Source: Liolophura sinensis (lineage: Eukaryota > Mollusca > Polyplacophora > Chitonida > Chitonidae). From it: a stretch of DNA of 64,000 nucleotides. The translations under genes were made by a program, and so were the position numbers. This document shows positions 1-64,000 of the stretch, one piece after another (position 1 is the stretch's first letter; each line of letters starts with the position of its first letter). The stretch spans positions 17,473,485 through 17,537,484 of the forward strand of contig NC_088296.1 in NCBI RefSeq assembly GCF_032854445.1, written 5' to 3'. The notes under the pieces are model-generated. The model saw nothing but the letters and a program-made list of their open reading frames with translations. It did no database searches and had not been told where the DNA came from.

Positions 1-2663
1 CCACCAGAAAATAAAATGCATACATGAACCCACACAGTATGAAACATGAATTTTAAAAAGCGTAAGTTTTTGTCTTTGTAATGTCACATATTAACCGAGA
101 CATTGAAGTAGGTCAAATTTCACACACTGAGAAAAATTGAGAGTGCCACCATGTTATCAATTTTGACCAATCAGATGCCGATTATCTCTATAATCCCAGT
201 GCGCAGCTGTTTCTGCTTATGTCAAGCATCCCCTGGATTGTCCTTAACTACATGTGCATTGGGGTATGAGGGATGTGAATTCAACATGGTCTCATAGCAA
301 TTTTAGATTAAAATTTGATTTATTGAGATTAACCAATAAGAAAATATGACTGTGACCTTTAGGGCAACCACTCTTCCTGAATACTGCAAAGGGTATATTT
401 AACGTTGTCTTTTCTTTTCTAAAACTATGAATCATCAAACATTATCACCCCTGTAACATGCATGTCTGAAGGAGTTTTAACTCACCGGCTAAATACCCTG
501 AGTATATAAATGATGTGTCCACTGGGGTCGCCTTTCCGTTAAACTCCATCACATGATCAGACGTAAATAATGTCCTGTCTGGCTGCAGACGAAGTTTGAA
601 TTTTCTGTCCAAAATAAAAGAGACAGTCAAAGTCAAATCAGTAAACCGCAACCACATTTAACACTTCAGACGGTTTTCAAGTTAAGACAGCAGAGTTCCA
701 AGTCTGATTTCTCACCAGGTTTATTAGTGATGTTAAAACAAGTATTCAGTTTTATCTGGTCTTATGACGAAGTTTTCATTTTTTTTTTTCCATCAGGACT
801 GAAGTTACGGCTTGCTGTTTAAAGTCTGTCTCAGGCATTTATGAATAAGCAATGTAAATGTACAAGACTTACTTTCCCAATGCTTTAAATTCCAGGTGCA
901 GTGTTTGGTCAGAGGACCGTTTGGCTCGCAGGTGCTTGCCATGCATATCGTCCCGGTCATAATGAAGGGGTTCGTAATGACGAACATAGTCGTCCAAAAC
1001 TCGTCGGCCTGAAAAACACAAAGGTGTTTTAAAGTTTATCTGGAAGGTACATGTTCAGTTTCCTATTAAAAATGCATTAAGTTTCAGCAACAGATGCAAT
1101 ATTTTATGACATTTGTTGCCTCTAAAAAAGGCAATACTTGGGTCAAAACTACGTGTAGATGATTTACCATCTACTGGCATTTTCTCGTAATAAACCTACA
1201 TGTGTAGATGATTTACCATGAACAGGCATTTTCTCGTATTAAAACTACATGTGTAGATGATTTACCGTATGTACAGGCATTTTTTTAGTAATAAACCTAC
1301 ATGTGTAGATGATTTACAATGTACAGGCATTTTTTTAGTAATAAACCTACATGTGTAGATGATTTACCATGTACTGGCATTTTCTCGTATTAAAACTACA
1401 TGCGTAGATGATTTACCATGTACAGGCATTTTCTTGTATTAAAACTACATGTGTAGATGATTTACCATGAACAGGCATTTTCTTGTATTAAAATTACATG
1501 CGTAGATGATTTACCATGTACAGGCATTTTCTTGTAATAAACCTACATGTGTAGATGATTTACCACGTACTGGCATTTTCTCGTAATAAACCTACATGTG
1601 TAGATGATTTACCATGTACTGGCATTTTCTCATATTAAAACTACATGTGCAGATGATTTACCATGTAACTGGCATTTTCTCATAATAAAACTACATGTGT
1701 AGATGATTTACAATGTACTGGCATTTTCTCATAATAAACCTACAAGTGTAGATGATTTACCACGTACTGGCATTTTCTCGTAATAAACCTACATGTGTAG
1801 ATGATTTACCATGTACTGGCATTTTCTCATAATAAAACTACATGTGTAGATGATTTACAATGTACTGGCATTTTCTCATAATAAACCTACAAGTGTAGAT
1901 GATTTACCACGTACTGGCATTTTCTCGTAATAAAACTACATGTGTAGATGATTTACCATGTACAGGCATTTTCTCATATTACACAATACTGTACTAAGAT
2001 ACTAATATATAGTTTGCCTCCCACTACCTTACTTCTCCTGCTGGTTGGAACAGTTGCAGGGGTAGTTGCAGAGACATCTGTGGGGACAGTTGCAGGGACA
2101 GTTGTGGGAACAGTTGAGGGAACAGCTGTGGGAACAGTTGCGGGAACAGCTGTGGGGACAGTTGCAGGGACAGCTGTGGGGACAGTTGCGAGGACAGTTG
2201 CAGGGGCAGATGCAGAGACAGTTAAGGGATAGTTGCAGGGGCAGTTAAGGGGACAGTTGCAGGGGCAGTTAGGGGAGAGTTGTAGAGGCAGTTGCAGGGG
2301 CAGTTGCAGGGACAGCTGTGGGGACAGTTGCAGGGACAGCTGTGGGGACAGTTGCAGGGACAGTTGCGGGGACAGTTGCAGGGGCAGTTGCAGGACAGTT
2401 AAGGGGATAGCTGCAGGGGGCAGGTTAAGGGGGACAGTTGCAGGGGCAGTTAACGGGACATCTGTGGGGACAGTTACAGGGACAGTTTCGGGGACAGTTG
2501 TGGGGAAAGTTGCAGGGGACAGTTGCGGGGCAGTTGCGAGAAAAGTTACGGGGACAGTTGCGGGAACAGCACGCTTGGTTGTGTTATTGCTGTTTGTATG
2601 TAGGAATGTGTATAGCTTCTCTTTTCAAACTACAAGGTGCTTTATCTTGTTTTATATATATAT

Positions 2664-2727
<64 letters not shown>

Positions 2728-5700
2728 AATCGATGGATTTTTTGATTGGGCTCGATTGGGCAGTTCATGTTTCCTATATATTTGTTTTCTCTGATGAAGG
2801 CCTTTGTGAAGAACAGTTTCATTGTAAGTTAACCGAGCTACCTTGGATAAATAAAGATATTATTACATATTGTACAAGTTTATTTGCTGGTTGAACTGAA
2901 TGTACAGTATAGCAGATCAAAAGTACAGATCACAGTGACAGCCCCACATGTAAATCATGGTACAGGCTAGTGCACAAGTACATTACTTGTAAAGATATTA
3001 TTACATATTGTACAAGTTTATTTGCTTGCTGAACTGAATGTACAGTATAGCAGATCAAAAGTACAGATCACAGTGACAGCCCACATGTAAATCGTGGTAC
3101 GGCTAGTGCACAAGTACATTACTTGTAAAGATATTATTACATATTACACAAGTTTATTTGCTGGTTGAACTGAATGTACAGCATAGCAGATCAAAAGTAC
3201 AGATCACAATGACAGTCCACATGTAAATCATGGTACGGGCTAGTGCACAAGTACATTACTTGTAAAGATATTATTACATATTACACAAGTTTATTTGCTG
3301 GTTGAACTGAATGTACAGTATAGCAGATCAAAAGTACAGATCACAGTGACAGTCCACATGTAAATCGTGTTACAGGCTAGTGTACAACTGTGAATTGGGC
3401 TCACCCTGCATCACTTGATTATCAAACACACATATGTAAGTACAAAACAAAACAAAACACATGTTCTAATGTGTCAGAGATTATGATACATGCTCGTCCT
3501 ATTTTGAACAGGTGAGCTATTTCTGGAGCTCTATACATAAAATAATACGTCCATTATTCATGCATTCATTAATAGCACCGCAAACTGAATTGATTTATAA
3601 TTTGTACACAGCAGAACAACCGTTGTTTTGTGTTCATCTGACCGCCACAAGCAAATGTACGCAACTGTAGTATCAACATAGGGAATATCAATATACATGT
3701 ATTATGTACATGTAGTATCAACATTGGGAATATCACTATACATGTATATGCACATGTAGTATCAACATAGGGAACATCAATATACATGTATATGCACATG
3801 TAGTATCAACATTGGCAATATCAATATACATGTATATGCACATGCAGTATCAACACTGGGAACATCAATATACATGTATATGCACATGTAGTATCAACAT
3901 AGGGAACATCAATATACATGTATATGCCACATGTAGTATCAACATTGGGAACATCAATATACATGTATATGTACATGTAGTATCAACATAGGGAACATCA
4001 ATATACATGTATATGCACATGTAGTATCAACATTGGGAACATCAATATACATGTATATGCACATGCAGTATCAACATTGGAAATATCAATATACATGTAT
4101 ATGCACATGCAGTATCAACATTGGAAATATCAATATACATGTATATGCCACATGCAGTATCAACATTGGAAACATCAATATACATGTATATGCACACGTA
4201 GTATCAACATTGGGAATAGAAACATGCAAGTACATGTCAAAGGTGCCAATCGTACATGTATACCCTTTTTCCTCAACCGTTTTGCACATGAACAAGCAAC
4301 TTTAAGTGCAATTTATACACATTTTTAAACTGATTTTGAGGGCATAACTGGATTGGCCAATTTCAGGGCTTCATAATAGTGTAATTTTAACATATTACAC
4401 AGAATAGTGTCTTCAGAATATGCTTGAATATTCTTGCAAACATGTGAAAACGTTAAAGAATTACAATACATGCTGTATCAACATCATAAATGTAAACATA
4501 CATGTAGTATCAACAATGTAAAACGTAAATATACATGTACATTGTACAACATCAATATTGTAAATGTAAATATGCATGTATGTGGCATTGATAAATTACC
4601 ATTGTAATGCAAATGTACATGTATCAACAAATCATAAATGAAGCATCAACACCACAAATGTAAACATACAATATATACGTCTACATGTGTCTATGTAAGA
4701 TGTAGACTCAATAGCATCAGTGCACAACTTGATACAAGTAAAGCATCAACAAACTGTAAATGTAGCATATGGAATTAGATGTACCCTTTTCACGTTCCCA
4801 AAAATAATAGCAAAACTTTGGCCATGAGAGTTCAACATGATGAAAGTCACATTCAGCATGTGATCAACAATTGGAAGATGATTTCCTATAGCAAAAATTT
4901 AACTTTCAGCACCTCGCAAATGCATTTTTGGGAGCAAATTTTTACGGCATAGCAAGCAGTTAGCTAGACTTAATACTAACCAATGGCAGACCACAAATCA
5001 CGCTAATCATCGCCTCATATCAACAATGGCTATATTTATTTATTTATTTGATTGGTGTTTTAAACCGTACTAAAGAATATTTAACTTATGGTGGGAGAAA
5101 ACCGGGTAGAGCCCACAGGAAATCCATGACCATCCCCAGGTTGCTGCAAGACCTTCCCAATTACGGCCGGAGCAGAAGCCAGCATGAGCTGGACTTGAAC
5201 TCACAGCAACCGCAAACAATGGTTATACATGCTCTGTATTTCTGCCAGCATTAAACATACAAGATTTGTAATAACATCCCGTCCTCTTTAATTGGGTAAC
5301 CCTACTCCCTTCAGTTTGCCTTCTGCAACCCACATCACAGCACCTAATTGTTGTGTGCGAATAAATACTGATTTGTTCACTGCTTGATTAATTTGCCTTC
5401 TAAGCTAGGCCGTACAATGCAGCACAAACTTTCTGATCGATTTTCCACACTCTGTTTATTGATTTTCTTCAGGCAACAATGAAATAGCAGCCTTTTTGTC
5501 AGAATGAGTGTATCAGAGAGGGTGGATTTTGTATCTCAGAAATGGGCAAAAGACATTTTTTATTCCAGTGCTCCATTTTTTTTTTTTTTAATCTTTTCTC
5601 ACTTTCCAGTATCTGTGTGTGTGTGACAAACCGAGACCCACTGGGTGAATTTCCTTTTTCAGAATCCTTGGCTGATATCTTTCTGTGCACTACGTGATCC

Positions 5701-8700
5701 CGTTACTTCATACAAAACTTACACATACAGCTTTGTGTATTTTTCGCCAATTCTAAGAAATCACAGTCCAGTAGCAACACCCGCCACAATTATACATGTA
5801 GTAACTGTGCATGTAATATGGCCAAGATGACAGATGCGGCCACCAGTGGCAAACGATCCCATCAAGATGGCTGTAGGGAGTAGATCAGAATCTGCCTGTG
5901 ATGCCGTAGGTTGGTCAGAAAATGGGCATGCACATAATATGCATGTCAGTCAGATGTATCCCCTAAAGATCTGTTTATTTTACGACTTCTACGCACAGAA
6001 CAGGAGCTTAATTCTTTCTACACAATATTAGCATGGGGTCGTTCACGGGCAAAAATTACACTTTTGCCCTAAAAATGCTTAATCCTACCAATATAGTTCA
6101 TGTACAAAAACCAAATTAAAAAGCTGCAGCCCGGTTTCCTCCCACCATAATGCTGGCCACCGCTGTATAAGTGAAATATTCTTGAGTACGGCGTAAAACA
6201 CCAATCAAATAAATAGATGCCTCATTTAAAAAGCTGCATAAATTGCATGGAAAGTTGCTCGTTTATATGCGCACAGATTGAGGAATTAAGGTATAAGAGG
6301 TAATAGGTCAATGGCATGTACACCTTGGCTACAGCTGAAGATGGTCAAGGAAGTTTTTAAAGTGACCTTTGTTCAGACACCCATCAACAGAACTTTCTTT
6401 CAGGTCTAAAATTTGTCCATATTATCAATAGTTAACAATTTTTCAGTTACATTTTTTAGAAAATTCACACTATCTGACTATCTGCATTTTAAATGGTAAT
6501 TTGTATTGTTTTAATGTGATTGGATGTTAAATGTGTCGACAACAGAGCGTTCTAAGGAATTATAGACCAATGACGTCTAATAAAATGCAATCAACATCAC
6601 ATATTATTATATTATAATTTTTTTTTTACCTAATTCTGCTAAAGCCATGGTGCTAGGGGGCATGTAAATTGCTGCTATTTATGCCTTTACATGAACAGTT
6701 ACAATAAAACCTTGACTCAGGTATACTGACCAGAGGCTGTATTTCACCTGTTACGTGTGACCATTTGCCAGCTATCACTCTTTAATTGTTTTTTATTACT
6801 ACACATACATGTATATAGGTGTGAATCTGCAATCAAATTATAAACTTTCTGAACTCAGGATATACATGTGTGAAATTGCAATCAAATTATAAACTTTCTG
6901 AACTCTGGATATACAGGTGTGAATCTGCAATCAAATTATAAACTTTCTGAACTCTGGATATACAGGTGTGAATCTGCAATCAAATTATAACCTTTCTGAA
7001 TTCAGGATTAACAGTATCATGTAAAGTCATCAAAACAAAATAAAAAAATAAAAAAGCTCTCAAAAACTGCATGATTGCTGCCAGTAATCAATAATCAGCA
7101 AAGGGCTATTATACATGCAACTTTGGAAGGAAATATTTAACTTGTGAATTATAAGTGAAGCCTGGCTTCTTCAGTATGACACATACATGTTGACACACGA
7201 TATCAATCTCACTAACACACAATATCAACCGGTTATCGGATGTCAGGGGAAATCGTGACGATGTATATTGACAGTGTACACTCCTCCTCCCAAATGTGTC
7301 CTTAATTCTGTTTGCAAAGTCATCACCGAGCCGGTATAGAAAGATTGACACGCACATATAACAGAGGTCCCACAGGTACAATGGGCCGGGGTACAACACT
7401 GACGCCCTATCATCCAGCTAAGAATCAAGCTTATACTGTACAACAGCGCAAATGATGCCCTAATTTAACGACTCTATCGCAGCCTACAACATTCTGATCT
7501 TTGTTACATGTTACATGTATATAGGGCTTACAAGTCCATTGTAATATGTTACCAATGCATGACCTGAGAGCTAAAAACAAAGCTGATGTATTTCATATTT
7601 TGAGTGATGTGTGTATGAAATTTAAATTATACAGTACATGTATATATAGCACATGCTCTAATTCCTCAACCTTTCCACATATGAAAGAGCGATTTTCAAT
7701 TTATGTAGCTTTATAATTTGATTTTGGAGACAAAACTAAATTAGTCGGATTGAGCGATTTCAGGGCTTCACAAAAAGTATAATTTTATCAGTCTACACAG
7801 TAATATAGTAATCGAAAAGTTAAATTCACAGTCTCTGGCATAAAGTATTGAAGAGGATCATAACTATTAAATCTTGCCTGATTCTGAAGTTCAGTTCATC
7901 TAAGAAAATATTTTACAGTTTGTTTGTTTGATTGGTGTTCTAATCACAAACTGCATATTAAACAATATTTCTCTTACATATTTATTTATTTATTTGATTG
8001 GTGTTTCACACCGTATTCAAGAATATTTCACAGTAAACAGCATTATGGTAGGAGGGAACTGCTTGGTGGAAACCCCCAGCCATCCGCAGATTGCCGGCAG
8101 ATCTCCCCATGTACAGTCAGAGACGGAGGCCTGGAAATGAACTTATAGGGATCCCATTGGTGGGAGACTCATGGGCCAGAACCCTGCACTGACATGCTAA
8201 CAACCTCGACCACAGGAGCCCCCTTCACATACATGGAAACAGAATTCACCTCCACATTCAAAAGCTCGGTAAAAAGGGTTGTTTTTGCCACTGAAATTTG
8301 TTTTTTTCTTTCTTGAAAACACCATATGGAGGGATAACCTATTGGCATGATTGGAAAAACTTTTGTTAATATTTGTGACTTTATTTGTTCCTCAAATACA
8401 TTGCTTTTGAAATTTTATTTCACTTACGGTACCCTAATTCCTCAACATGTTCGACCACAGAGCATAATTTGACATTTTAGAGGAATGTTACAATGTGTCT
8501 GATGTGAACTGGTAATTACACGAGTCCTGTGAAGTTCATATCTGTCATAAAACATTTTAGTCTTCTTATATTATCAATTATGATTTCATACTGCATCTGA
8601 GTTTCTAATCCGAGCAAACTGACAGTTCATTAAGGAATATTCGGATACGCCTGTTGGAGACGGTTCAGGTGTTCATGGGACCCAGTCTATAAATGACGAG

Positions 8701-11700
8701 GTAAATGGCCGTTGTGTTGAACTCACTAGCGACATGGCCTAGAGGAATTTTACGCGTGAAACGATACTTTATTGGATTATCATTACGAAATTTTGTGTGG
8801 TGATTGGAAGGGGGAGCTGTTACGATGGGGATTTGGTTCAGCTACTGGTATTAAGTGGAGTGGTTATTCCGTCTGCCACGGGTGTCCAACCATTTAAACA
8901 TCGTTGTTGGTCTCTGACTGTACATGTAGGTTGAGTAGCCATGAATATGGCGTATCCAAATACACTGTATTCCTCAAAGAACAATCAGTGTACTCAGACT
9001 ACAAACGTACTAAGTTTATACCTTTACTCATGGAATTTGCTGAGGGTTAAGGGTATATTGAAGAAAACCAGTAGCAGATATAGGTATATGTAACCTAGCA
9101 TTGCTTACAACTGCTTCTGTCACCTAATGGTTAGAGCCTCAAAGAGAAGTCGGGAGACCCCGAGACCCCAAGACCCCTAAGTTTACACCTTTACTGATGG
9201 AATTTGTTGAGGGTTTAAGGTATATTAAAGTAAACCAGTAGTAGATACCAGTCCATGTAACCTAGCATTACTTACGACTACTTCTGTCACCTACCGGTTA
9301 GAGCGTCAAAGAGAAGTCGGGAGACCCCGGGACCCCTAAATTTATACCTTTACTGACGGAATTTGTTGAGGGTTTAAGGTATATTAAAGTAAACTAGTAG
9401 CAGATATAGGTACATGTAACCTAGCATTGTTTATGACTACTTCTGTCACCTAACGGTTAAAGCGTCAAAGAGAAGTCGGGAGACCCCGGGACCCCTAAAT
9501 TTATACCTTTGCTGATGGAATTTTTGGAGGGTTTAAGGTATATTAAAGTAAAGCAGTAGCAGATATAGGTACATGTAACCTAGCATTGTTTATGACTACT
9601 TCTGTCACCTAATGGTTAGAGCGTCAAAGAGAAGTCGGGAGACCCCGGGACCCCTAAGTTTACACCTTTACTGATGGAATTTGTTGAGGGTTTAAGGTAT
9701 ATTAAAGTAAACCAGTAGTAGATACCAGTCCATGTAACCTAGCATTACTTACGACTACTTCTGTCACCTACCGGTTAGAGCGTCAAAGAGAAGTCGGGAG
9801 ACCCCGGGACCCCTAAATTTATACCTTTACTGACGGAATTTGTTGAGGGTTTAAGGTATATTAAAGTATACTAATAGCAGATATAGGTACATGTAACCTA
9901 GCATTGTTTATGACTACTTCTGTCACCTAACGGTTAAAGCGTCAAAGAGAAGTCGGGAGACCCCGGGACCCCTAAGTTTACACCTTTACTGATGGAATTT
10001 GTTGAGGGTTTAAGGTATATTAAAGTAAACCAGTAGTAGATATCAGTCCATGTAACCTAGCATTACTTACGACTACTTCTGTCACCTAACGGTTAGAGCG
10101 TCAAAGAGAAGTCGGGAGACCCTGGGACCCCTAAATTTATACCTTTACTGATGGAATTTGTTGAGGGTTTAAGGTATATTAAAGTAAACCAGTAGCAGAT
10201 ACCAGTCCATGTAACCTAGCATTGCTTATGACTACTTCTCTTACCTAGTGGTTAAAGCGTCAAAGAGAAGTCGGGAGACCCCGGGACCCCTAAGTTTATA
10301 CCTTTACTGATGGAATTTGTTGAGGGTTTAAGGTATATTAAAGTAAAACCAGTAGTAGATATCAGTCCATGTAACCTAGCATTGCTTACGACTACTTCTG
10401 TTACCTAGTGGTTAGAGTGTCAAAGAGAAGTCGGGAGACCTCGGGACGTTAAACCTCTAGCCTACATACATATGACTGTATTGCGAATGTATATGATAAA
10501 GTATGTGTACATGCATGACCCATACATCCAGGAAGCAATCTTACTATTACAGTGTCATGTTCTTATCGTCATAGACACCTTATCTGTCATCAGGTATGAT
10601 CATGTACAGCACATGTAGTACAAAGGCCATATGCAGTTCATTCTGTGTTTCCTGTCTCAAGCTCTTATTTTATCTTATTCTGAGAGTTCTACTTGATACT
10701 AAAAAGGTGTTTTGAAGTTTTCTTTGAAGATAGCACGATAACCAACTGGAAAATTGTCTCCTTATTTTTAGGACAAATGTTAGTAGCGATGAATTTTCTC
10801 TTCTAGTATCCCAATCATGCCAATATGGCTGAAGAGACTCTGTGACAGATCCGTTCGGCTTTCAGTTGCGATCTATTTACCACACACCGTTTCACACCAA
10901 CAAGTCATTTTTAAATGATGTCTGCAGATGTCAACTGTGGCACTTACTTCTCACACAGTACACACCCTATATTCCATTTATACTTCACTCAGTATGGGCA
11001 AGCCAGACCCAAATTCATGACCAGGCAAACTATTTACATTTGACTCTTATTTTCAGGTTGAACGCACATGCGGGAACAACAATTTTGTCAAGACCCATAA
11101 CTGTCATGAAGGCAGATGAATTTGGATCTGGAATGCCCTTGTGGGTGCAGGTGAGCTGACAGGTAAAGAGCCACGGCTTACACCTGCTTTGGGATGCAGA
11201 CATTGTTTAGAAAGGACTTTGTCTCACACTGTTTGGCATGAAATGGAATGTAATTATAATACTCATAACCAAGAGAGAAGCTGAGAATTATTCACAGTTT
11301 TGAAGTGATGTCATTGCTGCTCTGAACCAATCATAAGCACAGTATAAGTCACGTGACTAGACTACTGGAGATGAAAACAAATCAAATTTAATCCAGGCGA
11401 GATAGGCACTGAATAAGATTTTAGCATGAAAAAGGAAAAATATAGCTTTTAGATAGGAGTTCTTTCTTGAAAAGTAATCAGAATGCGCCTAACCTTCAAA
11501 TATGATAGTCTCAATGTCCCGTAGTACTTACAACTTTAGAAATCTGCAAAAATCGGCAGTACGCCCATTTAGCTTCATGTTATTTATCACCACCTGGCCC
11601 TTGAGAAGAACCAGGATGCCTTATGATAATTATAACCAGAAAGGGTTCCCGTAAAACATCAAAAGCCTGACTCGCTGCAATCAGTAAGATGGCTGACATC

Positions 11701-12209
11701 ATAATCTTGAGTATGATATTAAACCTGTCAGTAAGTAAAGATATCAGTGTGTAAAACTCCAAAGGTTGTTCAATAACTGAAGTGTGGAATTGTATACAAC
11801 TGCTAAAAGGGACAGACGTGTGTGTGTGTGTGTGTGTGTTTGGGAGTGGGGGTGAGGGGGAGGCATCCTGTACATTTTTTCTCTATAACTGACTGACTTA
11901 GTCTTCACGCGGAATCCATTTCTTCATCTTCAATAACTTTCAGTTTCAACGCAGAATGTGAACAGTAAATAGTGATATCACAGATGAAATAATGAAAACT
12001 GAACATGTTCAAGAAAACACCGGTTCTTCTCATCGTAAAACAGAGAGACACGCCTATCAGTTGTCGAGATAACAATCAGTGTTTTTACCACTGATTCACT
12101 TCCATTCTCAGCTTACTTCGTTTGTTTTCAGTGCAGGGGTTGAAAACTTACCCGATACAACAACAACGTCCAGAATAACACATAGTAGCAGGGAAATTTC
12201 GACCCTCAT
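1..12209 (-). CDS. ADAM10: ADAM10-type membrane metalloprotease, 5' part of gene (partial)
   Basis: ADAM10 is a single-pass membrane zinc protease that sheds ectodomains such as Notch and APP. Three exons are visible: 12152-12209, 873-1008 and 486-604, joined in phase 1 and phase 2. They give a signal peptide (residues 1-19) and prodomain to about residue 104. The prodomain contains YVRHYEPLHYD, GKHLRAKRSSD, a FKLRLQPDRTLF strand and VDTSFIYSGYLAG. These align with the human ADAM10 stretches YIRHYEGLSYN, QKHQRAKR, FNLRMKRDTSLF and DTSHIYTGHIYGE as I remember them. The cysteine switch, HExxH catalytic domain, disintegrin and transmembrane parts would lie left of base 1. ADAM17 fits worse. The assignment is firm; the splice joins are inferred. 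Confidence 0.85.
486..604 (-). CDS. ADAM10: ADAM10 exon 3: prodomain
   Basis: The 119 nt exon follows a GACAG acceptor (609-605) and ends at a GTGAGT donor (485-480). It encodes residues 66-104, KFKLRLQPDRTLFTSDHV onward to FIYSGYLA, which match the ADAM10 prodomain stretch ending in the HIYTGHIYGE motif. It leaves phase 1 for an exon that would lie left of the window. Confidence 0.85.
873..1008 (-). CDS. ADAM10: ADAM10 exon 2: N-terminal prodomain
   Basis: The 136 nt exon lies between a CAG acceptor (1011-1009) and a GTAAGT donor (872-867). It encodes residues 21-64, including RRVLDDYVRHYEPLHYD and GKHLRAKRSSDQTLHLEF. The spacing of RHYE and RAKR matches vertebrate ADAM10 prodomains. A longer open frame here in another reading frame is a shadow. 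It ends two bases into Lys65. Confidence 0.85.
1140..1985. repeat. ~50 bp minisatellite, about 17 copies
   Basis: The unit contains ACATGTGTAGATGATTTACC followed by ATGTACTGGCATTTTCTCGT and AATAAAC or ATTAAAA. Copies differ by a few substitutions and two alternating linkers. It lies in ADAM10 intron 1, about 130 bp from exon 2. No coding signal is seen. Confidence 0.92.
2045..2575. repeat. ~12 bp GGGACAGTTGCA minisatellite
   Basis: Short G-rich units (GGGACAGTTGCA and variants with GCTGTG) are tandemly repeated about 40 times. Because the unit length is a multiple of three, several frames stay open and give artificial GTVAGTV or QGQLRGQL proteins. These are not genes. The G-rich strand is the plus strand. 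Confidence 0.9.
2650..2738. repeat. (TA)n microsatellite
   Basis: A nearly pure alternating TA tract with short interruptions, directly after the G-rich minisatellite. Confidence 0.95.
2850..3385. repeat. ~137 bp tandem repeat, four copies
   Basis: Each unit starts AAAGATATTATTACATATT, continues with GTTTATTTGCTGGTTGAACT and GTACAGATCACAGTGACAG, and ends TAGTGCACAAGTACATTACT. Starts are near 2851, 2989, 3127 and 3265. Copies are nearly identical, which suggests recent amplification. No open reading frame is conserved. Confidence 0.9.
3660..4216. repeat. 44 bp minisatellite, about 12 copies
   Basis: The unit is AGTATCAACATTGGGAACAT followed by CAATATACATGTATATGCACATGT. Small open frames on both strands here are repeat artefacts. 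Confidence 0.92.
4262..4460. mobile_element. MITE copy 1 (TAATTCCTCAACCTTTT family)
   Basis: The left end reads CCTCAACCGTTTTGCACATG, the core has TTTCAGGGCTTCA and GTCTTCAGAATATGCTTGAA, and the right end has GCAAACATGTGAAAACG then GAATTACA, an inverted copy of the left end. It matches the copies at 7656, 21760, 25003, 32083 and 36955. No transposase is encoded. Confidence 0.7.
5033..5216 (-). mobile_element. tRNA-derived SINE, reverse orientation, partial
   Basis: The plus strand shows the T-rich tail complement, GATTGGTGTTTTAAACCGTA, CTAAAGAATATTTAACTTAT, then the body with GGAGAAAACCGGGTAGAGCC, ending GACTTGAACTCACAGCAACC. The tRNA-like head with A box is missing. Confidence 0.85.
6127..6217 (+). 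mobile_element. SINE 3' fragment
   Basis: CCGGTTTCCTCCCACCATAA, then GTGAAATATTCTTGAGTACG and AAAACACCAATCAAATAAAT: the 3' third of the tRNA-derived SINE in plus orientation. Confidence 0.85.
7656..7815. mobile_element. MITE copy 2
   Basis: The left end CTCTAATTCCTCAACCTTTC is followed by the family core (TTTTGGAGACAAAACTAAAT, TTTCAGGGCTTCACAAAAAG, ATAATTTTATCAGTCTACAC). The right inverted end has been lost. Confidence 0.7.
7977..8223 (-). mobile_element. tRNA-derived SINE, reverse, near full length
   Basis: From the left it has (TTTA)n, GATTGGTGTTTCACACCGTA and TTCAAGAATATTTCAC, then the SINE body, ending GGCCAGAACCCTGCACTGAC and CCACAGGAGCCCCC, the degenerate tRNA-like head. A partial tail sits just left at 7918-7940. 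Confidence 0.8.
9005..10455. repeat. ~157 bp satellite with higher-order structure, nine copies
   Basis: Unit landmarks are CTTTACTGATGGAATTTGTT, GAGGGTTTAAGGTATATTAA, AACCTAGCATTRCTTACGAC, CGGTTAGAGCGTCAAAGAGA and AGTCGGGAGACCCCGGGACC. Two subtypes occur (AGTAGATACCAGTCCATG and AGCAGATATAGGTACATG). A multi-unit block starting near 9178 recurs almost unchanged near 9655. It lies in ADAM10 intron 1. No long frame spans it. Confidence 0.92.
11348..11357. promoter_or_regulatory. CLEAR-type E-box palindrome GTCACGTGAC
   Basis: A perfect 10 bp palindrome identical to the consensus CLEAR element (TFEB/TFE3/MITF site). It lies in ADAM10 intron 1, about 0.8 kb downstream of the signal-peptide exon. 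The motif is seen; the binding is inferred. Confidence 0.5.
12152..12209 (-). CDS. ADAM10: ADAM10 exon 1: signal peptide
   Basis: The start ATG is at 12209-12207 and encodes MRVEISLLLCVILDVVVVS, a basic residue followed by a hydrophobic run typical of a secretory signal. The exon ends in one base of a glycine codon, followed by a perfect GTAAGT donor at 12151-12146. The phase matches exon 2, whose first two bases GC complete Gly20. The exon is too short to stand out as an open frame. It was found by searching for a phase-1 donor after a signal peptide, so it is an inference supported by phase, donor and position. Confidence 0.72.
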
Positions 12210-12754
12210 CGCACCAAGCGATCTTCAGACAGCGTTTCCTCTCACAGTCCTTGCCGATCGTGATAAAAATCGACTATCAGATACACAAACAAAACAAAAT
12301 ACCACCATTCACAGTCCCCACAACTTCGCCGATCAAGTAGGTCTTCGATCACCACTGAGCATGCGCTCCGCTCAAAATGACATCAGAAATCAATTTTTAC
12401 TTCCGCGAGGGTCCAGAGGGTAAAGGCAGAGGGTAAAGAGTATTGCGGATTGCGAGAAGCGGGCAGATATTGTTAAACTCCTCTAGTGGGTATGAATCAG
12501 GCTACGTAAAACCGTTGCATTTATTAAAAATTATTAAAATGATATTTAACCGTTTTCTGCCACCTATATTTTTGTACTTCTCGTTCACTTTACAGAATTC
12601 TCATTTTGTTTTGTTTGTTTTTCTGTTTATTTTGTTTGTTTGCCTATCTATGTGCCTGTAGGTCTATGCCTGTCATATAGAGTCCATGTGTATGCTGCGA
12701 TTGAAACACTTGTGTTGTGTCCTACGCACATGATACTGTGGTTTCAAAGCGGTA

Positions 12755-12805
12755 TGACGTCATTGTATATAGTACTGTGTACGTCATTCTATGACGTACC
12801 ACGTG
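12755..12805. promoter_or_regulatory. CRE/E-box cluster upstream of ADAM10
   Basis: A full palindromic CRE, TGACGTCA (12755-12762), is followed within 45 bp by ACGTCATTCTATGACGTACC (two half sites) and CCACGTGT. It lies about 550 bp upstream of the ADAM10 start codon. CREB/ATF binding is inferred. Confidence 0.4.
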
Positions 12806-13837
12806 TAGCGGAAAAAGCCTTGTCCAGGGCTGGACGGATGTAACAATGGGGTCTGAAGGGTATAGAATCGTAAAAGTGACATGTTGAAAATAAACAGCAC
12901 ATTACAGGCGAGGGTCCAGGGGACGCTTTTGCCTCGGAGACTCCGCGACCCTAGACTGCCATAGACGTACGTATATTGTTAAGCAGATTCAAAGCTGGGG
13001 CGCCAAAACATGCACGGGGTTTAAATAGTCGTAAAAGAGACATGCTTTCCCAAAAAATGAAACATTAAAAGTTAGAGGGAGTTTGGGGGGGGGGGGGACC
13101 ATTTATCCGAATACATTAGGCGAGGGTCCAGGGGGGCCAGAAATAAAGGTGCTGGGAACCTCACTACCATGCAGAATTAGAAATAGTCCACGGACTCAAT
13201 GTGTTTTTTTTTTTTAAATTCTGGCATTCATCGTCACACTAAATCCATCAACGCCTTTCGAACAAATTGCCGCACATCTACGTAATCCAACTCGACAAAT
13301 TTACCCGCACTAAAAATACTTTTTTCGCCTTTTTGGATTGAATTAAGGTTTAAGTTGTTCTTGCAGACTGCAATCGCAATAAAATACTTTTCTACAGGAT
13401 TTCAATACCAAAACTCAGTTGCATTTCAAACTCAGAAGTAGATCACGTGGCATTGTAAAATAGCCGTCGACAGGCGAGGCACTTGGTATCGCCGAACTTC
13501 TAGCAGTCAACGTGATTACCACGCATCGAGTTAATTGGATTCATAGGTGAGGGTAGAAACTTAAGAGGATAGTATTAGCGATTCCACCATAAAATTTCAT
13601 CAGTGAGCAGTGGAGGTGAGTTAGATTGCCATACGTCGGAAGGAGATGGGAGTTTGAAATCCGCGCCATGTATTTTGGGACGCGTTGATGTTACGATAAC
13701 AATCTAAATTTTTAAAAAGCACACTATCTCTGGATCATCTAGATGGACTAACTTAGAAACAGAGGTTCTGGGAAGAACCATAAAGGGTTGTAGGCGGAAT
13801 CCTCTTAAAAGCCTCGAGTGTCACTGACTTGTGGTAA

Positions 13838-13945
13838 GGTCTGCAGCCGGCTGCAGATAAGTCGTAGGCCTATAAGGGAAATATTCTTGGATACGGCGTG
13901 AAACACAAATCAAATATAAATAAATAAATAAATAAATAAATAAAC
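13838..13945 (+). mobile_element. SINE 3' fragment with AAATA tail
   Basis: GGGAAATATTCTTGGATACG and CGTGAAACACAAATCAAATA are followed by an (AAATA)n tail, the 3' part of the SINE in plus orientation. Confidence 0.8.
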
Positions 13946-13957
13946 AAGAGAATAGAA

Positions 13958-14030
13958 CTGACGGTGGCATAAGAATTGGAGCGTCCGCTTGGGAGTCGGG
14001 AGGTAGGGGATCAGACCCAAAGACTTTTAA
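13958..14030 (+). mobile_element. Possible tRNA-like SINE head of another family
   Basis: GGTGGCATAAGAATTGGAGC, GTCCGCTTGGGAGTCGGGAG and GGGGATCAGACCC resemble the A-box and B-box regions of a tRNA. The wording recalls the GGTTAGAGCGTC and AGTCGGGAGACC stretch in the 157 bp satellite. It is degenerate. Confidence 0.35.
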
Positions 14031-14172
14031 AAATAGTACTTGTTTCTGCCGCGCTTGGCACTCAGCACTGAGAAGTTAGAGTAAGGAAACACGACTGCTG
14101 GGTCAGGCGTCAGTATAACGCGACTGGGTGGAGTGTCATGCCTGGTGTCCTCGGCGTAATGCTTGAATGACA

Positions 14173-14176
<4 letters not shown>

Positions 14177-14235
<59 letters not shown>
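14177..14235. repeat. (GA)n microsatellite
   Basis: An almost pure GA dinucleotide run of about 59 bp. It produces a serine/leucine repeat in a spurious minus-strand frame. Confidence 0.97.
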
Positions 14236-14238
<3 letters not shown>

Positions 14239-14433
14239 GATTAAAACATCACTCAGGTAACAGACTTTCTGTTCATTTTGAGAGGTTATTTTTGAGAGCA
14301 TATAGATGAGGGTTAAAATCTGTCCTAAGGAATTTGTAGATTTCGGGACGTTTATACTTTGCGTGAGCTCTGGGTGACAATAAGCGCTGCACAACGGTCT
14401 AATTTCCACAATCAATCGTTAGTCTAAGGCCAC

Positions 14434-14585
14434 TTATTGGTCTGATTGGTGTTTTACGCCGTACTCAAGAATATTTCACTTATACGACGGCCTCCAGCAT
14501 TATGGCAGCAGGAAACCAGGCCTGGTGGAAACCTACGATCATCCGCAGGTTGCTGGCAGACCTTCCCACGTACGGCCGGATCAAC
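14434..14585 (-). mobile_element. SINE, reverse, truncated head
   Basis: GATTGGTGTTTTACGCCGTA, CTCAAGAATATTTCACTTAT, then CAGGTTGCTGGCAGACCTTC and CACGTACGGCCGGA. Close to the family consensus. Confidence 0.88.
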
Positions 14586-14728
14586 GCATGAAATTGTAGC
14601 GCCACTGTATATATGTGCAAAATTCTGAAGTATATAAACACGGTCGTTATACACATGGTTATATCTGTATAAATATATATTCTTAAAGGATGGTTGCAAA
14701 AGCACTATAAAATGAAGAGTAATATGGT

Positions 14729-14888
14729 TTTATTTATTTATTTATTTATTTGATTGGTGTTTTACGCCGTACTCAAGAAAATTTCACTAGTACGACGGCG
14801 GCCAGCATTATGGTGGGAGGGAACCAGGCAGAGCCCGGGAAAAACCCACGACCATCCGCAGCCTGCTGACAAACCTTCCCAAGTACGG
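14729..14888 (-). mobile_element. SINE, reverse, truncated head
   Basis: A (TTTA)n tail complement, GATTGGTGTTTTACGCCGTA, GCCAGCATTATGGTGGGAGG and GACCATCCGCAGCCTGCTGA. It lies 150 bp from the previous copy in the same orientation. Confidence 0.88.
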
Positions 14889-15502
14889 AACATAGTTTCA
14901 AGGAACGTGAAGAAGGATATGCTAAGAAATGAGAAAAACTTCTCCAGTTTTGAGGCATATCTTATAATTCAGAATAAGGCTTCTATTTTATGCATATTTC
15001 CATCAATCAATGGTCGGAATTATTCGGAAATGATGATAACGCTTAGCTTAGCTATCCAAATTCGGACAAAATTGTTTTCAAAGCTATCACCGTTGACGTC
15101 ATCACAGCAGGTTACCTAATTTCCGGACTGACTGCTGGAGCGTCTGGAAAACTGTAGTTTAAAGCCACATGTATGCCCCAAGAAGAAAGCCGATAAACTT
15201 TTTTTATAGTTTTATATATTAGGCCTCATCTTGTACTACGCATTAAGAAATAAAAACCATACATCCTTTAATTAAATGTGGACGCGTCATCTTTTTCCTA
15301 GAAAGTTTATCCGGAGAGAAACACAAGAATAAATCAATGTGAACCTATTAATTCCTCTTCCTGTGTGGAAAACGATACAAGAAGTCAGGAGGTTTGGCTG
15401 ATGGAAACGAAGAAAAAAAAATAATAAAAAAATAAAAATTAAATAAATAAATAAATAAATAAATAAAACAAAATAACAAACGACCAAAATATTGACAGTT
15501 AC

Positions 15503-15603
15503 AGCGTGGGGGAAACTCACGACCATCCGCAGGTTGCTGGAAGACCTCACGTACGGCCGGAGAGGAAGCCAGCATGAGCTAGACTTGAACACACAGCGAC
15601 CGG
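15503..15603 (-). mobile_element. SINE middle/head fragment, reverse
   Basis: GGGGGAAACTCACGACCATC, CGCAGGTTGCTGGAAGACCT and AGCCAGCATGAGCTAGACTT match the SINE middle; the 3' tail is lost. Confidence 0.8.
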
Positions 15604-17838
15604 ATTGATGAGCAAAAAATATAGATATGTGACGTCAATGCTACATGCAAGTAGATTACTACAGACCACTGTAGAGTCTGTATGATGTTTAAGAAGCATT
15701 TACTTTGGTTTAAAAAAATTCTATTAAAAAATTCTCAGAACTAATTTCTTAGACAGTTTTTGATGGTCTGCCATCTGATGTAGCCTATATTTAGTGTTGT
15801 CACTTGTCACCTGACGAATTTTCCCACGCGCCAGACAATTGAAATGTTCAATCAGGGAGGGATATCAGGATGAATTGATTTTCAATTAGATTTACTAAAC
15901 CATTGAAATGGCTACCACAGGCTAATAACAGTTCACTCAAAATACAATCTGCCAATTTTGACAGAAAATCTGGCGTGTGAGTGGTGCTACAGTGTATATT
16001 CTGTGATTATAAGATAATACAGTGTCATAATGAACATTACACCCTCTTAGTCTAATAAAGCTTTGCGTTAAATTAACAGAAAATGTGTAGGCCTATGTGT
16101 GACGTGGAACAGAACGAATAAATTCAATAGCATCACGCATGCATAACAACAGGGTCTCTCTTAAATCCACTAGGTTATATTATGAGAATTGTGGATGCTT
16201 CCACGAAACCAATTCTCCATGCACTCGCCCCTCCTCTCCTAGTATAGCACAGCGTTATCTCAACAACAGTGCTGTGCTCGTGGCGAGTTTCGGTAGTTCA
16301 TTTAATAACAGTGTGTTTCTCGTCACCACAGCAGACAATTCTGCGCAAGGCCAGTTGGGTAGCAGACTCGAACCTAGCGTATGATGCGCTTCCGTTAATG
16401 TATCCTCCGTGAAATCCACACCCGGAGTGACCCATATGACATTTGCCTCTCATTTCACGTGCACTTAGAAAATTAATATGTTAATTTTAACAGAAAGTTA
16501 GTCAAGAGTGATGTCTAGAATGTGCTCTGTTGTTATATTCAACAAAATATTCTGTTAGCCTATAATAGAATCTTTATGTTGAATTCCTATAATGTGAGTG
16601 GTTTACATTGAACAGAATAATCTGTTATAATAACAGAATTTTATTCTAATTAATGCATGTGAGCTATTCGGCGGGCTCACAAGGCTCCATACAAAAACAA
16701 TGGAAGCCGGAAATCCTAAAAATGGGACTGAACCAACGTCTGGAACCCAGCGACTGGAAAGGGCGAGCGCTCTAAACGTTAATACTAGATCAAATGTATA
16801 CATGCATCAATAAAGTATTCTATTTATTAAGGTTATTTTTTTTGTAATGTTGCATCACACAATTCAAGCATAGGTTACACATGCGCAATTAAGGTAAATG
16901 TGTAAAGAATTGGCCTCCAAACTGAAGAGTGAAAGAGCACTGATTGGGTAATTCTGTCATACATTTTAGGTTGTTGATGCACTATAAATGTCTGCACTGC
17001 TGGTTGGCAACGAGATAAAATGTATTAGAATTTTGTCTGTTTTGGATAGAACTGGAAACTTTTTACCAGTGTTAGTTCCTAACCCCCTGGAGGTTACCAA
17101 GGTAATATGACCTATGACCTCACTTCCTGCAACCACATGTTAAAAAAAATGGTGCTCATGCTGGGTTGCTTTTTGATATGTTGGAGAGAAAAGTGCAAGC
17201 TGCATGTGGTGGTATGGCACTGTACGACCCGAAAGTTAGGGCATACATATATTTTTGAGGTTGAAGTCGACAGATTCACTGCATAAATAGTAAGGAAAAT
17301 CAATGCGCCCGTGTAATCTATAAGCTAAAATCGAAAGCCCACGCGCGTTATAAAGTTTAAACATCGGGCGTGGGTTATTTCTAAAGCCCGAGAGCGCGTC
17401 TGTTTCCGCTCTTGTCACCCGACCCCTGTTTTGCCTTTTAGCCATACCATGGAGGTATATATGCCCCCATGGTCATGCTAGCGTGCATCGCGTGCCAGTG
17501 ATGAGACAAGGTGTTTTCGGGTGAACGCAGCGCATCATGAGGTGAACCTGTACGTCTCGATTATCTGCGATTATCGTGTCACATCTTTGTTTAACTGGGC
17601 CCTCAGTGGATCGCAGGAATTCCAGGTTAAAAGTTGACTAGGAGTTACCAGGTACATCAGAAAAAGACGACTCTGGCCATTTTACGTCTCCTCCCTCTCC
17701 CTCTTGGGAAATAAATAAAATTAGCCTCCAGAATTTGTTGTATTTCGTTGTAACCAAGCATACACATGGTCACAGCCCGTTCCCTACTATCGACAAGACC
17801 AACCCTACACCGTTGACTTGAGCCAGCTTTGTCCAGCA

Positions 17839-18052
17839 ATTTATTTATTTATTTGGATTGATGGTTTACACCGTACTGAAGAATATTTCATTTATACGAC
17901 GGCGCCCAGTATTGTGGTGGGGAAAAATCGGGCAGAGCGCAGTGGAAACCCAAAACCATCCGCATGAGCTCGACCGCATTTATGAGTGGCTCCTGGGTCA
18001 TGGCGCCGCGTTGGTGTGCTGACCCTTTCGGTCACGGAGGCCGCTCTTGTGT
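17839..18052 (-). mobile_element. SINE, reverse, with internal deletion
   Basis: It begins (TTTA)n and TGGTTTACACCGTACTGAAG, then jumps from AACCCAAAACCATCCGCATG to GAGCTCGACCGCA and reaches the head, GTCACGGAGGCCGC. The segment carrying the tRNA B-box region is partly missing. Confidence 0.82.
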
Positions 18053-18119
18053 CCTACGCCTAGATTTGTATACAGAAAAAGATAAAGAGCACAAATTAGA
18101 AGTTAAAACAGATGACATG

Positions 18120-18125
18120 TTTATT
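18120..18125 (-). terminator. Candidate poly(A) signal for RAB27
   Basis: AATAAA on the minus strand (TTTATT on plus). It is the clearest hexamer outside a SINE downstream of the RAB27 stop, and would imply a 3' UTR of about 6.6 kb. Not supported by any other signal. Confidence 0.2.
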
Positions 18126-18417
18126 CTTGTTTAGAGGAATGAAAAGGTAGGGACTGCAGTTTACTGTTACACGTATATACAGATCAAAGATCAGCAGAAA
18201 AATATATAATATATATACACATAAGTAAACAGAACAGGAGGACACTGAATTTGTTTACAGGTATGCTCTTGTCTTGTCTCCTTGTTTCACAACTTTATCT
18301 GACCTTCCACCTTGGAAATAAAATATTTCATAAATCACAGGTACAACAGAATCACAGTAGGAGTGCTTGAGTACACAAATGACGGTACAGACAAATCTGC
18401 AGAGCAAGTACAGTTAG

Positions 18418-18626
18418 TTTAAATCGTCAACCTTTTCAACCACCAGAGCACTGTTTTCAGTGGAATTTATGAATACAATTATACTTAAAAATGATTTCTT
18501 TGTGTCCTTAAACACGTAATCTGTATAAACCTTTGCAAATTATTTCTCTACAATCTATGGTTCTCTCAGAATGTCTCAAAGTATGGTTACAGAAGTGGTT
18601 GAAAAGGTTGAAGAATTAGGGTAGGT
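18418..18626. mobile_element. Diverged MITE copy
   Basis: The left end ATCGTCAACCTTTTCAACCA and the right end TTGAAAAGGTTGAAGAATTA are inverted to each other and match the MITE family ends. The core is strongly diverged. Confidence 0.5.
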
Positions 18627-18699
18627 TAAAACTGCCATTTACCTTGCTGTGAAACAATGGTATTTCTATTCCACAGCTTCACAGTATGCTTAGCCTTAC

Positions 18700-19160
18700 C
18701 TGACTAGTGCTAGTACCTGGCATTTCACAGTATCATAACTTGATAGTTCTAGGCATTTCACAGTATCATTATAATTTGACAGTATTAGTACCTGGCATTT
18801 CACAGTATCATAACTTGATAGTTCTAGGCATTTCACAGTATCATTATAATTTGACAGTACTAGTACCTGGCATTTCACAGTATCACAACTTGATAGTTCT
18901 AGGTATATCACAATATCATTATTTGACAGTACCACTACAGTAATTGGCATTTCGCAGTATCATAACTCACCAGTGCTGGGAATTGACATTACAATGTGTC
19001 ACAACTCAACAGTTCTAGGTATTTCAATATATCATTAACTGACAGTATTTATACTTGACATTTCAAAGTGTCATTTACTTGACAGTCCTAGTACACGGTA
19101 CTTTACAGTAGGATTACCTGACATTTATAATACTGGACATTTCACAGTATCATTAAATAT
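18700..19160. repeat. ~77 bp tandem repeat decaying rightward
   Basis: The unit holds CATTTCACAGTATCATAACT, TGATAGTTCTAGG, CATTTCACAGTATCATTATA and ATTTGACAGT. Three near-perfect copies span 18718-18950, followed by degenerate copies. The open frames on both strands are repeat artefacts. Confidence 0.88.
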
Positions 19161-19419
19161 ACCTCACATTTCAATGATAATTTTCAGTTGCCATTTGACA
19201 TTATGAGAACCTACCATTGTTCACTATGATTTGACCAAAGAGTTGCCCGTTTTTGTTTTTTTTTTCAAAATTACACATGATGCTTGATGTTTTGAATTTT
19301 AGGCTTGTCTATTCAACATATTGATTATTCACAGAAGTTTTAACTGAACTTTCACACCAATGCTGCTTTGACAATACTCACTCATCCACAATAAATTATT
19401 ACAGAGTTTTGGCTATATA

Positions 19420-20130
19420 CTCACTCTAACTTTTTCACCACAATTAAATTATCTGGCCTTTTTGCTATAACCACCCTAACTTTTCAGCAGTAACGTTGTG
19501 TAACTTTTTAAACAATGTTGCCAATAATCCAGGCATCATAAATTATCTGGCTTTTTTACTATAACCACCCTAACTTTTCACAGCAACGTTGTGTAACTTT
19601 TTAAACAATGTTGCTTTGACTTTCCACACTCAGACTAACAATCCAGGCATCATAAATTATCTGGCTTTTTTGCTGTAACCACCCTAACTTTTCAAAACAA
19701 CGTGTAACTTTTTAAACAATGTTGCCTTGACTTTCCACACTCAGGCTAACAGTACAGGCATCATAAATTATCTGGCGTTTTTGCTATAACCACCCTAACT
19801 TTTCAAAACAACATTGTGTAACTTTTTAAACAATGTTGCTATGACTTTCCACACTCAGGCTAACAATCCAGGCATCATAAATGATCTGGCTTTTTTGCTA
19901 TAACCACCTTAACTTTTCACAGCATCATTGTGTGACTTTTTAAACAATGTTGCTTTGACTTTCCACACTCAGGCCAGCAGTACAGGCATCATAAATGATC
20001 TGGCTTTTTTGCTATAACCACCTTAACTTTTCACAGCATCATTGTGTGACTTTTTAAACAATGTTGCTTTGACTTACCACACTCAGGCTAACAATCCAGG
20101 CATCATTAAATTATCTGGCTATTGTACTAC
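19420..20130. repeat. ~115 bp tandem repeat, about six copies
   Basis: The unit carries AAATTATCTGGCTTTTTTGC, TATAACCACCCTAACTTTTC, GTGTAACTTTTTAAACAATG, TTGACTTTCCACACTCAGGC and CAGGCATCAT. Some units lack the last segment. It lies in the spacer or 3' UTR of RAB27. Confidence 0.88.
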
Positions 20131-20926
20131 GACCTCTCTGTGACCTCTTATAGTATTTTCGCATGGTTTTTCCCTGTAGCATTGATTAATGTTTTAAGAC
20201 ACAACAATTTTATATTGAGCTTGATATATTTTCAACTTTGCAGTAGCCTGCAGCACTAATTCGGCTTGCCTATTCACCATAATCTTGTCGGTAATTTAAC
20301 AATTAATTAACTAATTAATAGACTTTTGAGTTACAACAATGATACAGTATGCCATTTCTAGAAAAAGTAAACTAACAAATATATCTGTCCCATATATACA
20401 TCATGCAAAAAAGGAAAATAGAAAATTGTTAATAAAAATACAAGCTTTAGTCGAAACAATTATCCATGACATATAAGGTGAGTAAAGGTTGAGATTTACC
20501 TGAACAATACATATGAGTGGAGAGAAAATAAAAATGGCAATATATGATATAATTTCTTTACAACATCCACTCTGTCGTCATTATTTCCCTCTGCCTAAAT
20601 TAGAACAATTAGTACATCACAAACAAACCACGTTTGTGGTGCAGGCTACACAGCTGCCATACTTTGAACTTTACCACAGCAGTTATCTCCCCTAGATCAG
20701 TTCCACACAATGTTCACTTTCTATTGTTTAGAGCATAAACGAGCTCATGCTCTGAAACTGATTATCCAATTAAATTACATTTATGTGATGGCTTGGAACA
20801 GCCAATTGGGTTGTTTGCAGATAACACTTCCTGACTACATACATCAGTGTGTCACCTGGATACTAGGTACACAAAACAAAGTTTCACATGACCAGCTTGT
20901 CTACCTGGAATGCTGTGCCCAATGAG

Positions 20927-21134
20927 GTCGGCCAGCCTTCTACAAAGGGAAGCAAATCTTGTAACTGATAAAACAGCAGTGCCCTCTATCTACTTAAATA
21001 ACAATACCACTCATTTCAATGCCATCACCAGTAATCATAAATAATAAGAGCTGACATTGTTATTCAAATAGGTAGGGGGCACTGTTGTTTAATCAGTTAC
21101 AAGATTTGCTTCCCTTTGCAGAAGGCTGGCCGAC
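20927..21134. mobile_element. 208 bp foldback (hairpin) MITE-like element
   Basis: The left arm starts GTCGGCCAGCCTTCTACAAA and GGGAAGCAAATCTTGTAACT; the right arm is its reverse complement, ending CAGAAGGCTGGCCGAC. The arms are roughly 80 bp with few mismatches around a ~40 bp loop. It has no coding capacity. Target duplications are not obvious. Confidence 0.8.
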
Positions 21135-21567
21135 ACCACTGTTCAAAAATGTATTAGACCGTTATTGACCTTAGCCTAGACTAAAGTGCCATTTACTTTA
21201 TACTTGGATGAGACTGGTATCAAGAGATAAGCTTAGATTAACTCTAATACATTTCTGAACAAATGGCCCCTTGATATTGATTCAGCAAGGTATTAGTTGG
21301 AACATACAATAGAATAAACATACCAGATTCAGTAACTAGGATTTTTTCACATATCGTTAAGCAACTTTAAGAATTTCTAACATCCTAGTAGGCAATTCCC
21401 TATTCACAAACGCGTTGCACTACGTCTTAAATATTCAAAAATTTTCTGCTTCCCTCACTGTCTCAACAACACCTGCTGCTCCGAGTTTTAAAATATTTTT
21501 TTTTAAATTTTACTTCTTGCAAGAAAAATGTAAATGAAGTTGTGAATGAAGGTAGGATTCAAATGGT

Positions 21568-21640
21568 TGTATTTATTTGATTTGTGTTCCAAGCTATACT
21601 CAGTGATATTTCACTTACCGGTACTGGCATACAATAGCAC
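21568..21640 (-). mobile_element. SINE 3' fragment, reverse, diverged
   Basis: TATTTATTTGATTTGTGTTC and CTCAGTGATATTTCACTTAC match the SINE tail with many changes. Confidence 0.6.
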
Positions 21641-21756
21641 AACAGACTGATTGCACCTCTGTACAAGTCTAATTACTGACAAGGGATTGATTTTTCTGGA
21701 AGTGCTAAAACTAGTTACGCCCAAAAGTAACACAAATTCATATCCTTTTCCAAACT

Positions 21757-21960
21757 TACCCTAATTCCTCAACCTTTTCCGCATATGAAAGAGTAACTTT
21801 CAGTGCAATTTATGGACATTCATAACTAGATTTTGGAGACAGAACTACCTTTGTTGGGCTTTGCAAAAAAGTATAATTTCACTAGTGAACACAGAATAAA
21901 GCCTTCAGAATATACCTGAATAAACACCTTGTGAACATGCGGTTGATATATTAGAGAAGT
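21757..21960. mobile_element. MITE copy 3, near complete
   Basis: The left end ACCCTAATTCCTCAACCTTT is followed by CATATGAAAGAGTAACTTTC and GTATAATTTCACTAG. The right end CACCTTGTGAACATGCGG is only partly conserved. Confidence 0.72.
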
Positions 21961-22794
21961 AGTGGGTTTCAATTTCTCAAATAAACGAACTATGTATGAT
22001 TATGTATGAGCTTTTTTCCACGACATTTTTATCGGAAAACAAGTAATTTTTTTATCTTGCCTTAAGCTTTATACAAGAGCTTCCAGTTTACTTAGGGGCT
22101 GTCTTGGGCCTATTTTAAATAATACAATTTACAATGTCACCATTTCTCAAAACAAATCCATGCCCTCAACACAAATTTTGTGCCTACTATTGAGGGGGCC
22201 AGTTGTGGCCATGAAAACCCTGAAAATATACTGGCCGAGTTTTAATAACCCGCTACAGAAAATGAACTAGTGAAATGTTCACCCGGGTAACAGCCTTTCA
22301 ACAACATTGTTGTTGGTTATATCATTATGTGAGAGTGTTTCATCTTTCATTTAAAAGTTCCAGTTCTTTTCCAAAACTTGTCGTTGATTCGTCATGTAAG
22401 TTACACCCAGTGGAGAGAATTAAGACATGCTTTGTGAAACCAACATAGCAGAAAAAAAAAAAAGAGTTACAGTCTATCGCTAAGTTATGGTACTTTGAAG
22501 AAACAGATCCCTGGAGAAAAAAAAAGACGGATGAATGAATAGCCTTAATAAATGGACTTGTTCAACTTTGCAAACCCATACAGGACATGTTTACATGTAG
22601 CTTGTCCTGGTGCCATGTCAAATGCAGCACTCTGAGCACATAAGACAAATCAGTCCCAGTGGTGTACTTGTTTGTTACTTTTTGTAATGTCTCACAATTT
22701 CTGCCCAGCTCTGCTTGTAAAGCACAGAGCAAGAAGAATGTGTTTAAACACAGATTGGAAATGACAGTCCAGATTGGCCACAGATTGGCCAAGG

Positions 22795-22920
22795 TCAATG
22801 CACATCATTCCAAGGTCATTGCACATCATTCCAAGGTCACTGCACGTTCAAAGGTCACTGCACATTCCAAGGTCACTGCACATTCCAAGGTCACTGCACA
22901 TTCCAAGGTCAATACACACT
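22795..22920. repeat. 18-21 bp AAGGTCACTGCACATTCC repeat, six to seven copies
   Basis: A short tandem array; each unit contains AAGGTCA, a nuclear-receptor half-site word, probably by chance. Confidence 0.85.
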
Positions 22921-23283
22921 GCACTCACAGTCATGCTATTAGTGGCAAGTATGCACAGTTTTCACTCACAGTTTCGGGCTGTTTTGAATTTTCAAAACCC
23001 AGAATCTAGCTAGTGTGTTTAAGAATCACTGTGTTATTTACATACACATGTGAGCAATTAGTCTGTTCCTCACTAGATGGGATTTGATGCCTGCAAATGT
23101 CCGGTGCTCACTGGCAAGCTTGGAAATATACATATATGTAATGAACCTTCAACCTGCTTCTACAAATAATAAATTTCATTCTCCATGTAAATAAAGTAAT
23201 CTTCCTCGCCCCTAATATTATTTAAATCACAACCAATATTAAAAGATGTAAATAGATCAGAGGAAAAAAGTTAGATGTAAATA

Positions 23284-23393
23284 TTAATATATATATATAT
23301 ATATATGTGTATAGTATATATATATATATATATATATATTAAATATATGCGTATAATATATATATATATTATATATATATATATATGCGTATA

Positions 23394-23432
<39 letters not shown>
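23284..23432. repeat. (TA)n/(CA)n compound microsatellite
   Basis: Long TA runs broken by TGCGTATAA, ending in (CA)n at 23411-23431. Confidence 0.95.
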
Positions 23433-23779
23433 GAGTACAATCACATTTGAGTCTTATGTTTTGTTTCTTTTTGTAACATGTGGCAAGTATTCCAGCCAAA
23501 ATGGTTACCAGGTCTTCACTGAATTACCTCCCTTGTGATACAACAGGTGCTATGACAAAAGTGCAAGATTAGCTTTTGACAGGTGAATCCACAAGTGCGA
23601 CCTTGTCTGGTTTAACATGCAGTCTGAATAATACAGTGCCATATTTATAGGCAAAAGAATGTAAAAGAAGCATGACATTGGAAGTCACGGAAATCTCTTG
23701 AGATCTTCAATTTAAACACTGTTTTTCACAGAGCAGAATTAAGTGCATGTGTAGCAAGCCAATCAGCTTTCAAGATACA

Positions 23780-24745
23780 TGTGGAAGGACCAATCAGGAA
23801 AACCAATAAATCAACACTCTTTTTCAACACAACTTTTACAAAAACCCCATCAAAAAAAAAAAAACAATTCGGAACCTGTAGACTGATCTGCTTATCTTTG
23901 GCGAATCATCGCATGGACATCCTGACCAATCAGACATTTGATGACTTTCTTGCTTATCAATTAGTGAACAATAAACCAGTAATCACTCTGACCAATAGGG
24001 AAGTTTCGAGTTCGAACTCTTCTATTGATGAAGGTAAAAAAAGTTCAACTGTCTCATGTAGCCTGTCAAAAATGTTAGGCAACTATTTTGGATCACATTT
24101 ACTATGACATGGGCATCCGAAAAAAGTTCCACAAAAGTAATTTAGAGACGAATGATTGAGAAAACTGAGAATCTGAACGTTTGTGAATTTGAGGAGTTCG
24201 TAAAGGAACAAGGTGTTATTTGTGCCTCCGGAAAAGGGTGATCGGTGAATTAATGTCAACAAAAGTTGCCTAACATTTTTTAGAAGTCACAAGACACAGC
24301 AGGAATGTGGCAACAAAACAATTCCAGCTCGAATTCCCAATGAAAAGAGTAGGTGATTTTGACCAGGGAAAAAAAGTCTGACAATTTACCAATAAGACAG
24401 CATCCAGAACAATCAAAAAAAAACACAAGACTCGCACTAGTGAACCAAGGCCAATCAACCGTGACCACTGATGTGTTAAAAAAAAAAAAAAACGGCAAAA
24501 AGGCAGTAAGGCATTTTGACCATTCAAAATAGGTTTTCACACTACCCTACAGCTAACAAGTGCTCCAGATAATCTGACGGATCAAAGTGACCTGTCCTAC
24601 TGACCAATCCATGAGCTCTCCCAGCTTTTCTCACTGGTCAAGCATACATGTACTGTACCGTGTCTGTGGCGTGACCAATCAGAAAGCAGAGTAAGATATT
24701 CTGACAACTTGAAATATAAACATTTAACACTTGACTTGTAACAGA
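23780..24745. other. Probable RAB27 3' UTR start
   Basis: No coding signal. It contains a 17 bp inverted repeat (AAAAATGTTAGGCAACT near 24068 and its complement near 24258) about 190 bp apart, and A-runs that look like gene or transposon ends. Open frames here are not convincing. Confidence 0.4.
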
Positions 24746-30191
<5,446 letters not shown>

Positions 30192-31077
30192 CCTCAGATC
30201 TACAACACAGGATAATTACACCAGCGTGGTAAATTAAGATAATTACGTTTACGGTCAGTACATGTGTAAATCAGTCCCTGTCAGAGAGTGCTCAGTGGGT
30301 CACACTTGTAAATACTGGACACCAGTTAACATCATAAATATTTTTGATACATGTACATGTACAATATTTTCATGGTGCGTTCATACTTACAACCAACATC
30401 CACAGACCCCCAACCCCCACCCCTACCCCCCCACTCTGAAGTGCTCATAAATTAAAATGTTTACACATGTATGGTCTCTGACTCCGCCACTGCTAAAATA
30501 ATTTAATTTTGATTTAAATTTACCCATGAGTACATGTAACCTGGACTATATGTACACTGGTACATGTACTATAAATTTCCATTCGGTGTGTATTCGGTTA
30601 AGGCACTTGATAGGATATTTTACAAGTATGCTTTTCAAAGATTGAGATCTACATGTAGTTGAGCAAAAAAGTGTGTCCTTTTGACAGTTTGAGTACTTTG
30701 TTTCCAAAACAAATGTTTTTTTTTAGTGAGTAAAACTTATGTAAGCGTATAAGACAACTGTGTACATGTAATCTTGTTCTTAAACAGTTTCAACCATCTC
30801 TGCAAGCACTATTTTGAAACATTCAGAGAAAACTACGGGGTGTAGAGAAAAAAATTTGCAGAGTATTATGAAGCTCGCATCTTTTAGTCACACAAACGAC
30901 TTGTTTTTAGTGTCATTTTCAGAATAACTGTTTACAACTTCCACTAAAGAAAAAGTGCTTTAGAGGTCAAAAAGGTTAAAGATTTCAAAAAGGTTAGAGG
31001 TCAAAAAGGTTAAAGAGATCATGTCGCGAATGTGAACAGTAACAGCTGTGCACATATGAACAAGTTCATAAATAGAT

Positions 31078-31233
31078 TTATTTATATTTATTTGATTGGT
31101 GTTTTACGCCATACTCAAGAATATTTCACTTGTACGACAGCAGCCAGCATAATGGTGGGAGGGAACCGGGCAGAGCTCGGTGGAAACCCTCAACCATCCA
31201 CAGGTTGCTGGCAGACCTTCCCACGTACGGCTG
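31078..31233 (-). mobile_element. SINE, reverse, truncated head
   Basis: GATTGGTGTTTTACGCCATA, GCCAGCATAATGGTGGGAGG and CAGGTTGCTGGCAGACCTTC are near consensus. Confidence 0.88.
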
Positions 31234-32082
31234 GAGTTTCACAATAGAAGGAACTGACATAGGCATATACATGCATACATGTACAGTCTACATGTATGTA
31301 CTTGTATACATTTACATGTAACAGCCAAAAGTTACTCTAAAGGATGTCAAATTTCATCCATGACTAAGCTGCCTATTTTCCCCCCATTCTGCGAACTTTA
31401 TTGATTTTTAGAAAGGTTCTTTCAGAGGTGTTTGGAAGGTGTCCTAGTGGGAAAGTGTAAATTATAGCATCAAAAGTAATATCTCGTGACATTTATTTGG
31501 CCTCCAAAAGTGCTCTTTTATGGTCAAATTTTTAGGTCATTTAGGGTATATGTACCTGTATGTGCAACTATATACATGTCTAAGTTTATTTACTGATTTT
31601 GATTGCTGTTTTACGACATACTCAATAAATAAATAAATACAGAGTTGAGTGGCACAGAAATGTTCTCTAAATTATACCTGGGATTAAGAGACGTCTGTTA
31701 ATCTGGGATTAAGAGACGTCTGTTAATCTCAGCTTCTATGTAAAGGAGACCAATGATTGTTTTTCAATACACATACATATACTGTATATATGTTGTCTGC
31801 TCACTCATCTAAAACCATTAACAGTTTATCATGTACCTTCATCGTTTTTACTTCTCCAGGTGAACCATGCTTAATTAACCACACCTGCACACTCCGGTGA
31901 ATCAACCATGTACAGGCAGGTACAGGGACATGTATGCGCTGGTGACAATACCAGGGTGCAGCCAGGCACAACTGCTGCCATATCATATACAGGCATGTAG
32001 TACAGTGTTTATAGAGTAAACACCCCTCTAATCACCACATCACATCACGTGTACTGTACATACATGTACATATCTACATACT

Positions 32083-32237
32083 GTAATTCTTCAAAATTTT
32101 CCCAGTTTTGCAAAGTGTTTATTCAAGCATATTCTGAAGACAATCTCAGGCCAAGTTCAGAGCTTAACAAGAAGGATAATTTTATCAGTTTAAACAGAAT
32201 TAACACCTTGCAAACATGAGAAAAGGTAGAGGAATTA
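32083..32237. mobile_element. MITE copy 5 with both ends
   Basis: The left end TACTGTAATTCTTCAAAATT is followed by GCAAAGTGTTTATTCAAGCA; the right end is CACCTTGCAAACATGAGAAA, AGGTAGAGGAATTACAGTA. The ends are inverted repeats of about 40 bp starting with CTGTAATTC and flanked by TA on both sides, as for Tc1/mariner-type insertions. It has a short internal region. Confidence 0.75.
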
Positions 32238-32337
32238 CAGTAGTCTGAAAAGCAGCTATTGAGAGTGTGGTTGGAAATGACGAAGATCAAATCCAATGTT
32301 AGAAATAAACCTTAAAAAAAAGTTTCCTTTAATTCTG

Positions 32338-32520
32338 AAATAGTTCTTACATGAACTTTTATAGGTTTCACATGAACTTTTATAGTTCTCACATGAACTT
32401 TTATAGTTCTCACATGAACTTTTATAGTTCTCACATGAACTTTTATAGTTCTCACATGAACTTTTATAGTTCTTACATGAACTTTTATAGTTCTCACATG
32501 AACTTTTATAGTTCACACAA
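32338..32520. repeat. 21 bp minisatellite, nine copies
   Basis: The unit is AGTTCTCACATGAACTTTTAT. Being 7 codons long it keeps frames open on both strands; these are not genes. Confidence 0.95.
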
Positions 32521-32687
32521 ATTATTCACTCATAATATACAGTTTTTTTAGAGTTCAGTGTCTTTGATGTAAAGATGTACCGCACTTCACCTGCTACATG
32601 TACATAATCACCTGTTTCAGTTTTTTGTTGAAAAAAAACAAAAAAAAAAAAAGGAAATTTAGAGTGTGTTATTTAACAGTTATCTAC

Positions 32688-32893
32688 TTATTTATTTATT
32701 TATTTGATTGGTGTCTACACCGTACTCGAGAATACTTCACTAATATTTATTTATTTATCTGACTGGTGTTTTATGCCATACTGGAGAATATTTCACTTAT
32801 AGGACGTTGGCCAGCATTCGGGTTGGAGGAAAGTGAGCAGTGGCTGGGGGAAACCCATGACCATCTGCAGGTAGCTAGCTGACCCAGTTCTCT
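32688..32893 (-). mobile_element. Two SINE copies in tandem, reverse
   Basis: A 3' end fragment (32690-32745, GATTGGTGTCTACACCGTAC) lies directly beside a second copy (32746-32893, GACTGGTGTTTTATGCCATA to TGACCATCTGCAGGTAGC), perhaps a repeated insertion into the T-rich tail. Confidence 0.78.
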
Positions 32894-33649
32894 ACAGCAG
32901 CTCAACCATAAAGCACATGGTGCAAAGGTATGAACATGTAAACTGTAACCCAGGGAAATGCTAGCCTCAAAACTAAGGCTAACAAAAAGTGATAGCATGT
33001 TATAATGTGATATGCATGATGTATTTTCTGTAACCAGGTGACTGATAAGGACAACCCAAAGGTATATTTCTAATACACATGTAAATACTCAGTGCTGTAC
33101 AAGTCAACCCCAGGACCATAAAGTCTAATTTTATCACGGACTACAAATGCGGGTTACAATTCTGTTCCCGCTAAGTGTTACAATGAGTCCATGAAAACTG
33201 AGGCTGGTCAGGATCTAAAGAGACTAACAGGAGAACAAAGAGATGACTGTGTTACACCATACATGTACATTCCAAGTGATGGGTAAAAAAACCAAATGCG
33301 CAAAAATCTGAAGAAAAAAACAACAACTTTTTTTCTAAAAAAATAATGAAATGTTCATATTATTAACTTCATTGTAGGAGTACATCCCTGACAGATGTCA
33401 ATGATATACATTTTATAATATGCACAGAAATAGCTTACAATGGCACAGAATCCCCAAGCATACACGTCTTGTCCACAGAATATGTTAGATTCAGAAAATT
33501 TTGGTAGAGTCTTTTTTGTGGGATTTTGAAAAAAACTGCGCCCAGCGCACTGAGGTGAAATGAACCAAAACAGCCAGGGCACTGGAAGCCACACATTTTG
33601 TGTACATGTACATGTAATTCTATGTTTAGAACGGCATTTGTAATGCCGA

Positions 33650-33808
33650 CCATACGTGGGAAGGTCTGTCAGCAACCTGTGGATCGTCGTGGTTTTCCCC
33701 AGTGCTCTGCCCGGTTTCCTCCCACCATAATATTGGCCGCCGTCGAATAAGTGAAATATTCTTGAGTACAGCATAAAACGCCAATCAAACAAGTAAATAA
33801 ATAGAAAG
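33650..33808 (+). mobile_element. SINE, plus, 5'-truncated
   Basis: CATACGTGGGAAGGTCTGTC, CGGTTTCCTCCCACCATAAT and AAACGCCAATCAAACAAGTA with an AAATA tail. Confidence 0.87.
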
Positions 33809-34399
33809 GCATTCTCTGCCATTTGAAGCTACATGTACTTCTGTGTATATTATACAATGTGTATGACTGACATCTAGCAGAGAGGTTGTTTTATTAAGTT
33901 TATTGCAGGATTCAACCATTCATTTTTTTAAAAAAAAAAATAAATTAATTTGATTTTTTTCAAATTTTTGCCCGTTTCACTTTTTAGAAAGTAGTCCTTC
34001 TGACAGACACCACAAGACCCTGTATCCAAATCTGATATCGTTTTCCAAATGTTGTGTTCCAATACCCAACAAATAAATCCTGACGGACAAAATCTTAAAA
34101 AATAAGCCCTGGGAGTACATGTACATACGAATCAATGTCTTTATAAAGACCTATAATTCAAATGAATAAAACACAAAATCTAACTATATGTGCACAACCA
34201 ATATGCAAGTATCAAGTGACCCACATTTGTACATATTGTTTAAAAAAGTGCAATATTTGTCAATTATCAATTACAAAGGCTTCCAAACCAAAAAAAAAAC
34301 AGAAAAAATCAACAAGGTGGGGTGTGGAATATGAGGGGTGTACATGTGATGTTTGGGTGGGGACTATGACGTCAAGGTAGGTGATGAGAATTGTGTCTG

Positions 34400-35702
34400 G
34401 AGCACAGAGTTTTGATCATGTGTGGGTATGATGTCATGTCTTGTCACATCTGAGTAAGGTGTCACGTCTGTATGGGAACCCATGTCTGGCTGAGGTGTCA
34501 CACATCTGTATGGAGAGTCATGTCTGGGTTAGATGTCACACATCTGTATGGGGTTTTGCATCTGGGTGACGCACATCTGTATGGGGAGTCATGTCTGGAA
34601 GAGGTGTCGCAGATCTGAATAGGGTGCTGCATCAAGGTTGGTGATGAGAATTGTGTCTGGAGCACAGTGTTTTGATCATGTGTGCATATGATGTCATGTC
34701 TTGTTGTCACATCTAAGTGAGGTGTCACGTTTGTATGGGGAGTCATGTCTGGCTGAGGTGTCACATCTCTGTATGTGGAGTCATGTCTGGGTGAGGTGCC
34801 ACACACCTGTATGGGAGTCATGTCTGAGTGAGGTGTAACACATCTGTATAGGAGTCATGTCTAGCTGAAGGTTAACACATCTGAATGGGGGGGGGGGGTC
34901 ATGTCTGGGTGAGGTGTCACACATCTGTATGGGGAGTCATGTCTGGCTGAGGTGTAACACATCTGAATGGAGTGCTGCGCTTGGTGGGGTGTCACACCTC
35001 TGTGTGGGGAGTCATGTCTGACTGAGGTGTCACACCTCTGTATGGGGAGTCATGTCTGGCTGAGGTATCACACATCTGAATGGGGTGCTGCGTCTGGGTG
35101 AGGTGTCACACATCTGTATGGGTGTCATGTCTGCTTGAGGTGTCACACATATGTATGGGGAGTCATGTCTGGATGAGGTGTCACACATCTGTATGGGGAG
35201 TCATGTCTGGCTGAGGTGTCACACATCTGTATGGGGAGTCATGTCTGGATGAGGTGTCACACATCTGTACGGGGATTCATGTCTGGCTGAGGTGTCACAC
35301 ATCTGTATGGGGAGTCATGTCTGGATGAGGTGTCACACATCTGTATGGGGAGTCATGTCTGGATGAGGTGTCACACATCTGTACGGGGAGTCATGTCTGG
35401 ATGAGGTGTCACACATCTGTACGGGGAGTCATGTCTGGATGAGGTGTCACACATCTGTACGGGGAGTCATGTCTGGATGAGGTGTCACACATCTGTACGG
35501 GGAGTCATGTCTGGATAAAGTGTCACACATCTGTACGGGGAGTCATGTCTGGCTGAGGTGTCACACATCTGTACGGGGAGTCATGTCTGGCTAAAGTGTC
35601 ACACATCTGTACGGGGAGTCATGTCTGGCTGAGGTGTCACACATCTGTACGGGGAGTCATGTCTGGCTGAGGTGTCACACATCTGTACGGGGAGTCATGT
35701 CT
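34400..35702. repeat. 38 bp minisatellite, about 33 copies
   Basis: The unit is GGGGAGTCATGTCTGGATGA then GGTGTCACACATCTGTAC. The left third is diverged in length and sequence. The right part (35150-35700) is nearly homogeneous, with the TACGG variant spreading toward the end. In RAB27 intron 1. Confidence 0.95.
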
Positions 35703-36439
35703 AGAATTACATGTACAGGTATTCCTACTTTCTACCATCCATACCAATTCCATCTCAACAATGTATGTCATCTACATGTACCTGTAAATAACACACTGGC
35801 GTCAAAATGTTTGATATTGCAAGTACCACAAAGTGATGACTTCAACAAAAACTTCACTTTGTCATTGTGAAAACAAAATGGACGTGGATAAGATCCAGCA
35901 ATCATTTATGTGTCTGAAATTATAAATATTTGCAGGATAAAACCTCATCTTTGGGATGAGCTACATTGAATTTGAGGTCATTATTATTTTGATCTCTTGA
36001 AAACGATTGAATGATCAAACATCTTGACACCAGAGATGGAGACAACCACGCGATATAACCCGTCCTTCCCAGACTATAAAAATCCCATATGGCTGTACAC
36101 CATGTAAATCTATTTTGATAAGTAACATTTATTGCTTATTAAACCACCTTTTAATGGAATCTGCATGTAAAATATTCACTACTAAGATCTATGAAAGTTA
36201 ATATGGCATGTAAAATGTGAAAATAACACCAAAAACAGGATTCTCAGTAAAATGTACAAGGAAGCATATATATTCTGACACTGAATGTTTAAGGTGAATT
36301 AATTACAAAAGAGACAATGTACACTTAATTCACTGTGATGTCATATAACCTAATATACATATGGTTAAAACTACATGACGACAAAAATATCAGCAGTCTT
36401 TACCCAGATATTACATAAATTCATGTTTCAAAAGCCCAC

Positions 36440-36467
36440 GGGGGGTGATTGGGGGGGGGGGGGGGGA
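36440..36467. repeat. Poly(G) tract
   Basis: GGGGGGTGATTGGGGG then a run of about 16 G. Similar long G runs occur at 43600 and 46548, and C runs at 41628 and 43242. Lengths may be assembly-sensitive. Confidence 0.9.
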
Positions 36468-36629
36468 GGGATGATGACTCTCCCTTACCCACGAACAGCT
36501 AAGGTTCCTCCACCATGAAGCCACATGTATTAAAATGTACAACATTTGTTCTTTTTTTCCCAAAATATTTCAATACATCTCACCAAACTCCTCTTCTGCT
36601 CCCATCAATCTGAGCAAAAACAAATGCTT

Positions 36630-36955
36630 CATGAATCTATAAATGTGTCATTAACATATGAACACGTCATGAAAATATGTGTCATGAACATATGAATGTG
36701 TCACGAACACTTGTCATGAATCTATAAATGTGTCATGAACATATGAATATGTCATTAACATATGAACGCGTCATGAAACTATGTCATGAACATATGAATG
36801 TGTCATGAACACTTGTCATGAACATATGAATGTGTCATTAACATATGAACGTGTCATGAAAATATGTCATGAACATATGAATGTGTCACGAACACTTGTC
36901 ATGAACATATGAATGTGTCATGAACACTTGTCATGAACATATGAATGTGTACTAT
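36630..36955. repeat. ~19 bp GTCATGAACATATGAATGT minisatellite
   Basis: About 15 units alternate between GTGTCATGAACATATGAAT and the shorter GAACACTTGTCAT. Confidence 0.9.
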
Positions 36956-37186
36956 AGTATTGTGATTTTTCAGCCTTTTCGCATGTTTGCAAGGTGATTA
37001 TTCAACCACATACTGAAGGCATTATTCTGCGCCGATTGATAAAATTATACTTTTTGTGAAGCTCTGAAACCGGCCAATCCAATCAATGTAGTATTTGTCT
37101 ACAAAATCAAATCAAAAGTATCCATAAATTGCACTGAAAGTTGCTCTTTCATGTGAGAAAAGGTTGAGGAATTAGGATAAGGTATA
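36955..37186. mobile_element. MITE copy 6, full length, reverse
   Basis: The left end AGCCTTTTCGCATGTTTGCA is followed by AGGTGATTATTCAACCACAT, CTGAAGGCATTATTCTGCGC and AATTATACTTTTTGTGAAGC; the right end is AGTTGCTCTTTCATGTGAGA, AAAGGTTGAGGAATTAGG. It reads as the reverse complement of copies 1-3 and defines the ~230 bp length. Confidence 0.78.
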
Positions 37187-37195
37187 CAATTAAAG

Positions 37196-37405
37196 GTGCT
37201 GAAGGCACCGTGGCTGAGTGGTTAACATGCAAGCGCAACACAATGACCCTCAAGCCTTTCACGGTTGCACGTGGGAAGGTCGGCTGGTAGACAGTTACCT
37301 GCAGATGGTAGAGGGTTTTCCAGAGTCGGAATCACCATTATGCTGGCCGCCGCTGTATATACAAGTGAAATATTCTTGAGTTTTTGTAAAAAAAATCAAT
37401 CAAAT
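37196..37405 (+). mobile_element. SINE, plus, near full length
   Basis: The head GGCACCGTGGCTGAGTGGTT keeps the A-box word TGGCTGAGTGG; then CACGTGGGAAGGTCGGCTGG, ATGCTGGCCGCCGCTG and AAATATTCTTGAG. It has an internal deletion around the B box and lies directly beside the MITE. Confidence 0.82.
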
Positions 37406-39142
37406 CAATATCAACAAATTTAGATGCCTAAAACCACATTTTATACTTAAATTAAATTTTATTCAACAACACACAAGACTCAAAGATTTTGTGATCAAAA
37501 TTTTTTAGTTGGAATGACCTAGGATTAACATTGTCTATCTCAATTCCAGAAATGACACAATGTTGGTAATTTCTCTTGCTGTGGCTACGCTATCATACTT
37601 CGGCACTGACCTCGGCAATTGTCGACTGCCAAGGTGAATGGGGTGGGTTGATTTCACCTATAATAATAATAACAAACTTTTCACAACAGAAAAGGCTATA
37701 ATAATATCCATTACAAGTGACATGTGTGAAATATCAGAGTCTAATGGTACAAACATTATGAACTGTTGCAAATTGAAGCACAACTGTCCACAACTGATCA
37801 CACCATTATTTTATGCACAATCTACAGTATATACAACTGACTCACTGAAATACTCTACTGATGACACTAGACATGACACCTAGCCAGGCTTTTCTTAAAA
37901 GGGTGCTGCACTCTGCCATTTAAATACTTACCCTGCTTTTGTTTTTGTCAGGTACATGTACATTGTTAATAAGCCGAGACAGCATTTCAGGAGTCTCACC
38001 AGTTCAAGGAAATTTCCTACTATTGATTAAACCAGTACAAATGGAAACAAAAGTTTTTTCTTGTTTCAAGTTCTGTCTGACTGGAATGCCATACTAAAGA
38101 CTGACACCTAAACTAACGAGTCCTAAGTCAATTCCCATGCACAAGTACACTCATACACAAACAGGCAGATTTCTAGATTAAATGCAAAAGTTGGGCATCT
38201 CAATTTCGTGCATTTTGCAGTGCACATATGGTGAAAAGAAAGAAGAGTACAAATACATACATGTACAACGTTAGCCCAAGGGTTTCAGCTGCAATGAAGA
38301 GACAGATGTTGCATGCCAGATGTCTTAGCGGTAACTAAACTCTGACTTACACCTGAACACCCCCACTGGCCGGGTCTTTCCATGTTTTCGATACGCCGCC
38401 AGTTTTCAAGATAAATTTGTCACACCCTTGGCACTTGGACACTTTTCACCACACAATGATAATGACTTCTCAGACTCTGAATGGAGAGGAGCCGAGCTCA
38501 ATGCCATCTCCAGGGACAGCAAACTGCCATCAGCAACAGGAACGATACGGAGTAAACCCTGCCAAAAGGCAGCTGGTAACAACTTGTATTTTCATGGCGA
38601 GTAGACCTCAGGAACTGTTTCCTGCAGTACATCTATACATGTACACGTTCATTTCTGCCAGCAAATTGACAAAATCCAAGAACAAAATTTTCAGCTCTCC
38701 TTAAGCCAACATTTAAATGAACTCTGGCTGGAGCAGGGTACATGTAAGAGAACCTATCACTGTGCACAGTGCGTAGCACTTAGCTTAGCCTCCTGTGGAA
38801 GCCCGGAAAAGCGGCGTTTGCATGCACACATACACATGTACATGACTGTACAGGAATGACAGTGGAGGGATAGCTAAGGGAGATTACATGCACACAAACT
38901 AGGGGAGCTATAATAGTGATTACCATCAAATTACCACTGTCATTAACTCTGTCCTTTCGCTGCTGGTAACAACTTTCGGTACATTTATCCATGTACATGC
39001 CCGTATCCTAATATAAAAACCACCATAATGCATTTCTACGATAACTCTATGAAAAGAGAGAAATTCTATTAAAAGGGAATCAAATACATGTATAATTACA
39101 GGCATTTTCTTCAAACGTATCACAATTCTGTGTGACTTCTCT

Positions 39143-39262
39143 ATTTATTTATTTATTTATTTATTTATTTGATAGGTGTTTTACGTCGTACTCAAGAATA
39201 TTTCACTTATACGATGGCGGCCATCATTATGGTGGGTGGAAACCGGGCAGAGCCCAGGGGTC
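39143..39262 (-). mobile_element. SINE 3' half, reverse
   Basis: (TTTA)n, GATAGGTGTTTTACGTCGTA, CTCAAGAATATTTCACTTAT and GGAAACCGGGCAGAGCCCAG; it stops abruptly. Confidence 0.87.
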
Positions 39263-39545
39263 TTTATTTATTACTTTGATAAATCTTATACATTAAAAAT
39301 TTCACCTTGACTTGAGTTCTGTGTAAAACACAAATCAAATAAATAAAAATTCATCTGATAACGAATTTCACCCAATTGTAGTGCAGTCTTAATTACAAAG
39401 ATGGTTAAAAATATCATGAATCATACACATGCTGGTGATCTCCCTGCATATGTGCTGTTATGTCATTGTTAGCCTGCACGTACTAAACGTGTACATGTAT
39501 ACTGGGCAAAAGGTTAGCCAGCCCCCTGTCCGCCTGTTCAAGTTT

Positions 39546-39690
39546 CATTTATTTATTTGATTGGTGTCTTACGCCGTAATATTTCACTATACAATGGCGG
39601 CCAGCATTATGGTGGGAGGAAACCGGGCAGAGCTCCGGGGAAACCCACACCATCCCAAGGTTGACGGCAGATATTCCCACTCACAGCTGA
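39546..39690 (-). mobile_element. SINE, reverse, partial
   Basis: GATTGGTGTCTTACGCCGTA, GCCAGCATTATGGTGGGAGG and AAACCGGGCAGAGCTCCGGG. A small gap has removed the CTCAAGA word. Confidence 0.86.
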
Positions 39691-40027
39691 AGAGGAAGCT
39701 CTTGCCCAAGTGGTCGTGGAATAGAAAAACAGTGCCATTTGGACACCTTATTTTCAGCACTTTTAACACTGGAGAGGTAGGAAAATATGAAATCTGGATA
39801 TCCTGCTCTACCAAGCTGCCCAAAAAAGGATGTTTGGACAAGACACTGTCTTTGACATTTCTGGCTAAGCCCCTGATGTAGGGTATCCTCCACATACAGT
39901 GTATGTACATGAAGCTGTTCCTACATGTAATTTAACCACATGTGTGTACAAAATATATTGGTACAATACTGTATATGCCCCAAAAAATTCTCCTCATAAA
40001 ACTACATTTATAAAGGCAAAATTTTTT

Positions 40028-40200
40028 TTTTGGATTTGATTGGTGTTTTTTACGGCGTACTGAAGAATATTTTGAGCACGACGATGGCCTGCATTATGGT
40101 GGGAGAAAACCGGGCAGAGCTCAGGAAAAACCTATGACCAACCGCAGGTTGCTGGAAGACTCACACAATACGACATTCAGGGCAGAAGCTAGCATTTTTC
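40028..40200 (-). mobile_element. SINE, reverse, partial
   Basis: GGATTTGATTGGTGTTTTTT, GGCGTACTGAAGAATATTTT, then ATGGTGGGAGAAAACCGGGC and CCGCAGGTTGCTGGAAGAC. Confidence 0.84.
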
Positions 40201-41929
40201 AACAGGACATCATTCAACATCGTACCTTCTAAACAAAACCTCAAACTACCTAAGATCAACAGAACACTCTGAATCAGCCTAAGTCTATTTTCACCCACAA
40301 AAGTGCATTTAATTTTAGAAGAAAATAAATGTCACAAAAAATATTTTTTTTGGGTGCTAACAACCTACAATTTATTTTCCAGCAGGATATCATCCCATAA
40401 TCCAAGCAAACCTCAAAGGACCTTTCTAAAATCAATAGAATTCTCTGAATCAGGAAACATGGGCACGTTAATCATGCATGAAATTTGTGGCCATTCACAA
40501 ATGAAAGGAGGTGAGATGGCAAAGGTAGGGATTCGGTCCAAAAATAATAGTTTTTGACATTTTTTTTTCACTTTTACAATTTTAAAACATATGACATGTA
40601 TATATATGTGTTTTGTAATACATGTACATGATCATTTAAAGTCTTAACTCTGGAATCCATTATAGATGCTACCGCCAAATCGAAAATAACTGAATGTTTA
40701 CTTTGGTCAGTTAGATACAGCTTTGAACCTTCTCAACTCCTGATATAAGGAGGACACACAGTTTATCTGCAGACTAATTACGCTTTTCTGTACTTTTTCC
40801 CCAAACATTCATCTTAGTCTACAATGAATACGTGTAAACAACTGCCTGTGTAATGTTCCACTTTTCAGTCGATGATTGACAGCAAAGGTAGACAGGTCAT
40901 TTGTGGTGACTCTGACACACTCCAATTCAGCAATGGGTCAAACCTCTGTCTAACTGCCTCACTATCTCACCTTACATCAAATATTATCACAATTCAGATA
41001 TAATTCTAGGCCTAAGATTGGTTGGTCCACCTGGATAGCTATCGTATTTGCTAAACAAGTAAGTATGACAGGCGAAGAAGACAACCTTAAGCGTTGGACA
41101 TTTTTTTCCGTCTACCCAGATACATGTATGTGATTGGTCGGGTCTGCCTTGGATAAGCTATCGTATTTGCCTAACAGGCATGACAGGCGAGAAAGACAAC
41201 CTTAAGCGTTAGATATTTATTTTTTTCCGTATACCCACATACATGTATGAGTGGAGTCACAAAGGCACTTGCCAGCTGATAGCAACCATTGACAACACTC
41301 ATCTGCACATCCACGCAGTTAGGGACGCACGAGCATTCACATAGCAAAGCTAACTGGTAATGCTACTACATGTATCAGTCAATAACTTTTCTTTCCTTCA
41401 TTTTTGAAAACAGTTCTAGTGATTGAGCAGCCAACAACAACAACACGTGGAAAAAAATGAAAACAGTTCTAGTGATTGAGCAGCCAACAACAACAACACA
41501 TGGAAAAAAAACTTCCCAGCAACATCTTTTTGAGATAATTATATTGCACACATTTGCAAAATTAATCAAAAATAACTTTCTAGCAGTTCATTTATTTTCT
41601 CACTGCTCAACTGTGTAAGCTCCCCCTCCCCCCCCCCCCCCTTCTTCTCATCATGTGTGCCATAACGTCGCTTTGGCCTGCTGCACAACGTCTTTGTCCG
41701 TAATACTCTTCATTGATGTGATTGTTGTGCAGGTATACGGCTCAATATTTCCAGGCTGCAGACAGCTGTTTACCGCCATCCCTGTAGCCACCTACTTTGA
41801 ATACTCTTACTATTTAAATCAATAGTAATTGTGACATAATTACTTTCCATTCAGCCGCCTACTTTTGAACTCTGACCACCTTCTCCAATTCTAATTGAAA
41901 ATCCTGTATTTCATCTCAGGTATCAATAT

Positions 41930-41998
41930 TAATCAACATGCTGGTAATCAACATGCTGGTAATCAACATGCTGGTAATCAACATGCTGGTAATCAACT
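41930..41998. repeat. 15 bp AATCAACATGCTGGT repeat, 4.5 copies
   Basis: Perfect short tandem units; the NQHAG frame is an artefact. Confidence 0.95.
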
Positions 41999-42232
41999 AA
42001 GCGAGTACTGGTATAACATGCATGAAGTTTATATGGTATATGGATCAATCAATTGGGTCCACAATTTATTAGCAGCTCTGTTAAAAAGTTTACTAGCAGA
42101 GGGAGACTTATACTAACTTTAGCTGGTAACAAAGTCCCAGTGGTCTTTTCCCTAGGACAAGAATGGTTTTATGGGTTTTATGATCAAAGCCTGGCTTAAG
42201 GCTTTGTGTCCAGATTTATGCAGGCCTACAGG

Positions 42233-42430
42233 GTACCGGAGGTGGTTAGTGTGCCCTGTGCAATGACCTAGGAGCCTCTCCGGCCGTACATGAGAAGGTC
42301 AGGCAGCAACCTGCAGATGGTCATGGGTTTTACCCCTGGGCTCTGCCCGATTTAACTCCCGCCATAATGCTGGTCGCCGTTATATAAGTGACGTTCTTGA
42401 GAACAGCGTAAAACACCAGTCAATTAAAAA
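42233..42430 (+). mobile_element. SINE, plus, partial head
   Basis: ACCGGAGGTGGTTAGTGTGC, ATGACCTAGGAGCCTCTCC, GGTCAGGCAGCAACCTGCAG, and AAAACACCAGTCAATT. It faces the next copy tail to tail. Confidence 0.84.
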
Positions 42431-42484
42431 CTATATAACAAAGACTGAACCTGTTTAAACATGACATTTCCAAAAGGGCTCCTC

Positions 42485-42665
42485 ATTTATTTATTTATTT
42501 GATTGGTGTTTTATGCCATACTCAGAACATGTCACTTATATGACAGCGGCCAGCATTATGGCGGAAGGAAACCAGACAGAGCCCGCGGGAATCCCACAAA
42601 CCCACAAACCCATGACCATCCGCAGGATGCTGCAGGCATTCCACATACGGAACAGGGGCCCTCAG
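42485..42665 (-). mobile_element. SINE, reverse, partial
   Basis: (TTTA)n, GATTGGTGTTTTATGCCATA, GCCAGCATTATGGCGGAAGG and CATGACCATCCGCAGGATGC. With the copy 55 bp to the left it forms an inverted pair. Confidence 0.86.
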
Positions 42666-43017
42666 AAAAGCAACAAAATGAATGACATGCAAATCTAGTA
42701 AAACCAACAGATTTGCAACCAATCTGCTGGGCCAAGGCAGCATTGATTGGACGAAGAGCAATGACATCAGGTACATAAGATGTACGTTGTCCTGCAGGTC
42801 ACACTGGACTTATAACCTGGAATTCCTAATCAAACTCACGTCTGTCCCTTTTTAAGGTGCATGATTGTGCTCGCACTCTTTGGCGCTTACAAACCTTTAG
42901 TGAGGTGTGCTGATAAATGAGCAGAAATTTTATTTCATTAGTCAGCAGACAAAAGACTTTTCCGAGGATCTAAAGTTTTTTTATGGTACAATTAACCACT
43001 CACTGAATAATTGCATT

Positions 43018-43240
43018 GTTTTATTTATTTATTGATTTGATTGTTGTTTTATCCCGAATTCAATAAAATTTCACTATATATACGATTGGGGCCAGCATTA
43101 TGGTAGAAGGAAACCAGACCGACCCTGAGTGAAAGCCACAACCATGCGCAGGTTCACTGGAAGACCTTCCCACGGCCGGCCGGAAAGGAAGACTTGAACT
43201 CACAGTGATTGCATTAGTGAGAGGCTCCTGGGTCACTGCT
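43018..43240 (-). mobile_element. SINE, reverse, diverged
   Basis: TTTATTGATTTGATTGTTGT, CAATAAAATTTCACTATATA, GGCCAGCATTATGGTAGAAG, GACTTGAACTCACAGTGATT and GAGAGGCTCCTGGGTCACTG. Confidence 0.82.
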
Positions 43241-43985
43241 GCCCCCCCCCTCTCCCCCCCCCTCCTCGAAGTTTTATTTCACTCACCCTTCACCACGTAA
43301 TTTTGCTGGATATCAACCAGTCAGCAAATCGTAATAAGCCGTCAAGAGCATAATGATAAAGCATTTTCTTGGTTGACAGCATGCAAAATAAATATTTATT
43401 TCAAATCAATTTAGCCTGCTAGTGTATAATCTATTTTGTCCGGTACTAATTTTTGTCCATGTAGGCCTACAGATAATACTGTACTAGAAGAGTAGGACTA
43501 TATATATATTTCAGTAGAGCTTTTGCTCTTACCTTTTTCAACCATACTCTGTGGGTGGGATTGTGTGTATGCGAGGAGAGAGAGAGAGAGTGGGAGTTGG
43601 GGGGGGGGGGGGGGGGGGGGGCGGTGTTGATGAAAAATCCAAGCTCAACCTATGGTAACCAGCTAACGAGACTCGATCGGCCCTGTTATGGCTTTATTTT
43701 ACGAATCTACATCTGGCAGTGCCAATCCATGTACTTCTAACACCCATCAAAAACTCCTAACATATATGTCACACACTGCTTGCATAATAGTAACGTTCTC
43801 CCAACGGTGTTGTTGTTGTTTACCTTGTTTACCTGCAACAGCAACCTGTTAGTGTTAGTTCGTCAACAACATATTACCGAATCGAAGGCCGACAAAATCA
43901 CAACATGTTCATCCAAAAACACACAAAATAGACGAGGAAATAATCGGTGACAACAGGCTCTCTGCAACAAGAAAGACTCACTTAC

Positions 43986-44110
43986 CTAAATTTGACTAAA
44001 ATCTCCGGCCAAATACAAAACTACTGTCAAGTTTTCTATAACATGTAACTGGTTCCCCTGCAACCTGCTCAATGATCGGCCATTGTTGATACATTAATGC
44101 AACAAGTGGT
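43986..44110 (-). other. RAB27A: RAB27 5' UTR exon (inferred)
   Basis: On the minus strand TTTAG is followed by the perfect donor GTAAGTGAG (GT at 43985-43984). It lies just downstream of a promoter-like segment with an E-box palindrome. It can splice to the acceptor at 30200, eight bases before the RAB27 start codon. The 5' limit is a guess, and the link to RAB27 is by position only. Confidence 0.5.
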
Positions 44111-44175
44111 CTCCCCATTGGCTGCAAATCCGGTCACGTGACGCGGAAATGAATCTGACAGAAAATGGCGCGAAA
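44080..44175 (-). promoter_or_regulatory. RAB27A: RAB27 promoter region with CLEAR palindrome
   Basis: GTCACGTGAC lies at 44133-44142. Close by are CCCATTGGCTG (a CCAAT-type box in minus sense) and TGGCGCGAAA, an E2F-like word. The palindrome equals the consensus CLEAR site for TFEB-class factors, which drive lysosomal genes. It is just upstream of the inferred non-coding exon. Confidence 0.55.
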
Positions 44176-44385
44176 TTCATTCGTATGAGGGAAATGATAA
44201 GGTACATTACGACGGCCGGCTGACTGGAGTAAACCTACAACTAATATGCCTAGGATAACAATCTAATAATGAAACCCACTAAGAATAATAATTAACAAGA
44301 ATAAAGATATTAACATAGCCTGACTCGCGGGTTATAGACCTTGTAATGCAAGTGTGTACATTGTGTATTTTTGGGAAGAGGCCTG

Positions 44386-44665
44386 CATTTATTTATTTAG
44401 CCTATTTATTGCACTGGTGTTTTACGCTGTACTCAAGAATATTTGACTTATACGACGGGGGCCAGCATTATGTTGGGAGGCAGCCGTGCAAAGCCTAGAG
44501 GAGACCACGGCCATCCACAGGTTGCTGTCAGACCTTTCCACGTACGGCCGGATAGGAAGCCAGCATGCATGGTACGACGTTAAACCCCAAGCACTCACTC
44601 ACTCACTCCAGCATTCATGAGGTGGACTTGAACTCACGGCGACCACATTACTGAGAGGCTCTTAA
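44386..44665 (-). mobile_element. SINE, reverse, interrupted by a second repeat
   Basis: GGTGTTTTACGCTGTACTCA, GCCAGCATTATGTTGGGAGG and GGATAGGAAGCCAGCATGCA are followed by GACGTTAAACCCCAAGCACT and CACTCACTC, then the SINE resumes at GGACTTGAACTCACGGCGAC. The inserted piece belongs to a second family also found at 56346-56409 (GAGTGAGTGCTTGGGGTTTG). Confidence 0.78.
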
Positions 44666-45642
44666 TAATCTTAATAAGACATGTACTAATGTGAGTCATT
44701 ATAAAACATACATGAAACGCTTTCTTATATGTCTTAATAAGGACTATATGATGTGGCTTAACATATAAAAGTACGGCAAAGTAACCTGCCTGCTGTGGTG
44801 CTGTCAACGGTGATAGCTGTCAAAATAACTTTGTTGATAGGAGAGCCCGAAATGGGGACGCTAAGCTGGCCCTGCGTTCCCAGCAAACTCGTCGATGACG
44901 TCATTTCCAAATATTTCGGATTTATTATGTGACCGATATTTATGTGACGGAAAATATGCATAGAATATTGAGTGCTCTTAAAACATATAAAATATGCAGA
45001 GAGTATAGAGTGTTCTTAAGAAATATAAAATATGTATAGAATATAGAGTGTTTTTTTAAAAAATAAAATATGCATAGAATATAGAGTGTTCTTAAAAAAT
45101 ATAAAATATGCGTAGCTATTTTTCCACAAAACCGTAGCACCATACATATACCTACTCATGTATACTTTAACCCCCTGTATAGCAAGATGTCTGTTAATCT
45201 GTGCAGGGACAGTTTTTTTTTTTTTTCGGACACTGGAGTCCTATTCACGATTACTGTAACCAGTACCTCAAACGGCAAAGTCACGGCTTCTAACCATGCA
45301 GTATAAGCACTATAGCAACCGTGGACTTGATGAGATCGATTTCATCCAAATTCCAGTATACTGAACTCGTCAAAAGGTGGAAAGTCAAGTGGAATCAATT
45401 AGACACGCACTAAAGCTGTCTCTCTGTGGAATACAGATGTCCAGACTGGACCGGAAACCAGGGGAACCGCACGTCGTTAAGCGCCTTGTCATTTTGGTCA
45501 CCATCTCAAGCCGTATTACAAAAGGCCAATTTCTATTTCAGTTGGTGAAGGCAGTAAGGTTATTCAGCTGTAATTGGATGTAGGCAGCTAGTAGTATATA
45601 TTAGGACACATTTCTTGGTCCCAGATAGGGCCAAAAAAGTGT

Positions 45643-45644
<2 letters not shown>

Positions 45645-45726
<82 letters not shown>
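45645..45726. repeat. (TA)n microsatellite
   Basis: An uninterrupted TA run of about 80 bp. Confidence 0.97.
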
Positions 45727-45728
<2 letters not shown>

Positions 45729-46737
45729 TTTCCCTCTTGTTGGTGTTTTATAGCTCTGTTATACTTAACATTTTATTTTTTTTATTCACTTATTTATCTA
45801 TTGTAGTTTAGCCCAATACTCTAGCTTGAAGTTTCTCATTTAAACTTCTGGATGTCCGAATTTACAGATTACCTCTATTCATTTGTCAAGCCGACGAGGT
45901 GAAAGATAACGTGGGAGGTTTACGGAAATCAAGAAGAACGTATATAATATTCGGAGAATCACATACTTGATAATGACTGATCACTTATAGCATGCTGGAC
46001 AACAGGACAGTCTGCACGGTATATGTAAATTGTAAAATTTGGATATGTCGCCTTGAAGCTTGAGATTTAGGTACCTCAAGGAAGTGAAGCGTTCACATGC
46101 CCATCCCAAAGCCATATACCAGTAAGTTAGCTACGTATCCCCAAGTCGCCAATGGAGTTTATGTCCAGTTGGGACATCATATCTACATGGTGTCTTTGGC
46201 ATGATGTTACAGTGAATGCATGAATGAATGAATGAATGATTATGGCTTCCCGCCAAATCGGCAATGTTTCAGCCATATCAAAACATGGACCAGTGAAAAG
46301 TTTCCGATTGAATGAGAACACCAAAAATAAAATAAAAATAGACGAACATGTTTAAAGCCAGTCAAAAAACAACCAAACCTGGTGTTCCAGTGAGACAGCA
46401 CCATGTATAGAAACTAGATGTAGCTCGGCAAGGAGAACAGTCGATTCAAGGTAAAATTATTAACAGTCATAATCCATTTAATGGATTTCCTGATGGCACT
46501 CTCCAAGATATAACTACTTTTGTGAAGAAACCAACGAGTTTTTTTTTTGGGGGGGGGGGGGGGGGGGCGTTAAACAGCAATCAAACAATTCTCACTGTGG
46601 TTCTGTGGGAAAAGGGACAGGTAGAATGTTATAGGATCGCTATATCACCTTTACGCCACGAAACGAAACGTATGGCGAAGGCATAAGTGGAAAAAAAATC
46701 TTGAAGTATGGCTTTCAGTCACGAGCTGTATCAAACA

Positions 46738-47394
46738 AGTGCCCCAGTACTGTGAAGTGCCCCAGTACTGTGAAGTGCCCCAGCACTGTGAAGTGCCCCA
46801 GTAGTGTGAAGTGCCCCAGTACTATGAAGTGCCCCAGCACTGTGAAGTGCCCCAGTACTATGAAGTGCCCCAGTACTATGAAGTGCCCCAGTACTGTGAA
46901 GTGCCCCAGCACTGTGAAGTGCCCCAGTACTATGAAGTGCCCCAGTACTGTGAAGTGCCCCAGTACTGTGAAGTGCCCCAGTACTATGAAGTGCCCCAGT
47001 ACTATGAAGTGCCCCAGTAGTGTGAAGTGCCCCAATACTATGAAGTGCCCCAGCACTGTGAAGTGCCCCAGTACTATGAAGTTCCCCAGTACTATGAAGT
47101 GCCCCAGTACTGTGACGTGCCCCAGTACTGTGAAGTGCCCCAGTACTATGAAGTGCCCCAGTACTATGAAGTGCCCCAGTACTGTGAAGTGCCCCAGCAC
47201 TGTGAAGTGCCCCAGTACTATGAAGTGCCCCAGTACTGTGAAGTGCCCCAGTACTATGAAGTGCCCCAGCACTGTGATGTGCCCCAGTACTATGAAGTGC
47301 CCCAGCACTGTGAAGTGCCCCAGTACTGTGAAGTGCCCCAGTACTGTGAAGTGTCCCCAGTACTGTGAAGTGCCCCAGTACTGTGACGTGCCCC
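46738..47394. repeat. 18 bp CCCCAGTACTGTGAAGTG array, ~36 copies
   Basis: Units differ mainly at two sites (ACTG/ACTA/CACTG and TAGTG). Six-codon periodicity leaves long open frames on both strands (CPSTMK, PQYYEV and, in reverse, GHFTVL), the longest over 225 residues. Overlapping frames on opposite strands and the lack of any flanking domain argue against a gene. It lies in an intergenic region. Confidence 0.93.
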
Positions 47395-50001
47395 TACCCA
47401 CGTCGGTTTGATCCGTCAGAGTTACTCTCTCCGAGAAGAACCATATATAACCTTATGGCTTCAAGGTAGACCGTACACAAGAAAGCACTTGTGTTAAAAT
47501 CTAACACAACTTGTCTTGTTTCATTCAATACAGAAATGTATTACCTCAATACAATCATAAATGTCAAGTAGACATTTTGTGTTTCAAAATAATAAAGCAC
47601 AAACATGATCTTGTGTTAATTATGTTAATTAATCAGCCACCACAGACAATACAACACAAAGGGACCACCAATATGTTTGAAAATAGACGAATCTTGGTCT
47701 GTAAAATTTATTGCTGAAGCCACGTTCCAATTTACGGTTCAGAATGGAAACCATCACTGAACAAAAGGGACATCACTTTGTTGAAAACAGGCGAAATTTC
47801 TTTTTGTAACATTTACCCGAGACGTCCTGTTCTAATTTTTAATTCAGAATAGAGTCCATCATTGAACAAAACGGTGGTATAATTTCGTTGAAAATGGGCG
47901 AAATTTGTTCCGTAACATCAATAAAGACCTGTTCCAATTTTTAATTCAAACTTAAGTTCATCACAGAACTAAACGGTCATATACTTTCGTTGAAAATGGA
48001 CAAGACGGTCGAGGCGTGACTCGTCACAGTGAAGCCGTTTTGAAAGAAAGTCTGGAAAACTCTATACAAGTTTAATTCAGCAAAACGGTCTCATAATTTT
48101 CGAGCGTTATAGTGAAGCCAATTATATAGGTCTACCAAGCTTGGATTCACTAAGATGGACCATTTTGACAAAAAATCTGCAAAACTGAAACTGAGGAACG
48201 AGCTAGGTCAGTCAAATCAATCACCAATGATTGTTATCCGTTTGCTAATCACAATTTGCAAGGCTGCAAATCAATCACCCGCTCATAAATATTCTATTTT
48301 CAATCAGCCCTTTCATGTCATCCATTGGAATATTCTTCGTGTCATCAAACCCCAAACAAATAATACATTACTTTTAATCCGATGTTAATCTATTAATCAA
48401 AAACAACACAACAGAAAATCTTCTTGGTATATACGCCTGTACAGGTGTATATTATATATATAATATATATTAGTATATATTGCTCCATTTTTGTTGACAA
48501 GTCATTGATAATACGTGTACATCAGTTCCCTTTTTTTTGTTTTATACAATCCCGTGTAATTTTTGGAGTACATGTATACTTCAAAATAACACATATACAT
48601 GCATACAACAATATTTGAATCAGGCAATTGTCAACAAAAAGTCTGTCTGTACTTTACACCAGAAACATAAAATTTGTATCCACTAATGGTATTAAATGTT
48701 AACCCCCGCACGGTGATGAGGTTTCGTCAATCAGACTGGTACATTGCTCTTGTGGCACAACCATGGTCTTGTACCTTTTCAGAAGGCTGAATATATCATC
48801 CATGGGATAACCGGGTATCCCGGCAAAACGGCATGTTTGATTGATTTAAAATTCCTACAGTTCGACTGCTGCTGGTTCTCTCTTTTCAGAGGAGTATAAT
48901 TTGTCAAGATTGAATCAGTTTATCAAATATCTTGGCACATTCCGGTCATCTCTGGCCGAATAGCGGCTTTAACAGAAATGTCACCTTCGGCAAAAAAATC
49001 TCCGGTATGGCGAAGATATTCGGAATCTTCAATTTTCACAAAACACACGTAATCCATAAAATCCTAAATCTCAACAAATAATGTTTCGCTTTATTGGTCC
49101 CTATAGCTTCATTATTTTAAATGTGAAGTATTTGTAAATATTGATACAATAAAAACTAAATATGAAATCCAAGGGGATAGAACATATAGTTTTGAGTGGC
49201 CACGTGCAAATCGCACTCCGCAAACAAACCTTATCAGAAACCGATATGGTCACATTAACTGCTGCCAGCTTAGAAGACTTGAAAATCAAGTGATCCCATT
49301 GATTGCATCTTGCATTGAGATCCCTTCAGATTAGATCGATATAAACACAGCATCTACATAAGTAAGTGGAGTAAAACATGTCTATTTTTCGAATCTTTCT
49401 GTACGCTGTGGGTATTAGCCACTTTGATTTACACTAAATACACTGTATGATAATCCAACAACTTATATTTTCTTTAATGGATAAAATTTAAATGATATTC
49501 AAGATCGATATTGGTCAAAGAACAGAAAAAAACAAAAACAAAACAAATGACAATGCGAGTTAAGCTAACAAAGAGATAGCATTATGATGATTGATCGCAC
49601 ACATCCATTGAAAGTTCAGTCATCTCACTCTTTGCCGTCAGGCATGTTGTTAATTCTGGCTCACAAACGGCAAAACAATATTTATGATGATCCCAACAAA
49701 ACTGACGAGTTCTGAGGCCATTTGTCCATGTCTCGTTTTCTTCACGTTTGTTTCTGAGTGCCTCATCTTACAGACAACGATATACCATACATTTCCTGAC
49801 AAATCTCAAAAACATACATTCCATACTCTTTACCACAGTTTCTGTAGAATTGCATTGAATAATTTATTTATTTGCTTGTTATTTATCTCAAGAATTAGTC
49901 TGTTATTCAATGGTGCTCAGCTTTATGGAGGAAAGCGGAGTGCCTGTGGGTAAAACCACCAACATCTGGCAAGTGACCAACAAACATTCCCATGGAATGG
50001 A

Positions 50002-50271
50002 TTTTATTTATTTTTATTTTGATTGGTGTTTTAAGCCGTACTCAAGAATATGTCGCTTATACCGCGGCAGCCAGCATTATGGTGGGAGGAAACTGGGCAC
50101 AGCCTGGGGGAAACCCACGACCATCCACAGGTTGCTTTCAGATCTTCCCACTCACAACCGGAGAGGAAGCCAACATGAGCTGGACTTGAACTCACAGCGA
50201 CAGCATTGATGAGAGACTCCTGGGTCATTACGCTGCCCTAGCGCACTAACCAACTGAGCCACGGAGGCCCC
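50002..50271 (-). mobile_element. SINE, reverse, full length with perfect 14 bp target duplication
   Basis: Complete from T-rich tail to head: GATTGGTGTTTTAAGCCGTA, CAACATGAGCTGGACTTGAA, CTAACCAACTGAGCCACGGA and GGCCCC. The 14 bp TCCCATGGAATGGA is present at 49988-50001 and 50272-50285, a textbook L1-type target-site duplication. The host sequence on the left (49900-49992) is itself a copy of another repeat family (CCTGTGGGTAAAACCACCAA). Confidence 0.95.
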
Positions 50272-50687
50272 TCCCATGGAATGGAGACGTGGAAGTGGAA
50301 CAAGTGGTCTTGAATGCACTAGGCTGTGCTGAGGGCTCCACCAGCGTGGTCAACCTTTTGCGGTCATCAAAGTCCCATAAACAGTGAGGGCAAGTGACAG
50401 AAACTACAAATTCAATCTGTCATGTCCCAGTATGAGCCTGCACTGCATGCCCCCTAGCAATTGGATCATCTTAACCACTAGGCCACGATCCGTTTTGATC
50501 GTTTCAGATCACTGATTTTGTTTTTGACACATTATGATTTTAATAGTTGAAGGAGTGCATCTGCTGAGAGAAAAAAGGTCTTAAAGGTCTTGGTCTTAAA
50601 GCCTCTACATTCATCAACCTCTTGGCTTTTCGGCAAGTCAGTCAAAACTACGTGCGGTTATTTGGTGTCCTGAAAATCCCAACGGAT

Positions 50688-50693
50688 TTTATT
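50688..50693 (-). terminator. Candidate poly(A) signal of AP-3 sigma
   Basis: AATAAA on the minus strand, 280 bp past the AP-3 sigma stop codon, in an otherwise repeat-free stretch. Confidence 0.4.
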
Positions 50694-50973
50694 TTTGCCC
50701 ACAAAGGATTGTCTGGGAAGTTACATGTCCTTGTAAGAAGAGCAGGCAAACAATATTGCACATTTGTTGTCGTGAACTTTTTATCAGAGGTCAAATTTAA
50801 CCGTAAAAATCAATGCTGTTGTAACAAGAGTTGCCTGCAAGCAGAACTTCATGGCTTTCATTGATGTCCCCTCCTCGATGCTAGCTTACACTTTAATAAC
50901 ATCTCTGCACCTACATACATGCACCAGCTTTACAATGATTTCACATTTTTAAATTAAATACATAAAGTTATGT

Positions 50974-51093
50974 TTAGAATTTAAGATTTGAGATGGATGG
51001 TAAGTCCGGTAATTTGATGTCCTTAATCTTCTGGGGTATGTTCATCTCCTTGACAGCGGATACGGCGCGGGCTGGAGCAGCAGCAATGCCCGC
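50974..51093 (-). CDS. AP3S1: AP-3 sigma exon 6 with stop
   Basis: Acceptor TTGTAG, stop TAA at 50976-50974. It encodes AGIAAAPARAVSAVKEMNIP then QKIKDIKLPDLPSISNLKF, matching the sigma-3 tail (APARAVSAVKNMNLPEIPRN in human) but shorter and diverged at the end. Confidence 0.92.
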   Translation of the reverse strand, partial: AGIAAAPARAVSAVKEMNIPQKIKDIKLPDLPSISNLKF

Positions 51094-54000
51094 CTACAAC
51101 CAGACAATGAGTCATTTGATTATGGTTTAAGGTAATTTTTCAGACATATATATGTAGTGGATAACAAATAAGTGGACAAGAAATGCAGTCTGGATTGTTT
51201 CAGATACACAGTTGTAAAGCCAAAGACAACTGACCAGGCTAATATCCCAGAACATTCTTACAGAAAAGGTCTGTCTCACACTCCCCAAAACACCCTCATC
51301 TGAAAAATTGGGCTAGATTAGTCTGTTTCTCAACATTGGCAATACAATTTCATATTTAAAGGGAAAATGTGCTGGACATAGATAATAACAAAGATTTTCT
51401 GGAGAAATGTTCAGTTGGGTAGGGCCTTTTCTGTGGGTAGGTAGGGTTACGTGAAACAAACTTATTTCCACAGACAGCAGCATATGCATTTAGGGTTAAA
51501 GTGGTCAAATTATTTACTGATTCCTTGTTGATGGCAATTTTTCAACTATTTACCGGAACACAAGCACCTTGACATATCCTGCCAAATGGTCATCTGAACA
51601 GACAGTACAGACAGATGTGCAGAGACAGACAGTACAGGCAGACATTATAGACAGATGTGCACAGATAGACAGTATGGGCAGAAGTGCAGAGACGGACAGT
51701 ATGAACAGATGTGCAGAGACATACGGTACAGACAGATATGCACAGACAGACAGTATAAACAGATGTGCACAGAGCGACATACACAATAAGACAGACATGT
51801 ACAAGCTGACAGACATGTACAAGCTGACAGACATGTACAAGCTGACAGACATGTACAAGCAGATAGACAGACATGCACAGACAGACAGACATGCATGTAC
51901 AGACAGACAGACATGCATAGACAGATAGATATTTACAGACAAACACACATGTACAGACCAAGAGACAAATACGACTGGAAAGACATGTACAGATCAAGAG
52001 ACAAATACAACTAGAAAGACATATACAGACCAAGAAACAAGTACAACTTGAAAGACATGTACAGACCAAGAGACAAATACAACTGAAAAGACATATACAG
52101 ACCAAGAAACAAGTACAACTGGAAAGACATGTACAGACCAAGAGACAAATATGAGCAGGCAGACATATACAAGCCGACCAAATGTACAAATACATACCTC
52201 CGATTTTTCAAGTTTATTCTGTTCTTCTATGCGTGTGAGAATCTCTGTCATATTCGTTTCCAGCACCATTCCCCCCATCACTAGTTCTGACAATATATGA
52301 TGGACCTGTAGACAAAGGTGTCAGCCAAGGCCAAATTAAAAAGGTGTTTGTTTGGAGAAACAAAGTCCAAATTTCATTTATTATTATTATTATTTTTTTT
52401 TTTTGAAGAATAGATTCCATGTTGTGTATTACAAGTGCAAGTTTTCTGAATAATATATGTTAACAATGATTTTCAAGTTAATTGTTTCAAGCTTTAAATG
52501 GATAAAAAAATTTCAACAAAAGAATAGCCCCTCCCCCTCCTCCCCCCATACAACTATTTAAGTCTCAATTAAATTTTCTTTACATTATTATTTTTTCAAT
52601 AACTATTTAATGCAATTATTCACTTTATGTACAAGGGGTGAGGAAACCAGGTTGCCTGGAACAAACCACTGCCCTTCGGCAAATTATGGCAGACTTTTCC
52701 ACTTATATTACACTTATGTAGTATACATGTATATCCTGTTGGTGGAAGTCGAGTGGTCTCCAGCGAACATCAAGTATTGTGGACCACAAAAATATTGCCA
52801 GCAAGGCCCTGTGCAAAACAGGGCAATCTTAGAAAAATATTCCATTTTTATAGTCTTGCAACTGTATCATTTGAATGCCAGAAAAATGTTTCAGTTTAAA
52901 CCATGTGTCTAAAGACAAAGGTGTGCACCTCAGAATAGCATGGTGGCCCAGGCAACTCCACATGTATGGTATGAAAACAGTCCACTGTTCTGGCAGAATG
53001 ACTTCATCATCAACACTTTTAATACTTGTCATTTGTAATCTGTGACCATTTTGACAATTATCAGGCTAATTCGAACATAATGAACATGTGCTTTCATGCA
53101 AAATTACGAAGCTGGGAAATTCAGCAAAACACAGTTTTACACAAGCACACATTTCTGAGAATATTTCACTTCTTTGTGCTGCCTAGTTTCACTTCAATAA
53201 ATTGTTAACATACCAAGTTTACATATACTGTGATGTGTGGAACAGCAATATTTTAATCCATGACAAGCAAATATTTAAAACCGTTTTAATCATGCACATT
53301 CTGACTCATACATTGCCCGATCCGTGCAAACTTCAGCACTGTAGTACATGTGTGAGCGGAGGACACTGACGCCTGACATAAAACCATCACTCAAACAAAA
53401 CAAAAACAAAAACCAATCAGAATCATGGACGGTGACCTAACTTACATACTTCATACCTGATCTACATGGAATATCAAGTCTAACTCGCAAACATTTTCAA
53501 ATCGTTTGTCCAGCGTCTCTACGAATACCTACAACAATAAGGGCATGTGCACCAGCTAGGGAAACATACAAGTATGACATGCTGTTAGAACTGCTATATA
53601 TACATTCTACAACTGGGGGTCATTTCAAATTTACAGCAACAAATAAAGCAAAGTCAAAACATTCAATTCAGACTTGTGTTTTTGCACTATGAACAAATCC
53701 TACTCTTTTACAAATACATGTACATTAGAATACGATAAAGGTTACTGTAATGCTGAAATGACCCCTAATCTACCTGAAAACCACTTCTACACTTTCACAG
53801 GTGACTCTAGACAGTGTGTAGTGTCATACCTTATCGACATGGAATATTAAGTCAAGTTCACAAACATTTTCAAAACATTTGTCCAGTGTTTCCACAAACA
53901 CCTGAAAATTGAAATGCAATAATGACTCATTCAGAGACAAAAGAAATCAATGAATTCAGTTCAGTTATTTTTAAGATCTTTTTAAGAGAAAATTGACTGT

Positions 54001-57000
54001 ATCAATCAATCATGTGATGATCAGGTAAACTCATTGACTTACACATTCAGGATAAAAAAAAATTGAGGATATCAATGAGAAAACACAAATTAAAGAAAAG
54101 CTGCAAAACAATGATCTATCGTCTTGTTCGCACTGAAATGCACACAGTGCAAAGTTTGAAATTATTTGCAAAGACTGCTATACGGAACTGGGACCTGCTT
54201 AGCACTTCCATTTCTCGAGAAACTGTTCACCTATATGAATCAGAACATACTTTATTCATGTTCTTAGTCTCTTTCTTTTTAAAATGACAAGATCGCCCAA
54301 ATATTAGGTATTTTTACATTATTACAGAATGACACTAGTATCGGATATTTTCTCAAGAAGTAAAAGTCACAAGCTTTTTGTTACTCCCCACGACCAGCAT
54401 TGTATGTTATGTGAATGTTTAAAAATAATTAAAAAACTGAGAATTCTGCCAGAATATTTAAATGAAGCACTGTCAGTTCAGTGGAAATGGCACGTGCACA
54501 CGATAAACTTCATATGTAAAACAAACATAGCTGATTACATGTGTAAAAGAAGGACTTACATCTCGCTCATAAAGATATGAGTATGTTGTTCATTAGATGG
54601 TCTAACCATGTGAAAAAAAAAATAACAGAAACTCAATATTCCTGCTAGAATTACATATACTGTCTAAAATGAAGAAGACAGGGTACTTAATTCATGTATA
54701 ACCCCTTACTTGAGAATGTTGCATTCCTTTACTAATGAACTTACCCACATGTGATACATATGCGCACTATGACTGCTAAAATAGTGTAATCTACGAATGT
54801 CAGGTTGAACCAACAGAAAAATAGCTGTTGCCACGCATGGCCACAAAGGCCACTCCTGTCTTCAAGGTTTTAATGCCAAATGATTTTTCAACATACCAAG
54901 TTTACATATACTGTGATGTGTGGAACAGCAATATTTTAATCCATGACAAGCAAATATTTAAAACCGTTTTAATCATGCACATTCTGACTCATACATTGCC
55001 CGATCCATCGAAACTTCAGCACAGTAGTACATGTGTGAGCGGAGGACACTGCCACCTGATATAAAACCACCACTCAAACAAAATTTATTTATTTATTTTT
55101 TTATCCACTTGAATGGCGTTTTACTCCATGCTCAAGAATATTTCACTCATATGACGGCGACCAGCAATTATGGTGGAACAAAATCCAAGCAGAGCCCTGG
55201 AACAGCAAATCCAAGCAAACCTTCCTACCTGAACGTAACTGCACTAACAATGCTACTCACCTGAATGAGATCTAGAATACCCAGTTCACTCTCTGAAGAA
55301 TCCACACAGAAGACAAAGTAAAGAGTGGCGTAGTGACGGTAGATAAGTTTGTAGTCGGATCCACCAATCAAACTGGGGAAAAAGGGGGAAAACATGAGCT
55401 GATAATGAAGCCATAATTTAAAGGAAAGACAACAAATAATATAACCTAGGTTATCTAGGAGGAGAAGTTAAAACAGACCTGAATGACAAACACACATTTA
55501 GGAGAAGTTAAAACAGACCTGAACGACAAACAGACATTTAGGAGGAGAAGTTAAAACAGGCCTGAACAACACACACGCATTTAGGAGGAGAAGTTTAAAC
55601 AGACCTAACGACAAACACAAATTTTTTTCTGGCGTGCTTGGTAACTTTTTATAAAAAGTCAATTTATAAGACGGAATTCACACCAGGTCATGGGATGCAC
55701 CATTCTATGCCAGATTTGATAAAACACATTCACTCCTCCTGAGGAAGTACACCGGGACAGAACACGAAGACGACAGCTGTGGGTAAACCAGAATGTTTAA
55801 TATCGCACTACACAGACTGCCAACAGGCGGGAAAACCTACACAAAGAACACCAACCGCTGTAGACATGTGCAATAGAGCGAAGACATCACATGGATTTAG
55901 ACACAGCGACCAATAGTCAACCTACACCAATACTGGCGTTAGAACAAGTGAAAACACCACATCAGATCACTTCTACCCGGTCATACATGTTTGGTTAAAA
56001 GGTCAACTGGGGTTCAGGTAACATATTACGCAGAAAACACTGTCCTAGGATTATAGAATAATTCATACCTTATTGGTTAAAACTGATAACATGACAGGTC
56101 TTCCATTGACTCAATGTGCCTAATTTTGCTTACTCTGAATAGTCTGGTTGTGCAAACATCACAAAAATAAAAAGTTACGCGTTTTAAGCTTTCAGTGGAA
56201 TGACTTATCGATGGGTCTTTGGTCTAGGGGTAACTCTTTCCAAATCTTTCTAAAACAAGGCATTTGCAGCTGTTTTAAAGTGGATTTAAAGGCCTATTTC
56301 ATTTCGTAAAGTGCTTTGCAGAATTCCGCAATGTGCTTTGCAGAATGAGTGAGTGAGTGCTTGGGGTTTGACGTCGTACTTAACAATTTTTCAGTCACAT
56401 GACGATGACTTTGCAGAATGACTGGGCTTTGGATTTTTCAGTTCAATAATTAAGTGTTGACGCCATGTTGATGATCTTTAAGATTTCTGTGAATATCAGA
56501 AATAGTTGAAAACACACATCAACGTTTAATTCAATTCAACTACTTTTCCCACAAATGTGTGACGATGACTGACTAGGGAAAAAAAACTCACGTGCCACCC
56601 TCTAAAAAGTTGCAGACGTTGTCATCTCTTTTGGATACCAAATGGAATGTTTCCCTGATGACCTGTTGTTGCATGTCTTCAGCCTAAAAAACAAAAACAA
56701 TAACATTACTGTTTGAGATTCACAGGCTGCGGAGGCAGTAGCATAACCTGGCCTCTCCACACAGTGCCATCAGCTCCTATGTCACTTGTCCGAGATTGGT
56801 TTGATGTTAGGTTTGGCAAAATTTTGTTTGGCAAAGGCTGGCCACAAAACAATGTCAGAGAGCACTTCATTTGAAAACCTGATGCAGTTGCCTGTCCTTG
56901 TTGAGACTGTAAGTACCTTTGTTCACTTTGAGCATCAGCAAGGAATCTTGGATTAGAAAATAACATACTGACGTTGTACTTACGATGTATCAACTGACGA

Positions 57001-57510
57001 AAAGATAAGGAACATACAGTAAGTGTCTGCAAACTTAAGGCCGTGGAGGCCTTTTAGATTGATAATTTTTGCCAGGGAAACAGCATCAGGTCTTTAAATG
57101 CCCACTCTAACGTTGGTTTAGGGCCATCCATGGCCGAACAAAATTTTGCCACAGATAAAGTACGTCAGAGCAATCTCGGTCTACTGTATCACAGGCGTGC
57201 TAAAGAATAAATTAAAGAATAAATTAAAGAATAAATTCTGAACATCTCAGCTTAAATTTTCTTCACTTTGAGGAGCTTTCAGCTTTCAGCCTTCACGCTC
57301 TGGCCCTTCTAATGGAAGATACAAAGTAGTTCTGAAAAGTGGACATCTGTTTTGGTGTTCTCCTGCAAGCTGTTGACTGTTGTTGTTGCAGTGACTTTAG
57401 TTTATATCACAGATAACACATTGAAAGAAACAAAAACTCACATAGTACTGATAGAATCGGCTCAACCTGGGCTTTCCGTGGTTGTTAAAGACAAGGATTG
57501 CCTTAATCAT
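50974..57510 (-). CDS. AP3S1: AP-3 adaptor complex sigma subunit, complete, with alternative exon 4
   Basis: Sigma-3 is the small subunit of the AP-3 coat, which sorts cargo from endosomes to lysosomes and lysosome-related organelles. With the delta subunit it binds acidic-dileucine signals. Exons: 57442-57510, 56592-56683, 55261-55372, exon 4 (53830-53901 or 53457-53528), 52198-52305 and 50974-51093. They join in phase into 190 residues; human AP3S1 has 193. Landmarks: MIKAILVFNNHGKPRLSRFY, RETFHLVSKRDDNVCNFLEG, YRHYATLYFVFCVDSSESEL, NVCELDLIFHVD, VMGGMVLETNMTEI, QNKLEKSE and APARAVSAVK. The last exon ends SISNLKF instead of the vertebrate NLPSFK. The label S1 is nominal, as invertebrates usually have one sigma-3. 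It shares a divergent promoter with the ADAR1-type gene. Confidence 0.96.
51580..52190. repeat. Minisatellite in AP-3 sigma intron 5
   Basis: Two related arrays: ACAGACATGTACAAGCTG-type units (51580-51900) and ~44 bp units with ACATGTACAGACCAAGAGAC and AAATACAACTGGAAAG (51940-52190). They open frames of up to 200 residues that are artefacts. The array ends within 10 bp of the exon 5 donor. Confidence 0.9.
52198..52305 (-). CDS. AP3S1: AP-3 sigma exon 5
   Basis: 108 nt, acceptor CTACAG, donor GTATGT at 52197. It encodes VHHILSELVMGGMVLETNMT and EILTRIEEQNKLEKSE. Confidence 0.95.
53210..53396. repeat. Duplicated intron segment, copy B
   Basis: ATACCAAGTTTACATATACT to CACTCAAACAAA, about 180 bp, almost identical to 54891-55080. 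It lies 61 bp downstream of exon 4b on the gene strand. Confidence 0.92.
53457..53528 (-). CDS. AP3S1: AP-3 sigma exon 4b (Arg/Gln form), tandem duplicate
   Basis: 72 nt, phase 0 to phase 0, acceptor TTGTAG, donor GTATGA at 53456, lying 301 bp downstream of exon 4a. It encodes VFVETLDKRFENVCELDLIF then HVDQ: Cys100 becomes Arg and Lys115 becomes Gln. About ten other codons differ only synonymously. Intact splice sites and an intact frame argue against a dead copy. Using both exons together would keep the frame, so exclusivity is not forced by frame. Confidence 0.9.
53830..53901 (-). CDS. AP3S1: AP-3 sigma exon 4a (Cys/Lys form)
   Basis: 72 nt, phase 0 to phase 0, acceptor TTTCAG, donor GTATGA at 53829. 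Residues 92-115, VFVETLDKCFENVCELDLIF then HVDK, identical to human AP3S1 as remembered. It includes the residues equivalent to AP-2 sigma-2 V88, N97, V98, L101 and L103, which line the dileucine pocket. Confidence 0.93.
54891..55080. repeat. Duplicated intron segment, copy A
   Basis: The partner of 53210-53396, same orientation, with only a few substitutions (for example CCGTGCAAAC versus CCATCGAAAC). It lies between exon 3 and exon 4a, next to a SINE. Confidence 0.92.
55083..55225 (-). mobile_element. SINE, reverse, diverged
   Basis: TTTATTTATTTATTTTTTTA, GGCGTTTTACTCCATGCTCA, AGAATATTTCACTCATATGA and CCAGCAATTATGGTGG. In AP-3 sigma intron 3. Confidence 0.82.
55261..55372 (-). CDS. AP3S1: AP-3 sigma exon 3
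   Basis: 112 nt, acceptor CCCCAG, donor GTGAGT at 55260. It encodes LIGGSDYKLIYRHYATLYFV and FCVDSSESELGILDLIQ, the conserved longin-fold core. Confidence 0.95.
55440..55620. repeat. ~42 bp GGAGAAGTTAAAACAGACCT repeat, four copies
   Basis: Short array in AP-3 sigma intron 2, units ending CGACAAACACACATTTA. Confidence 0.9.
56592..56683 (-). CDS. AP3S1: AP-3 sigma exon 2
   Basis: 92 nt, acceptor TTTTAG, donor GTGAGT at 56591. It encodes AEDMQQQVIRETFHLVSKRD and DNVCNFLEGG, ending two bases into Thr54. Confidence 0.95.
57442..57510 (-). CDS. AP3S1: AP-3 sigma exon 1
   Basis: ATG at 57510-57508; 23 residues MIKAILVFNNHGKPRLSRFY plus QYY; donor GTGAGT at 57441. The family start MIKAIL fixes the start codon, although an in-frame ATG lies upstream. 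The plus-strand frame over it is a shadow. Confidence 0.95.
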
Positions 57511-58033
57511 TTTGTCGTTTATCTGCAGAAAAAACTTCAAATGACTAAATTGTTCCTTTTCTATGACAGCATCACAAGATCGAAAATAAACCGGAAGTTG
57601 GTTGAGTGCACTCTCCACGACTTACCCTTTGTAAATTTTAGGCTGTACGAGTTCAGTCCCTTCAACTGCGAAAACTTACAGCATACTGATAAATTAAATT
57701 TTAATGACTTTTTTGCAACACACGGCTTGCATTAACCGAAAGATAAATTAGCCTTTCTAGTTCCTTGTCGAAAATAACGTAATAATTCATTTTGCTTCAT
57801 ATACCTATTTTATATTGGTCAGGTTCGGGTTTTATATCAAGCCGTAAATAAAGACGCCAAAACAAGTTGTGGCGCGTACGTCACGTGACCAAAATTTCCA
57901 CCGGCATGGCAGACAAAAGTGTGTCAGTGTTGCGTGTCTGGTGAATACATTGTTGAATATTCATTGTTTATTGGAGCGATATCCCTGAAACGTGGAGGAC
58001 TAAGACATCTGAAGAGTCACTTTCTAAATCATG
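57511..58033. promoter_or_regulatory. Divergent promoter of AP-3 sigma and the ADAR1-type gene
   Basis: About 520 bp separates the AP-3 sigma start codon from the first plus-strand splice donor. A GC-richer core, GGCGCGTACGTCACGTGACC (57871-57890), contains the perfect CLEAR palindrome GTCACGTGAC (57880-57889) overlapping a CRE-like TACGTCAC. No TATA box is evident. Start sites are inferred. Confidence 0.6.
58031..58033 (+). other. ADAR: Possible upstream start codon of the ADAR1-type gene at a splice junction
   Basis: ATG is followed at once by GTAAATC, a usable donor. Spliced to the acceptor at 58951 it would read M-RKESS-MRTF in frame with the main start at 58967. The two starts would differ by six residues. 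Inference only. Confidence 0.3.
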
Positions 58034-58951
58034 GTAAATCTTTTTGTGTTTTTGTGACTCTTCCAACCTAAACATTGTGAAAGTATATCAGAGTATACAG
58101 AGTTTTGAAAAAAAATCGTCATTCAGGTGTCTATATTTAGCTGTTTAACTTTACTTTCGGTTTCCATTCCGAGCGGTAGGTGATGATGTCACCGCATTTT
58201 CCGGTTGGCGCAATACTTCACGACTCCAGAGTGAGCAAACGTAGGTTTCTAGCTACCTATTGTTGGGGGAAAACCTTGTGTCAGCGATTCCTTGCAAATA
58301 TTGTCAGCTGATGTCATATGGCCTGACTCTGTGGAGCTTAACTCATTCAGAATTGTAGACTTTGCACCAGCCAGTATGCATGTAGCCAGCATAGAAGGAA
58401 TGAAGCACCTGGAAAGTCATTGATGGTATTTGTGGGGAACTCAAAGAATCTCTCACCGAATACATTGTGGGAATCTTGTCGAATCAAATCGTCAGTATTC
58501 ATGTAAGAGACTTAAGGACTACATGTGTATTTGATGAAGGGATCTATAGCTGTTTTTTGCACCATAAATTCAACGCATTCCTGCAGTAAAAAGAAAGTGA
58601 AAGTTTTTTGCTGATTCTGATCTGGAATCCTGTTAAACGATCAACGTGAATCCTCATGCAGTGTTGATCCCTGTGCAGCATTAATCCCCATACAGCGTTA
58701 ATCCCTGTACAGTGTTCATGTCCCTACAGCATTAATCCAAGTACAGTTTTAATCACTGTACAGTAACAGGTAATGGGATATTATTAAACAGTGAGACTGA
58801 TTGCACTGCTAACTCTCTGCTCTGTTTGGGAAGAATTCGCCCAATACTGAGGTTGTATTGTTGAGAGCTGGCATCCATGTTTCAGTACAGAAGGGTAAGT
58901 GTGTGTAGTGTGCTATCATGCGTAATTTTACAACCATGCGTTGTGTTCCAG

Positions 58952-59200
58952 AGAAAAGAGTCCAGCATGAGAACATTCAGAGACAGGTCCAATGCACCCG
59001 ACAGATTTCGCAGCGGACGGGGCCGCAGTCGAGAAGAAGGGTCATTCAGGGGCCGAGGACGGGGCCGAGGGTCTGGTGGGGGGAGGGGGCGTGGTCGAGG
59101 GGTCAGTCGTGGGCGAGGGAGGGGTGGGCGTGGCCGAGGCGGGCGTGGCCGAGGTGGGCGTGGCCGAGGTGGGCGTGGCCGAGGCCGTGGTGGTGTGGAG
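58952..59200 (+). CDS. ADAR: ADAR1-type exon 2: RGG-rich N-terminus
   Basis: Acceptor GTTCCAG ends at 58951; ATG at 58967; donor GTAGAT at 59201. It encodes MRTFRDRSNAPDRFRSGRGR then repeated GRGRGG units, an arginine/glycine-rich RNA-binding tail. The GC content (GGGCGTGGCCGAG repeats) is far above the surroundings. The frame continues open past the donor, but the later exon proves the join. Confidence 0.8.
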
Positions 59201-62200
59201 GTAGATATATATTTTGTACAGAATTCAGATCAGTGGTCTGTTTCTCAAGGCGGTCACGTTGCGTCAGTCGCAAGTACCAAGGCTGTGTATGCCATTAGTA
59301 TGCTAAGTTCTGGTGATTAGACTGGTGTAATGATGTGCCTCCTGTGAGAAACAGTCCCCAGTGTTTCAGCTACCTATGTTAAAGACATGCAGGTCTTTAC
59401 TTTCAACGAGAATCCAAATCTTGGTTGAGAGTAAAACATGACCTCAGTAAAATAATAAAACAGTCCCTTCGGATTTCTGTGAAGTCATAAAAAGAATTTT
59501 ATTGAATGTGCACTAAAACTAAAATCTTCTGTAGAACAACAGCTTTGTCCATAGATATCTGTTGATATTCTGTTAAAAAATGACGAAAATAAACGCCTGA
59601 AATGGGCAATCTGTGAGAAAGTCTCTCGAGAGTTAAGGGTTTTGTGAGTAGGAGTAGCAAATTACAGTACTCTAAACTGTATTTGTATGAACCTTGTGGT
59701 TAATATTTTAGTGCTTTCTACCATCTAATTCCAACTTGAAACATCCAGTACTTTGTAGGCTGATGGAAGATGGATTACGGTTTATCATTCAATATCAATG
59801 TCTAAGGTAAAGTGGCTTGCCTTTCTGCAATTTGGTACACCCACATTGTACTTGGAAAATTCGTCTGGAGGTTTCTATAAAAGTGCTATATAGCTGTTCC
59901 TTCTGACTCCCTCTGCAAAATTGGCAGAGGAGGCAAACTAGGGTAATCCATCAATCCTTTGCCTTAATATATATTTTACTTATAGATGTGTTATTTCATT
60001 TCTTTATAATTGTTACAACAAAGTCATAGAGTGTGACTTTATACTGTAACTTCTGAATACTAGTACATTCTTAAGAAGAAAGTAATTTTATTTATTTATT
60101 TGATTGGTGTTGTACGCCGTACTCAAGAATATTTCATTTATACAACGCCGGCCAGCATTATAGTGGAAGAAAACTGGGTAACCATCCGCAGGTTGTTGCA
60201 GACCTTTCCTCGCAGTCAGTATGAGCTGTATTTGAACTCACAGCGGCCACTTGGTGGGTGGTTCCTGGTTCATTGCGCTACGCTGGCGTGCTGATGGGCC
60301 AGAGAGGCCCCCAGTATGATTTTAAGGCTGCTTTTCACATGATTTAGGGATTATTATGTTTGAATTCATGTAAAGTATGCTAATTTTATTTCTTTGCACG
60401 TAGAAAGCTCGATATCCTGTTAGGAAGCAGCTGGTCCGTACAATCATTGATTTGATGTGCCGACGAGGACCAATGAGATCACGTGATGTGGCTGACCGTC
60501 TTGGGTTCGGTTCCAAGTTCGAGATTAACCCTACACTGTACTACATGCAGCGTCATCGACTAGCTCAGCAGGAGAATGCATTCCCACTGAAGTGGGGTTT
60601 GCCTGATGGCTACAACCATGAGTTCAATCGCTGGAGTGTGGAACAAGGCTTAAAGGAAGAGTCTGAAGAGGATGAGAATGACGATGAAGAAGAAGAAGAT
60701 GATGATGATGAGGAGGAAGAGGAGGTAATGATTATAGACGACGAAACGCCTCAGCCAACGACATCTGAGATGAAAGCGCAGTCTTCAGGTGCAGCTGCAC
60801 CGATAGAGCTGTCTCCAGAACAGCAAGCACAGCTGCAGTTACTGATGGCCATGAAATCCAGACCACTTGGTACAGCTAGTGTCAGTCAATTGGAAGCCAA
60901 GTTACAAATGTCTGCAGAGGAGATCAACCAGTGGCTGCAGACGATGGGAAAAGTTGGATTGGTCTCATTGGTGGACAAAGATCAGAGCTTGTGGGTGATG
61001 ACAACTCAAGGGGAAAATTATCTAGCTGTAGCGACCCCAACAACTAAAATAGCAACAGTGACAGAAAAAAGTGGGTCAGCAGGGCAGGCAAAAAGTGGGT
61101 CAGTAGGTCAAGCAAAAAGTGGATCAATCCGTCCATTGCCACCTCACTTGTATGTGACAGTGAATCCAGATTTTGCCCCGTCTGAAGAGGAGGTTACTCA
61201 AGCCAAGACTGAAGGCCAGAACATGGACACAGAAGAGCCAGCCCAAGAGTCACAAGTAACAACAACATTAGAACCACAGGAAGAATCCGTGGTACAGGGC
61301 TCTACTGAGGAAACATCTACGTCCACAACCACTTCCACAGTCACTTCCACATCCACTTCCACAGCCACTACTTCGACCCCAAAATCTGGGAGCAGGCCTC
61401 TACCTCCTCACATGGTCGAAATGGAACGAACTGGGAAACTGCCAGAGAAGTTTTTAGAATCGCAGTTTCATTTGTGCTCGAAGGATCTGAAAGCGGACAA
61501 GGATGTCGTGGCGGGAAAATCAAACCCTCTAATCAAAACGTACAAGTTTTCCACGCTTACCAAAGAGAGTTACGCAGTCCTGAACAAAAATCCAATCAGT
61601 GCATTGATGGAGTACGCTCAGTCCCGTCAGCTCAGCGCCTCCATTGACCTCGTCAGGCAGATAGGACCTCCACATAATCAGAGGTGAGTCACGATATCAG
61701 AGGTGAGGCATGATATCAGAGGTGAGACATGATATCAGAGGTGAGACATGATATCAGAGGTGGGGCATGATATCAGAGGTGAGGCATGATATCAGAGGTG
61801 GGGCATGATATCAGAGGTGGGACATGAGATCAGAGGTGAGACATGATATCAGAGGTGAGTCACGATATCAGAGGTGAGGCATGATATCAGAGGTGATGCA
61901 TGATATCAGAGGTGAGACATGATATCAGAGGTGGGGCATGATATCAGAGGTGAGGCATGATATCAGAGGTGAGACATGATATCAGAGGTGGGGTATGATA
62001 TCAGAGGTGGGACATGATGTCAGTGGTGAGGCATGATATCAGAGGTGACTCATGATATCAGAGGTGGGTCATGATATCAAAGGGATGTTAAAGGATACAT
62101 GAAAAGATATTAAGAAACACGGAGTATGATTTTAAGGGAAATGAAGAAAAATGTGCCAAAAACTGAGAAAAAATGTTCATTTTTAAAATATGTTTTGTTT

Positions 62201-64000
62201 CTAAATAATCCCTCTGTTTTACGCATATTTTGTGTCAGTGGTAGGAAATATTTGGAAGTGATGTCATCGATGACCATACTGGGAAAGTGGGAACAGTTTA
62301 GCACCCCTACTCCCTGTCTCCCCTTCCCCTCCCCCCCACCACACACACATTTTGCAGCAAAGTTGTTTTGACAGCTATCATCATTGCCGTCACCACAGCA
62401 GGCTGTTAATTTCCTGACTGACCTTTGTTGGCCTTGGGAAGAGTAGTTCTCAAGAAGCCATTTTTAGCCCCTAAGATGAAAGCCAGAGAAGCTGTTTTGT
62501 ACATGTACATGTACTTTCATATGTTAGGCCACATCATAACACTTTTGTGTTAAGAAAAACAAAAAACGAACGCTTCATTTATCCTGTAAGTCATAATCAA
62601 ATGTGAATCATCCGTGAGGATTTTTATACGTGTGTAGTCACTCAGTGTATCTACATCTGTACATAACATGTGGGGAAGTTTGTCAGTAAATTGCCAAGGT
62701 CGGTGGTTTTATTCGGAGATTACAGATTCCTCCATCCTAAAAGTTGACTGTTATCAAGCAAGCTTGAATATAAACAGAAGCCAACAGAGATAGTGTCCTG
62801 CACCAGATAGTGTTTTACAGGGGGCAGACTGTTTGGTACAGGACAAAACTGCCATATAGTTAACAATGTAACTGGTTTAAAAAATGCGATTAGCCATAAG
62901 GTTTGTCATTATGTCCTCCATCAACTTAAAAAGGCTTGTCATGAAAGTGAAAGAATTTTTGTGTAAGGCGTTATACAACAATGAAATGAAATGAAAAAAC
63001 TACACCATGTAAATTTGCTGATTCAATGAAATCAGCAACCCTCTGAAATGAAAAATTTAGTCCAGTGTCAGGATATTCACACCAAAAGCAAACAAGAAAA
63101 AAAAACACCTGTAACATGAATTCTTCTTCGTTCTGCACCTAGGTTTATAATGGCCGTCACCATTGGCGACCGTCATTTTCCGAGAGTCGAGGGAACCAAT
63201 AAGAAAGAGGCGCGAAAAGAAGCAGCAGACGTGGCGCTGCGACTTCTAGTGGAGGAAGGCGCTTTCAACACGAGCAAGAAAAAGAAGAAGAACGTAAGTT
63301 GGTCCAAATTTTTATTTTGATGAGTGAGAATGTTTTCATCCCAGGGGCCATCAGAATTAGATTGTGTGGTATACCAAGCTAACAATGAAGCTATAGAAAG
63401 TCTGCTTTGTTGCCAAACTCCCAATTCTCAAGTTAGTTATTTTAAGTGAAGACGAAAAAAGATTTAAAAAAAAAGTCATATTAATATACAAGTATGAAGT
63501 TTTCAGTGTGTTTTTCTTCCGTTTCACTTTAACAGCTGCTTTAATATCCCATCTATCCTTTATTGGAAGATCTTGAAATCATAACAGATGCTAAGCATTT
63601 TGCCTGCCTTTAGTTTAGAATGCCTTGTATGACAAAGAAAGCCGAATTATTTGGATTTTGTTACTCCTATACCTGAGGAGTAGTTAAAAACAAAATGTGT
63701 GGTAGTTTCTGTAGAAGAAGCCACGTGATGAAATTCCATAGACATGACATTGAATGTGGCAGATATCACATTGAGTGAAGCAAGACTGCGTTGACATTGA
63801 ATGCTGTAGATATCATGTTGAGAGAGGCAAGACTGGATTATGACATTGAATGTGGCAGATATCACGTTGATGAGGCAAGACTGCGTTGACATTGAATGCT
63901 GTAGATATCATGTTGAGAGAGGCAAGACTGGATTATGACATTGAATGTGGCAGATATCACGTTGATGAGGCAAGACTGCGTTGACATTGAATGCTGTAGA
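58967..64000 (+). CDS. ADAR: ADAR1-type adenosine deaminase acting on RNA, N-terminal part (partial)
   Basis: ADAR1 edits adenosine to inosine in double-stranded RNA. Exons seen: 58952-59200, 60404-61683 and 63143-63293, in consistent phase. Domains, numbered from ATG 58967: Arg/Gly-rich tail (1-78); Z-alpha winged helix (79-146) with Lys116, Asn120, Tyr124 and Trp142 matching human K169, N173, Y177 and W195; acidic stretch (163-192); second winged helix (about 212-286) that keeps Asn253 but not the tyrosine, like Z-beta; Ser/Thr linker; dsRNA-binding domain from NPISALMEYAQ (474) through KKEARKEAADVALRLL. Further dsRBDs and the deaminase domain would lie right of 64000. Z plus dsRBD also occurs in the fish kinase PKZ, but the NPISALMEYA dsRBD fits ADAR1. 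The editing role is inferred, as the catalytic part is not seen. Confidence 0.87.
60088..60313 (-). mobile_element. SINE, reverse, near full length
   Basis: (TTTA)n, GATTGGTGTTGTACGCCGTA, CTCAAGAATATTTCATTTAT, GCGCTACGCTGGCGTGCTGA and GAGAGGCCCCC. It lies antisense in the ADAR1-type intron 2, 90 bp before exon 3. Confidence 0.88.
60404..61683 (+). CDS. ADAR: ADAR1-type exon 3: both Z domains and start of dsRBD1
   Basis: A 1280 nt exon after acceptor CACGTAG; donor GTGAGT at 61684. It starts KARYPVRKQLVRTIIDLMCR, earlier than the first ATG-like codon, and ends inside Arg505 of IGPPHNQR. It contains the Z-alpha domain, a run of more than 20 acidic residues, the second Z domain, two SGSxRPLPPH motifs and the first helix of dsRBD1. 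Confidence 0.92.
61684..62085 (+). repeat. 19 bp GTGAGRCATGATATCAGAG array, ~21 copies, starting at the exon 3 donor
   Basis: The first unit is the splice donor itself (exon end CAGAG, then GTGAGTCACGATATCAGAG). Each later unit repeats AGAGGTGAG or AGAGGTGGG. It fills the first 400 bp of the intron. Confidence 0.95.
62086..63142 (+). other. Rest of ADAR1-type intron 3
   Basis: About 1 kb with no repeat array or exon seen. It contains CCCCTCCCCCCCACCACACA and TACATGTACATGTAC runs. Confidence 0.6.
63143..63293 (+). CDS. ADAR: ADAR1-type exon 4: rest of dsRBD1
   Basis: 151 nt, acceptor CACCTAG, donor GTAAGT at 63294. It encodes FIMAVTIGDRHFPRVEGTNK, KEARKEAADVALRLL and a lysine-rich end (KKKKKN). 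The KKEARKEAA helix carries the lysines that contact the dsRNA backbone in dsRBDs. Confidence 0.9.
63735..64000. repeat. ~97 bp dimeric tandem repeat running off the right edge
   Basis: Two ~48 bp half-units alternate: GACATTGAATGTGGCAGATA with CGTTGATGAGGCAAGACTGC, and GACATTGAATGCTGTAGATA with GTTGAGAGAGGCAAGACTGG. In the intron after exon 4; its end is not seen. Confidence 0.9.

Follow-up and report, generated by a model that had tools for sequence, protein, structure and literature searches.

Tandem duplication of exon 4 in the AP-3 sigma gene of Liolophura sinensis, and the possible alternative use of the two copies

The gene for the sigma subunit of AP-3 in Liolophura sinensis, found within a stretch of 64,000 nucleotides that was analysed as a whole (the window), carries two neighbouring versions of its fourth exon, here termed 4a and 4b. 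This raises the question of whether the two are used as alternatives and, if so, whether the choice between them changes the cargo that AP-3 selects, as had been proposed in the first-pass annotation of this DNA. We argue below that the tandem exon 4 duplicates probably serve as alternatives in splicing, most likely with just one of them in each transcript, and that their alternation would tune AP-3. That both exons are spliced, that they exclude one another and that any functional effect follows are all points that we infer from the genomic sequence; alternative splicing of the pair appears likely, and mutual exclusion is a fair guess.

The AP-3 sigma reading frame is complete on the minus strand, with six exons per transcript and a product of 190 amino acids whichever copy of exon 4 is included (Table 1). 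Both forms match the clathrin adaptor small chain domain (PF01217) in one stretch each, the 4a form with 170.2 bits and the 4b form with 165.7 bits (cut-off 22.5). In the PDB, the product is closest to chains of AP-3 complex subunit sigma-1 (9c58, E = 7.5e-100), and the AP-1, AP-2 and AP-4 sigma chains range from 1.7e-27 (the best AP-2 and AP-1 chains) to 8.8e-24, with AP-4 at 2.2e-25 at best. Judged by sequence similarity, the product is therefore closer to AP-3 sigma than to the sigma subunits of AP-1, AP-2 or AP-4.

Table 1. Exons of the AP-3 sigma gene and elements of the intron between exons 4a and 4b, in window coordinates.
Feature	Position	Strand	Basis
AP-3 sigma exon 1, coding part from ATG	57442..57510	-	spliced open frame, splice sites; whole-protein PDB and Pfam matches
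AP-3 sigma exon 2, 92 nt	56592..56683	-	spliced frame
AP-3 sigma exon 3, 112 nt, phase 0 end	55261..55372	-	spliced frame
Exon 4a, 72 nt, Cys100/Lys115	53830..53901	-	24/24 residues as in AP-3 sigma-1 chain 9c58
4a-4b intron, 301 nt	53529..53829	-	one genome copy found; predicted RNA fold stable
Inverted repeat 5' arm, 25 nt, 84% complementary, 4a-4b intron	53741..53765	-	
Inverted repeat 3' arm, 25 nt, 84% complementary, 4a-4b intron	53616..53640	-	
Exon 4b, 72 nt, Arg100/Gln115	53457..53528	-	22/24 residues as in 4a
AP-3 sigma exon 5, 108 nt	52198..52305	-	spliced frame
AP-3 sigma exon 6, coding part to stop	50974..51093	-	spliced frame

A search of the 609-Mb genome (632 contigs) with the whole protein, in which scores were given to the best candidates alone, returned 16 places, namely the seven exons described here and nine others. 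The latter include exons of AP-2-like, AP-1-like and AP-4-like sigma sequences together with weak matches. Inspection of 9.9 kb around five of these other sites revealed three sigma-like loci and two weak matches, on C10 and C11. The locus on C6 at 20.57 Mb is an AP-2-like sigma, as confirmed by PDB matches, and we take those on C12 at 29.66 Mb and on C6 at 6.41 Mb to be AP-1-like and AP-4-like respectively, by resemblance. No further copy of AP-3 sigma was found among these scored candidates, and the gene is apparently single-copy. The codon boundary that closes exon 4 of AP-3 sigma is also where one exon of the AP-2-like gene ends. With E values up to 1 allowed, neither the AP-2-like nor the AP-1-like stretch showed a doubled equivalent of exon 4.

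Several repeats were encountered at these loci. At the AP-4-sigma-like locus (about 6.41 Mb on C6; L016 6392-7402) a tandem array with a 129-bp unit (7.8 copies, 93% match) has the last coding exon, stop included, as its first unit, and its later copies contain stops and small indels; this is a coding-derived minisatellite in what is presumably the 3' UTR. Within the AP-3 sigma gene, the intron between exons 5 and 6 contains a minisatellite-like array with mostly 18-nt spacing (51771-52156), and the intron between exons 2 and 3 contains four tandem copies spaced 40-43 nt apart (55453-55633). A short dispersed SINE-like repeat (55076-55213) recurs on both strands of the window, with 16 further matches of 73-84%.

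The exon pair itself is as the first-pass annotation had described it. The two 72-nt, phase 0 exons lie 301 nt apart, their coordinates, strand and AG/GT boundaries are correct, and the flanking junctions given (55261 and 52305) and the residue numbers 100 and 115 hold for the spliced 190-residue frame. Exon 4a encodes VFVETLDKCFENVCELDLIFHVDK and exon 4b encodes VFVETLDKRFENVCELDLIFHVDQ. There are 14 nucleotide differences between them, distributed over 12 of the 24 codons, 10 of which differ silently and 2 by replacement (the annotation had counted about ten and two), and the replacements are Cys100Arg and Lys115Gln only. The likeness cannot be ascribed to chance: within the window the translations of 4a and 4b find one another with E = 9e-11, and when all six frames were scanned without gaps, no third place had more than 8 of the 24 residues in common. 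For the other AP-3 sigma exons no second match below E = 1 was observed in the window. Outside the coding segment, the ungapped similarity of the two copies extends only to the AG of the acceptor and to GTATGA, the first six bases of the donor (80-nt family D6). These adjacent exons of equal length and equal phase, each with its splice sites, are tandem duplicated homologous exons.

The pair is flanked by a 205-nt direct repeat with 94% identity (53196-53400 and 54879-55083). Only these two copies were found in a genome search that skipped very common words, which makes the repeat unlike an abundant mobile element. We considered whether it might be a scar of the exon duplication and rejected this, given its 94% identity against the saturated silent sites of the exons (see below); moreover, duplication of a unit with one exon would not account for the spacing of 1,683 nt or for the order of the elements (repeat, 4a, 4b, repeat). 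The intron between 4a and 4b was likewise rejected as a dispersed element, since no second copy of it was found in the genome search, again with very common words skipped.

The proposal of a cargo switch rests on the location of exon 4 within the region corresponding to the dileucine pocket of AP-2 sigma2. Contacts of sigma2 with the acidic-dileucine loop of Nef (Glu160 to Leu165) are made by R15, Y62, A63, L65, F67, H85, V88, E89, L91, N92, N97, V98, C99, L101 and L103 (PMC3901399, Table 2). Residues 56-110 of AP-2 align with residues 62-116 of AP-3, with an offset of six, and the contacts V88, E89, L91, N92, N97, V98, C99, L101 and L103 correspond to AP-3 positions 94, 95, 97, 98, 103, 104, 105, 107 and 109, within exon 4. 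The claim thus stands in so far as nine contact equivalents are located in the exon, but 4a and 4b do not differ at any of the nine. The two positions that do change are equivalent to Tyr94 and Lys109 of sigma2, which do not appear in Table 2 of PMC3901399; this table describes one ligand on AP-2, and we therefore use it for AP-3 by analogy. On that analogy, the pocket itself is not switched between 4a and 4b.

It is therefore rather unlikely that the choice between 4a and 4b directly switches, via the sigma-3 pocket, the specificity of AP-3 for dileucine cargo. Besides the nine matching positions in the exon, such a switch would draw on the location of position 100 between the contact positions 98 and 103, and an arginine there could in principle attract an acidic residue of the motif; against it stand the identity of the contact positions in both forms and the placing of the Tyr94 and Lys109 equivalents outside the contact table. 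In sigma2, V88D and L103S each lowered NIS binding (PMC7615786) and each made the subunit less able to rescue ZIP4 endocytosis (PMC13202269). In 4b, Arg100 lies three positions away from the pocket Asn, and with an unchanged pocket and a moved charge this leaves room for an indirect effect at the pocket rim, on the delta subunit or on the membrane side. In AP-3, the sigma-3/delta part binds PI(3,5)P2, and the N-terminus of beta-3 covers the dileucine site in the compact form, in a model without side chains (PMC13178560). It could be that PI(3,5)P2 binding or the covering of the dileucine site by beta-3 is affected by the change between 4a and 4b.

The explanation that we prefer, alternative use of the two exons, would run as follows. 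Exon 4 of AP-3 sigma would have been duplicated in tandem long ago, and two transcripts, 1-2-3-4a-5-6 or 1-2-3-4b-5-6, would give rise to two sigma-3 subunits with a common fold and common dileucine-pocket residues. The 4b form would carry Arg100 and Gln115 in place of Cys100 and Lys115, so that one positive charge is moved and the net charge stays equal. The effect would be a fine tuning of AP-3 in some cells rather than a new cargo code, and candidates for the site of this tuning are the pocket rim or its second shell, the contact with delta and the charge on the membrane side.

How the inclusion of one exon at a time might be enforced bears on a second reading, in which both exons enter one mRNA (214 amino acids), or 4b joins 4a as a cassette, and the 24-residue segment is doubled. 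The frame stays open both with double inclusion and when both exons are skipped (166 amino acids), so nonsense-mediated decay could not sort the products, and we rejected exclusion enforced by decay. Double inclusion is thus in frame, and we found no sequence feature that forbids it; the total PF01217 score of the doubled protein (186.4 bits) is above that of either single form. However, the longin match is then split into two stretches, and a doubled segment in such a compact subunit would be unlikely to fold well. We regard this reading as quite unlikely.

Incompatibility of U2 and U12 sites does not apply to this pair, as both donors start with GTATGA, unlike the U12 donor consensus. Steric exclusion is known from vertebrate OGDH, in which the choice between exons 4a and 4b depends on branch points 25-41 nt (in human) from the 4a donor, and this type requires that branch point and upstream donor be no more than about 50 nt apart (PMC7969005). 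As described there, OGDH resembles AP-3 sigma in having an ancient exon duplication and two forms of one subunit. In contrast, and going by consensus matches alone, AP-3 sigma has no yUnAy sequence within 50 nt of the 4a donor and the nearest lies 94 nt away, on which ground steric exclusion was rejected. Two copies of the splice-regulator motif UGCAUG are located in the 400 nt that follow 4b, compared with six over the 6,348 nt that separate exon 1 from exon 6 (counting the inner exons), too few to support a role.

A further candidate is the structure of the intron between the two exons. Its predicted fold had a z score of -4.14, with none of 100 shuffles as stable, and a second run gave -3.18 (40 shuffles); a sliding window covering most of this intron (53500-53800) reached only -2.06. 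Two of the 42 windows across the gene also fold well, 54100-54400 (z = -3.1) and 56800-57100 (z = -3.72). In or near the latter lies an imperfect inverted repeat (56807-57158, in the intron between exons 1 and 2) with 54-nt arms that are 78% complementary. The fold of the 4a-4b intron rests largely on a 25-nt stem with 84% complementarity and a duplex energy of -32.6 kcal/mol, and the longest contiguous self-complementary run in this intron is not unusual (11 of 60 shuffles were as good). The donor of 4a is paired, in the fold predicted for this intron, with TGTCATAC, a sequence close to the acceptor of 4b, and an overlapping intron sequence, TCATACTTG, is complementary to both exon 4 donors and can pair with that of 4b. 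Pairing as good was obtained in 21 of 1,000 shuffles for the 4a donor and 59 for the 4b donor, compared with 237 for the exon 3 donor and 558 for the exon 5 donor, and a switch based on pairing between the exon 4 donors and the intron is too weak to claim. Exclusion of the Dscam type depends on intronic RNA pairings. The structured intron between the AP-3 sigma exons and its complementarity to both donors are reminiscent of this type, although the donor pairing in AP-3 sigma is only nominally rare. Structure-aided mutual exclusion is a plausible hypothesis.

The splice sites of both exons had been described as good. This holds for the AG and GT dinucleotides at both, but the pyrimidine tract of 4b is moderate and it is preceded by an earlier AG. 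The 20 bases before the acceptor AG contain 14 pyrimidines in 4a and 13 in 4b, and the other four acceptors have 12, 13, 16 and 19; the tract of 4b is thus close to those of exon 5 (13) and exon 6 (12). In the last 100 nt before 4b, yUnAy is matched just by CTAAC at -57 and CTTAT at -10, and the latter is too near the acceptor to serve as a branch point. The earlier AG lies between CTAAC and the 4b acceptor, 29 nt after CTAAC, with a second AG 3 nt further on. Similar AGs, 26-28 nt before the acceptor, are also present in introns 1-2, 2-3 and 3-4a, so the earlier AG does not disqualify 4b. Reading through the donor of either 4a or 4b leads to a stop at the second codon, and 4b also has a stop directly before its acceptor.

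Use of the earlier AG would add 27 nt that end in a TAG in the frame of 4b. This is the basis of a third reading, in which 4b is mainly a regulated poison exon that lowers the level of AP-3 sigma, and the position of CTAAC relative to the upstream AG would suit it. We consider it very unlikely: a poison exon has no need of the codon-level conservation that is seen over the 24 codons, and the AGs ahead of exons 2, 3 and 4a are placed in the same way.

The nature of the differences between the copies points to two functional coding exons, for which alternative splicing is the likely use. The method of Nei and Gojobori (NG86) counts 11 changes at 14.0 silent sites and 3 at 58.0 replacement sites; the silent proportion of 0.79 (11/14) is saturated, beyond the limit for computing a distance, and dN is 0.054. 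When the 14 differences were placed without selection, at least 4 codons were replaced (mean 9.4), and two or fewer in none of 20,000 runs. With one copy constrained and the other drifting, in simulations that spanned 11 divergence levels, 2 or fewer replaced codons together with 10 or more silent ones were obtained in none of 44,000 runs; with both copies constrained (4% of replacements accepted) the pattern appeared in up to 1,351 of 4,000 runs. Long-standing purifying selection on both copies, another point of the first-pass annotation, is borne out by these counts and simulations, which compare the two copies with one another. Going by the outcome of the simulations, coding selection has very probably acted on 4b over a long period, and 4b is very probably an old functional coding exon. 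That 4b is instead a fading or unused duplicate, with two conserved positions replaced and an AG and stop upstream, is highly improbable, since saturation at silent sites goes together with only two differing residues and an intact frame, and drift never reproduced this pattern.

Some relaxation on 4b is nevertheless possible, because two conserved positions are replaced in it and 4a matches the mammalian chain throughout. Chain 9c58, which we take to be human, is identical to 4a at 24 of 24 residues and to 4b at 22. A more distant chain, 7p3x (presumably yeast), likewise retains Cys100 and has Thr at position 115. The AP-1-, AP-2- and AP-4-like sigma sequences of this genome have Tyr at position 100; at position 115 the AP-1-like and AP-2-like sequences have Lys and the first AP-4-like copy has His. 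A search for relatives yielded 7 pattern matches in viral_contigs and 30 in genome_contigs, collections composed of other than animal genomes, and none of these was related.

Tandem duplicated alternative exons are already known, and coq-2 in molluscs is a close parallel. Exons 6a and 6e of coq-2 in helminths, annelids and molluscs are mutually exclusive and differ at two switched residues (PMC7434440). As reported there, coq-2 is similar to AP-3 sigma in that equal-length homologous exons occur in a core gene, one copy being of the pan-eukaryotic type and the other having two switched conserved residues. In contrast to AP-3 sigma, where the pair is known from the genome and the changes lie outside the AP-2 contact table, exclusion in coq-2 was reported from RNA-seq and the residues are located by the substrates. 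For AP-3 sigma, we found no description of an alternative exon in the openly licensed PMC literature that was searched. PF01217 is shared with AP3S1 and its relatives; the second copy of exon 4 is a feature of the AP-3 sigma gene described here.

In its most far-reaching form, our proposal would have 4a and 4b strictly exclusive and switched between tissues via the structured intron, as a lineage-wide, ancient two-state AP-3 in which the charge moved by Cys100Arg and Lys115Gln alters the complex in cells with many lysosome-related organelles, for example through membrane charge sensing or by relieving autoinhibition on the sigma-3/delta side. We put this forward as a speculation that we think unlikely to hold in full.

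Adaptor complexes usually diversify by gene duplication, and vertebrates have two AP-3 sigma genes. In Liolophura sinensis one locus was found, and one exon seems to do the job of gene duplication. The two changes fall in a segment so conserved that 4a is identical to the mammalian chain over 24 residues. If both forms are made, they would constitute a natural two-residue variant that isolates the roles of positions 100 and 115 in AP-3.
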